Shown here piece after piece: positions 1 to 64,000 of a DNA stretch of 64,000 nucleotides (position 1 is its first letter; the number at the start of each line of letters is the position of its first letter). A program made the position numbers and the translations under genes. Source of the stretch: Bolinopsis microptera (Eukaryota > Ctenophora > Tentaculata > Lobata > Bolinopsidae). The notes beneath the pieces were generated by a model that saw only the letters and a program-made list of their open reading frames with translations, ran no database searches and was not told the origin of the DNA. The stretch covers positions 20,302,103-20,366,102 of the forward strand of contig NC_087072.1 of NCBI RefSeq assembly GCF_026151205.1, given 5' to 3'.

Positions 1-40
1 ACCGTTCATCTAGCATCCTGTTCTGTACAAGTATCCTTAG

Positions 41-62
41 TAACGCTAGTAACCTAAGTAAC
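41..62. repeat. short GTAACC-type repeat
   Basis: Degenerate run of AGTAAC/CTAGTAACC units upstream of the first visible FNTA exon, in what should be an intron. The same motif forms larger arrays at 11820-11890, 12735-13070 and 19195-19260, and a related form is coding in the potassium channel gene at 59618-60050. Confidence 0.5.
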
Positions 63-76
63 ACTACACTATCCAG

Positions 77-1566
77 GTGTGGCATCACAGAAGATGTATT
101 ATAGAGATGAAAGGAGATCCATCTGGAGAGCTAGAACTCACTGAATACACCCTGTCAAGTGACGCTAAGAATTACCACGCATGGGATCACCGACAATGGG
201 TGAGCAAGCTGATGTTTCTTGTGTTACTCCTACTTTGTTTTCTTTTCTATGCATTATTTCAGTTTTAGAAGATCATGTCTATGATAAGTTACGTAAATTA
301 TACTTTATTTTTGTTGCTATTTCGTATTTAAACCCTATGACTAAATAAATTCACAGGTGCTATCTCAATATAAAATCTGGGATAAAGAACTCGAGTATAT
401 TGACGAATTGTTAACAAAAGATTTGAGGAACAACTCAGCTTGGAATCACCGATACTTTGTCATTGAAAATTCAGTGAGTGCCCTTATTGCAACATTTGTA
501 CCTACCAAAAAGTGTTAACTCCCATTATTTGATTATCACAGCTTTGTTTGAAAATAAAACTTTCAGTGCCATCCTCATGATCATTCAAGAAAATTGCAGT
601 CAAAACAGTGGAATTTGGGCCCACTGGTAAAAATTGCAGGTTTAATTATCCAATCTCATTTGACTGATCACGTCAAATAGGTCTTTTTTTATTCTACTTA
701 CGACCAATGATTATACCAGCAAGGGTGGAGTAAAGAAACTGTCAATAAGGAGCTGGAGTACGCTGGCACTTACATCAAGAAAGCTCCCAACAACGAGTCC
801 TCCTGGAACTACGCTCGAGGAATCATCAAGAAGAACAAGATGAAATACTCAGACTTCCCCTCTTTCAAGGTATGCTTCCTTGTGTTTTCGTTCCAGCTTC
901 TGCATTTCATCCATTAATGTTCTATTATAAATCACACAGAATGCACTATAATAATGCTCTACATATACAATACCACTAAATGCAGTTAATTTTAAGTATA
1001 ATAGTGTATGTATATTGTATACACTATTAGTTCTCAATTTACGGTTATAATCCGAACAAGCTTACACTTAAATCACAAATTTACAATACGCTCGAAGTTT
1101 ACTTCTTCCACTGTATTTTCTAAAATGGCCCCCATTATGCCATTTACTAGAACTCACTAACACCCCTTCTCTCAAGAGTTGTGTGTAATGTGTGTACAGT
1201 GAGTTATCTGTGTATTTTAACAGACCCCTTCTCTCAGGAGTTATGCGGAGGTATGAACGAGTCCCACATTCCATCTCCCTTCCTTCTTAGTACACTAGCT
1301 GACATACATGTAGAAGAGGGCAACAACACCGCTGCTAGCAACGTAAGAATATTGAGCAAACGCAGCATTTATGATTTAGATTGGGGGACAATGTGACGAC
1401 AAAATACCATCCTAATGAACTGATTGATTTGTTATTTTCTGAGATTTCTATTGAATTTTACTGAACCATTTCTTTTCCACAGGTATTCGAAAAGTTAAAA
1501 GATCTGGACAGTATCAGAGTGAAGTACTGGACTTTCAAGCAAAACCAACTCCCAGTTGGTTCTTAA
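77..1566 (+). CDS. FNTA: protein farnesyltransferase/geranylgeranyltransferase type-1 subunit alpha, 3' part (5 exons)
   Basis: Alpha subunit of the cytosolic heterodimer that attaches a farnesyl or geranylgeranyl group to CaaX proteins such as Ras and Rho. Visible exons are 77-199, 357-473, 720-869, 1238-1342 and 1483-1566, with GT/AG borders and every join in phase 0. They encode 192 residues ending in TAA; earlier exons lie left of the window. PPTA (prenyltransferase alpha) repeats are clear: WHHRR at the start, then [20 protein letters not shown] and [10 protein letters not shown], matching the order in human FNTA. The codon at 77 is GTG after a splice acceptor, so it is not a start. The fourth exon was placed at 1238 because the earlier AG at 1223 gives an in-frame stop. 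The protein ends without a long tail. Family identity is secure; splice borders are read by eye. Confidence 0.93.
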
Positions 1567-1936
1567 GAGTCAAGGAACTCGGAGAGAATCCGTATTGCTA
1601 GGTGTTGTCCCCGTTTGAGTTGTTGAGCTAACAGACGGGCTGTTATCATATTGTATTAGCTGATACGTGTTGTAAAGGGTGACATGTGCAAAGATGAGAG
1701 CGTCTCTAAATATTATATTTCCTTCTTTTATTTTGTAAATTTTGTAATTTGATAATAATTGATCTCTTGACCAACTTTGTTTGATATCGTGCTTTTCTTT
1801 TAGGATATAATAAGTACATCGCAACATGAATTTCAGTTTTAAATTAAAATTCGTAATTTCTAAATCACTAGTCAGCAGACATCTGTAAAATAACTACCCT
1901 GCTTAGCTCTAGAAAACATGACGTAACCAAGACAAT

Positions 1937-2539
1937 ATGAAGACAAACAACAAGACACAACGAGGGGGAAACCCCCATCACAACCCCTCAAAAAGAAGAC
2001 TAGGAAAGCTAAAAGGAGACCAGGCCCAGATCCACATACCAATAGGGAAACACAAGTGGAAAGCTCTGAGGGAGCTGAAAAAAGCCCGGATAGAGGCGGG
2101 GCTCTATCAAGATGTGAGAGAGACTGATGGGGATAAGAAGAAGACTGACCTGTTGAAAGTTGCTCAGAAACAATCTGCTAAGGTATGTTTTGTTGTTTTG
2201 TTAGGGCAGTATTGTGATTATTAGTGCATTAACGTCCTCTTTGTAAGGAATTTTATCGTATGTTTGTTTTGTTAATAAGATCTATTTATTGTACGTATCA
2301 TTTTACTATTATCCGAAGCATTCTTACATTTCCTTTACTTTTTAATCGAACAGGTAAAAGAGGAAAGGGCTCAAAACATAGCTGAAAAAGGTGACGAAGA
2401 AAAAAAGGAAGAGATGACAAAACGGCAAGGCCAAAGAGCTATTTACAAGAAGAAAATGACAGCCAAAACAAAACATGGACAACCAGTTATGAGACATCAG
2501 ATAGGATATCTTCTCCATAAGATCAAACACAGTAAATGA
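1937..2539 (+). CDS. FYV7/TAP26 (CCDC59)-like rRNA-processing protein
   Basis: Two exons, 1937-2182 and 2354-2539, joined in phase 0 (donor GTATGT, acceptor AACAG), encode a 143-residue highly basic, lysine-rich protein. The last 30 residues contain KTKHGQP followed by an H-Q-I-x-x-L-L-x-K-I pattern. This matches the C-terminal signature of the FYV7/TAP26 family (KTKKGQP...Q-x-x-L-L-x-K-I in human CCDC59), small nucleolar proteins needed for 18S rRNA maturation in yeast. The central part is charged and likely coiled (EERAQN...EEKKEE). The ATG lies 370 bp after the FNTA stop on the same strand. The assignment rests on this short C-terminal motif and overall composition; nucleolar location is inferred from the family. 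Confidence 0.7.
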
Positions 2540-2948
2540 ACTTTTCTTCGCCAGAGAAATGTCTATCTGATTGCCTATCGTTTTACCTAGGTTTATTTAT
2601 TGTTATATTGTGATGTTGAAAGCCACTTTTAACCCTTGATTAGTGTTCGTATTTCTCGTGTTTTTCAATTATAAAATATGGTTAAATCCTGGTCGATTAC
2701 AGTCTACTGATTAATTTTCATTCCGCAAGATAGATCTTTCAATAAAGGGATCACTTATGCATCTTAATTCCAAAGTGCCATGCATTACGATGCCCGCTGA
2801 CACGATGGCTGTCACTACTCTTATAAACGGTCTTCTTTTACCAAGAGTTGGAAGACGCTGTAAATAGTTTAGTAATGTGGGTGACGCAAATCCGGACGCG
2901 CGCACGTACGTACGTACGTACCACGGGTACTACATTTTGTAGTAGCGA

Positions 2949-3048
2949 CTCATTGGTTACCTGGGGACCCCAGGCTATTATGTTCATTAACATAACGAAT
3001 AGAGATTAGGCGGAATGACAGGCTGAGCGCGGCCCAGTAACTCATTGG
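2949..3048. mobile_element. short TTAC...GTAA element, copy 1, with 8-bp target duplication
   Basis: An 84-bp unit (2957-3040) starts TTACCTGGGG and ends CCCAGTAA. It is flanked by an exact direct repeat CTCATTGG at 2949-2956 and 3041-3048. Its core, which includes AGATTAGGCGGAATGACAGG, recurs at 9620-9710 and 62173-62266. It has no coding capacity. An 8-bp duplication suggests a hAT-type non-autonomous element (MITE), although the terminal inverted repeat is short and imperfect. Confidence 0.72.
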
Positions 3049-4278
3049 CCTTCACCTATTATCAATTATACATTATAGCGAATGGCGAAGGATAATTTCT
3101 GTCTTGCCAATCAGATATTAGGTTATTGGTTTTTGGTGAATTTTGATATCTGTAACCTACTTCAAGCTGTCCAGTAGCTAATACCACTGGGGGCAACCAT
3201 ATTAGTATAGTAAAGTATACTATTAAGTATATCCCGGCCCCGGGTCAAAATCGGGAAAAAACCTACATAATTTAATATACTTTAATAATTACCTACAATT
3301 AGTAATAATAATAATAATAAGGCCCCCGCTCAGAACACCAGAGCTAGTGAGTAGTGGGTCCGAGGCTGATACTCGTGGTCAGCACCCCCGGGGTCGGTAA
3401 CGGCAGCAGTCCATTGGATGGCTGCCGGCTAGAGCTACTCACTCCCTGGCATTGCCAGATGTCTTCTTCCTGAGGTTCAGTTATAGCACAAAGTTTAAAC
3501 TATTAACACTGTTAGTTCCCCCGTTACTAGTCCAAGTAACGGGCTAGAACTTGACCAAACAGCTGGTGAAACACCTGTAGACCACCAGAACCTCAGGCTC
3601 TATTGTCCTTCTCAACATCATTTAATGTTGTCGTGAGATTTTGTAATTGCTTAAAATTCATGTTTAGGAAGGAACAAAAAAAAAAGAAAGAAAATTACAA
3701 AAAAAAGTTAAAAACAAAAAAGACAAAAAAAGCACAAAATGGAAAAACCAAGAAAAGTATCTGTGACTGAAACAGCAGTATTTTAAGATTTATCCCCTTA
3801 TTATATATTTATTCGTTATCATAGCAGCATAGACGGTCAGTACTGAAAGATTCTCCATCCTTAATAAATAATTACTATTTATAGTGTTACCATTTACCAT
3901 ACCCATTGTATTAGTAATTACATTGTAATTGAAATTATGTTATATATATCCTTGTATTTGGTGTTACTTGTCCCCCGGTTAATTCCCTTTCTTGACTCTC
4001 GTTGGTAAAAATCTTTTATCCTTCTGCTCTAGCTCTTGGTTTCTTGACTAGGTGCAATTGACACCTAGTGGTTTTCTTTCCGGGCATGGACTGACCCGCA
4101 GATGTCCCCCAATCTTAAGTTGTGGACTCGTGACAAAAGGATGTGTGGCCATGGGTTAAATGGTTACTAACGGGTCTACTACCCAGGAGGTAGCTACCTG
4201 GGGAGCTGGGCGACGCGGGGCAACGCTCAGTGCTCTGTTTTCCCTGCCAACTCTCTAGGGGGTATATCAAGTTATGAT

Positions 4279-7200
4279 ATGAATTCTCTCTCAAATTTTT
4301 CAAACTCTCCTACTCTCCCTACTAATGGGTCAGAGCAGGATCAACAACCTAACATCGCCCCTCCAACTCGCCGTGAGAGGAAGGCTCGCACTGAGACTTC
4401 CACTCGTCACACGTGGAGCAAGGAGGACAACATACAGCTCATGACGCTGTATTACCAGAGCCAACCATCCCGCTCTGGTTACAGAAGGAGACTCCGGTCA
4501 CTGTGGGATGATGCCGGACTCTTCACTTGTACAGAACAAAGATTGGCAGACCAAGCAAGGTCAATCAGAAATAATAATCTCCTCTCAGACATAGAACTAC
4601 TGGAGATTCGAGGTACTCTTCCACCTAGCGTAGTGGAAGAGGCTCCAACAACGACAACTCAAGCTCTACCCACAGTCTCCCAAGCAATCAGGACGTTGAG
4701 GGATGCAACTATCCCAACTGTTGCCGCCGAAGAACTCACCCCCACCGCAACGGTACCTGATTTTGACAAGGAGGCAATCATTGAGCGGCTAAAAACCCTC
4801 TTAGAAGACCCTTCAGTGATAGAAACCAAGCCCCTGAGACATGTGAACAGAAAGAAGCTTATGGAGGAAACATCTCTCATCAACTCATGTATAGCAGAGA
4901 TTCCTACTTCTTCAATCACTGAAACCAACACTCTATTGCTTGCAGGAGCACATTTAGTCAGCGAAAGACTTGGTGAAAAACCTGCAAATAAGAATGCAGA
5001 GAAGCGGAAAACTCCGCTATGGAAAAGAAGAATCGAAGATAAGATTACCCAGGTGAGGAAAGACATCTCTTATCTTGAGGAGAAGAAGAAAGGTATTACC
5101 CTTAAACAAAAAATACTAGAAGGGCTCAACAGACGTCACCCCCTGTTGAAGAAAAAGGGTATATCATGCATCATTGAGGAGCTCAAGCAACGTCTTCGTG
5201 CAAAAGCAGCTAAGATAAAGAGATTTAATAAAAGATGCGAACGATACCACCAGAACAAGTTGTTTGGAAACAACCAGAGGCAGTTCTACAGAAACCTTCA
5301 AACAAACCCTGAAGAACAGGATATCTCCCACCCTGAGGCTGACAAGGATTCTTGTTTGAAGTTCTGGAAGAACATATGGGAGCAGCCGGTTGAACATAAC
5401 AGTGATGCTGAATGGTTACCGGATGTCAGAACAGCACTAGCCTCAGCAGATGAACAGCGACAGTTTGTTATAACTAACACCCTGGTTGCAGATAGAGTGA
5501 AGAAAATGACCAATTGGTCCTCTCCTGGTACAGACGGACTGCATGCTTATTGGATAAAGCACTTTAAAGAACTCCACAATAGGATTGCAGATCAACTTAT
5601 GAATTGCCTAACCAACGCTGATATCCCTGACTGGATGACATTGGGACGCACGTACCTGCTCATAAAGGACCACTCCAAAGGACCCATCCCAGGCAATTTC
5701 AGACCTATTACATGCTTATCAGCTATGTGGAAACTGTTCACTGGTCTAATCTCAGATTCCATATACAACCATTTAGACCAGCAAAAACTCCTCCCCCCTG
5801 AGCAGAAAGGGTGCAAGAAGAAGAGCAGAGGATGTAAAGAACAGTTAATGATAGACAAACTCATTCTGAAGAACTGTAAACGAAGGAAGCGGAACCTGAA
5901 CATGACGTTTATAGACTACAAGAAGGCGTATGATAGCGTCCCACACTCTTGGATTCTGTCTTGTTTGACCATGTGTGGTATCTCTTCATCCATCATAGAT
6001 CTGTTTGAAGCCTCCTTCAAACAATCGTATGTTAACCTGATGCTTGGTAAAGTTTCCCTTGGGAGAATTAAAATTAATAGAGGTCTATTCCAAGGAGACT
6101 CAGTATCACCTATTCACTTTATCATGAGTCTTATACCCCTATCCATTCTTTTGAATAAGCATGACATAGGATACTCTCTGGAGAAGGGAGGTCGACCGAA
6201 AGTGTCACATAGGCTATACATGGACGACCTCAAGTTGTATGCCGAGAGTGAAGACGAAATGCAAACACTGGTTAATACCACAGCAGAGTTCAGCAGTGAC
6301 ATAAAAATGGAATTCGGACTAGAGAAATGTGCCGTGGTGAAGGTGAAGAAGGGAGCAAGAGCCGTTTTCGAAGGCATCTCCCTACCCACAGGTGAACAGA
6401 TCCATGAGTTGGAGGACGAGGGCTATAAGTATCTGGGAATACTAGAAGCCAATGATATACTGCACAAAGAGATGAAAGCACTGGTTACAAAGGAGTATAT
6501 CAGAAGAGTTAAAAAGGTTTTAAAATCCCAGCTTCATGGCAGGAATAGTATACAAGCAATTAACACCTGGGCTGTACCTGTGATAAGATATGGAGCTGGA
6601 ATTCTCTCATGGAATGCTGGAGAGACCAAAGCCTTAGATGTCAAGACCCGGAAACTTATGAGGATAAATGGAGCTCACCACCCCCAAGGAGATGTTGATC
6701 GGTTATACGTAAGCCGTCAACTGGGTGGCCGTGGGCTACATAGTATAGAGGAAGTCGTAAAGAGAGAGGAGAATGCACTCACCACTTATGTGGTGAGAAG
6801 TAGAGACCCAGAACTGATTGCTCTGAAGGACTACTTTGTCAAAGACAAGATACTCTTGGGTGAAGAGATAGAGAAAGATATCGACCGAACACAACGCGAG
6901 GAAATCCGCAAGGAGAAGTGGACTGCTAAAGTGATGCACGGACAGTTCCCAAGGCAGATGATGGGTATAGCGGACCCGTTAACCTCTTGGAACTGGCTCA
7001 CTCAACAAGACTTGAAGAAGGAGACAGAAGGATTGTTGATAGCAGCCCAAGACCAAGCACTTAGGACGAATTATGTGAAGCACAGGATTGACAAAACACC
7101 TGGCTCTTCTCCCCTCTGCAGACTCTGCAGAAATCATTACGAGACAATAGACCACATACTGAATGGGTGCCCAAAACTTTCACAGACAGAATATAAGTGT

Positions 7201-7686
7201 CGGCATGACAAAGTAGCTGCCGCATTGCACTGGAGTCTGTGCAAGGAATACGGCTTCCCACGCAGTAAAAGGTGGTACGAACACCGGGCAGAGAAGGTGC
7301 TGGAGAACGAAAAAGTCAAGATATTGTGGGACTTCCATGTCCAGTCGGACCACGTTATCGAACACTGCAGACCGGATCTCCTCCTGGTAGACAAGGTAAC
7401 CAACGCAGCAACCATCATTGACGTTGCAGTCCCAGGAGATACCCGGATCCTGGATAGAGAACAAGAAAAGATACTGAAATATCAAGACCTAAAAAGAGAA
7501 ATTAAGAAGAACTGGAATTTACGAAAGGTCACAATCGTCCCTGTGGTGATAGGCGCATTAGGAACTATCACCATTAACTTTCGTAAACACCTCGACGCAG
7601 TCCACTGCAATCTGAGCATCTCTAATCTCCAGAAGACAGCTCTGCTAGGATCAGCCAGAATTCTCAGGATGGTCTTAGACATATGA
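4279..7686 (+). CDS. LINE polyprotein: Myb-like domain, reverse transcriptase, CCHC finger, restriction-like endonuclease
   Basis: The 1,135-residue ORF encodes the retrotransposition protein of the R4/Dong-like element. Residues about 44-100 form a Myb/SANT-like DNA-binding segment (TWSKEDN...LADQAR). The reverse transcriptase occupies the middle: catalytic Asp546 in FIDYKKAYDS, the QGDSVSP motif, and the YMDD box at 647-650. After the thumb there is a CCHC knuckle beginning at Cys947/Cys950. A restriction-like endonuclease follows, with RPDL (Asp1033) and IDVAVPGD (Asp1048) typical of R2/R4-type enzymes that nick a specific target and prime reverse transcription from it. There is no APE endonuclease. 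The start is the first ATG of the open frame. All motifs needed for target-primed reverse transcription appear intact. Confidence 0.9.
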   Translation: MNSLSNFSNSPTLPTNGSEQDQQPNIAPPTRRERKARTETSTRHTWSKEDNIQLMTLYYQSQPSRSGYRRRLRSLWDDAGLFTCTEQRLADQARSIRNNNLLSDIELLEIRGTLPPSVVEEAPTTTTQALPTVSQAIRTLRDATIPTVAAEELTPTATVPDFDKEAIIERLKTLLEDPSVIETKPLRHVNRKKLMEETSLINSCIAEIPTSSITETNTLLLAGAHLVSERLGEKPANKNAEKRKTPLWKRRIEDKITQVRKDISYLEEKKKGITLKQKILEGLNRRHPLLKKKGISCIIEELKQRLRAKAAKIKRFNKRCERYHQNKLFGNNQRQFYRNLQTNPEEQDISHPEADKDSCLKFWKNIWEQPVEHNSDAEWLPDVRTALASADEQRQFVITNTLVADRVKKMTNWSSPGTDGLHAYWIKHFKELHNRIADQLMNCLTNADIPDWMTLGRTYLLIKDHSKGPIPGNFRPITCLSAMWKLFTGLISDSIYNHLDQQKLLPPEQKGCKKKSRGCKEQLMIDKLILKNCKRRKRNLNMTFIDYKKAYDSVPHSWILSCLTMCGISSSIIDLFEASFKQSYVNLMLGKVSLGRIKINRGLFQGDSVSPIHFIMSLIPLSILLNKHDIGYSLEKGGRPKVSHRLYMDDLKLYAESEDEMQTLVNTTAEFSSDIKMEFGLEKCAVVKVKKGARAVFEGISLPTGEQIHELEDEGYKYLGILEANDILHKEMKALVTKEYIRRVKKVLKSQLHGRNSIQAINTWAVPVIRYGAGILSWNAGETKALDVKTRKLMRINGAHHPQGDVDRLYVSRQLGGRGLHSIEEVVKREENALTTYVVRSRDPELIALKDYFVKDKILLGEEIEKDIDRTQREEIRKEKWTAKVMHGQFPRQMMGIADPLTSWNWLTQQDLKKETEGLLIAAQDQALRTNYVKHRIDKTPGSSPLCRLCRNHYETIDHILNGCPKLSQTEYKCRHDKVAAALHWSLCKEYGFPRSKRWYEHRAEKVLENEKVKILWDFHVQSDHVIEHCRPDLLLVDKVTNAATIIDVAVPGDTRILDREQEKILKYQDLKREIKKNWNLRKVTIVPVVIGALGTITINFRKHLDAVHCNLSISNLQKTALLGSARILRMVLDI

Positions 7687-7788
7687 TATTATTGAGAGTA
7701 TAATACACTGTAGATACTCTATATTTAGTTTATTCTTCACTGGATACTGTAATAAACACTTTTTACCTGGTCCTCTTATTTCTCTTCC

Positions 7789-8305
7789 CTTGCTATGCAA
7801 GCCCTGTCTCTTGTTTATACAATTTTTAACCCGTATATTGGGTAGACTGTGTAATTGTTATGTATTTTATATTAAATACAGTTTTGTGTACAAGTAATTA
7901 TTGTTATTTAATGGACTAAGGGGTATACATGTGTTGGAGTTTTTCTCTTATTCTTCTTCTCTTGCTCTGCATGCCCTGATTCTTGTATAAACATGATGTT
8001 TGTTTAAATATTGTATATTCTTGTATTGATTGTGGTATTTTGTGGGTCAGATTCAGCAATACCCAATGGGTACTTGCTGAATCACTGTTTTATACACTCC
8101 GTAGCCAGTCCCTGTGTTCCGTCCCTTGCCCTGCAAGCCCTGTTTCTTGATTATATAGCATTGATTTATCGTGTATTACATTGTAGTATGTAATAAACAT
8201 TTGTAGTAGTGTAGGATTGTTTGAATTTCTTTTTGCTAGGTTTTATAATATTTATTTGTATAATTTGTGATTGTTTCTCCCGGTTTTCTTCCCTTGCGTA
8301 GCAAG
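7789..8305 (+). repeat. four spaced 13-bp hairpins in the LINE 3' UTR
   Basis: Stem-loops of form CTTGC-N3-GCAAG occur at 7789-7801, 7961-7973 (one stem change), 8125-8137 and 8293-8305, spaced 172, 164 and 168 bp. Each is followed by a copy of CCCTG(T/A)(C/T)TCTTGT or a variant, so the 3' UTR is an imperfect fourfold tandem repeat. The loop differs while the stem is kept, which suggests an RNA structure. Confidence 0.7.
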
Positions 8306-8716
8306 CCCTGTCTCTTGTAAAAACAACCTCGAAAGATTTGTAGATACACATAGCCTCTACACCTTTACCCTCTGGTCCCTAGGGTCAGCTGATCCCGGGC
8401 CAGAGGGAAACTACCGACTGCCAAGGTTTGACGCCTAGGCAGTCGAGACCTCTTATTGAGACCCTTTATAATAATAATAATAGGATTATGGCCACATAGC
8501 CATCTCGACAAAACTTGAAACCCAACTGCACTCTACGCTATTGCAGTTCGCACAATATTTATAAAAAAGAAAAATGTTCCTATCCGGAATATGTAATGAT
8601 TAATTATTTTAAGGACGTTAACATGTAGTTCTGAAATTAACAATCAAGAAACATTGATTCCACGGTATTTGGCAATCAATGGGTTATTAGACATGAAATA
8701 TGCATATGAATCATGG

Positions 8717-9385
8717 TCACATGTATTTATTTTTGACATCAAGGCCGGTTTCGCCGAGATCCCAGAAGTGACCCTTTGACGATGCTCCACTCGCTATCAG
8801 TTCAGTTTTATAACATTGAAGTCGAGCTTTGAATGCGTCTACTAAACTGGCTTCTTTAACCGAACTTGGTACTTTGTTCCAGTAATTGGCAACACGGTTA
8901 CTGAGGACCTGATTTCCTCTTTTATCTTTTAGGATCTTGGTACCGCTACGTGATATATCCTGAAAAGATCTTGTCCATAGTCCACTTTACCCGTCGTTAT
9001 TTTAAAGGTTTCAATAAGATCACCCCTCATACGGCGCTTCAGTAGTGTTGTTAACTGAAGGATTCTCAGTCTCTCATCGTATGGTAGGATACCAATCCCG
9101 TCGATTATTCGTGTAAAATCTCTCTGAACATCTTCTATCTTCTTAATAGTCCTCCAGTTTCCGTGCTCTGCTGGTAGATTCCACACTTGCACAGCGTATT
9201 CGATGTGAGGTCGAACTAGAGCTCGGTAGAAATATAGCATAACAAATTTGTTACGGCAGATCAAGCTTCGTTTGATCCAGCCTATAACAGACTTTGCTTT
9301 TTTCACGGACTTATCTATATGGTCACTCCAGTCCAGGTTTCTGGTAGTTAGAACTCCAAGATCCTTTTCTGATTTAGGAGATAAT
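8717..9385 (-). pseudogene. CR1/L2-like LINE fragment (reverse-transcriptase C-terminus), frameshifted
   Basis: On the minus strand this encodes the last part of a reverse-transcriptase ORF. It has EKDLGV, NLDWSDHI, the connection region with LVRPHIEYAVQVW, and a GDLIETFKI segment, all typical of CR1/L2 LINEs. The first frame ends at 8929 (...VAVPRS). The rest of the family pattern continues in another frame (GTKILKDKRGN, VANYWNKVP) to a stop at 8717-8719, so one indel near 8945 breaks it. The 5' side stops near 9385, lacking the catalytic part. This is a dead 5'-truncated copy. Confidence 0.8.
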
Positions 9386-9433
9386 TTTTTTCTGATTTAG
9401 TAGATAAATTTATATTCTTCGTTAACAGTTAAG

Positions 9434-9577
9434 ATTTACAATTTGTAGCGCGATGCACTACTGGGTCGCGCGCGCATCAAATAATGCTTCTCGCAACCAC
9501 CTTCGGTAGATCGGCGAGATGCACCACTGTGCCTCACCGAGCTGCGAAGGATTGACATCGTGAATCAAATTTACAAT
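9434..9577. mobile_element. SINE-like 126-bp structured element, copy 1, with 9-bp target duplication
   Basis: The unit 9443-9568 (starts TTGTAGCGCGATGC, ends GTGAATCAA) lies between exact direct repeats ATTTACAAT at 9434-9442 and 9569-9577. A second copy at 10219-10341 is nearly identical. It contains a GCGCGA/TCGCGC hairpin and a GCAC-CACU-GUGC hairpin inside a CGGCGAG/CTCACCG stem. The reverse strand contains AGGCACAGTGG, one base off a pol III A box, but no convincing B box is present. Confidence 0.75.
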
Positions 9578-9611
9578 CAGTTCCCCCTTATTTTTTGTGA
9601 AATTTTGTCTC

Positions 9612-9718
9612 GAGTTGACTTACCTAGCTGGGATCCCCAGGCTATTATGTTCATAAACATTATACCGAATAAAGATTAGGCGGAATGACAGGCTGAGTGC
9701 CGCCCAGTAAGAGTTGAC
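9612..9718. mobile_element. short TTAC...GTAA element, copy 2, with 8-bp target duplication
   Basis: The 91-bp unit at 9620-9710 (TTACCTAGCTGGG...CCCAGTAA) is bounded by GAGTTGAC at 9612-9619 and 9711-9718. The core matches copy 1 at 2957 and copy 3 at 62173 with a few substitutions and a short internal insertion (TATAC). Confidence 0.75.
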
Positions 9719-10210
9719 ATACGTTGTATCACGTCGTGACCCTTAACGGGTGAATGTGATACTCGTAAAATATCTGTTCCATATATTGGACCGTCGACGC
9801 GGACGAGTCCAACTCGGCGCGCGTCCTGGTACCCAAGAAACCTTACTGGCTGGAGCCTAACTTTGAAAGTAAAAGAGATAGCGTCTTCCGGTTTTTTGCA
9901 AAATGTTCGTTTCGCAAAAATAACGTTTCCCCCCCAGGGGGGAAATTGAAAACAACGTAGATTTTGAATTATCGCGAAAAGTCATATTTTAGGCCTTATA
10001 AAACTGCGTAGCTTTAACTTTGCAGATTGTTGTTCTCTGATTGGCTGAATCGTATCACGTGGTACGCGGTACAATTGCATTCTTGGAATATTTGGAGCGT
10101 GCAAATGCAATGAACTAGCAAGCGCGCGCGGAGTTCAACATGCTGTGAAAAGGCGATCACCCTGTAGTAATATTGCTAGCCAGTAAGGATTGCTGGGTAT
10201 GAGATAGCCG

Positions 10211-10349
10211 AGAAGCTGTTGTAGCGCGATGCACTACTGGGTCGCGCGCGCATCAAATAATGCTTCTCGCAACCTTCGGTAGATCGGCGAGATGCACCAC
10301 TGTGCCTCACCGAGCTGCGAAGGATTGACATCGTGAATCAAAGAAGCTG
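10211..10349. mobile_element. SINE-like 123-bp structured element, copy 2, with 8-bp target duplication
   Basis: The unit 10219-10341 sits between AGAAGCTG copies at 10211-10218 and 10342-10349. It differs from copy 1 mainly by lacking one ACC triplet. Different flanks with their own duplications show two independent insertions rather than a segmental duplication. Confidence 0.78.
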
Positions 10350-10353
10350 CAAA

Positions 10354-10371
10354 GGGGGGGGGGGGGGGGGG
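10354..10371. repeat. poly-G tract (18 G)
   Basis: Eighteen consecutive G on the plus strand just downstream of the SINE-like copy 2, followed by GAGGGG. Confidence 0.9.
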
Positions 10372-10845
10372 AGGGGTTGATGGCGAGTTATGCTTTGTCA
10401 AAGTGGATGCTTTTTAAAATGAAACCGAAAGTCTTTAAACTGCGCGTTGTGTTGGTTTTATGTATAAATATCTGGTATCGATTCGCATGACTTGTGACGA
10501 AATACCCAATTAGAGTTAGTACAAGCCAAACACAAGGATATCTCGTGAACAGATCATATGCACCTGTTGCAGCCGGTCGCAGACCTTGGTCGCTATAATT
10601 GACGCTAAGTGACATTAAGTGACCGTTGAGCCACACTTCTTGACAAATTTTGTTTAGAATAACAACCCAATCATAAGGTAAAAAGTATAGGCTGTATTTT
10701 AAGGGCTAATCACAGTCCATCTAAGTCGTAAGTTTGGAGGAATAATACGGCTAATTTTGCGATTCCTTAAAGTCTTGAACCAAAATACCCTGCTGCGCCG
10801 TCAACTGGGCCAGGTTGTAAACCTACAACGTGACCCCCGTCCACT

Positions 10846-10960
10846 GCAGGAGGGGCAAAGTGCAAAGAAACTGCTGCTAACTCAAACTGCTGCTCACTGC
10901 TACTAACTGCTGCTCACTGCTGCTGTCGCGCGCGTGCCCATAGCAGCAGTGAGCTTCACA
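10846..10960. repeat. partial copy of the CTGCTGCTCA fold-back element
   Basis: It begins CAGGAGGGGCAAAGTGCAAA, like the termini of the element at 11160-11466, followed by CTGCTGCTCACTGCTACTAA units and a GTCGCGCGCG centre. After the centre only a short inverted part (AGCAGCAGTGAGC) remains. It looks like a half copy or a deleted relative. Confidence 0.6.
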
Positions 10961-11159
10961 CATGCATAGCCATGTGTATACGCGTACTGCGTGACGCGCT
11001 TGTTTCACAACGCGCGTTACTGCAAGCGAGAGGGCTTTGGTTAGAGCAAGCAGTTTAGTTTGCAGAACGGACATCATTATGAACGGACATTAATATGAAC
11101 GCTAGAAGGCATTCAAAACCATCAATAATGTCCGTCCAAATAAGGTCCGATAAGGTAGC

Positions 11160-11466
11160 CACAGGCGGGGCTAAGTGCAAAGAAACTGCTGCTCACTGCT
11201 GCTCACTGCTGCTACTAACTGCTGATCACTGCTGCTCACTGCTGCTCACTGCTGCTCACTGCTACTAACTGCTGCTCACTGCTACTCACTGCTGCTCACT
11301 GCTGCTCACTGCTGCTGTCGCGCGCGACAGCAGCAGTGAGCAGCAGTGAGCAGCAGTTAGTAGCAGTGAGCAGCAGTGATCAGCAGTTAGTAGCAGTGAG
11401 TGAGCAGCAGTGATCAGCAGTTAGCAGCAGTTAGAAACAGTTTCTTTGCACTTAGCCCCTCCTGTG
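11160..11466. mobile_element. fold-back (palindromic) element
   Basis: A 307-bp inverted repeat. The left end CACAGGCGGGGCTAAGTGCA is the inverse, with one mismatch, of the right end. Arms of about 163 and 144 bp consist of CTGCTGCTCA/CTGCTACTAA units and meet at the self-complementary GTCGCGCGCGAC (11317-11328). No ORF and no clear target-site duplication are seen. Confidence 0.78.
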
Positions 11467-11819
11467 TAGATAGAATTAAAAGTAAAACATAAAATTTGTT
11501 GGTCATAGCCCTAAGCCCTGGTAATAAAAGTACACTTGAATTATAGACACCACATACAACTATACAGTTGAGACAGGATTCAGGAGACCCGAGACAGTCT
11601 TATTGTTTGCATTTGGGCGTGGCCCCCGTTAAAGCCCTCATGCTCTTCAGTAATGTAGCGACAGTAATTTGACAATCTTTGAAGAGTATCCTTGGCCCTT
11701 TCCTTCATCGTGTACTTGTATAAAATAAAAAACGCAGTACCAGTACAACGGCAGTTGTAATGTAGCGATAAAATAGAAATAAGAGAGCTAGATTATCAAC
11801 ACGTAACTAAAATTATTAC

Positions 11820-11890
11820 AATTATTACTAGTAACCTAGTTATCAGTAGCCTAGTAACCTAGTAACCAGTAGCCTAGTAACGAGCAGCTG
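11820..11890. repeat. GTAACC-type minisatellite
   Basis: Irregular run of ACTAGTAACC/AGTAGCCTAGTAACC units ending just before a GTAAGT at 11894. It belongs to the same repeat class as 12735-13070. Confidence 0.6.
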
Positions 11891-12302
11891 GAGGTAAGTG
11901 TCATCGCGTGTTCAATTCTTTGCAACTTCTTTGCTTCGTATGAGTGAATTTGTTACGATTTCGGCCCTCGGTTTCCCGGCCTTTTGTTTTTCAAGCTTTT
12001 ACTGTTTCCTCATTCAAAAAATTTGTTAAATCGTGTAAAAATATTTTTAAAGATTTGTATACTAAATAAAGAAATCATTACTAGTACTACTAGTAATGAT
12101 TTTTATTTTCTGCTCATTTGATTCAGTAATTCACTAATGATAGTACGAGTGTGAAGGGGTAATAGCAAAACTGCGCGCTTTGCTGTAGAAACACATTTTT
12201 AGAGATTTTACCGGCGTATCCTCTAAAAGTAATCATAATCTAATTTGTTTACAGTTTAATTTTAGGGAGGGGCGCCAAAAGGGGAGGGGTGCTAACAGGG
12301 AT

Positions 12303-12348
<46 letters not shown>
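12303..12348. repeat. 46-base poly-G homopolymer
   Basis: Forty-six uninterrupted G residues on the plus strand, flanked by GGGAT on the left and CACTTTTTCAGCGGGGGG on the right. Length in a real genome is likely variable and may be misassembled. Confidence 0.9.
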
Positions 12349-12351
<3 letters not shown>

Positions 12352-12397
12352 TTTTTCAGCGGGGGGCGCCAACAGACAACGTTACGCCACTGTCTAA

Positions 12398-12632
12398 AGG
12401 GGGTTCTGTAATGTGTTTGGAGGGGGTTCTGTAATGTGTCTAGACTCTAGAGGGGGTTCTGTAATGTGTCTGGAGGGGGTTCTGTAATGTGTCTAGAGGG
12501 GGTTCTGTAATGTGTTTGGAGGGGGTTCTGTAATGTGTCTAGAGGGGGTTCTGTAATGTGTCTAGAGGGGGTTCTGTAATGTGTCTAGAGGGGGTTCTGT
12601 AATGTGTCTGGAGTGGGGTTCTGTAATGTTAT
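12398..12632. repeat. about 23-bp G-rich minisatellite, about 10 copies
   Basis: Tandem units of approximately GGGGGTTCTGTAATGTGTCT followed by AGA or GGA, with TCT/TTT variants. The array ends a few bases before the splice acceptor of the Ly6-like exon at 12643. Confidence 0.9.
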
Positions 12633-12734
12633 TCCCTTTCAGCTGACTGTGATGCCCCGGAGATGGTAACGTGTGATGGTAGCAACATGGAGTGTGCGAC
12701 AGTCTCAATGAAAGTCAGGTACTCTCTGATAAAT

Positions 12735-13070
12735 TCAGTAACCAGTAACCAAGAAATCGGTAACCTAGTAACCATTAACCTAGTAACCAGTAACCTAGTA
12801 ACAAGTAACCAAATAACCTAGTAACTTAGTAACCATTAACCTAGTAACCAGTAACCTAGTAACAAGTAACCAAGTAACCTAGTAACTTAGTAACCATTAA
12901 CCTAGTAACCAGTAACCTAGTAACAAGTAACCAAGTAACCTAGTAACTTAGTAACCAGGAACCTAGTAACCCAGTAACTTAGTAACCACCAGCTCAGGAA
13001 TCTATCGAATCCCCATGGTTGCCCATGAGAAGAAACCTAGTAACTAGTAGTCTAGTAACCAGCAGTAACA
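12735..13070. repeat. GTAACC-type minisatellite array in the Ly6-like intron
   Basis: Units such as TAGTAACCAGTAACC and TAGTAACAAGTAACC are repeated, partly as a 60-bp higher-order unit. The tract fills most of the intron between the two Ly6-like exons. Confidence 0.88.
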
Positions 13071-13190
13071 CACTGATCAATACAATAACCCTGCAATACT
13101 TGAAACACCTGATAGTAAAAATGCTTAGTCTGATGTAATTTGATAATATAAATTAGATTTGACACTTAAATCAAATTCTACAGCTACGAA

Positions 13191-14924
13191 ATGAACTCGA
13201 TTGATATGGAGTTTGAGAACGTGTCACATCTTCAGAAGGAATGCCTGCTTCGATCGACAACATTCTGGGACCGAACATGCAAAACTATTAAAACGATAGA
13301 AAATTGGTGCAGAACCAAAGAGCTATCTATTAGCGCCCTTAAAACTCAGATAGTCATGTTTACCTGGAATAGTAAGTGGACTCTAAGACCTATAACAGTT
13401 GGCAACAACATTATAGATCTTTCCAAGTCTGCTAAATTTCTAGGAGTGACCTTGGACAGCAAACTCAACTTCAATGAACATATCATCAACACCACCAAAA
13501 AAGCCACGGCATCCCTCATGCAATGTCGAAGAGCTGTCGGCCCCACATGGGGTATGAGCCCCAAAACATGCAAATGGATGTACACGGCTGTCATCCGTCC
13601 AATCCTATCCTACTGCTGTAGTATATGGATCAGGGCCACTCAAACGGACTATAACGCGAAGAAACTCAAACGTGTTCAGGCATTGGCACTCAGAATGATG
13701 TCTGGTGCCATGCCAAGCACACCTTTTATCGCATTGAATCACCTCACCGACACTTCTGACATCATACTGTTCCTGCAAGGTGAAGCAGCAAAGGGTGCGG
13801 CCAGGCTACAAGCTTATGGCAGCCTCACTCTTGAAACTATCGCCTTCAGGAAGGGAACTATCAAAAATCATACCACTATCAACAAACAATTCATGGCAGA
13901 CCTCATTATCCCACCTAGAGCAACAAGAGACCTAACAACACCAACCATGATGCTGGGACGGCACTTCACCGTCACAACTCCTGGAGCCGATACCACTGAA
14001 TATAGAAATTCACTTCAAAACACCATTGACAACATTACCAGTGAAACAATCACCTGCTACACTGACGGGTCACTCACAGACTCAGGATGCGGGGCTGGCT
14101 ATATCATCACAACTGACAACAATAACACCACCCTTGAAGAAAGATCATTCAAGCTCCCTGATTATTGCACTGTTTACCAAACAGAGCTCACCGCCATCAT
14201 TGAAGCTTGCAAATATCTCTCTACCTATACCAACACACATATCATCATATGGTCTGACAGTCTCTCATCTATACAAGCTATCTCTGCGCTTTCAACGCGG
14301 AGTAGAACTACAAGAGACTGTTACGACTCTCTTAATGCACTCGGATCCAACAACACGCTAGAGATACGATGGATTGCAGCACACATCGGATTGTGGGGGA
14401 ACGAAAAAGCAGATGAGCTGGCCAAGCTTGGTACAACCAGTGAATCCACTTTAAAGTGTCCAATTCCACAATCCTACATCAAGCGTCAAATCGACAACAA
14501 AGTCAACAGACTGAATCAGGAAACTTGGTTAACTGACGGTCCCAGACACACCAAACTGACACTCGGCCACAAGCATGCCAAAATCATCAAAAACCTCAAC
14601 ACTACACTCAGCAAAAACAGACAAGATTACAGAACTGCAGTTCACCTCATCACGGGTCACTGCGGCTTAAACAAACACCTTCACACCATTTGCAAATCAA
14701 ACACCAGTGCTTGTCCTATGTGCGGCGACGGAGAGGAAACTGTCTCACACTTCCTTGGACAGTGTCCAGCTATTGCCCAAATTAGAGGTCAATATTTCCA
14801 GGACTACTACCTCTCTGTCAATGACATATTCGACAACCAACACATCACCACAATTGTCAATTTCGCAAACCGCACCAAACGCTTAATTGTGCCGGAAGAG
14901 CTGGATCAGACCGGGGTGACTTAA
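13191..14924 (+). CDS. RT thumb-RNase H-zinc knuckle ORF fused in frame to host exon
   Basis: The 577-codon frame opens at an ATG inside the host Ly6-like exon and passes into LINE sequence at about residue 19. After LALRMMSG-type thumb sequence the RNase H domain carries all four acidic residues: Asp292 (YTDGS), Glu332 (QTELTAI), Asp356 (WSDSLSS) and Asp408 (GNEKADELA), with His in AAHIGLWGN. A CCHC knuckle (CPMCGDGEETVSHFLGQC) follows. RNase H removes RNA from the RNA-DNA hybrid during reverse transcription. The palm with the catalytic YxDD box is missing, so this copy cannot retrotranspose by itself. The host-LINE fusion frame may be chance (one in three). Confidence 0.82.
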   Translation: MNSIDMEFENVSHLQKECLLRSTTFWDRTCKTIKTIENWCRTKELSISALKTQIVMFTWNSKWTLRPITVGNNIIDLSKSAKFLGVTLDSKLNFNEHIINTTKKATASLMQCRRAVGPTWGMSPKTCKWMYTAVIRPILSYCCSIWIRATQTDYNAKKLKRVQALALRMMSGAMPSTPFIALNHLTDTSDIILFLQGEAAKGAARLQAYGSLTLETIAFRKGTIKNHTTINKQFMADLIIPPRATRDLTTPTMMLGRHFTVTTPGADTTEYRNSLQNTIDNITSETITCYTDGSLTDSGCGAGYIITTDNNNTTLEERSFKLPDYCTVYQTELTAIIEACKYLSTYTNTHIIIWSDSLSSIQAISALSTRSRTTRDCYDSLNALGSNNTLEIRWIAAHIGLWGNEKADELAKLGTTSESTLKCPIPQSYIKRQIDNKVNRLNQETWLTDGPRHTKLTLGHKHAKIIKNLNTTLSKNRQDYRTAVHLITGHCGLNKHLHTICKSNTSACPMCGDGEETVSHFLGQCPAIAQIRGQYFQDYYLSVNDIFDNQHITTIVNFANRTKRLIVPEELDQTGVT

Positions 14925-15150
14925 AGTATTATCTCATATGCTGTCTCGTCTCGTTTTACTTTTCCAAACCCAGCTGGCATTTAAGCGTATCATTTTGACT
15001 CATATATCATCTTACACCATCCTCCACCAATCACTCTGATTTCACCGGCAACCTTCCCCAAGGTTGCCACACCCCAGAGGTAGGCAGAGCATCTCAATGC
15101 TATCCTCTCGTGGGCTATCTTGGCCCAGCCTCTCTTTAAAAAAAAAAAAA
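13246..15150 (+). mobile_element. 5'-truncated LINE with RNase H (I/R1/LOA-like), poly-A tailed
   Basis: Only the end of the element is present. It starts at the RT thumb, has the whole RNase H domain, a zinc knuckle, a 3' UTR of about 210 bp and a poly-A tail (15138-15151). A hexamer AATGCC occurs at 13240-13245 and again at 15150-15155, a plausible short target-site duplication. The insertion point is inside a coding exon of the Ly6-like gene. Confidence 0.8.
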
Positions 15151-15469
15151 ATGCCAACCAGCTCATGGAGGGAGCCGTAGTTTACAGACTGCAATATTGT
15201 GAGTTTTTAATTAACAATAGTTCAAATGTCAGTGGCAAGAGATTATTATTAATCTCAGGGAATAGTGATCGTGTAACCATGATAACCTCTCCCATTCCAA
15301 TGACCATAGTGCGTGATGAAGAATCACATCCTTTTCGAGGTGCTACTATTAAGCATTGTAATCTGTCCTGGGTGATTCCAGTTTAAACAGATGACGTGCA
15401 ACAAAACACTATGGATCTAGACAGGCAAAGGTCGATAAAAAGCCGGGTGCGAGATGCTGGCAACTTCTC

Positions 15470-18400
15470 CTCTCTAAACATTTGCTGCAGAAACATCACA
15501 AAGTAACAACAAGAAACGGTGTGTGGCTCCCTCTGCAAGGACGGATGATACCAGTATGAAGGTGGCGGGGCAAAGCCTAAGGGACCCCCGTGGCCAGATG
15601 AGTGTTGGGAGAACACGTCATTGTAGCAGATTTATTTCTCCACAGATCACCCATGTGGACTCCGACTCTAATAAGAAACAGCCAGCGAATTATTCTAAAA
15701 CAGGTCTTACATTTGGGACATGGAATGTATTATCTCTGACAAGTAGTTCAAGTCAGTTGTTCCAGCTATCAGAGAATATCTCTGAGTATAAGTTGGACTT
15801 GCTGGGTATAACTGAGACCCATATGCCTGGTACAGGATCAGAGCTACTGGATAATGGCTCCTTACTTATTTATTCAGGGAGGACGGACGGTATAAGAAGG
15901 CGAGGTGTCGGTCTTACCCTTTCAAAGAGGACTAAAAATTCATTAATTTCCTATCTACCAATATCTGACCGTTTGTTGAGTGCAAGGCTGCATAGTCAAC
16001 ACCTGAACATCTCTGTTGTTGTGGCATATGCGCCAACTGAGGGGGTTTCAGATAATGATAAGGATGAATTCTACCAGCAGTTGTCAAGTGCATTCGATGA
16101 GCTACCCCGACATGATTTAAAATTACTGCTCGGTGATCTTAATGCTAAGGTCACATCGGACTGCAGTTCTATGTCAGGTGTCATTGGTGGACACTCGCTT
16201 CACAGCTCATCAAATGACAATGGTACCCGATTGTTGGACTTTTGCATTGCCCACCAACTTACCATCGGTGGCACTATGTTTCAGCAAAAGGATATACATA
16301 TTACATAAAGGTACGTGGAGATCGCCTAATGGTCGTACTGTAAACCAAATAGACCACATCTGTATCAGTAAGAAGTTTGGAGGCTCTTTGCTAAATGTAA
16401 AAGTTTGTAGGGGGGCTGACATTGGGTCTGATCACTATTTGGTAAGAGCACGACTGAGAATGAAGCTTATGTCAGTGAAAAAGAAGCAGGAACGTAAGCT
16501 TGAGATTCCTGCTATTGAGCATCTGCGTGATCATTCACTTGTTTCCGAATACAATATTGTTCTGAGAAACAAATTTGACTGTTTGGAACCTGAGGTTGAC
16601 CTGGAATCAATGTGGGACAACTTCAAGACAACTGTCCAACAAGTTTCCATGGAAATCCTTGGGCAAAGACCTCGAAAAAAGAAGGACAGGCACCAATCTC
16701 AGAAGACAAAAGAATTATTGAAGAACCGTAAGGAATTTAAGCGTAAAGACCCTAATTCGAACGCTAACAGGTCAGAGTATTCTAGATTGAATAAGCTCTT
16801 TAAAAAAGTAGCAAGGTGGACGATAACAACTGGGCACGTAGAATGGCAAATGACTTGGAAGAAGCTGCGAGAAAAGGTCAGCAACGTGAGGTTCAGGTAT
16901 GGCAGAAGATCAATGTCATATCTGGAAAGAAGAAGAAGCAGTCAACTGCAGTTAGAGACGCATCTGGCCAGTTGATTGCCGACCCACATGCCCAGAAAGA
17001 AAGGTGGAAAGAGCACTTATCTAGGCTATTGAACCCTCCCCCGCAAGAGGCCAATATTTCTGACCTAGACAACATCCCTCCGCAACCCAGTTTTGACGAC
17101 CTCTCCGATTCGGATGAAGCTCCTACAAGAAACGATATTGTTGATGCCCTCAAAAAACTCAAGAATCACAAAAGTCCAGGAGTGGATGGTATCACCAACG
17201 AGCAACTTAAGTATGGACAGGATGGGTTGGTCGATCAACTAGTTGTGTTGTTCAAGAAAGTGTGGGAAGATGAGAAGATTCCTGAGGATTGGTCCAAAGG
17301 TGTTATCATCATCGTTGGAAAGAAAGGTGACACCTCTCATTGCGCTAACAACAGAGGCATTACATTAAGATCCACAGCCTCGAAGCTCCTGCAAATGATA
17401 CTCCTGCGGAGACTTAGCAATGGCATGGGAAAATTCCTCCGGGAGAATCAAAGTGGTTTTAGACAGAATCGCTCATGTATTGACCAGGTTAATTCACTCC
17501 GCTGTATTATACACCAATGCATTGAATAAAATATCCCTCTGTATATTAATTTTGTTGATTTCAAAGCAGCTTTTGATTCGATTGACAGGCAGTTCATTTG
17601 GAGAAGTATGCAGCACTACGGATTACCTGACAAGTACATTAGAATTATGAAGGCGTTCTTCACTCACACAGTTAGTGCTGTTAGGGTCAATGGAGAGGTT
17701 ACAGGTTGGTTTGATGTCAACTCGGGTACTGGGCAAGGTGATATACAGGGACCACCAGTATTCAACTTTTGTTTGAATTTTTCGGCATCGCATACCTTAT
17801 GGAACTAAACAAGGTCATTAGCAAGGGGGCTTTATTACAGCTACCAGCCCCCGGGGTAGAAGAGAAACATCTCTTGGACACTGATTACGCTGATGACATG
17901 GCCATGTTAGATAACTCAAAAGAGGGGCTGCAGGAAACCACTGACCTTCTCTGCAAATACAGTGCCTATGCGGGTCTGAAGATTAATGCTGGCAAAACAC
18001 AGAGCATGGTTGTCAGCAAAAGTGCATCGCAGAGGCCGTATTCTAAAGACGACACTATGGACATCAATGTGGAAGGTCTCCCAATACAGCAGGTCAGCAA
18101 TTTCACTTACTTCGGTGCAATCATCAGTGCAAATGGAACAATTGACAAAGAACTATCAGCTCGAATTCAAAAGGCCTCTGGGGCATTCTATCAGCTTAGC
18201 AGTATATGGTACAGTCGCAGCATCAAGACTCCAACAAAAATCAGGATTTACAAAGCGGCTGTTCTCACTATACTGCTCTATGGAAGTGAGGTATGGAATA
18301 CCATACAGACGCAGATGAAAAGATTTGAGGTGTTCCATCATAGATGTCTGAGGAGAATCCTGAAAATCAAATGGTTTTATCATGTATCTAATGCTGATGT

Positions 18401-18750
18401 ACTTAAGCGGGCTAACATCGCCCCTGTTGATACTTTCGTACGAGCAGCTAGACTCCGATGGTTTGGCCATGTGGTGAGGATGCCAGAAGAAAGAATACCC
18501 AACTATCTTCTGCACTGGATCCCAAAGCATGGTAAAAGGTCAAGAGGTAGACCTAGGAAAAACTGGTTGTCATGTGTCCGGGAGGATGCAGCAATCTTCA
18601 CAGGTGTCGATAACATCACGATAGAAGATGCAGAACAACAAGCTACAGACAGGGTTCACTGGAGAGGTCTAATACACCGGAGAAAGGAGTTACTATGTGG
18701 TGCAGGCCACTCCAACGACTAGGAGGAGACCTTTCCAAGTACAAGTAAGT
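15470..18750 (+). pseudogene. RTE-like LINE (APE endonuclease and reverse transcriptase), several breaks
   Basis: A near full-length but broken copy. An AP endonuclease begins with FGTWNVLSLTS, then ITETHMPG, VVVAYAP, LLLGDLNAKV, and shifts frame at about 16300 before IDHICIS and GSDHYLV. The linker shifts frame again near 16815. The RT part has KSPGVDGITNEQLK and NRGITLRSTASK, an in-frame TAA at 17527-17529, then NFVDFKAAFDSID, TGQGDIQGP, another frameshift near 17780, and the catalytic DYADD box at about 17884. The C-terminus has the RWFGHVVRMPEERIP and RSRGRPRKNW motifs found in RTE copies often annotated as craniofacial development protein 2-like. The 3' end is an AAGT-rich tail near 18740-18750. 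The copy is inactive. Confidence 0.88.
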
Positions 18751-18874
18751 AAAAATGTCAGTGATAACTATTCTGGGTTGGGTCTGAAAGTGATGAGATC
18801 ACCAGAAGAAAGAGAACTGTGGCCGTGGTAGATTTTATAATTGTTTCTGAGTTAAACCATTCTGTAATATAGTA

Positions 18875-18978
18875 AAACCCCGATTTACCGCAAACCCCGA
18901 TTTACCGCAAACCCCGATTTACCACAAACCCCGATTTACCGCAAACCCCGATTTACCGCAAACCCCAATTTACCGCGG
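18875..18978. repeat. 17-18-bp minisatellite (ACCCCGATTTACCGCAA), 6 copies
   Basis: Six near-identical tandem units; the fourth-base and CAC/CGC variants are the only differences. It lies in the intron before the terminal GPI-tail exon. Confidence 0.9.
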
Positions 18979-19194
18979 CTTTTTCCTTTCTCCCAAACTG
19001 TAGTAGATAGTGCTCCTCAATATTTCTCAATTTTTAATTATAACTCTTTCAGGTGATATCCAGTCTGACTCTGAGTCTTACGCTGATAATGATATACAGT
19101 CTGAGCCTCACGCTGTATCGTTCTCCTTTTCACTGGCTGCAGCTCTACCTCTACTCATCCTAATACTTTAGAAACTATTACTACTACTAGTCAC

Positions 19195-19260
19195 CGAGTT
19201 TTTACCGAGTAACCAGTGACCTAGTAATCAGTAGCCTAGTAACCAGTAACCAGTCTCGTT
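19195..19260. repeat. GTAACC-type minisatellite
   Basis: Run of AGTAACCAGTGACCTAGTAA-like units 25 bp after the terminal Ly6-like exon. Confidence 0.65.
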
Positions 19261-19529
19261 AAAGATTTGGGATTTTAATTTCGATCTTAAAGAATAATCA
19301 AGTTCAATGTTTGGGCGATTGTTAACTAGCCGCATAGAATACATTGAATGTTTATTATTTCATTTATCAGCTTGACAGTGACTTTTGAACTTGACCGAAT
19401 TATTTTTTTGAATGTTTTGGATATTACTTCTGAAGAAGCTGTGGTCACAGAAAAATCAGTAAAATTTTTATATTATTCCTTCTAATTAAGTCGCTGTGTT
19501 TATTTGTTAATATAATAACTCAAGGTATT

Positions 19530-21822
19530 AACTCCAACGGGGTCCGGACTCTACGGCGTGGCACCCGACTACCAGCATAAGCCTTAAGTTGTAGGGCTCA
19601 ACTCATCAACCTTTGCGACAAAGAGGATTTTCCAGAGCTATTCACTCGTATTACTCTACAAATCTGTCAGATTGGCTGTCCGAAGAAGATCCCTCCCATA
19701 ACCCAAACTCGCTCATCTGTGCGAATCCCATCTCGCAGAAAACGAAAGCTTCAAACCCAGCTAGAGGCTGCAAAAAGTAATCCCCATAGCCCTCCCACAC
19801 AGATTGAATCTTTGAACCGGAAACTTGCTCTCGCTCATATGGATATTCGTGATGCCATCAACCAGGATCTCCTGTACCGTGAACAGCAAGCCGTAAGCAA
19901 GGTAAATTTAGTAAAAGAAAATCCCAAGTATTTCTATAGTTACGCTAAGAAATTTTCGAAGAAGAAAAGCAACATCAGCATGCTTTTTGATGGAAACGGT
20001 GCCATCAAATCAAATCCAGAAGATATTGCCAACCTCTTGCAGAATCAGTTCTTGTCAGTATTCAGTGATCCTTCGAAAACTCGGATCGACTCTGCTTCTT
20101 TCAGTCTTCCTCCAATCAAGTATCCTTTTACTGACGATCTGCTGAATTTCTCCGTGGACGACATCATTAAGGCCATTGAAGACATCAAACCTAATGCTGC
20201 ATCAGGTCCTGACGAAATTCCAGTCACCCTTCTCAAGAACTGCAAGAAAGCCCTAGCAGAACCAATGCACATCATCTGGTCCCGCTCTTTAGTTACTGGG
20301 GAGGTCCCTAGTTTCTATAAGTTCTCACACGTATTTCCTCTCCACAAGAAGGATAGTCGAGCCAAACCAGCTAACTACCGACCTATATCACTCACCTCTC
20401 ATGTGGTTAAAGTATACGAGAGGGTGATAAGAAAAAAGCTGGTAAACTATTTGGAGATCAATAACCTCATATGTAGTAAGCAGCACGGATTTAGATCTGG
20501 CCGGAGTTGCCTTACTCAACTTCTCCACCACTTTGATGACGTTTTGGATTCTCTGAGCAACAATTCAGATTTTGATTCAATATACCTCGACTATGCCAAG
20601 GCTTTCGATAAAGTCGATCACAAACTCCTACTGAGAAAGCTCCAACTCTATGGAATCCATCCTAAAATCATAAAGTGGATAGAATCTTTCCTCTCAGACC
20701 GGAAACAAGCAGTTGTTGTTGACGGTCATCTGTCCATCCTTGCACTGATAATCAGCGGAGTTCCACAAGGTACGGTTTTGGGGCCGATCCTTTTCTTGAT
20801 TTTTATCAATGATATCGAACATTGTATCATGCACTCTATAATTCGATGTTTTGCTGATGACACTCGCATATCCATTGCTGTCAAATCGGAGCATGACGTC
20901 AAGCTCCTCCAAGAAGATCTGCAAAATGTCATTGACTGGTCTGAAAGAAATAATATGGCCCTTCACAAAGACAAATTTGAGTACATGTGTCATAAATTCA
21001 ACCACCAATATGTACTATCTGAACTTCCATTTGTGGTTGAACACTATCAATACTCAGTTTCCAAAGACACTACACTTGAGCCAATACATCAGCTCAGGGA
21101 TTTAGGCGTTATAGTGTCAAGTGATCTCTCTTGGTCCCCTCACATACGAGCCATTGCAGATAAAGCTCGCCAAAAAGCATCATGGGTTCTCAATGTATTT
21201 CACACACGATCTCACTCCATCATGCTGACGCTATACAAATCAATGGTTCGAAGTCTGATTGAATATTGCTGTCCATTATGGCATCCCTCAAAAATCAGCG
21301 ATATCCAAGAACTGGAGAGTGTACAGAAAGCATTCACCGCCAGAATATCAGGAATGCGCGATCTCCACTACTGGGATCGCCTGGTCTATCTATCTCTGAT
21401 GTCTCTTCAACGAAGGCGGGAGCGATTCATCATTCTCCATATGTGGAAAATCCTCCACGGAAAGACCAGCAATGATCTGAACGTTCTATTTGTTTCACGC
21501 CCAAGGCTTGGAAACCTTGCAGTAATTCCATCAAAACGTAGAACCAGTTCAACAGCAAACCTCACCTAAATTGTGGAATGCAATCCCCTACCATCTGAAT
21601 GTCATTCAAGATCTAGAGCACTTCAAAGATAAGCTCACAAAGTTCATGTTGTCTCTCCCTGATAAGCCGCCGATCAGGGGATATACTCCTCCAAATACGA
21701 ACTCTCTGCTGTGCTGGCGCAACGAGCGAGACTCTACTTCGCTATGGGGTGGTCAGAAGATGTGATGGCCCCGTCAAGTCTTGACGAAGCTCAACATAGG
21801 TCACATAGGTAGGTAGGTAGGA
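19530..21822 (+). mobile_element. 5'-truncated CR1/jockey-like LINE
   Basis: Contains an RT ORF and a short 3' tail ending in an (ATAGGT/AGGT) microsatellite at 21800-21822. The N-terminal endonuclease is missing. The reading frame is open upstream of 19719 (CDKEDFPELF...), so the copy is truncated at the 5' end rather than starting at that ATG. No target-site duplication was recognised. Confidence 0.82.
19600..21767 (+). pseudogene. reverse transcriptase ORF of the CR1/jockey-like LINE, one frameshift
   Basis: RT domain in order: SGPDEIPVTLLK, ANYRPISLTS, QHGFRSGRSC, catalytic Asp in LDYAKAFDKVDH, SGVPQGTVLGPILF and the FADDTRI box at about 20850. The thumb follows with LRDLGVIVSSDLSWSPHI and MVRSLIEYCCPLWHPS. 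The main frame ends at 21569. The family C-terminus (LWNAIPYHLN...LTKFML) continues in another frame to a TGA at 21763-21765, so there is one indel near 21560. Palm residues are intact, but with no endonuclease and a broken end this copy is non-autonomous. Confidence 0.88.
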
Positions 21823-24800
21823 TGACCGTGATAAAAAGAATGCTATGATAATATATGATGCTAAGCGGGGAGGAACCAAATCGAAGGAGCGCTTCATGAC
21901 TATTTTAAAGATAATTGCCCTGAACTGGAACGCTGTCTGGCTCCTACTCCCCGATTCCTAACCCTGGCACTTCCCCGACGCCCCAGTCTGAACATGTGGG
22001 TTAAATCTGTCACAGTATACTGCCATAATGTCACGTGAGAGTAACATGGCAGCTTGAAATTAGATATTTAGTTAGTCGAGTGGTTGCATAGCCATATGTT
22101 TTGTAAACTGTAGTGGCATAGTATATATATAGTACCATATCGTAGTGGGCGAGGTAGTATTAAGTTTTCGGTGTTGGTATTCTGTGTGATTACGGTTTTG
22201 CGTGGAGGTGAAGTGGGCGATGTAATTGTAATGAGTATTGGCCATTGGGTAACCTTTAACTACATTTTTTAGGAATATATGTTTGCAGTTCTATTGATTT
22301 CAGCGATTCTTTCGGATGTTTCATGATTATCTAGAAGTAGAATCTGTTCCATCGCATCAAATATGAAAATATTCTTTTAATCATCAAATGCAGAGTTAAT
22401 TGTTTTCTGCCTTTACGCTTCCAGTTTGACATTGAGTTTACGAATACGATGTGTAACTTTATATAATCTTTCACAATTGCCGTCACTTTAATTTTTGCCT
22501 TTTTGACTCACTCTTTCACACTCTGTCGCGTTTCTTTGACCTTCCCGATCACTGGTGTTAAATTCAAACCAAAAATATTTCTTGTACCATCTGTCAACAT
22601 AATATTGAGAACAATAGTACATATTCCATTTTCTTAAACATATTATTTCTAAAGATCTTATTTTCACCATTTATGACTATGTGAAGAAGCAAAATTGAAA
22701 TTATTTAATGAGCTTGACAAAAATGTACCGTTTAGCTAAAACTCCACTTTTGACCTACACTTTTGAACTATACTATTTTGATTTTTTATAATCGCAACGG
22801 TTTTTTGTCGGTATTTTCCAGGGAGCTTGATTACGAAACTAATTGGACTGTTTTGAGAGCAACCGAAAACATATTCGGTACGATTACAATATTAATCGCA
22901 CTGATTTTCTGAAAGGTACTGTAATATTGAATATTGTGTTCCGCAATTTCCTGCCCATACGCTAACATTACTTTAAGTTTACAATAGTTGCACGAGCGCA
23001 ATAATATGTTAATATGGTTCAATAATGTAATGTAAATAAAGAGCCACACGTTGTGACGTTGAGGCTACGAGGGCGGGGTGACGGTTATCCGTGGAACTGG
23101 AAATGTAAGGTTCGCGTGACCACCGTGTGCGAGTCACAATAGAAGAACGAATAATCTTGACAATGACAGATCAGCGTATTCACTGCTCTGAGACCCTATG
23201 AGGCTTAGTGTGACCGCTGTTTTGCTTTTATTACGGGCCGATATGGAAGTTGATTGTTTGTTGCCATGTTGTGGTGCATATAATAGTTGCAAATTGACCT
23301 GATAATGGACGACTGAGCGTTTCACAGTAATCGACGAGCTCGCTAATACATACTAATAGTATGTACATCAGTTTTTAAAAGATAAGACAATGCCGTAATA
23401 CTCGTACACAATATTACGATCAAATTTATTTGATCTGTAACTTGAACTTACAGCTGTCTATGCCAAGACGTCAATTAACAGGATTAAAAAGGATTAAACA
23501 TAAATTTGTCAATGAGAGCCCTAACACTCACGTCTTGACAAAATAAATATACTCATTAATCATAGATGGTGATTATAATACTACTGGAGTCAAGGATATT
23601 ATTACTGTTTTATAACTATAAGTGGTGTAAATCATATAAGTGACAATTTTTAGTAAATCTTGAAACTTGTGATTTGTATAAACCGATCGCACTGTTTTGT
23701 CAGTTGCTCTCAAAACAGTGTGAATAGTAATATGGCTCCATAATATGAAGGACTTAATTCCCAATAACCTCCTACCCTATAATCTTCCCGCCATTTTCTC
23801 AAAAACTTTCTACAGCTTGGGAGGCTACATAATTTGTGAAACAGAACGCTTCCTTTTCATTACAAAAGATAGGCCAGATCACAGATGCGCAAACATATTC
23901 ATGACTTCAACCATGGAAGTGGAACCGTGGAATGTTATTAATGGCTGACATTTAAGTAAATTATACCGACGTCCGACAAGTACATACCAGTCTTTGTTCC
24001 TACTTCCATACAACTTACACGGACGAGGTATTGTACAATGTACAGAGACAACGTACTTTTGTTCTGGAAAACTATTGTTTAAACGGGCGTTTTTACCCTG
24101 GTTAGCGCCTATACAGCCCTGCCCTTAGTTCTGAAGTTCTGACTGTTACATTTGAGGCAGCTCCAAATTCAGTCTAACTTTTTAAATTTAATAGGTTGTG
24201 CCATCTCATTCTCAGGATTATATTGTTATTTATTTTTTGCGACACCTCAAATTAAGAGTTCATCTCATCCTTGACCCCTACATCTAAGATTCTGTATATA
24301 AAAGTTGACCGTTAAAGTTTCATAGTGGGCCATTGAAATTACAGCATCATGTCACACCCTTCCTAGGCTTCGTAAGTTTTCGGAAGGCAAAATATTATCA
24401 ATTGTAGTTGCAGTGAAGTTCAATTCAACTGTTAAATTAAAACGAGATGTTTACAAATGCCTGATCTGAATCCACAATCCACATATTATAATTTTACTGA
24501 CCTGGGTCAGGTGCAGAAATACTCAAATGACTCCCCGGTCATCACGTACACTGTACAGGCATTTCTCCTGAGCGGTATAATTATAACTTATGTGAATGTT
24601 CCCTGAGACTTGTATGAGATATTTATGATTCAGATAATAATATGGTAATAATATGTAGAGCTGATGAATTTGCAGATAAATTTGTACCTTCCTACTTTCG
24701 TAGGAGACATAATGGGCATAATGTTAGACAAATTTAATCTCATCTCAACTCCAACAGTACATCCGGAGTTATTAACATTTGTTAAGTCTGAGCCCTACTT

Positions 24801-24905
24801 TGGGCAATAGGCCCACAAGGTGGTAGAGCGGTTGATACTAGATTTGTTGCTTCATAGGAATAAAGTTTTGCCTTTTGAACCGAATAGTAATACTATTTAT
24901 ACTGT
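21823..24905. other. AT-rich stretch without a recognised gene
   Basis: The only suggestive piece is 21823-21965, where one frame is open for 46 codons (DDRDKKNAMIIYDAKRGG...LLLPDS) directly after the LINE tail. It may be a stranded exon or old repeat. The rest has short ORFs only and no motif I recognise. Confidence 0.5.
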
Positions 24906-27045
24906 AGACCGGTTCATAAAAACAAAATGTTCTTGAATATTTACCAATATGTTCTTATCTGTTGATCCTTAGGATCTAAGACCACCAAAAAAAATTTCAA
25001 GATCCAACTCTTCCATCTTAGTCCCGCTCCGGCCACGCCCATATTTTTACCAAATTTTAACAGGTAAAATTATCTATATCGTCAATTTAGTCACGAAGGA
25101 GTATAGAAGGGGTTATAAATGTATGTTACTTCAATATAAACAGTAGGAAAAGGTTTACTTTGGTCGAGGTTTTAAGTCTCTACGATGTCGGGAAGTTCCC
25201 GCATGGAGTTTGCGGGTTGCGCTGAATCGCGGGATTCACTGCGCAAAAACGGAAGGTCGTAGAGACATGAGGTCTTGACTAAAATTAACCATTTTCCACC
25301 ATTGCTATTAGAACATGACACTTCCAGAACCTTAAACACACTCCTTCATCCCTAAATCGGTAGTTATGTGAATTTTGCCTGTAAAAATATATCATGTTTT
25401 ACTGATATCAACTAACATTGTTAGCTTTTAAATCAAAATAAATCATAATGCCCCCTACAAAATGTACACACAGTACGAGAATATATAGAAAGAAAGGTCT
25501 TACTTGAATTTCACATTGAACTTTGATCAGATTCTGGAATCGCTCATCATTTCTCGATTGTTCTCCGATGAAGTCAGCACTGCCAAAAACCAAGTCTATC
25601 TAATCCAGAACCTGCTGACTCAGCAGGTTCTGATTTAGATAGACTTGGTTTTCGGATCTCCGTATGTTCAGAAGCGGGCCAGAATGGATTCATCTACTAG
25701 AGGACCGACCATCAAAATATAGCTCATGCTGCAGCTGTCACTTTCAAGATTAAAGAATGAGCTGGTCGAGTAGTGGGATTATGCTGGATAACTGATATGA
25801 TAAGTGGTAACATCCTACAAAAGAATGTTAGCTGACTAAAGAATACTTCCTCTTAAAGGATCCTACGAGAGTTCCTCCTAGTCCTAAGGTGTATCTAGTT
25901 GAGGGACTGAGTCATTCAAAAGGATGAGGCCAAAGAAGAGATTCATCTGTTCCGTTCATAGCCGATAGTTGTGAAGAAGGCATTAGAACTCTGTAAATTG
26001 TAAGCTACTTTCTTCGATATTTATAGTTATTTACTGACCTTGTCTTGACGTATCATTAAAAGATGATTGGATCTCGTTACTAACGAGTCGTTAGTCATGT
26101 TATGCTAGTCCAGTTAGTTACGAGCTATGAAGTGATCGTAAGATCTCATTATTACTGATCTTATCAATGACGAGCTATGAAGTAATCAGTGGATCTCGTC
26201 AATGCTCATCCCTCATTAATTTCCTTGTTCCACGAAGATATTCCTCTGGTAACTGAATCCCTTCTGGCCCGCTTCTGAACATACGGAGATCCGAAAACCA
26301 AGTCTATCTAAATCAGAACCTGCTGAGTCAGCAGGTTCTGGATTAGATAGACTTGGTTTTTGGCAGTGCTGACTTCATCGGAGAACAATCGAGAAATGAT
26401 GAGCGATTCCAGAATCTGATCAAAGTTCAATGTGAAATTCAAGGAAGACCTTTCTTTCTATATATTCTCGTACTGTGTGTACATTTTGTAGGGGGCATTA
26501 CTGTATGATTTATTTTGATTTAAAAGCTAACAATGGTAGTTGATATCAGTAAAACATGATATATTTTTACAGGCAAAATTCACATAACTACCGATTTAGG
26601 GATGAAGGAGTGTGTTTAAGGTTCTGGAAGTGTCATGCTCTAATAGCAATGGTGGAAAATGGTTAATTTTAGTCAAGACCTCATGTCTCTACGACCTTCC
26701 GTTTTTGCGCAGTGAATCCCGCGATTCAGCGCAACCCGCAAACTCCATGCGGGAACTTCCCGACATCGTAGAGACTTAAAACCTCGACCAAAGTAAACCT
26801 TTTCCTACTGTTTATATTGAAGTAACATACATTTATAACTCCTTCTATACTCCTTCGTGACTAAATTGACGATATAGATAATTTTACCTGTTAAAATTTG
26901 GTAAAAATATGGGCGTGGCCGGAGAGGGACTAAGATGGAAGAGTTGGATCTTGAAATTTTTTTTGGTGGTCTTAGATCCTAAGGATCAACAGATAAGAAC
27001 ATATTGGTAAATATTCAATAACATTTTGTTTTTATGAACCGGTCT
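24906..27045. mobile_element. 2.1-kb near-perfect inverted repeat (long-arm fold-back or TIR element)
   Basis: The left arm 24906-25692 and right arm 26254-27045 are reverse complements over about 790 bp with only scattered differences; the outer ends are AGACCGGTTCATAAAAACAA and its complement. The spacer is 561 bp (25693-26253). Each arm contains a nested palindrome (25590-25652 and 26299-26362, AACCTGCTGA/TCAGCAGGTT centre) and a second one around GTCTCTACGA...TCGTAGAGAC. No transposase ORF and no clear target-site duplication are present. It could be a non-autonomous DNA transposon with very long terminal repeats or an inverted segmental duplication. Confidence 0.85.
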
Positions 27046-27046
27046 G

Positions 27047-27099
27047 ACGAAATAAAATTGAATACTATAAATTTTATAGTATTCATTTTATTTCGTCAA
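27047..27099. repeat. 53-bp hairpin beside the large inverted repeat
   Basis: GACGAAATAAAA...TTTTATTTCGTC with the arms GAATACTATA/TATAGTATTC, one base deleted on one side. It lies 1 bp outside the right end of the 2.1-kb palindrome. Confidence 0.8.
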
Positions 27100-30000
27100 C
27101 GTCACAAATTTGATTTTTGGATCTTTTAAAAGTTCCTAATCTCACAGCCAATTTCAGTATAAAATGAGTGGAGCACACAGTACCACATGAAGTTACAATT
27201 TTAGTGGCGTTCTCTTGCAACCAGATCCCCTTCTCATTCGGATTCCAGGGTTAACCTTATTACCAAATAGCTCGACAACTTTTAATGACTGCAGTTCAGT
27301 GACACTTCAGGTGTGGATTTGGAATAGTTTAGCGAGAGCTGTCGACTGAAGAACTTCTCCGTTCCACTTTAGGATCAGCAATTTAGCCTTATAAGACCTA
27401 ATCGTTTCTTCGTTAACAATCTTTAGTCTTGAAGAATTTTTAGCGAAAATGTGTTGGTATTCAGTGCTATTGGTGTGAAATTTCAGCCTGAATGACACTC
27501 TACTTTCAGCCTCCAATTTTTCAGTTTCATTTAAAGTTAAACTTATAATCGTTTAAGTTCAAGGAGGAAAGTGGATTTTTCATTAGTAAGGAATACTACG
27601 CAATATTACTTTAATCTCTCTTAAATCGGGTCTGCTATATATATATGATAGATCCTGATAAATTCTGATGAATTCTGATAAATTAATTCCATAATCAATG
27701 GCCTCTGACATATTCTGTCAGAGGCGACAGATAACGGTCGAAGTCTTACTTAATTAAGATGGAAGTTCCGTTCGTGAATTTATATGTCATATTTCAAATC
27801 TGCCGTGCCACGATAATATCTCAGAATTTTGAGTAGATTACTATATTATGTCAAATTTTATGTATTATTTGTTGAGTTCTGTTCGTGATTTTAAAACTTA
27901 TCTTGAATCTGCCACGGTAGAATGCCTCGATATGATTTCATTATCATAAAGCAGAATATCAGATATGATCAGCCATTTATAAGTTTATTGGAGTAGACAT
28001 GACAGTTATCAGTGATCAAGCTATTCAAATTCTCAGTATTCACGTAGACTCTGCCGGGTAATCTGAATAGAACTTTACTTCCTATCCGCCCTTTAAGTTG
28101 TATAGACTATAGCCTCTCAATTCGTATTGTGGTGTGTTCATCAAACTGTGTCGTTTTATGAGCTATTGTTGCTGCTGCCGGCCGTGTCTCTATTCTCTAT
28201 ACACAATTTCATTCCATGCTGGGCGTGTTTTTGGTTTTGTGTTTCAAACCTCTTGTAATATCTATTTAGAAGTAGACGATCATTTTTCCTTGGGTTTCTG
28301 TACCTATAGTTAGTTTTTAATAACAACTAAATGGACCTTCTGTGTATTTACTTTCTCATAAATTTACCGAGCACTGGCTGCAACTGGCAATTATAGTTCA
28401 AATATTTCGCAATATTGTTTAGACCCTGCCGATCAACAAATTTAAATATTTAATTAGGTTCCATGTTATTAGATTGATATCGTCATAAGAGCGTTTATAA
28501 TTGATCACTTTAGCTATATTTCCCCCTTCTACTTCTGCATCGCAGTGTGATCGCGAGGGGGCATTTCAATCTGTTACTCCGAGCATACACACCATTTTGC
28601 TCAGACAATTTGTCGACTTCTGCAAATATTTGGTTTTAAATTTAGAGCTGTAAAACGGAACGTTTAAATCTCAGAATCATACATTGATAATCCCCGAGGA
28701 CATCTGCTGTTTAAATCGTTTTTACCTATAAACTTTTGTCATTGAAAATTGACTCGGCAACGCTTTTATTTTATTGCTTATTGTTTATCTTTAAGGAAAA
28801 AAAGTAGTGAGACATGATGAAAGGTCAAAAGGTGGGCTGTGAGTCATTAGCTACCGTCGCGGAGGTGACGGTGGTGACCCCGAGTTCCCGCATTTTATTC
28901 TAATTAAGTTAATAAGAAATAGATACCCAAGACGGTAAATGGTGTAGCACCTCATGCGTCCATTAAAAACAGAGGGAATTATTATTCTATTTACTATTGG
29001 AATTTCATGTACCGTTGGTACTATAATAGGATTTCTAACAAAAGTAACAAATGTTACTATGGTAGCATTTTCAGGTAGATGGACGACATTTGATACTCCG
29101 ACCTTATCGCAAACTCTAACCCTAAAATAGTGTTTAAAATGGCAGTTGGCGAGATTTGGATCATATTTGTAAACTTGATACTGCTGTGTACATAAACAAA
29201 CTATGTATGATTAAGGCCAGAAGTTTTTCATAACGTAACATTAAAAACGTCGAAATAAAAAGTATTACCTTTAAATTACCTTTTAAATTTTTTCCTCCAC
29301 AACATTTCCCAGAAAGTTCATTGTTAATCCATATTATCAGATGGCAACTAATACTATTGATAACTGAGAAAAAACAAAAGAGGATAACTCTAACTCCTCA
29401 AGCTGGATCGCAATACCTCAACAGATTGAAATTGAATTACTTAAGTCACAATTAGATTATAATAAGAGGCAGTAAAACTAGCGGGCTGCGACGAATAGCG
29501 ATATTATTGTTCCATATAATTCCCAGGCATTATAGCTTCTACACAGTACACACATAGTGTTGCAATAGTGTTGTAAATTACAATATTGAATGCCCTGCTC
29601 ATCGCCCGCTCAACGAACGTCTAACCCCAATCATCCGTAGCCCGTCTGGTCTAGTTCTAATTGTGAAACTAAAAGCTTCTATGAGGGTAATAATATAATT
29701 TTACATCTTTAATTGCCAGGAAAATAAACAACCGTGTAATGCAACGTTATATAGTACGCTTTCGAATAATCCAAGCGAAGGGCTACAAAATGGGCGTATT
29801 GTTCAACTAAATAATCGCAGTGTTATTATTTTTCCTCCCAATTTGCTGCACAGTGCACATATAAAAACAGTTTTATAAGTGCGGGAACGCATTATTTGTA
29901 ATTTTTTTGCTTCTATAAATCAACGGTTTCAGATTGTCGAAATATTTTGTTAATGAGTATCGGATCATCAATACTTACAGAACTAAAACGAGCTTTTTTT

Positions 30001-30115
30001 ATTTTCCTTTTTATTCCTTAATTTTCCGTATAGCAATCCGCTGATTTTGGACTGTTTTCATAGTGAGTGTTGATCTTCTATCTGGACGATAATCCTCTAA
30101 TATTGTTACCCTCAG
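27100..30115. other. AT-rich gene-free stretch
   Basis: Only short open frames. A tandem GATAAATTCTGAT-like motif occurs at 27650-27685. No splice-supported coding exon was recognised here. Confidence 0.5.
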
Positions 30116-30160
30116 GTAAATGATGAGATAACTGTGACATGGAACATACCCTCCCCAGAT
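30116..30160 (+). CDS. candidate orphan 45-bp exon
   Basis: A 15-codon open block (VNDEITVTWNIPSPD) lies between a pyrimidine-rich acceptor ending CCCTCAG and a consensus donor GTGAGT. Phase 0 on both sides. No neighbouring exon was found, so gene identity is unknown; it may be a chance match. Confidence 0.3.
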
Positions 30161-31687
30161 GTGAGTATATTCTTAACTGCTTACTTTTCTTACTGTTATT
30201 TTATTATTCATCAACAATTATTTGTTTAGTGTTCTTGTTATTGTAACGATCGTTGCGAAATGTCAACATCCAATTAACTTGTTCATATTCGAACTTCTAC
30301 GGTGAATATACTGACAGCTATATTAAACTATACGAATTCGTTGCAGCTGTCGACAAAATTAGTTTAGTAGTTTAATCTTTACTCTTCTCATAATATTTAC
30401 ATTATTATGACGTCACCATGGGTATGATTTTGCGAGAGTCTAATCTTCCTCCAATCACTCACTAACTCTCCAAAAATTAGTACAAGTAATATTATGTACC
30501 TGGTAAAAACGTATTATAGATATTAGACATTAGATATTAATAAACAGGTGTCCATGTTGCAGCTAGGAGACCAGTTTTAAGTACTGGAGGGGGTTCTGGA
30601 AACATATGATAAGTACAGGGTGTTTAAATAGTCTTGCAATGAAGTACTTTTTGTATGAACTTCATTTTGTAAAAAGTTCCTGGTAATTTTAGGGTTAGTG
30701 ACTTCTAAATTTGTTGTGTTGCCATGGCCACCATATAAGCAACCACCATCAGTCCTCTAGCAACCGAGGGAAATTTTGATGATTTACGTTTCGGATCCTA
30801 GGTTCTATTTCACAATTTCAACTTCCGTCATCTTTAATTTACTAGTTAGACTGAAGATGAATTAAGGGTGATTCATAAAAGTAAGCTGCAGTGCAATCCG
30901 GTAACTATATACTCACATTTTAAGTCAAAGTTACTTTTGGCATTCATGAAACCGCAATCCGTGAGTCTGAGTCTTAACTCGTGAGTCTCAGGGTAAAATT
31001 GTGCTCATATTTTTGGCTCACTGGCTCAGATTTATATGGATTATTGGCTGCTTATGCTGAGCGGCTCAAGCTCGAAGTCGAGTCATGCGTATTCACACAG
31101 CGAGTAAATACTCAGATCTAGCGAGTCTGCGATGTTTCCACTCTCTCGTTGGATTACCTGTTGGATCACACAAACCAAGGTGTAAATCCATCAAATCCTT
31201 GCAATTATAGGACCGATGTTGCCCGTTTGGTATTATTATAATACAGATCAATGTACTGAACGTCTGCAGGCATTAATGTTAGACTCGTGTTTTTACAATC
31301 CGTAAGTTCAGCAGAAATCTTACAAGCGGAGGAAATAATAAATACATGAAGAAACATATCCGAATTCTCAACAAACGGAAAGGCGCTCTGGAAATCGCAC
31401 ATCGATATAGAAAATATAGCACAACTAAAAACTGACATGCTCTGACTACTGATAAGGAACCCAGCTACCAATCATGTGTTGATCGTCAAAATCACGTGAC
31501 ATACTATCGGCTACTAATCCCAGGCCGCACGAGTATTGTCAGCTGTGCTGCTTATCTTTTGTTTAGTTTTGTTATCGTGTTACCGAGTTTGTAACTCCCA
31601 TTTGTACACGGATAACTTTTTATTTGTCAGCTGTGAGATAAGTCACTAATTTAACTTAGAGTTATTAGCAGAACATTGTTCTCGTGT
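30161..31687. other. stretch without a recognised gene
   Basis: Contains variants of GAGTCTGAG/GGCTCA words at 30960-31090 but no supported coding region. The 88-codon minus-strand frame at 31205-31471 shows no recognisable domain and was not accepted. Confidence 0.45.
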
Positions 31688-31860
31688 GATTGGTCGGCTT
31701 AGTGTCACGTGACAGGGAGGAGCATCGCTTGATTGGTCAGCTTATCCCGTTAGCTAAGTGATCGGGGCGTCTGCCTTGTTGCTATAACCTAGTCTCATTT
31801 CTATTTGTCGCCCTATAAAATGTGCGAATGCATTCTGTTCCGATAATTATCGTCTGCGCT
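31688..31860 (+). promoter_or_regulatory. promoter-like cluster (CCAAT, E-box, TATA)
   Basis: Two ATTGGTC inverted CCAAT boxes, a GTCACGTGAC palindromic E-box at 31705-31714 and CTATAAAATG at 31813-31822 lie in the order of a pol II promoter. No ORF follows, so it may drive an unseen or non-coding transcript, or be part of a solo LTR. Confidence 0.3.
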
Positions 31861-31980
31861 TTGAACTCTGATTTAATTTGATTTATCCCTTCCGTTCCCA
31901 GACGAACAGAGTATATACTTAATTTTCATGAATGAACCCTGTTGGGCTTAATTTGACCCAGCTAGAGTTTACCTGAGGAC

Positions 31981-32133
31981 TTGAGTTTGAGTTTGAGTTT
32001 GAGTTTGAGTTCGAGTTCGAGTTCGAGTTCGAGTTCGAGTTCGAGTTCGAGTTCGAGTTCGAGTTCGAGCTCGAGTTCGAGTTCGAGTTCGAGTTCGAGT
32101 TCGAGTTTGAGTTTGAGTTTGAGTTTGAGTTTG
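31981..32133. repeat. hexanucleotide microsatellite GAGTTC/GAGTTT
   Basis: About 25 copies. GAGTTT units flank a core of GAGTTC units with one GAGCTC. In one frame it reads as alternating Ser-Leu then poly-Ser; this is a repeat, not a gene. Confidence 0.95.
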
Positions 32134-32838
32134 AATCTTAAAATATTATATGATGCATTTTTCTGATAACAAGTGCACCTTGACCTTGGAATATCTATAA
32201 GACGTAAATTATTGGGGAGCTCGATCTAGATCAATCGGTCGTTAACCACCTTTTAAATTACCAAGGGACAGATTAAAGAGTGCAGTTATTCAAAGTTCTG
32301 TGAATTATCAAAGAGCTTTTTATTGAGGCGCAAGCAGCCATTAAATTCCCTTGACAAATACGTTGATAGTCACTTAAAGGTGAAAGTCAGTCGCCACTAA
32401 TTTGCCGTGAAGTTATCGGGTTGCTGTCAATAATATTTGCACCATATTAATGAAAGTTCCACTTCTAATACTAAATTAATTATATTTCCACTTCTAGTAC
32501 CACTATCCTTGTTGATATAATTTGTCGTATGAACCGCTTATGTTTATATGTAACCGACACATTATAGGGATAATTTAGTCAGCCCCAAAATGTTTCAAAC
32601 AAATATATCTACCCAGTGGGTTTAGGACTTAGGTGATGTCATGTTCTTATTGTTCGTTTCATTCCTCCTACTTAAGTTGCTTACTACCAGGTAGTACCTA
32701 ACTCTGTTATTTGTCATTGGGTACCATTGTACAGAATTTACACAAAGACTTGTGTCACGTATATATTGATCATGTTCGGGGGTTTAGTTTTGAGCGTCTA
32801 CAAACAGTAAGAACAATTTATTTCTGGTATAATAGGAG

Positions 32839-32876
32839 TATCATCATATGGTCTGACAGACTCTCCTCTATACAAG
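32839..32876 (+). mobile_element. 38-bp RNase H fragment of the 13246-15150 LINE family
   Basis: Matches 14240-14277 with two substitutions and encodes part of IIIWSDSLSSIQ. AGTATCAT is present at 32837-32844 and again at 32875-32882. It may be filler DNA copied during repair, or a very short insertion. Confidence 0.7.
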
Positions 32877-32882
32877 TATCAT

Positions 32883-34675
32883 GAATATAACAAGATCTTG
32901 TAATTTTGCAATCCAAATTATCATCAATCCAGAAAATTTGTGCCGTACACTGCATTCATCTATTAATCTAATATGACAATGTTATGATTGCATTAATACC
33001 ATGATACTGCAGAAAATGTTTCTTTTCTTGAAACTTTGAAAGTATGCTAGGGTGCTTGATTAACGTTTTCCAGTATTAAGTTTAACTAATATGTATTCTT
33101 GTGTAAATTTGTATTGATTCCGTTTATTGATGCGACAAGGAAAAATGCTCTTATCAGGAAAGGAATTACTCAACGTTTCAATGTTACAACATCGTATTCA
33201 TGATATAAAAATACACAAAAATTACACATGAATTATACATTGCAACCATGCGACTCATAAACAATATTCCAATCCGGGTTTAACTAATAGTTTGGGAAAT
33301 AAAAGTTATTCCTATTATTTTATTTTCTCTAATTAAACCGATCATACGAACATTTATTGATTACATTTTTAACACAACTTCAATGTTTTTTATCATTCGA
33401 AACTAATCATCGATATTATCACCGTTTTAGCAAGGTATGCAAGGTTTTATAGTTTATAAGATTTCAATATATTCTGAATTATAAATAGTTGTTAATGGAT
33501 TGTGTTTTCACAAGTACACGATTAGATGCTAAGAGTACGATGAACAAAACATCACTATTTATACCATCGTTTTATACAGTGGACTGATTCCTGCTAAATA
33601 AGTTAACATCTCGCTGATAAAATAGTCGTGACTATGAGACGATGTTGTATTTGTAATATCATATCTGCAATTTCTCCTTATTTTGTAAACTATACCAATG
33701 TAGCTCCTTAACAATCCGTGAGCTGGTCCTCAAATTAGTTTGAAGAGTCTCTTCAGAATGTCCAATTAACAACAAATTTGTTAAGTGGTCAGGCACAAGC
33801 AAGTGCTTAGCTTCCAAAAAACATTTCCCGGAAACACAAGACCGATTTGTGGTTGAACTTTGATTTGTTAAACCTAATACCTGATGCTAAAAGTCACCGA
33901 ACTATTTGCTGAAATTCAAGTACCTTTACTCTCTACTCAGTATACAGTAATTTAGTAGATAGTGATTTATGTACGTAGCGACCCATGCAACTTCAGTGAC
34001 ATTTTACCTGTATAAGTGTAACCCACTAATTTTTGCTCATTGTTAAAATGAAGGATAAACGGGCTATTGATTGGCACCGTGTTATACCCAAATTATGGCA
34101 TACAACGCTTAATTTTGTGTAAGAAATTTGGCTTCAAAAGCAAGCTGTACTCAACCATAACTGCAGTAACACTCAAGATGCAAATTCACTCAGGAGTGTT
34201 TTACTCGCTTGTGTAGGTACTCAGGTAGAGTGTTTTGATTCGCATAACATCATGGGGTAAACTACATTAACATGGAGCCGGAGGATCGCCCTCACCGGAA
34301 AGAGACATTTCCCCCGATCCATGAGATTTTATTATGGACTTAGCTGCATATAATACCCCAAGCATAAGTGATAATTAACAAAAGATTTTATTTCCCGCTT
34401 TGGAAATTCCAGCGTTAGGAATGTATAAATCTTTTGTTGTTGTAACCGTAATAACAAGGTACGGTATGTAATCATTCGTTATACTGCTTAGTTAACATAT
34501 GTTATAATAGCGTATTAACCGAGTCTGATCGTATAATTTGTATAGTAATTGTCGTTGAACACAAGTGGGGAATATGGACCCTGAATAACTTGATTTTTTC
34601 GTTAAGTTGATCAGTTTCTTCTAACCAACAGCTACTTGTCACGCCTGTGAGTGCCTTTCTTTACAATTCTTTTAG
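32883..34675. other. AT-rich gene-free stretch
   Basis: I see no supported exon, RNA gene or repeat array here. Confidence 0.45.
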
Positions 34676-34882
34676 GGCAATTCGGTAATCTGTCGATGGT
34701 CACTTAACGCATGGTTAAAGCACAGTTAAGTGTTCGTTCCTTAAATAACCATTGTGCGTTAACCGTGCGTTAACCGTGCGTTAACCGTGCGTTAACCGTG
34801 CGTTCAGTGTCCGTTATAAGTGTGCGTTAACCGTGCCTTAACCGTGCGTTAAGAAACTGCATCGACAGATTACCGAATTGCC
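34676..34882. mobile_element. 207-bp MITE with 23-bp terminal inverted repeats
   Basis: Starts GGCAATTCGGTAATCTGTCG and ends with its exact complement; similarity continues inward to TTAACGC. The interior carries tandem GCGTTAACCGT units. Flanks TCTTTTAG and TCATTAAG agree at 6 of 8 positions, a possible decayed 8-bp duplication as made by hAT transposases. Confidence 0.82.
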
Positions 34883-35187
34883 TCATTAAGTGGGTTATAT
34901 CTTAACATTATCTTCCAGCATGTGGCATGCCCTCCCAACGTAGCTTTATTTCGTGTCATGAATTTGCAAAAATATTATTTATCGTCAAGATTTTCGCTTT
35001 ATTTCGAAATAACTTAGCTCAAGGGACCCAACACAAATTACCCTCACAAAGGTACCTATAAAACCCCGGGTGCTCATTTATGAATGATGTATTGTGGAGA
35101 TTCTGTCAATCAAATGAATAAGTAAATAAATACCACATAATATGGAGGTGTGGTGAACCAAATTTACCCATAGTATATCTGAGTGCT

Positions 35188-35692
35188 GTAGGTAGCTTAG
35201 GTAGCTTAGGTAGCTTAGGTAGCTTAGGTAGCTTAGGTAGCTTAGGAGCTTAGGTAGCTTAGGTAGCTTAGGTAGCTTAGGTAGCTTAGGTAGCTTAGGT
35301 AGCTTAGGTAGCTTAGCTAGCTTAGGTAGCTTAGCTAGCTTAGCTAGGTAACTTGGATAGGTAGCTTAGGTAGCTTAGGTAGCTTAGGTAGCTTAGGTAG
35401 CTTAGGTAGCTTAGGTAGCTTAGGTAGCTTAGGTAGCTTAGGTAGCTTAGGTAGCTTAGGTAGCTTAGGTAGCTTAGGTAGCTTAGGTAGCTTAGGTAGC
35501 TTAGGTAGCTTAGGTAGCTTAGGTAGCTTAGGTAGCTTAGGTAGCTTAGGTAGCTTAGGTAGCTTAGCTAGGTAACTTGGATAGGTAGCTTAGGTAGCTT
35601 AGGTAGCTTAGGTAGCTTAGGTAGCTTAGGTAGCTTAGGTAGCTTAGGTAGCTTAGGTAGCTTAGGTAGCTTAGGTAGCTTAGGTAGCTTTG
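35188..35692. repeat. 9-bp minisatellite TAGGTAGCT, over 50 copies
   Basis: About 500 bp of nearly pure tandem units. Two interruptions (35330-35358 and 35565-35585) share the text TTAGCTAGGTAACTTGGATA, which shows an internal duplication of a larger block. Confidence 0.95.
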
Positions 35693-35938
35693 GTAGCTTG
35701 CGGCTATTCACAAGATATGTATTTGTGCGACTGTTGTTCTTATATTTGAATGTAAGTTAACTTCTTTTGCTTCGTTTCTCCGCCAGAATATCGTCCTATC
35801 AGTGAATGTTAGCAAACTTGGCCAGGCATTAACCGTAAATCTCATGTGGGTTCAGCGTAGGGTGCCTTCCCATAATCTCCTTTCAGACAATAGTTTTGTT
35901 ATGTTGTAATTGTATATATATACATATCACCGGAGACT

Positions 35939-36079
35939 CGCGGGCGGAACAAAATATTGCACGCGCACGCGCGTGCAATATTTCATATGTCCCCGAGGGC
36001 GCTAGCCCGAGGAGGACATATTTTCGTATAGCACGGAGGGCCCATCGGGCCCGAGTGCTATACGATTTTTCCGCCCGCG
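35939..36079. repeat. cloverleaf of four GC-rich stems
   Basis: The outer stem CGCGGGCGGAA (35939-35949) pairs exactly with 36069-36079. Inside are three hairpins: 35953-35982 (14-bp perfect stem, 2-base loop), 35985-36021 (ATATGTCC stem with GGGC-GCTA-GCCC core) and 36025-36064 (CGTATAGCAC stem with GGGCCC-ATC-GGGCCC core). No protein motif is present. A long open frame through it (35896-36090) is a by-product. Confidence 0.88.
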
Positions 36080-36093
36080 GGTCGAGGTGATGT

Positions 36094-37616
36094 GGATTAT
36101 ATCCACCAGCGTGAGCTTTTTCTTACAGATATTAGTTTTACTTTAGTTTCTTCAAGAGATCCATTTTTAATTTAATTTCACTTTTACTTTCAACATGTTT
36201 CTAATACGATAGTTCCGCCCTCGAGGCGAGGAATGATATCGTGTATATCCATCAGCGGGCGTTTATCACGAAGCTTCAGTTTGCAACAATCACAGCAAAT
36301 TAATGTACAAGATTTCAGAAAAGTTACGAAAAAATCATGTTGCTTTTGGTTTAAGATGTAAAACAGGCCAAAATGACTGACTATAGAACGAAAAAGCGGC
36401 CGCTATCAAACAATGTTTCAGCTCATTGTTTCAGGTACATATTTTAATGTAAACGATCAAAATATAGGCCTCTCTCCCTCTCTCCTTCTATCCCTCTCTC
36501 CCTCTATCCCTCTATCCCTCTCTCACTCTCTCCCTATCTTCCTTTCTCCTTCTCCCACCCTCCTTACGTCCCTCTCTCCCTCTATCCCTCTCTCTTTATC
36601 TCCCTCTCTCCTCCTCTCCCTCTCTTTCTCTCCTACTCTTCCTCTATACTTCTCTACCTCTCTCCCCTCTCCCTCCCTGGAACCAGAACAAGCACCACCA
36701 GTCGCCACAGAGCCCTCTACTACCAAGTTAGTTGTCATTATCATGTCAGTTACCTGGGTAACCAGGGTTACCCAGCCGGTAACCAGTTACTACAGTTTCT
36801 GTAGCAGCTACTGAGTGGCTGGACACTTAAAAGTAGTAACCCAGAGAGCTCGAGATCACAGTCTGATCATGGACATTTAATATGAAAGTTTAAGATCAAA
36901 TTCATAACATCAATTTAAATGGCAGTTTCAAAACAAAAACAGGGCAAAATATCTTTCGGGAACACAATAGAATAACACGTAAAATTTCGGCCCATTTCAA
37001 GATTTATCGACTGAACTAGTGAAATGAAAATGGTAAACACAACTGAAATGGTAAACACAAAACAATTATCGATACTATAATAGAGATCACCGGCTTAGAA
37101 TTTAGTCTGGACGTCTCCACGAATTTGCAAATTCGTGGTAACCATAGTAACAGTGTGTCAGTGTCACGTGTTAATTATGAGCCAATCATGGCAAACTGCG
37201 TGACAACTGATATAGCGTCCGATAGAGGGTGAGCGATCAGAGTTTGCAGTTGATACATTGTACATTCTTTACATCCACTGCATATTGCCGTGGGAATTTA
37301 GAAACAGAAACTACACTAATTAGCTCACTGTACGATTATTGCAATTGAATTCATCGTTAATGAATTAAACCGGTTTCAACTATACAACTGTATAGTTCTA
37401 AGTAACTTGTAAGTTGTTGTCTTATGGAATTTCACATGGAGACGATACAGAAACTGAAAATATTTTAGAGAACTCCGGGCTATATTGCTACTGGTCAAAT
37501 TAAATGTCACTTGTTAGCGGGCTATATCATGAGCGGGCTGTAGAGATATCGGGCCCTTTGACAGCGGGCTGGTGAGAGCCCGCTATGCGAAAAAGCGCAC
37601 GCTGGTGGATATAATA
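36094..37616. mobile_element. possible non-autonomous element bounded by inverted TATATCCACCAGCG
   Basis: TTATATCCACCAGCGTGAGC at 36097 is the inverse (one mismatch in this stretch) of sequence ending at 37616, about 1.5 kb apart. A third related copy, TATATCCATCAGCG, follows a hairpin (36205-36237). Near the right end AGCGGGCT repeats in both orientations (37516-37583). The cloverleaf lies just left of the left repeat. It may be a DNA transposon remnant with structured ends; no transposase is visible. Confidence 0.5.
36472..36675. repeat. CT-rich (CCCTCTCT) microsatellite
   Basis: Irregular TCCCTCTCTCCCTCTATC tract on the plus strand, followed by a short GGTAACCAG repeat at 36750-36795. Confidence 0.9.
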
Positions 37617-40600
37617 AGATGACATAGGAATACCACTGTAGTATTATAATACTGAACATGTAATCTATATATAAGTTATAGATAACACTCACTAAAGTAC
37701 TGTATCAGATAATTTTGATAGCTGCACTGCAGCACTATAATACTGTTGTAGGCAACAACCTTGGTGCTATATTGTGCAGTTTTGTTGGCCGACGTATGAA
37801 ATCTTTTTGATCTCATTTCTTTGATTAGATATCTCCGAACGAGCACGGGCCACATTACATCCTTGCCATCTATCCTTCCCAATCATTTCCACTGCTGCTG
37901 CTGATAAGTATTGCTCTTTACTAGTTTAATAGATGCTGTAGTCTTCATGAAACCCTAACGTTGACTGCGTGGATTATCAACATCATGTTATTTGGTGTGA
38001 CTAGACAGCAGTATTAAGTCTATTAACTTCACCCAGTTCACTGGCTTAAAGTTTATCAAGCTGTCAGATGCATTTCATACAAAAACATTAGGGGTCACTT
38101 TTGCCAATAAATAGCTATATTTTGGCTATAAATTAGCTATATATTGACTGTATATTGACTTTATTAACCATTTCAGCACGGCTCGCTGCCAGCTGCCATT
38201 TGCACACACTAGTATCATTTCTTTATTATCATCCTGCTCGTGGTCCATATAATCAGGGTTGGGTAGATCATTTACACATTTTATTAGTGCCCGCAACGAC
38301 TTATATAGCGCCGTTTATCTAGGTATTTAGTGCTCAATTCTCGTTTTTCTGCTCTCTACGAACTGATCTTTGGCATAAAGAAACAACTTTTATCACCCCA
38401 GATTGATCGCACTTACGTACTTAGTGCGGCCAATGAACGTGCTCAATTCCTGACGCGTTAGTAATAAGCATTAGTTTTACATTAGTTTTACAACTGCTAC
38501 TAGTGTTTTAGTGATTACTATACCAGATGCTACTTCAGTGCTCTCGTATTTGCATCCTGATTCCTGGGCTATATTAGTATTAATCGCTCACAGTTCATTA
38601 GTTGTTAGAAATTACTTGAGTTATACTCCAAAAGTCAGAACCCCCTCCGATTCATTAGTTACGATTATATATGCGGTTGTACTTGTAGAGAATTGCTGAC
38701 TAGTTTTTACCATTCTCTGCATCCAATTTCTAATGACGGCAGCTTTATTTGTTATTCTTGCCATTTTCCATCATACAATTATTATTTAGTTAAGTTCAAT
38801 GCTTATAATCGGATTAAGACGATGATCTTAAATTTCGTGGAAAGAAGTTGAACGGCAATGCAGATCTCCCAAGTAATTATTTTGACAGCCATACCTGCAA
38901 ATTTCATTGCCTAGGCCCTAGGGCCTTGAAATGTACCAATGTCGGGGCTTTTAATCACGCTAGATGAACTTTGCGTGATGCCGTGAACCACTGATCTACA
39001 GATCCACTAATCCAGTAGTATAGAGGGAGGGAACATCTGCACTGATCTAACCACTGATCTTTCAACTGATCTATCGAATCATCAGGTTACGTGATATGAA
39101 TTATTGTAGGGGTCGGGCGTTTCCCTTGCAGCCATCATTAGCATCAAAGGAGCTACAATATGTCGCAACATGCAATAATCGGTCCCCAAAAGCTGAGTTA
39201 TATAGTACTGTATAGTGTATATTGACTGACTCTCAACATAATCCTCGAGCACAGATAAACTAGAAATCTGTACCCTTGATCTGTGAAAAAATAACCTAAA
39301 AAGTACAATGTACTTTGTCATCAAGTGTTTCGTTGTCAGTATTCCAAGAGCTAAAGACCAGCAGTACAGCCAGAAAGCAATGATTGTGTGAAGAAACGGT
39401 CTGTCACGTGACTGTATGCTATAACGAGTAATGATAGTACTCATTAATCTGCCGTACAGGAGCGTGATGTTGAAGGTGTGTTTTCATTTCAAAACAGTAA
39501 TTTTCTATACCGTTTAGTCTTTCGATGCGACTTATTTGACAAAACTGCGAGAGCTTGACTTTCAATAAAAAACTTTGTTTTCCACAAATCGACTTGGGTC
39601 GATGTGAGCACTTTTTTTGGCTCGGATTCGTTGGGGCCGATTAACCATGCTCGGTGATACCGGACTTTGCCAGTGCAAGAAATGTGTTACTCGGGGAAGG
39701 CACAGGTTTACTTACTCGGGGTACATAGCGTATATTCGCTCCCACGAAATCAGTTCTACTAATGCTGCTGGAATTGGTGGATCTTTGGTCGTTGGATCAG
39801 GTATGTTATTTATACTGTTAGTCTGTGGAGCTGCATGTCTTCTCAATCTTTGTAAAATTGACTGTCTCCAGGACCTTTCAAAAACCCAGAAATTAATATG
39901 CTAAAACTATGAAACATATTTCCTGAAACGAATACTATTAAAGTCTAGACAAGCTGCTGGATCGTAGGGTTCTGTTAGCTAATTGAAACACATTGTGCAC
40001 TCTTAGTTTAACACCCTCTTTGAACAGCTTGGGTAGTTGCACAATGCGTTCTTGTATGAGTCGAGTAAGATCCATTACCTTAATCGAATACAGACGAGCA
40101 TGTTGCAGCTTTCAAAGGAGCTCCACAGCTTCCTTTGACAAAACTCAGATCAACAGTGCAGTTGTTTCTTAATGGTAAAAATGGGTATTGCTACAATTTC
40201 ATGCAGTACTCATTCGGGTCTTTGTACTTTGTTGACGAAATACGTTCCCCGCTCTTTTTAACGACGTAGTTATCTCGTGTGTTTGTCACCTGAAACCCCT
40301 CCAAAACTACTGTCAAGCAAACAATGACCCCATATTATTCAACTTCTTCCCTTTTGTCTCTTTTGTTTAGACAACATTTCACATCCCCCACCCACTCAAA
40401 CGCCTTATATCCCATTCTTTAGTGCTTAGTGAACTGTATCTCCCTCTTTATTGTATAATTGCAGTTGAGGGCACGTGTGAAGTGCACCTCATATAAAACT
40501 AGGTATCTTCCTGTTTAAACTCTTACTCTCTTATATCTGCTCTGAGCTCACCCAGTAAGCATATAACACCTCAGACACTCCTTTTAGAGTCCGTCTGTTT

Positions 40601-40980
40601 CTCAGCTTGTAGAATGTAGATCGAGTCTGTTTCTTGGCTTTTAGAGTCTGTTTCTATAAGATTGGTGTGTGCCATTATAGCGTAATTCTGTGTGGCATTA
40701 TAATCGACACTATATAATTGAGATTCTATAACTTAGTGCACCCTACTCGTGAAGGTGCTACTCCAGCCTCTTTGTTGTTTGTTTTGCTAGCCTTCTAGTT
40801 TGATACAATATGTTGATATCACCCCAGTTTAAGGCGGACTGATGATGTACTGGGTATAGGTTTGGGTTCTGACTGTGAGAGTTGACCCGCCCTATCGGTC
40901 AGTATACCAGGGTGGAGAAGAAACATGTGATTGAGAGGAGAACTTGAGGGCAGATGTTTGGCATCTACCAACATGAGGAT
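37617..40980. other. gene-free stretch
   Basis: Two open frames (minus 39082-39444, 120 codons; plus 39617-39904, 95 codons) have no recognisable domain or splice support. No other structure was identified. Confidence 0.45.
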
Positions 40981-41016
40981 CAAGGTGTGTTTGAAGTATC
41001 TATAGTGAATGAGACT

Positions 41017-42035
41017 CTCAAGCAGTGGCGTAACATGTAACGTTACGCTACTACTCTCAAGTAGTGGCGTAACATGCAACGTTACGCTACTACTCTCAAG
41101 TAGTGGCGTAACATGCAACGTTACGCTACTACTCTCAAGCAGTGGCGTAACATGCAACGTTACGCTACTACTCTCAAGTAGTGGCGTAACATGCAACGTT
41201 ACGCTACTACTCTCAAGCAGTGGCGTAACATGCAACGTTACGCTACTACTCTCAAGCAGTGGCGTAACATGCAACGTTACGCTACTACTCTCAAGCAGTG
41301 GCGTAACATGCAACGTTACGCTAATACTCTCAAGCAGTGGCGTAACATGCAACGTTACGCTACTACAGGGGGGTACCAATGGCATAAATGGCATAATGGA
41401 GAATTGGCCAATAAAAATTTCCATTTATGCCATAAAACGTATGCCATTTATGCCATTTTTGATATAATACATTTCTATTTTCTTTATTTGTCATATGAAT
41501 CTTTAACGATCATTCCAAGCGTTATAAAGCATGAAACATGTCTCTTATTCAAGTATTAATAATAATTTGCGAATTAAAAGTCAAATATGAAGACCTAAAT
41601 TCATGGCATAAATGGAGAATTGGCCAATAAAAATTTCCATTTATGCCAAAAAACGTATGCCATTTATAAATCAAGAGGCTTGCATATAATGAACATATTG
41701 ACACGGGTGCAGAGTTGAGTCTGTACGGAACCTAGTAGTTTCAGATCCTTGTTTAACTTGCCGTACAGCAAGGTCATCCACTACTTTAGCCCGGCGAGGC
41801 ACATAACTCCCTCTACAACTCCATGACAAATGTTTCATATATACTAGCCGAGTTCACAAGTTATATCCTTGTGTTTGAGAAGAGCTCGTTAGAACTGCTT
41901 CCTTTCCCTTCAGTATCCCACAGTCTCTCGAGTTTCGTAACTGCCATTTTATGCCATTTTATGCCATTGGTACCCCCCCCCCGCTACTACTCTCAAGTAG
42001 TGGCGTAACATGCAACGTTACGCTACTACTCTCAA
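41017..42035. repeat. 39-bp hairpin minisatellite, split by an insertion
   Basis: Nine to ten units of CTACTCTCAAGYAGTGGCGT plus AACATGCAACGTTACGCTA. Each unit folds as GCGTAAC-ATGCAA-GTTACGC, and TACTCTCAAGTAGT gives a second stem. The array runs 41017-41365 and resumes at 41982. It reads open in several frames because the unit length is a multiple of three. Confidence 0.93.
41358..41989. mobile_element. hAT-like MITE inserted in the hairpin minisatellite
   Basis: The element 41366-41981 starts CAGGGGGGTACCAATGGCAT and ends with the inverse ...ATGCCATTGGTACCCCCC. CGCTACTA is present on both sides (41358-41365, 41982-41989) as an 8-bp target duplication. CAGGGG termini and 8-bp duplications are typical of hAT elements. 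The interior repeats GGCATAAATGG words in both orientations (41384-41455, 41603-41667). No transposase is present. Because the target is itself repetitive, the duplication is less certain than the inverted ends. Confidence 0.75.
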
Positions 42036-43142
42036 GTTATAAGAGGAATAAATAACATTTTTAATCGATAAGGCCTGAGGGTGAACAAAAAAAATTATGC
42101 TGCGTCTCCTGGGATCGTAACTACCGCGCTCTTTAATTCATAGCTTTTAGTCATGGAAAGGATGAAGCAAGGGGGACCGGACATTGCACCCATCAACATT
42201 TCATCTCCACTATTTTAAAAGCGTTATTTGGGTCAGGGATATTGGTTACATTTATGGGTGAGTAAAGGGTAGTTACAGTTGTGGGTGGTAAATCCTGTTT
42301 TAAGGCTTAAAATCTATGGGGTTTAGTAATGTGAGATGAAATGTCGAAAGATCAAATATCAGAATATCGTACACCCGAATAAAAATACCATTACCGACTG
42401 AAATTCTAAGTTGAATTTTCAGCATTCCAGATCATAGTCGAGTGATCAACGATTTTCAAAGCGTTTACACTGGTGAAGTAGGAAAATAACTTTGAAATCT
42501 GTAGAGATGGAAATAACTGATGGTTGCAAAAAAAAAGTTGCATGGGCAAATAATTTGAATTGGACACTCAGCACAACATGTGTTATCGCTATTGCAATTC
42601 TTCCTGAGAACTCCCTGGGGCAGCTGGAATGCCAAGAACTGAACGCGGGATGTAAATTCGTTGGGGTATTTTGATTTTATTTTTCGTCTCAAGATCATTC
42701 TATCATACTGAAGATAAAGTGGGTTCCCCTTCCTCAAAGTAGGCAGTTTAAGTAGAAATTCAACGTTTGAATCACCCATTAGCCTCTAATATGACATTAA
42801 ATAGTTTGACCTTGCTGAAAGACTGGTGACTGACTATAACAGACACTCGATTTACCTCTACAGTCCTCACTACATTTTGGACACCACGTTACTTCACAAT
42901 AATGTTAGGCAAATCATGTTGAAATGTGAAGATTGAAGGGATTGTATAGATCGTATTACAGAGAGAATTATCATTAGTTGGTCAGCTCTTCTCTAGATGA
43001 GGCTAAACATTAATTGATACGAGCAGTAATTGATACTAGCAGTAATTGATGCTAGCAGTGATTAATGGCAGCAGTAATTGCCGATACAATATGTATCAGT
43101 AATTATCCAACTCAAGATGGCTAACTTGTACTTTTATTTCAG
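42036..43142. other. stretch upstream of the GAS2-like gene
   Basis: Presumably contains missing 5' exon(s) and promoter of the following gene. No exon with a clear start was recognised. A short tandem run of AGCAGTAATTGATAC lies at 43020-43080. Confidence 0.4.
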
Positions 43143-46100
43143 ATGAGGCGGGCAGAGAGGCGGAGGCAGAGAAAACACAGCGTCTCCTGATGGACCCCAT
43201 CTTGAAGCCACTCCTTGAGGATCTCTGTCAGTGGCTCGGCAGAATCCTCGAAATAAAAATCTCTCCTGACAACTTTTGGGGTTGGTTTGCGTTCGGGTGT
43301 TATTTATTTATTTATTCTTCAAAACTCCATAACTTAATTCACATCATCAATACTATGACGATATCAAAATGTTATGTAACAATATATGGCTACAAAGAGC
43401 ATTTTAATAACAAAATTGTTTTAATCCTGAAATGTTTCAGTACCACTACAGACTGGTGATGATCTTTGTAGGCTCGCTTTGGGTATAGCCAAGAAAGCTG
43501 AAGAAATGGGAATGAAATGCCCGACGCTGAGATTCAAGTCTGGCGCAAAAGCTGGCTCTTTTCAAGCTAGATGTAACATAGGTTAGATTAAATAATAGCC
43601 CAGGAGAATCTATTCTTTTAATGTTGATACGATACAAAAGGTGGATAACTTTCGTTACCGTTTCCTATTATATATTTTAATCAAACAGTATTCAAAGAGT
43701 GTAAACATTGTATTTTCAGAGGCATTTTTGAAGTGGGCGAAGGACTTGGGAGTACGAGAAACCTGCTTATTTGAGACAGCCGACATTGTAGAACTTAAGT
43801 TTATCAGAAATGTTTTGATATGCATGTTGGAGATATCTAGGTGAGCAGCTCGTCGTTAAAAAATCGTTAAAAAAATACCCTTCATTTAGATTATCCCCTT
43901 TCGATCATAACGGAGAACTGCTGACTTTTACTAATGCCATGGAACATTAACACGTTGAGGACAAACCCTAAGTTAGGCGGTGTACATCTTATGATCATTC
44001 CAATCAAGAATTCGCCTCATCAAATTAATCGTTAACAGATTAAATTTGTACGCCATTATATAATCTAGCATACTAATATTGACGGAATTTTATTCGTTTC
44101 TTAGTAAAGGCGGGGTCATTAGATCAGATTCAGTTCTCCGTTGTTGGTTTAAAGTTTAACTTTAAGATTTGATAGAGTACGCGTAAAGTGATGTATCTTT
44201 ATTCTTGTTAAATTGATCTGCATGGCAGTTAGTTTAACCGGATTAAAGATTAAGCACATGTACCATGAATCGGCTTATCCCCTTTGCCCGATTTTGCCAA
44301 CTTGTGTAATCTTATGGTTGCTTTGTTCCAACAGGTTAGCAGACCGCTACGGGGTAGAGCCCCCCGAGCTCGTTAAGCTTGAAAAGTCCACCAAGATACG
44401 CTGGCAGGATCTGATCAAGCTGAGCATGAAACGCAGCTCGGGCGGAAAGGTTCTGAGTGTAGCTGCTATCTCGACTACTGTCGGTGAAATACAGAATGAA
44501 GTTAATAAAGCTGACGAGGAAGGGATAGAACTGGAGCGGTCTTCCTCAGCGGTTAAGAGATGGAAATCGTTCACCAAGTCGTCACTCATATCCCGAGGAG
44601 GTATCGTTTCCCCCGACCCTAGCAAGATTTTGGACGAGATGCAATCTTCGCCACGGTTTGGTACGCCTGATTCTATGCTCTCCTCATCTTTCGGGTCACC
44701 CGAACCTAGGATGGATATCCTCGAAGATGAGGCTACATCATCTGGTGATATTGCAGTATCACCAACTACTGGTTCATCTATTTCTGGCAGGGCTGCATCT
44801 ATAGGGTCAGTCACAGCAGCGTCACCTGATGTGGATATAGATATGTTCGAGGCAGAAAACATGAAAAAAGATGTGATACCATTCGAAAGAGCAAGTCCAA
44901 AAGAGCAGTTCCCTGATCGAAGACCAGCAGTAGATATCGTGGCAGATTATGAGGCTGGATCAGCTGGTGATATTGCAGTATCCGCTGGATCACCTATTTC
45001 TGGCAGAGCTGCATCTATAGGGTCAGTCACAGCAGTCTCGCCTGTCCAAAGAGCAACTCCCAAAGAGCAGTCCTCTAATCGAGGAGTAGATTTTGAAGAT
45101 ATCACTGAAGGTTTAGATTCTGATAAAACAGAAGTTGTTCTGAGTCTGGAAGAAGGTACTTTCCATGATGATGACGAAGATATGGTATGTGAAGATTTAC
45201 CAATGGATGGTGTTGAATTGGAATTGGAGTTGGAAACTGAAGACATAGCTTTGGGTGATCAAGACATCAATATATCTGTGGAGCAGAATCTTGTCGAAGC
45301 GGTCCACTCTCAACCTGACTTTGGTTCTCCAGACGTCGCATTGGAATTGGAAACCGAAGACATGGCTGATGATCAAGATCTCAACATACATGTGGAGCAA
45401 CATCTAGTAGAAGCGGTTCATGCAACACCTGAATATGAAGCTGCAGACGGAGTGGAGGCAAGACCAGCAAGAGATGTAGCAGTTGAAGTGGAACAAGTCG
45501 CCATAGGTTTGTTTGATACTGGGTAACGTCTAAGTCAGACTACACCAGCTTGTTTGGGTTGCTTCTTTTTCTGATAAATTGTAGCACTTTTTAAGCACTG
45601 TTTATACCATCTACCATTATAATTAGATGTAAGCTCCTATAGCAACTCGTTTTTTAACAATTTGATGTGTAGTGAGCAATGATTCGATTTCGAATAAAGA
45701 TTAAGTGTGATAATACATTTTACTATTAGTTAATGCTATTACTATCAAGCAGTGGTCACCACAGCTAAGCTGTGTGATTATAGCAATGGAAGAATCAAAT
45801 GAAGAGGAGTCTATGGTTGTCGAAGAGTTAGCGATCGTCGGTGGTCGCCGAATATCGGTTACCACCAGCCGTCGCATATCAGTGATATCCACCAGTTCAG
45901 TTGGATCAAATTTGACTCATTTTAATGTACCTGCAGTGGTGGATGCGTCTACACCAGTGGAGGCGTCCACATCTGACGAAGAGTACTCGAGTGACTCACT
46001 TAGTGAGGATGAGGAGGATGAGGAATACCTACCAGTGTCATCAGGTCCCCAGCTGGAGATAGAGACGAAGGAGGATGTTCCAGTCGAGGAGGAGTTGGTT

Positions 46101-46803
46101 GTGGAGCCGATTGTGTACGAGACCAAAGATCGTGTTATCCCATCTGCTCCGGTAAGCTGACAGCTGCTTGGAAAATATTGTGTCGATAGAAAGGCAACAT
46201 TTATTTTATTAATTTTGAAAGTGATTTATTTCTTTCGTAGAATTTAAGTTTAGTGAGATATTTCTAAGATTTACCGATTTGATTTAATATAATATAAACT
46301 TCAGGTGATGGAGATACTTGTTCACTCAGCAACCAAAGTGAGTGGTTATATTGAGAACGTCGAGGTGTATTTGAATTTGGATTGTTCCTAGAACTAAGAT
46401 ATGTTTCTATTTCCATTTAAACCTTTGTTGTAAACGACTCCTTTTTCATACCGAAGTCAATTGAAAAATTGAAAAATTAGAAAACTCAAGTTTCACTCGT
46501 TCAGGATGATCCCGAACAACAGGACGGACGCACAAATCCAGCATGCGAAGGTGATTCAATCGAGTCCCGACAAAGTCAGGTACCTTCTACCTCAGTCTCA
46601 CCACCTACCTCGAGCTCAGTACCTCAAGTAGCCTCAGGCGGTGAGGGTGAGGGTGAGGGTGAGGGTAATAAAGTTGATATCACCTGGTGGTTCGCTCTCT
46701 GTTACCCTGCTGTTTTCTCTGGAAATAAGGATGGGTCGAGATTCTCCCAAGAACAAGGTAATAATTTTAATAACCTTAGTTCTACTTCAATCTACTCGGA
46801 ATA
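43143..46803 (+). CDS. GAS2-like calponin-homology protein with acidic repetitive tail
   Basis: Exons 43143-43280, 43441-43581, 43720-43840, 44335-45506, 45784-46151, 46305-46337 and 46505-46803 join with matching phases. The first four give a CH domain of the GAS2 type: EDLCQWLGRIL, TGDDLCRLA, CPTLRFKSGAKAGSFQAR, FLKWAKDLGV, LFETADIVE and YGVEPPELVKLEK. CH domains of this class bind actin or link it to microtubules. The long tail is acidic, with two copies of an SGDIAVS...ISGRAASIGSVTA block and two of an ELETED...DQD.N..VEQ.LVEAVH block. No GAR (GAS2) microtubule-binding domain was found. The first exon starts in phase 1, so a 5' exon is missing. An AATAAA at 45693 allows an alternative end at TAA 45524-45526. 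The 3' end is uncertain. Confidence 0.78.
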
Positions 46804-47461
46804 GTCTTGCAATGAAGGTACCTTCGTTGAAACTTGACAGTATTTTTATAATGCAAATATTTTTGTTGACAGATCAGCGCTAATATAAACGGGGTTATTG
46901 AAATTACAAAGAATAAAATGGCGTCTGGACTTGGGACCAGCTCATCATATGTAATATTGATTATCATTAATGCCTTGATTTCAGTCGAAGAGTTGGAATT
47001 CAAACGATCAGTTTATCTGCTATGCGGAATAATCTTTACAATAATCGGGACAGCTTTGGGAGTTACTGATGCTGTTCTGGGCATTAATGACGGATCAGGG
47101 GCTGAGGATATCGGAATATTGACACCTACGTGGTTCTTTGTCATTTTTGGTTTTGCTGTCGCTTGTCTCATCATAGGTTTGATTCCTCATAAATGTTATG
47201 GTCGAATAACTTTTTTGATTAAATAAATCCTTGAAATATTACGTTTAAACCAAAATCATGGCCACAGTAAAAGTTTATTTTTACCGAATTTGTATTTTAA
47301 ACCTATTTTTACTAAATTATCAAGGTAATTACACTTCCGTTAATCATCTCATGTATTCAGGACTGTCTCTCATAGCTCTGTGGGTTGTGCAAAACATGAA
47401 AATGAGACAGAAAAAGCGATCATCATTCGAAAAAGCGACAGATTACGGTGCAATCCGATAA
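46731..47461 (+). CDS. small multi-helix membrane protein
   Basis: Exons 46731-46757, 46873-47176 and 47361-47461 join in phase and give 143 residues. Three hydrophobic stretches are visible: SYVILIIINALIS, SVYLLCGIIFTIIGTALGV and WFFVIFGFAVACLIIGLSLIALWVV. The last is followed by a basic KMRQKKR tail, suggesting a cytosolic C-terminus. The second and third exons join exactly inside the last helix, which supports the model. If the donor at 47177 is skipped, a stop follows at 47224. I do not recognise the family. The start overlaps the last GAS2-like exon in another frame; ATG 46918 is an alternative start. The first predicted helix is short, and a 35-bp GT-AG interval (46950-46984) lies within it. 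Confidence 0.55.
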
Positions 47462-48266
47462 AGATAGGACTTAATATTGCCTGATAAAGCATAGTCACAA
47501 TAGTTAGACTCAGTTAGTTATCTACTAGAAAGATAGAAAGTAGACACAAAGGATAAGCCGGAAAACTGCGTCGATATCGTGGAAAAAACTGTCTACAACT
47601 AACAAAACTTTATTTTAGTAGAGTTGCCATTTTACTATTTTATTTCTGTAAAGCAATACCTTAAATTTAACCATTAAAATCGCTAGATCTGATCTGGCCA
47701 CCAAAAGCACTAGCTTCATTGTTTAGAAGATGTGTAGAATTGACATTCATTAGCTGCTGTAGATTTTAGCGCTTTGTTGATAATGTAGAATTTAGAGAGG
47801 CAAAAATTGCATTCTTCGTCAGTCGTAGTCATATCAATTGAGATCATTTATTTTGACTTTTAAGCGATTCAGAATATAATCAATTTTAATCTTGTTCAAG
47901 TTAAAAATTTTCCATTTCCTCTACTGAGAATTTCAATTTCTAATACATTAACTTCATTTTATGTTGCAATTAAATATGTTATTAAATTGAATTTTATGTA
48001 TGAGTTTTAAAATACTGTGAATGATCGCTGTGCGAAGAAATGACTAACAAATTAATTTCTTGTTAGCAATTTTAATCTTTATTTAATGTTTTTGAACAGT
48101 GATTATACCCTAGTTTAAATTCTCATGAAAACATATATTATACATAATAGCCAAAATTACCATCAATTAAATGTACATTCAAAGAAATATTTACCAACGA
48201 CAGTCTTTTAATCTTAAGCTAACAGAAACATGATCTGCACTGATCATTATTCAATGTATCAGTATT
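47462..48266. other. AT-rich convergent intergenic region
   Basis: Lies between the 3' ends of the membrane-protein gene and the minus-strand CH gene. No coding motif seen; presumably 3' UTRs. Confidence 0.5.
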
Positions 48267-50273
48267 TCACTCAGGTATAGGCTCAATGTTACCATTTGTA
48301 AGGGGCCTCTCTCCGATCCACAAGTCACTGAGCCGAGACTTCCATTCTGACGAGTTGCTCTTCAGTGGTTTTGTGATACTGAAATAGTATTGGAAGAATT
48401 ATAGGGTGATTTCTTCGGATAAACCGGATATTAAGCAGAAGGGTAGAATTCCACCCAGTTTATTTTGATGCGGGCTTGAGTGTCCTCCTGGATTAATAAT
48501 CTGCTAAAACACTGCTGAATACCACGTGTTAAGATGATAAAATAACACTCACTCCATTTTGCCGAGACCAAGTTGCTCACAAAGGTCAGCGTAGCACTTC
48601 TTAACATGGATCTGATCCTCGTTCAGAGAGGAGTGGTGCTCATCAAACAGGTCCACTATGTCATTGTAGCTCATGTTAAACTTCACCTGGGTAACACATC
48701 GAGTTAGGTTTTATTTTTTGAGAATCTGGATTAATGTTTTGGCTACCCCTGAGATGGAACAATTATAATTAGTGTGAAAATTATAAATAAATGATGCCGA
48801 AAAAACGGTCGGGTCTTATGATATTTCCAGCTCTTTCAAGATGGATTAAGCTAATCTTAAAATTTCAAATGTGGTACGTAAGCATGGCCTGGTTAAACGA
48901 CTCACCTCCAACTTGACACATTTGGGGTAGGGCATCCTAAGCTCAGCAACCCGTCTAGCCACAGCATGAACACAGGACAAAGCTCGCTCCAGATCCTTCC
49001 TTTCCACCAGGTGCCCAACCTGACACAGCAACTCCTTGTCACAACCAAAGTTCTTAGCCCACCTGCAACACAAATGATATACTGGGATCAGGTTATGGTG
49101 GCCGGATTCATTACTGCCACTATAGAACATAGGCATTACATGATCTGTCGCTTAAACTCTACAGACTTAGAGTTAGAGGCTGTCGTTTCAGAGGTTTAGA
49201 GGCCAGACAAATAGTAAATTTAGCAGGTCATGTTTACCAAGTAAATTCCAGAATCGTAGACTTGCTCAGTAAAAACGTAGGCGATTTATAATAAAAGCTT
49301 AAAAGTAAAATAAATAGTATAACTATTATTCACCTGATAAAGGTCTCCACGTTGAGTCTGACATAAAATAACTGGTCTCCCAGGTCCCTCTTAAGAGTGT
49401 AACCAACGTACTGATACGTCTCCTCTATGTTAACACAGTGCTGCTGCTGGATCTTGTTCATCAGGTCGCACAGGATACACCCGTCTTGCAGCAGCTACAC
49501 AAATAAACATGACGTGAGGGTCTGTTAGCATTAGTACTAAACTTAGTGGATAGATACTCGCTCAAACACAAGCTATTCAATTTAAATGTTGTTCATTTAT
49601 ATATGGCTAGACATTAGGAGTGTTTGGTATAGTGTGACATTGATAAAGCTAGTTGGTTACCTGCATGAATAAAGAACATTATAAGGCAATTAGTAAAAGA
49701 AAGCCGCACACAATGCTTGCTCATTTTGATTTATTGGCATTATTTTTTCGTTATAAGTTTTTGAACAGGAGATCCTTTAGTTTTATTCGCTCCACATTAC
49801 AGTTACACATGAGGTAATTATTTAAACACTAGTTAAAATACGATTTTTGTAAAATACCTAATACACCACTATTGACGCCATTCAGTGACATCATTCAGTG
49901 AGTTATATCATTCAGCTCAATATCAAATATATCCACATCATATATGTATTATGTCGCGATGGCACCGCCTTCGTTACCATATGAATGGAGATTGGAGATG
50001 GCACCAGTAACCATCCACTGGGTTTGGTATTGGTACAACATATTGCAGAGCCATTGGGTGCCTTAACTCCTGACGGCACGCAGCGATTACTCGGATATCT
50101 TCCCACCATTTCCCCACAAGTAGCTGCAAAACTTACCGTCCAGAATTGGTTGACCTCCATAGAGACTCCAGTGTAATCATTGATCCAGTGACAGAGATCA
50201 ACACACAAGGGGATGTATCTCAGCTCGATACTGGAGGTCAGGGGCGGTCCTCGCTCCGGTATGGGGGGTTCCG
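48267..50273 (-). CDS. CH-domain protein (GAS2-type), C-terminal five exons
   Basis: Minus-strand exons in transcript order are 50273-50137, 49494-49334, 49062-48906, 48686-48553 and 48378-48267 (TGA at 48269-48267); all phases match. Together they encode about 233 residues. The CH-like core shows CVDLCHWINDYTGV, LLQDGCILCDLMNKI, an F-I-R-W-A-K-N-F-G segment and ALSCVHAVARRVAE, in the same order as the GAS2-like gene 1.5 kb away (DLCQWLGRI, TGDDLCRLA, FLKWAKDLG, VLICMLEISR). The SGAKPGSF motif of GAS2 is not kept (TLKRDLGDQLFY instead). The tail is short and has no second domain. The first exon begins in phase 1 and needs upstream exons; exons at 53147-54221 are candidates. Actin or microtubule linking is inferred from the family only. 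Confidence 0.72.
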
Positions 50274-53146
50274 CTGAAATGGCAAATAAGCATCAGCTAC
50301 CACACATTTCAAATTTAAACATACTCATGGCACTTGCGGTGAAATAGAATGTTTTAGAAATTATCAATAAAAAAAACTGGTAATAAGTCAGAAAATTACA
50401 TTGGTTCGGATCAAAATGCAATAGTAGAGTAGTAGGGCGGAGAGAGCTGTAATTGTAAAACGTACCGTAAGTTTTGGTAAAGGTAAAGTGAAGGTCCCCT
50501 ATCACAAGTAAGGTCGCGGGGCTCTTTACAAAGCAATGTGTGTAAGAGAGCTTCATATTGTTGGAGTTCGGGAAATAGCGCAATTTTAAAAGATCTACTG
50601 AAGCTCCTGCAATTTTACTCAAAGAAATACAATGCCGGCCTTTCTAAAGATCATCTAAAGTTAACTACACATTTTGCAACAAAACGAAAATCTCAATAGA
50701 ACATGTTTTATTTCATAGTACAAAGAAAGATCGTCTTTCATTTCAAAAGCAACATAAATTAGGGTAAAGTGATGAGTGATCACTTTCGAGCGACAGAATA
50801 ACAGTAGGTTTATACTGAAGTCTCCTGTCTAATATACTCTAATAGAATGGAATGCGATTGTGTACTTAACCATGATGACAACAGACAAGCAATTTAAACA
50901 TATGTAGGCATGCTTGTAGGTTAAAACATAACACCAACTTATGTATTTGCTAAACAGCAACTGTGGCGGGGAAATAAAACATCTTTAAAGGTGACCGTTA
51001 ATATTAATAACAGCATGAATACATTGACCGGCGGATTGAAATGCGAATGCAAATATTGCTGAAGAAGCTATAACTGTTAAACATTATTTCTGACTACTGT
51101 AACCTTTAAACCTGTTAAAGGTCATGTTAAAGGTTTAGTGGCAGAGCTCCCCACAATGAGATCACGTGAGCATTGTTAAGATGCAAAGATATTACACCAA
51201 GAAATACTTGTCCAGAAGAGAGCTTCATATTTTTCACGGAGTTCGAGAAACTAAAAAGATTGCCTTTATAAAGAGCTACAGAAGCTCCATCTATTTCAAA
51301 CGGAGAAGTCTTTTAAAGATTTTGCAAGACAATTTCTGATTTTTTCCGGATATTATACTCACTAACACTAACAGAGGCAACAATTGCAGTGGGTGCGGAA
51401 TCGTGTTATTGACCCAATATTGCATTTTTTTTTGCACTATCGGCCGTTAATTGTAAAATAATGATAGTAAAATGATAATAATTGTAAAATAATGATCGTT
51501 AAATAACAATAATTTCAAAACCTTCTATGGGGATCAATATTATATTTATATAGGTGTACACATCGTGAAGTGCCAGATGACCCGGTGAGAGCTAAACATT
51601 ACGTATTAGTAATACGTAAGACACCTTGTAACTTAATTGTAGTGTAACACTAACTCAAATTCAAACTGTAACTCAGTAAGGCAACGTTATAACGTTATAT
51701 GCTACGCTGAATTGAATAATTCAACCTGGGAATAATTCAAGTCTGCAAATTTGGCGAATTGTTCAGCTCAATTGCATTTTTTTTCTCCAAATTTTCCGCA
51801 CTTAAACAGTTTTGGGCTGGTGCGGAATCGCACTATTTACAAAATATTACCGCACGTAGTACGTACATGTTGCCTCTGCTCACTAAAAATAATTGTTTGA
51901 CGATTGTTTCATTTACCATTATTCAAAGATCGACCGGTACCACTTTTTTCCTATACTAGGTTCGGGACTGGCAAAATGTGCCGGGACCGGGAATAAAACT
52001 GGAACTTAGGGGTCGTTCACATATTACGTAAACTGTAATCGCTGAGGGGGAGGGAAGGATTTGGTTTCTTAATGAGCACATCATATTATCTTATTCTTAT
52101 AACAATGTGTAAAACTCAGCCAAGTATAGCCAGCAATGGGGCAAGGCAGGTGAAGGCTCCCTTAACGATAGCCTTGTCTGCCCTGAGAATATTTCCAAAA
52201 AAGCGAACATATTAAGTATATATTAAGTATATAAAGTTTCAAAGGCAAGGCTAACATATATCTCTACGGCTATTTCTGTGCATTTTCTCAAAAATGAAAA
52301 AAAAACTCATTGTGATCACGCTTAAGATCAAAATTCTCGAGGAGAAATCAGAGATATCTCTAAAACGTGCAGTTACAATAGTGCGTGGTACCCTGATGCT
52401 GACTGAGAATTGAGATGATCAAGATTGGTCAAAAAATCATTATGCAATATGATTATGTAAACGATCCCTTACCATGAAATTTTGCCAGTGCACTAATGAT
52501 TTATCTAAAAAAAATTACGATTACTCCGCAACATGGAAATGGAACCACCTACTGTGTGATACCTCAAACAGATCTAGATCACCGAATAATGCAATCGAGC
52601 AAGGAGAAATGTGACATTGTGACAAGGCCAGAAATGAAAGAATCAATAAAGGAGACTCAATAATGATGCACAACTTAACATAAGTTCATCTAAAGGTAAC
52701 AAATGTGCAACAAAACACATATTTCAATAAAACAATAATTCAATTGCATGTCATTGTACAAGAAATAAAGATATAGTATTACAAAAAAACATTAATTTGC
52801 AGTTAATTTGATCACTCTTTGAGTGGCACTGATACAACACTAGCTCTGACTCACTTTGAACACACGTCCTTGATAGAATAGTATGTGGTATTTAACTCTT
52901 AGTCGTGATGACCAGCAGGTCAGCAATTTATAACATTAGTCGACATAGATGGCGTCTGACTCGGACTTATGTAATATGTAATATAAGTACTTAAACAATT
53001 ACTCAATTACTCAATTACACAGAACGGAGTTCTACTTCTATTCGCTGATAATTGCTCTATCTTGTGCAGGAATATCGATATCATAAGAGCTAGCTATCAT
53101 ATCCCATTTCCAGACTATTTGCTGTGCTCTGAAGCTTGTTTCTTAC
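50274..53146. other. intron or intergenic region upstream of the minus-strand CH gene
   Basis: AT-rich. No exon recognised; it may be one long intron if the exons at 53147-54221 belong to the CH gene. A perfect palindrome TTACGTATTAGTAATACGTAA occurs near 51599-51619. Confidence 0.4.
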
Positions 53147-54221
53147 CTACTCCGGCTATAAGGTATTCTTCCATATCTTTGGTTAATGAAGCATTATGGC
53201 CTGTAAATCAGGTAATGGCCAACTAGAACGCTATAAATTCGAAATCACAAACTTCCGGGTTCAAAGTTAAGTTACAGTTTCTATATGCATATTGCATAAC
53301 GTTGACTTGGTGGCCTGCCAGAACGTTTTGCAGATCATTTTCCGAGTCTGTAAATTTTTAAGATATCCATCTTTTGATCTTTTCAATTAAATTAAAGTTA
53401 AAGCTAGAAATAGAATTGATTCATGGAAGATAATACAACTCTAACTTAAAACTAGCCGAGTCAGGCCATATTATTTCTAAACCAAATGGATCATTCCCTA
53501 ATTCCCTTGGGCGATGATAAAATTAGAACAATTCATGTCTATAATTATGCATTCATCAGCTGTTTTATGTCCTCTTCTTTTGAATTATCGTTTTCTTTGA
53601 TATGACATGAGGTAGTTTGCCTTGTCAATTGGAGCCATTCATAGCTGTAATTATAGCCGAAATATGACCACTTTATTTTATTCATTAATTTCTTTGATAT
53701 CATGTCAAGACCGATGGAACATTCACTGGTTTGTAAGTAATACATTTAACTTTTATGTTGTTTTTTCATTGTTGGCCCAACATTCTATATTCTAAGAACT
53801 TGCTGCACGTTTTAAGAAATTATTACGAGTGAAGCACCAAACTAAGTTACTGCTAATGTTAATACTTCAATGTCTACTCACGTGGAGGAATGCCGAGGAG
53901 ACTTCCTCTCCGTTCTGGTTTTCCGTCAGCCATTTCCAACCGAGTACCAAGTATCTGAATCTATAACAACTAACAAAGATAACGTAAACGATTAATTTAG
54001 TGGATTGTCTACTTGTATTGCTGTTTATATCGTTAAATTCCTCATAATTATCAAGACAGAAATTTAAGCCAATTAAGTAAATTTTGTGATGCAGATACTT
54101 CATATTTTAAACTTTATCTCAAAGGCAAAATCATGCCCGTCGTGTACTTACTTAGTACTTACCTACGTCCTACATGGTTGACATCTAATACGCACTCTCC
54201 AACAACAATTGGTGCAGCCAT
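53147..54221 (-). CDS. candidate 5' exons of a minus-strand gene (possibly the CH gene)
   Basis: Exon 54221-54163 starts with an ATG (MAAPIVVGECVLDVNHVGR) and ends at a GTAAGT donor. Exon 53960-53882 joins in phase (FRYLVLGWKWLTENQNGEEV...) with a GTGAGT donor. A third candidate, 53200-53147 (HNASLTKDMEEYLIAGV), ends in the phase needed by the CH exon at 50273. The second and third do not join directly in phase, so one exon would be missing between them. No domain recognised. Linking these to the CH gene is inference. Confidence 0.42.
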
Positions 54222-55281
54222 TATAATAACAGCCATAATACATCATGTTTCAACAAAACTGTTCTCCATTGTTTTGATGAACTAATAATAAGAATACAAT
54301 GCAGATCTCTACCTGTCTTCTTTCATTAATTATTTGTCAATAGGATTTAGAAGAGCAGACTGGCACCATCTTAATTCAAGAATTACAAACGAAGAAAAGT
54401 GTTTTCTTCTCAGCTCAATTTGTAGTTGTCTCTTTCCAGCTCAATTTGAAGTTGATCTTGCCATAAATCTTTGTCCATCAATTGCATCAGGCATCTCTCA
54501 GCTTAACAATGTATGTTATGTAGCGAATTAATAATAACATTTACTAGTGTTTAGCTATACTGTACACAGTGCGACGTAATATTTAATATACAGACATCTC
54601 CAAAAGTGAGATCTACTATCTATTCACAACTCTGTATTGACTATTGTGCTGGGTGTGAAGGTTTGTAAGTGATAAAACACGACTATAATTGCAGAACAAT
54701 GGAGTCACCCACACTTCATCCACTCTTTCAGCTTAACACAGATCTAGGTCCTAAAATTGCTCTGGTCTTCTTTAGATAATACTGTTTTATTGGTATTAAT
54801 AATGGTATTAGCATATGTTCTACATGATGGAGGTATTAGCATATATCCTTTGTGCTGGATATCTTGCTTTCCCAATGGAGGCTGGTCGGGAGTCAGGACA
54901 CATGCATCGTTACACGCGTGTCGTGCGTAATCTAGACAAAGAGCGTCTCTGTCAATACTTTATTCCATAACATCTGCTGCTTTGCTGTTATTGGTGATCG
55001 TCATGTTGTGTAGTAGTCCCTCCAACCCAACCGCCACACATTATATCTGGGATGATGTGCCAACCTATGAAACTAGCTGTCACCGCCACTCTATAATTGT
55101 TACATTTGACGTATCCTATTATCTAGGCCAGACAAGGCTACATATTAGGCTAGCAACTGTATCACTTTGATAACAGCACGGTCAAACCGCCAGGTTGGCA
55201 ATATATCTTTGTATTTTAGTGTTTGTTACAAGGTGTTGCTAACTCTTCCCCGGGGTTAGCCAGGTCCAGGACAAGATCAGC
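54222..55281. other. divergent intergenic region
   Basis: Separates the minus-strand first exon candidate and the plus-strand Kv gene, so it should hold both promoters. No clear TATA or repeat signature was recognised. Confidence 0.4.
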
Positions 55282-58200
55282 ATGGCGGCTGGAAGCGTAG
55301 CGGCCGGGGGACTCTACATGCAGACAGAGTTAACCAGCATGGCCAACAAGAAGCTGCAGAACCTTGGGGTTCAGGTTGAGGCGTCTGATCAGTATAGGAG
55401 ACCCATAGTGAGGAAAAACCCCTCCAAGCAGGTCCTACCCAAAATGTAAGTAAATACCCGCTGATATTTTGCACCTTTTTATGTTAACTTGACCTTGTGT
55501 CAAAAATAGACTGACTGGGTTTGATTAGTCTGTGCTTAGAAATTTCTGAGAGGGGTTTGGCTTTCACTGAAATTTCTGACAGACCAGGTTAGGTATTTCT
55601 CATGTAAAACTACGCAAGTATTCCGTTTACCCTGTTGTTAAGTCATACTTCAAACGGTCCCGATGAAGATCATAATGCTATAATGACATTATTTGCATGT
55701 TGTTAAGTGCTAAAAAGCATGTGCTATTGTAAATGAGGTGCAGTTTAGTGGAGAAAGCAGGCCGGATATCTATATTCCAACAGATTAACAACCACACCGG
55801 TCAATAATCATGCTAACTTCTAAAACAATGTCAATTGGCTTCAGCTTGTTCATGTTGTTTAGTCTCCCTTATTTGTGTTTCCGAGAGGCGTCAAAGTTAG
55901 GACATCTAATTGTAATACATTTTAGAATTCTGGCTCCAATCATTGATCAATTTACTGAGCTGCATTATCCCAATTCGAAAAAAACGCACTTAAAGTTAAA
56001 CTAAAAACATTTTGCCTCTTTTGCTTTACTGAATGCTCGAAAGTTTCGGTTTGAATGGTCGATTTTAATAGGTCGCCATGGCAATGAAGTTCCGTCGTTG
56101 AATATTTCCCTTAGATTTGGCTCGAGAATTATGCCGTTAATAATCAGTTCAACGTGAGTCAATCATAATTTTCTGTTTTTTATCTAAGATCAATTAAAAA
56201 CCAATTACCTTGCCGTCTACGAGTGGTCCCTATTGTTTTAGCGATAGGATTAGGAATACATACTTCACTCCTCAGAAGCTGTCTATGAATAACATTACAA
56301 GATAAGACTCTAGGTACTAGGTGGAATTGCGACTAACGTCACTTATGGGTGCGGTTGTTACTAGCAATTAGTGCGGTCATCTTTAAGAACTGCAGAGCTC
56401 GTTTATGTTAAGTTTGTCGAACTTTATGTCGCAGTAAAGTTTGTAATTTTCCCAGGCCTCGTTGCAGGGCCAATTTTCAGTGAGCCAATCGAATTTATAG
56501 ATCTCATGTTAAAATGAGTAGCAAACTCCATGAACATTACAGAAAAAAGATAAATAACTCTATCCGGAACAAGCTTGGTTTCAATAAAGGGTTTCGGAAA
56601 AACAGTTTTGAATTAAGGTACACCAGCCGTAATATTAATAAAATGGCCCAAAAGTCAATGTGCACTAACGTTTCGGCTGATAACAGAGACATGCTACAGA
56701 TCTTGGGTCTACTAGCACTATCTAGCAAGTGTCATGCTTCAATTCCTGATTTGCAATTTGAAGATTAATAGATCTTCACCACGCCCTTTTCAACATTTCA
56801 GAAAATGAAATTCCCAAGAGCAATGTTCTTGATGTTATTGTTTTTGAAAAACCGCAAATTTATCGGGGGGAAATTATGTAAAACATTACTTTCGAGTATG
56901 TTGTGTTAAAGTGTTATCTAGTCTGCCAATTATGGTAACCAACATCATCATTGCCATGATGAATCGATGATGCAACTCAACTGCACTTTGAGGAGCACAT
57001 TGTATTTGTGTTATTTGCCCCCTCCTTCCCAGGACTAAAGTGAGGAAACTCAGGGAACGGTATGTGGCGATAGCTGACAAGAGATGGATGAGATTTGACC
57101 GGAAGGAGAACTGTTTTCAGAACATTGTTCATTTGGTACTCGAGTAAGTTAAACTGTTAAAGTGCTCTGTAAAATAGTAAAATAGTTTTGGTCTCTGATT
57201 TATTTAAAACCTTTCTGTTTAATCGTACAATGACATTAACATGGTATCTCGTTAAACGTCCCCTGGTGGATTGCAAACCCTAACTTTAATAACTATTTAT
57301 AAACCGTTAGATAATAGATCTAGTGAATGGCGGTGTTTCATTGTAGCTGCATACCCACTACCCAGGCCCAGGGTGCCCCTTGATTGCCTGCATATATTCA
57401 GTCAAATTATAGGTGGTTATTAAAGACAATAAACAGTCTGTGTCAGTGATAAAGGCAGCTACACAGTAGAGTCCTGTAACCAGTCATAAGCTAATGATTT
57501 AATAGCCCCACATTTCGGCCGCTAGTCCGTATACTAATGTTCAGTACTGGTTGGTTCCAGACGCAAAATGAGGCCTGTTTCGGCGGCTTATACTTGATAG
57601 CTATACTGTATACCTGTAAATTATAGCTATACTTATACGTTTGATAATTATAACTTATAACTTTACAACTGTACAGCATCCACATTTTCCGTCATTAAAA
57701 CGGATCTTGGTCATTTTTCGTTGCCAGACAGAAATTTAAGTTTTTTTCTGTCCCGTCATAACAATAAAAATATGCCTGATTGTTTGGATATGTTGCTGGG
57801 GAAACCGAGCTATATCGGTAAAGTCAACTCCAAGATCTACTGGAAACTGATCAGGTGCTCATACCCGCAGTTATATGTTTGAGTCGTTAAGATATTTATG
57901 ATAATAAATAGGAGACAATATTACAAGTTTATCAGTTCAGTAAATTGTTCAAATATAATGTTTTAAAAATGTTAATGCTTAAATTTCTTTATAAGGGAGC
58001 AGGAAGAACCGCCGTCTGATGACTCTGGATCATGGAAGGAGGACGTTTCCGACTACCAAAACGGTGTGTGTAGAGACGTGGATGTTGTTGCAGAGTGTGC
58101 GGATATATTCCCTGACAACGATCTGACAAAAACCTCGAATAACGCAGAGGTAATTACAGTTGAGCATATCTTCAAAGCCCATTCACTGTTTGAAATTAAA

Positions 58201-60277
58201 ATAATGCAAAAACAGACGAAGTTATAAGGGTTTCAAACTTATCAACATAATAGCAACCCATGAATTATTTTATTTTCAGGTAATAAACGTATCAGGGACC
58301 CAATTTTTGGTGGACTTCTCAGTTTTTGAACCATACCCTGAAACTTTACTGGGCTCCAGTCAGATAAAAAAGTATTACGTCGAATCAAGAGAGGAATACT
58401 TCCTAGAAAAACAGAAACACGTGTTCAATGCTGTGATGAGATTCTACACTAACGACGAGGAACTCATTTGTCCCCCTTGTATACCTAAACATGTTTTTGA
58501 GGTACCTAAATTATCCCGTATAAATGTTTACACAATGAAGTAAAATTCAACTTCATTTTAACAGTACTCTCAAAAATTCAGATACGATCCCCCACCTCCT
58601 AGCGTGAACATTTTCAAACTCACTAACCCAGCTTAAGCTACTTACATAAAATTTGAATGATCCCAAACTTCCAGACAGAGTTAGAGTTCTACGGACTGGA
58701 ATGTTACCTTCACAAAGTGAACGCTGCCCCAGTGGCTGACTTGAGGGAGTACAAAGCGAAGAGTAGGAGAGAGGAGATACTGCTTCATATTGAGTTTCCA
58801 GGGTACTCCAGACTAGCTACCGCTTATGCTATCTTCGATCTGTTGATGATCATTATCAGCACTATTGTGCTGGTATTGGAGTCAGTGGAGGAGCTAAAAA
58901 GACACTACATGTTTGAATCGGTATGTTTTATGATGGTTAAAGGATCAAAATCTTTAAAAAATAAATAATTTTTTAATTGTTCATTTTGTACATTCTCAGT
59001 GATTTTTATAAGGAAATTTATAACAAGTATTTAAAACAAAAATTAATTGCTTGACATGAACCTTAAATGTGACATGAATCTTCAGGTTTGTTATGGAATA
59101 GAAGTGTTTGTGAACGTCTACTTTACGATACAGACTGTGGTCCTCATCACAGTCTATCCTAGCAAGAAACTTTACTTCTCGAGCGCCACAAACTGGATCG
59201 ATATTATCTCCATCCTTCCTTTCTATCTGAAACTAATTGCTAAAGACTACCTCGAGCAGGTACTATTTACTACTAACATTTGCGTTGGTTCCCATTAGAA
59301 GGATGTTGAGCTTTTGTTTTGCCATTTATTTGTTCCACCAACCCTATACCATTTAACATACCATACTTAAAGTTTAGAGGCTAACTATGAACAATTTCAA
59401 GGTCGGAGGATTCAGAGTTCTACGTTTAATCCGTCTTCTCCGAATCCTGAAACTCTTCCGACACTCCCCCGGAAGTCAGACGATGATCCACTTCCTGATG
59501 ACGAGTATCCCGGAGATCGTGCTCCTTCTTTTAATGTGGAGTATAGGGGTCCTTATGTTCGGACCACTCATTTATTTCGTGGAGCGGGACCCTAGCAGAC
59601 ACCTCGTCATCCCCACTTATAATCTTACTGACAACATCATCATGAATGAAAACCTGACTGATAACTTAAGCGCCAACCTAACTACTAGCATAATTTGGAA
59701 CCTAGCCAGTAACGTTACTGGTAACCTAACTGGCAATTTAATTGGTAGTCTAAATGGTAACCTAATTGGTAACCTAATTGGAAACTTACCTGGTAACCAA
59801 CTTGCTTACCTAGCTGCTAACCTGACTACTAACCTTACTGGTTACATTACTAGTGACCTAATTGGTAACATTAACGGTACACTTATTAGTGACCTGAACG
59901 GTAACCTGGCTGGTAACTTAACTGGCAAGCTCATCGGTAGCCAAACTGGTGACATTAGTGGTAACCTAACTGGTAACCTAACCGATCACATGGTTGGTAA
60001 CCTAGTTGGTAACCTAAATGTTAACCTAATTGGTAAGCCGATTGCAAACCAGCCAACATCGAATCCAGCTCAGTTTAACAGCGCTTTTAGTGGTATGTGG
60101 TTCTGTGTGGTTACTATCGGGACAGTGGGTTACGGAGATATGGTTCCCAGGACTGAGTTCGGCAAGATCCTGGCTGCGTGCTACACAATTGTTAACCTGA
60201 CCATCATGACTATACCCATCTCCATAATCATTACTAAGTTTAACAAGAGTATGAAGAGTATTAAGGGTCATTCTTGA
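55282..60277 (+). CDS. Shaker-like voltage-gated potassium channel with repeat-expanded pore turret
   Basis: Exons 55282-55445, 57033-57143, 57741-57854, 57996-58149, 58280-58501, 58675-58920, 59086-59259 and 59402-60277 join in phase into 686 residues. Residues about 182-275 are the T1/BTB tetramerisation domain (INVSGTQF, YPETLLGSSQ). S1-S3 follow (NWIDIISILPF keeps the S3 Asp). S4 has the full charge ladder, FRVLRLIRLLRILKLFRHS. The pore helix and filter read VVTIGTVGYGD near residues 633-641, and S6 is short-tailed. Oddities: about 150 extra residues (467-616) between S5 and the pore helix, built of N-L-x-G repeats with about 12 N-x-S/T sequons; Gln in place of the second S2 Glu; PIS in place of the S6 PxP. 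T1 lacks the Shaw/Shab zinc cysteines, so it is nearest Shaker. The third exon uses a TTTAAG acceptor and is the least certain. Confidence 0.88.
59618..60050 (+). repeat. coding GTAACCTA minisatellite in the Kv exon
   Basis: Tandem 12-bp-like units such as GGTAACCTAACT and GGTAACCTAATT, diverged at third positions and kept in frame. The consensus overlaps the intergenic TAGTAACC arrays at 11820, 12735 and 19195. Confidence 0.85.
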
Positions 60278-61311
60278 AGAGGGAAGCTGTTACGTGTTGA
60301 TGGTGTGGTAGCTGGTCGGTGGAGCATCTTCACTGAACTACTCAAATTAAGGTCTGTGAGATGAAGTTGAAGTTCACATCGAGAATGTCGAACACATTTC
60401 ATTTGTTCAATACTGATCAGGACTGAGTCTAAGACATGGATATTGGATAAGAAATCAATATCGAAGATGAAATTGGATTGAACAATATGTAATAGGCCGT
60501 GCGTGCTGCAAATAACATTTTTGACATGTCACATGAATATGCTTGATATATCCGGTGGATCGAAAAAGTTCATTTGATTCATATTGTTTGAAAACGCAGT
60601 TCAACAAATTCACATTTATATTATGCATTTGTTTTAGTTTTCACACCTGCACAGCTTGTGCTGAGCGAACAGACCAGCAATAGTTTAGTATAATTACCGA
60701 GAAACCATCTCGTGAGGGTAATTTGACTGAAGTCACATCCAGCGCTTAAAGTGTGGTAAATAATTTTCATCTTCATCAAGGTGTTCGAAATGGCAGCGAC
60801 CAAATTCCAAGCTTATGGGCTCAACACTGATATTTGGTTATTAATGCTGTTAGTTATGAAATTATCGTCACCGAAAACCGCAGCAATATAAAACAATGGT
60901 ATTTAAAACTTTACAAACAAAGTGAAATAATCCCGCAATTCCGGCCGAAAATGATGAGAGTTAGTCGATGTGACCAGCCAAGTTCCCGATAAGAAAATCA
61001 TGCAGAGGGTCCTACAGCTCGTGTTAAACTGCACACCGTCGCATGCACTGCTCGAATATATGCAACATAAACCAATAGTGCACTTGTTTGCTCCGCTATA
61101 TCATGTTATCGTTGCCGATCACGAAGGAGCCGTTTAGACATTTTTCACTTATTCTTGCTGTATTTGTTGTTGCTCGAGATCAGTAAATTTTAAAAATAAT
61201 TGGTAAACACAACTTTTAAAAGACATCCCAGTGTTTGGGAGAAGTTTGTTTTAGAGAGTAAGTACAACTAAAAATATTGTATATTTGTCTGCCAGATATC
61301 AAATCTAGAAG
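60278..61311. other. intergenic region between Kv and CCDC42-like genes
   Basis: About 1 kb with no coding motif. It should contain the Kv 3' UTR and the promoter of the next gene; neither poly-A signal nor core promoter could be assigned. Confidence 0.4.
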
Positions 61312-64000
61312 ATGGCAGCCTTCAACTTTGAAGAGTATTTTCAATCCAAGTTCTCTGAACGGCTATTCCAAGGTTAGTAATATAAAGAATTGTGGTACAA
61401 AGTTTTGACAACATTTTTGGCGATTGCCCGGAATAAAAGTCCTCTTGTCTTTGATAGACGTTCATATAAACACAAAATTACCAAGATTGATTTCCGCTGA
61501 TTTTCGTGAGCTTGATTCTGAACCTAAACCAGTTTATACATCCCAACGTTGGATTGTCCTAAATTATTAAAACCTTAATCCTGCAAACTTTCCATCCCAG
61601 ACCCAGATGCCTCGGAGAACCACATGACAGCTGCTACGAGGCTGTTGGAGAAGAAGCGAGAGATGCTCGAGTTGGAACAGGTACCGAAAGTAGATGAGGG
61701 TTTCCTCTCACAAGAGATCCGGAGATCGTTAACATTATTATTCAACGTAAATTAATCATAAATATCTGTAACCCATCTTTCCAGGCACTATCAGCACAAA
61801 AAGAGGCGTTCCAAATGAAAATGGCATCTCTAAACTCAAGGAGGGAAGAATTGGACAAGAAGGAGCTAAGTCTGAGAGGCTCACTCATGAAGTTCAACCA
61901 GTTCCTCATAGAAACGGATATCAAGAAGCAGAGGGCTGAAAAGAAGGCAAACAACGAAAGACAGGAAAAAGAGCAAAAGGTTGAAGAAGCAGAAGCGAAG
62001 ATGGCAGAAAGAGGTAACATGATATTATATTTTGATCAAAAATGTATCTGTATTCTGTAGTTTCATTAAACTATTTAGAGATGGAACAAAAAATTTATTT
62101 AGAGAGGAACAAAAAATGTACAGGTTCTGTGTCCTGACTGGTATGACTGGCATCAAGCAGTCAACCAGCATATTAATAGCATTTTAACTGTTTCCATATA
62201 ATATTGGCTATAATGTTCATAAACATAGAGATTAGGCGGAATGACAGGCTGAGCGCCGCCCAATAACCAGCCACCTGCAGAAATACTACCTATCCGGGTC
62301 TCGTCAACTTAGCATTTGATTGGAATACACTTTCATGCTACTACTCGTGCTTGTTTTGCAGCCCCTACAATTGTAGTCACCTGATAGGGCGACTGTGCTT
62401 CCTAGACCAAAGTATAATTTTCAAATTTTATACAAAATTTGTAGAATTTCTCCAAATGCCGTCCCCTGTAAATAAAGTATACCACTGAGAACAAGCTCAT
62501 CCATCCATAATCTTACAAGTTACTGCAAACACCACGTTAAAAGATTGACATGATCATGCTTCTTTTAAGATTTTAGCTTGTGAATGCAGTGTAACGATCG
62601 TATCAAACCTTCACATTGGTAAAGTGGACTGTAAAAGTGTAAAGATCGAATAAACTGTTTACGAATATTGGTCTCATCAATCTAAATCAGATTGAGATTG
62701 TTTCACATATTTACAAATTGGACGTCGTGCATTATTGATTGTACAGAGCCACCTAGCAAAATAATTGGAGTAAACATCATGCACGCACAATAATAACGTT
62801 TTATTAATCAAAGAACGATGTTTAAAAGAGACACCATGACCACACAACAATCCAACTTCTATAAAACTTTTCATTCTGTAAATTGACGTTTCATTCTGTG
62901 ACAATTGCATTTAAAAAATTAAAATAGATGAGCAGTGATCACTATATGCTCAGAAAGATCGTGTGTTTATTGCATGGCAACTGTACCTGATTGAAAACTG
63001 GCAAGAAATCATAATTATATCGTCATTAACTCTTGACTTTAAATCAGCCAACACCATCTACTGCGGTTATAATAGTGGTTTAATTGTAAAAGAAAGTCTC
63101 AAGCTGTGGTTAATTTGACGTTTATGGCCACTAACCGACGTGATCGTGCTGAATGTTCGCAAGAAGATGAAACTCATTCCACTGTTATTTTTTAAACTTA
63201 AAACCAATTAGAAACCAAAGGAATGATAGAATCGATTTTCTCATTTTAAAGCCCTAAACTTTAAGTTTTTTTCGACCAGAGAAGCTGACGTCTTTTTTGG
63301 AAAAGCAACGAAAAGTGTCGGAGCGTGAGAAAGTGTACCGGAGTTACATGGAACGAGTTATAGAAAAGTCTGGAGAGTTCCAGGAGCTCAAAGATATATT
63401 AAGAAAGTAAGAGCTGATTATTCATGGTTTACTTTGGTAAAACTTTGTCGCAGAGTTGAACACAACGTGTTTAAAAATAGAAAAATTCCAAAATCGGTCG
63501 TCAACCTTTAAGTACCTACATTATTGAAATTTCACGCATTGATAGAAGACATTTCCTATCAGGCACGACACTCTGTCATCCAATCTGGGAGATATGATAG
63601 AAAAGTCCACAGTTATGACGGATAGGTTGGACTCGATGAAACAGGAGTACTACACCATGATAACGAAGAATGACGAGGCCACCATGAGATACACAAACAT
63701 CATTGCTGATCTTACGGTAAATAACTTAGAAGAAGATATCTTTATTTGATTAAAAACCAACGTGGGTTAAAATATTTAATTTGATGTCAAACTACACGTA
63801 TTTCGGGAACTACCAAGTTCCAATTAATGGGGAGGCAATGATGCAGCATCAAAAGTAAAATATCTAGACAACCCAAAATATCATCGACGTGTTTTCAACA
63901 CTATTCTTAAGCAGTTTTAATCTCAGTGGAGGAAAGAGACAGCGATGTCTAATCACCAGAAGTGGGAAAGTTTGTGGACGCATATCCAGAACACAGCCGC
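61312..64000 (+). CDS. CCDC42: CCDC42/CFAP73-family ciliary coiled-coil protein, 5' part (6 exons)
   Basis: Exons 61312-61372, 61601-61680, 61785-62013, 63280-63406, 63563-63716 and 63927-64000 (cut by the window end) join in phase. They encode about 241 residues. The start MAAFNFEEYFQSKFSERLFQ resembles the N-terminus of CCDC42 (a DLAEYFR...ERLLQ type start). LLEKKREM, REELDKKELSLR, FNQFLIETDIKKQRAEKKAN and the terminal WESLWTHIQNTA follow the order seen in human CCDC42 (316 residues). The protein is almost entirely coiled coil. CCDC42 and its relative CFAP73 act in sperm flagella and motile cilia, so the organism should have motile cilia or flagella. Whether it is the CCDC42 or the CFAP73 branch cannot be decided without alignment. 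Intron 3 (62014-63279) contains a TTAC...GTAA element. Confidence 0.87.
62165..62274. mobile_element. short TTAC...GTAA element, copy 3, diverged
   Basis: The unit at 62173-62266 begins TTAATAGC and contains the conserved AGATTAGGCGGAATGACAGG core ending CCCAATAA. Flanks CCAGCATA (62165-62172) and CCAGCCAC (62267-62274) share five bases, a decayed duplication. It is an older copy of the family at 2957 and 9620, in an intron of the CCDC42-like gene. Confidence 0.65.

Follow-up and report, generated by a model that had tools for sequence, protein, structure and literature searches.

A gene for a voltage-gated potassium (Kv) channel, lying on the forward strand of the 64,000-nucleotide stretch of Bolinopsis microptera DNA analysed here (the window), encodes a turret of 171 residues between S5 and the pore helix, compared with about 15 residues in channels of this kind. 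The coding region of this turret contains a 12-bp minisatellite, and the turret carries 12 N-x-S/T sequons. A long, sequon-rich turret of about 150 residues with about 12 sequons had been claimed in a preliminary description of this DNA; our analysis bears this out, and the turret is still more unusual than was first stated. The turret is very likely to be both coding and extracellular, its placement outside the cell, as previously supposed, following from homology. On balance we favour the view that a Bolinopsis Kv gene gained an array built on a satellite word, and that this array is translated as a flexible, partly N-glycosylated turret that shields the outer vestibule of the channel.

Four exons, all open, all in phase 0 and separated by GT-AG introns, encode the channel from T1 to S6. 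The T1/BTB domain is encoded by 58280–58501 (BTB_2, E-value 2.3e-9, on the open frame 58205–58543), the end of T1 together with S1 by 58675–58920, S2–S3 by 59086–59259 (Ion_trans, 4.4e-7), and S4, S5, the turret, the pore helix, the TVGYGD filter, S6 and the stop codon by the last exon, 59402–60277. The exon at 58675–58920 has no Pfam match when searched alone; it is in phase, has GT-AG borders and is included in alignments to P0002, P0003 and P0004 that cover 98–99 % of the query. The last exon has a usable acceptor (TTTCAAG/GTCGG), is open for 291 codons to a TGA stop, and matches Ion_trans (1.2e-20) and Ion_trans_2 (6.3e-15). A further coding exon N-terminal to T1 probably lies upstream on the same strand at about 58000–58149, where an open frame runs to a GAG/GTAATT donor; 58000 is an approximate 5′ boundary, and no start codon was located for the gene. 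A search for the N-terminal exon gave weak matches only; among them, the word SWKED (58030–58044) alone shares the reading frame of the likely exon, and it is common to this exon and the N terminus of the paralog protein P0003.

The predicted product is supported as a T1-type Kv channel with T1, S1–S6, the S4 charges and a potassium filter, and its best relatives in the PDB by sequence are chains of Kv1, Kv2, Kv3, Kv4 and Shaker. It has the T1 (BTB_2) domain, six transmembrane segments, S4 charges and TVGYGD filter of the Shaker superfamily (Kv1–Kv4), to which its nearest relatives P0002 and B. microptera P0003 also belong. S4 and the filter had been described as intact, and they are so: in a nine-row alignment (A1) the S4 Arg/Lys residues at positions 5, 8, 11, 14, 17 and 20 (R5, R8, R11, R14, K17 and R20) are invariant, as is TVGYG, with the next residue being D in every row except P0228. 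It differs from the Shaker superfamily in its turret (171 residues against 12–20, with 12 sequons), and from Kv1–Kv4 also in having PIS in place of PVP in S6 and a glutamine at the S2 acidic site. The PVP motif is typical of Kv1–Kv4 and we do not take it as defining the superfamily; the glutamine presumably occupies the S2 acidic position of the charge-transfer centre. The S6 motif is PIS also in P0001, P0002, P0003, P0004, P0006 and P0007 and PVS in P0005 and P0228, and the short-turret relatives likewise have glutamine at the S2 site; these features were therefore not introduced by the insert, and they suggest atypical gating irrespective of it. The earlier expectation that the channel still gates is an assumption.

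The turret, taken from the S5 Glu to the pore-helix Trp (59585–60097, forward strand), has no cysteine, one tryptophan and a net charge of −4, and is to be compared with 15 residues in the paralog L002, the gene for P0003. Residue shuffles give a mean of 5.0 sequons and 15 of 20 000 reach the observed 12, with the reservation that the sequons of a repeat follow from its unit and are not independent. As a yardstick of length we used 232 proteins from the matches listed by three database searches; 229 of these proteins were measured. By alignment, the turret is 12–20 residues long in 226 of the 229 measured Kv-type proteins and exactly 15 in 203, the exceptions being P0001 (171), the rotifer protein P0050 (63) and the Kch-like protein P0210 (51); as related proteins picked out by similarity, they do not amount to a census. 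The preliminary description had put the Shaker-type turret at about 20 residues, which is right as to its shortness, but the usual length is 15; it was also right that the turret is made of repeat units, although these read G-N-L-T/I rather than N-L-x-G.

Comparisons of the insert alone returned from the PDB a PGQM-type repeat of an ARID protein (2.5e-8) and an NGHM-type repeat in a kinase entry (0.06), and from Pfam eight matches, all below the cut-offs; we read these as low-complexity likeness, not homology. An AlphaFold2 model of the exon with nine sequences had a mean pLDDT of 50, with the insert mostly below 50, and was too poor to use.

By a published measure, the turrets of channels with one six-transmembrane domain (1×6TM) are 10–15 residues long and the L5 turrets of 4×6TM channels reach 105 residues (PMC6259924). 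Taken as a tetramer on grounds of homology, the window channel would have four 171-residue turrets against that 10–15-residue yardstick. Channels of the KCNH family (hERG) resemble it in having a turret unusually long for a 1×6TM potassium channel; however, the hERG turret is given as 40 residues (PMC4108063) and the KCNH turret as an amphipathic helix with a tryptophan clamp (PMC6992539), whereas that of the window gene is 171 residues long, repetitive and has a single Trp in a T1-type channel whose best PDB matches are Kv1–Kv4 or Shaker. The L5 turrets of Nav, Cav and NALCN channels are also long loops above the pore and are often glycosylated, but they belong to 4×6TM proteins with conserved cysteines and are no longer than the 105 residues given above, whereas the window channel has a single pore domain, no turret cysteine and 171 residues per subunit.

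The minisatellite itself comprises 33 recognisable units in one register on the forward strand (59648–60043), with the consensus GGTAACCTAACT encoding GNLT, and is bordered by degenerate flanks at 59624–59647 and 60044–60067. When 59624–60067 is cut into 37 consecutive 12-bp pieces, the first two and the last two differ at 6–11 of 12 positions and are flank, not array. The unit can be written G-GTAACCTA-ACT, and GTAACCTA is a very abundant satellite word in the B. microptera genome (264.65 Mb): its 22-bp form GTAACCTAGTAACCTAGTAACC has 2527 exact genomic sites (1656 forward and 871 reverse, overlaps counted), and the reversed control has none. The two-unit 22-mer of the array has 81 sites at up to three mismatches, eight of them in the window exon, as against seven for its control; with 0–1 mismatch it occurs only in the window exon, other arrays appearing from two mismatches, and the same 12-bp unit was thus not found in tandem elsewhere in the genome at that stringency. 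The shared word suggests the 8-bp satellite as the ancestor of the window array. All six reading frames of a pure 8-bp GTAACCTA array contain stops, whereas for the 12-bp unit one of the three forward frames is open; the word becomes codable because the period is divisible by three.

We propose that a T1-type Kv gene gained a tandem array on the GTAACCTA word inside the exon that encodes S4 to S6. On the coding strand a GGTAACCTAACT array is open in a single frame, which is the frame of the exon, and the array is thus read as GNLT repeats, each intact unit providing one N-x-T sequon. An N-x-S/T sequon persists wherever the asparagine codon and the fourth codon survive, and changes such as ACT to ATT (threonine to isoleucine) have left the present 12.

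Elsewhere in the window are arrays of a CTAGTAAC-type unit (11828–11881), of an AGTAACC(T)-type unit with indels (12736–12988) and of the unit ACCTAGTAACCAGTA (19204–19254). The window also contains 57 copies of the 9-bp unit TAGGTAGCT (35189–35699, 94 % matches) and nine copies of a 39-bp unit (41014–41366, 97 % matches).

The same exon, including the insert, is present in a second sequence, P0001 (295 aa), which is encoded on an ENA contig of 4434 bp, belongs to a cluster of ten members and could be from another species or another haplotype; a scan of viral contigs for P0001 DNA found no relative. The two sequences align over 290 residues without a gap and with ten differences. Tandem arrays are prone to assembly error, and an artefact of this sort might be considered for the window, but P0001 comes from a separate record, has ten substitutions and no gap, and most units of the array differ from one another, which a false expansion would not give; we therefore rejected the artefact as refuted by P0001, and its chance is practically nil. 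All 12 sequons are kept in P0001. As nine changes falling at random in the insert would retain all 12 with a probability of 0.23, this was not accepted as proof of selection. Of the ten differences nine fall in the insert (163 residues) and one in the core (127 residues; Fisher's test, P=0.047).

Apart from P0001, the closest relative is P0002 (from a Logan contig), the closest at full length, with 64 % identity and a turret of 13 residues; orthology is not proven. Short turrets are found also in P0003, P0004–P0007 and P0228, with 13–15 residues in the nearest relatives; P0003, P0005 and P0006 correspond to B. microptera paralog proteins at NCBI, the genes for the first two being on contig C1, which also contains the window, and that for the third on C8. 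The window sequence and P0001 pair in the tree (93/82), and P0002 is nearest by path, its placement being weakly fixed. With turrets of 13–15 residues in the nearest relatives, the simplest reading is that the lineage of the window gene gained the insert.

No NCBI protein of the window locus was present among the matches listed in searches that spanned about 155–884 aa, and the three paralogs were listed; the NCBI annotation may lack the locus, model it differently or lack RNA support. This result and the unlocated start exon would fit a decaying or silent gene, in which the array would be noncoding in effect. Such a state is improbable, however, given the four open, in-phase exons with GT-AG borders from T1 to S6 and a core in which only one residue of 127 has changed between the two sequences.

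An alternative that leaves the gene active is that the array acts as an intron, or as a retained one, and that spliced transcripts give an ordinary channel. There are many GT and AG dinucleotides inside the array, the nearest relatives lack the insert, and none of the listed proteins runs from the S3 exon into the insert, so that a spliced message with the insert is unseen among the listed proteins. However, with a splice-site model built from nine introns of the window gene and its paralogs and scored by leave-one-out, the highest score for removing the array in frame (donors 59560–59760, acceptors 59980–60110) is 1.0, compared with 8.6–19.8 for the real introns when left out (n=9, a small set), and the frame is intact through the whole array in both the window sequence and P0001. 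We therefore regard splicing of the array as unlikely.

The preliminary description was correct that the repeat is in frame and free of stops, with all 33 units in one register, but its argument that the lack of stops reveals selection on the protein is weak, and we do not retain it. When the consensus unit was mutated randomly to the observed divergence (20 000 trials), the probability of no stop was 0.28; the three codon positions are also about equally affected, and change is faster in the insert than in the core. Better evidence of a kept frame comes from the lack of indels and from the poor splice sites. Wraparound alignment of 384 bp of the array gives 90 mismatches and no gap events, whereas 13 control 12-bp arrays of the genome pooled (14 loci were fetched and L108, with a period of 43, was dropped) have 404–425 mismatches and 42–49 gap events depending on the gap cost. 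The control rate of 0.10–0.12 events per mismatch leads to an expectation of 9–11 events against the zero observed, although the control gaps are uneven, being confined to four of the 13 arrays and absent from two of the five with at least 40 mismatches, 12 of the 13 controls came to light through a search at the protein level, which is biased towards open arrays, and some controls may be coding. Since the filter and S6 lie after the insert, a translated insert must keep frame; the lack of indels therefore favours translation of the array exon rather than a function of the turret.

The array could accordingly be a tolerated passenger, translated and perhaps glycosylated in a turret that is merely permissive, and persisting by drift; the frame would be kept only because frameshifts would remove the pore, and the sequons would be a by-product of the satellite word. 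This is compatible with the explanation we favour up to the step of glycosylation and denies only the benefit. Mismatches are spread equally over the codon positions (38/46/42, or 26/27/26 when the core of 29 units is taken), the synonymous fraction of single-base codon changes, 16 of 53, is near the expected 0.33, the insert has changed faster than the core (9/163 against 1/127), sequons arise of themselves from a word in which AAC and ACT codons abound, and near-identical tandem duplications in two other Kv genes indicate that such events are not rare. Against it, there is no change of length between the two known sequences, and four Kv genes without the repeat also have long turrets with sequons above the expectation from composition. 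We judge the chances that the array is a mere passenger to be about even.

If the array does form a functional turret, as we favour, the exon would be translated with the array in place, giving each subunit a flexible outer turret with about 156 extra residues. Some of the 12 sequons would be N-glycosylated in the endoplasmic reticulum, and a homotetramer would present up to 48 sites round the mouth of the pore; fewer would be used in practice because many are only four residues apart, and sequons so spaced are probably rarely all used. The main effect would be steric and electrostatic shielding of the outer vestibule. As far as the sequence can tell, the product is most likely a turret that is flexible and partly N-glycosylated, with an unproven benefit; glycosylation is likely, and an adaptive cap is likewise unproven. 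The turret may shield the pore, bias gating or serve no purpose. A comparable known case of a glycosylated turret is that of mammalian Nav1.4, in which an L5 fragment of about 36 residues has four extra glycosylation sites and the sialic acids have a surface-charge effect (PMC6259924).

The best support for a glycan role comes from other Kv genes of the genome. Turrets were measured in 34 B. microptera pore exons (L085 by hand; L090 looks to be of the two-pore type), the loci fetched being a subset of the 65 genome matches in the search, with genes that have S5 and the pore in separate exons excluded. Five of the 34 turrets are at least 40 residues long, nine are of 20–33 residues with 0–1 sequons each, and the remainder are of 13–19 residues; the number of sequons therefore does not rise smoothly with length. 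Besides the window gene (171 residues), the long turrets are those of L085 (G000:C2:6421600-6422900; 170 residues, nine sequons, shuffle mean 2.6, observed number reached in 2 of 20 000 shuffles), L094 (114 residues, seven sequons, mean 2.4, 41 of 20 000), L069 (G000:C7:14176400-14178200; 79 residues, four sequons, mean 1.4, 516 of 20 000) and L075 (G000:C3:13911000-13912300; 42 residues, three sequons, mean 0.8, 436 of 20 000), a comparison that covered the turrets of these channels. Each of the four has matches to Pfam ion-channel families; L085 and L094 were also compared with the PDB, and both match Kv chains. They thus resemble the window gene in being Kv-type, in their long turrets and in having sequons above the shuffles, but they have no such repeat, contain 1–3 cysteines per turret and are distant from it by search scores. 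Their long, sequon-rich turrets suggest, without proving, that such loops are useful.

These four genes turn a curiosity into a testable pattern, namely whether comb jellies armour their Kv pores with glycans. Tentatively, and as something we hold to be less probable than its converse, long turrets that carry glycans may have arisen in ctenophore Kv channels several times over, independently and under selection, with no fewer than five in this genome (42–171 residues), one of them arising from a satellite whose 12-bp version encodes one sequon per unit. Expression of the window gene would show that a Kv channel can accommodate a very large insertion at its outer mouth, and that satellite DNA with a period divisible by three can serve directly as a scaffold for glycans. 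The diversification of ctenophore Kv channels has been suggested to be independent of that in cnidarians (PMC9989356), and Simonson et al. 2024, on ctenophore Shaker channels, is cited in PMC12460158. Among the papers listed in searches on ctenophore potassium channel turrets, glycosylation and Shaker, and on a repeat-encoded turret, no title or abstract described such a turret; subscription papers were not covered, and prior publication is possible.

Two further Kv genes contain tandem duplications. In L070 (355–912 of the locus; G000:C2:22711854-22712411, minus strand), which has a 114-residue turret with seven sequons, the pore helix and filter are present in six in-frame copies of 93 bp that are 99 % identical; a GTAG/GTAAGT donor follows five of the six copies, and splicing from the first copy could hide the others. 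L083 (337–665; G000:C3:6414636-6414964) has 6.1 copies, 99 % identical, of a 54-bp piece of S5. This repeat includes the donor-like word CAG/GTTAGT and perhaps reflects an event like that in L070, in which an exon end and its donor were duplicated in tandem.
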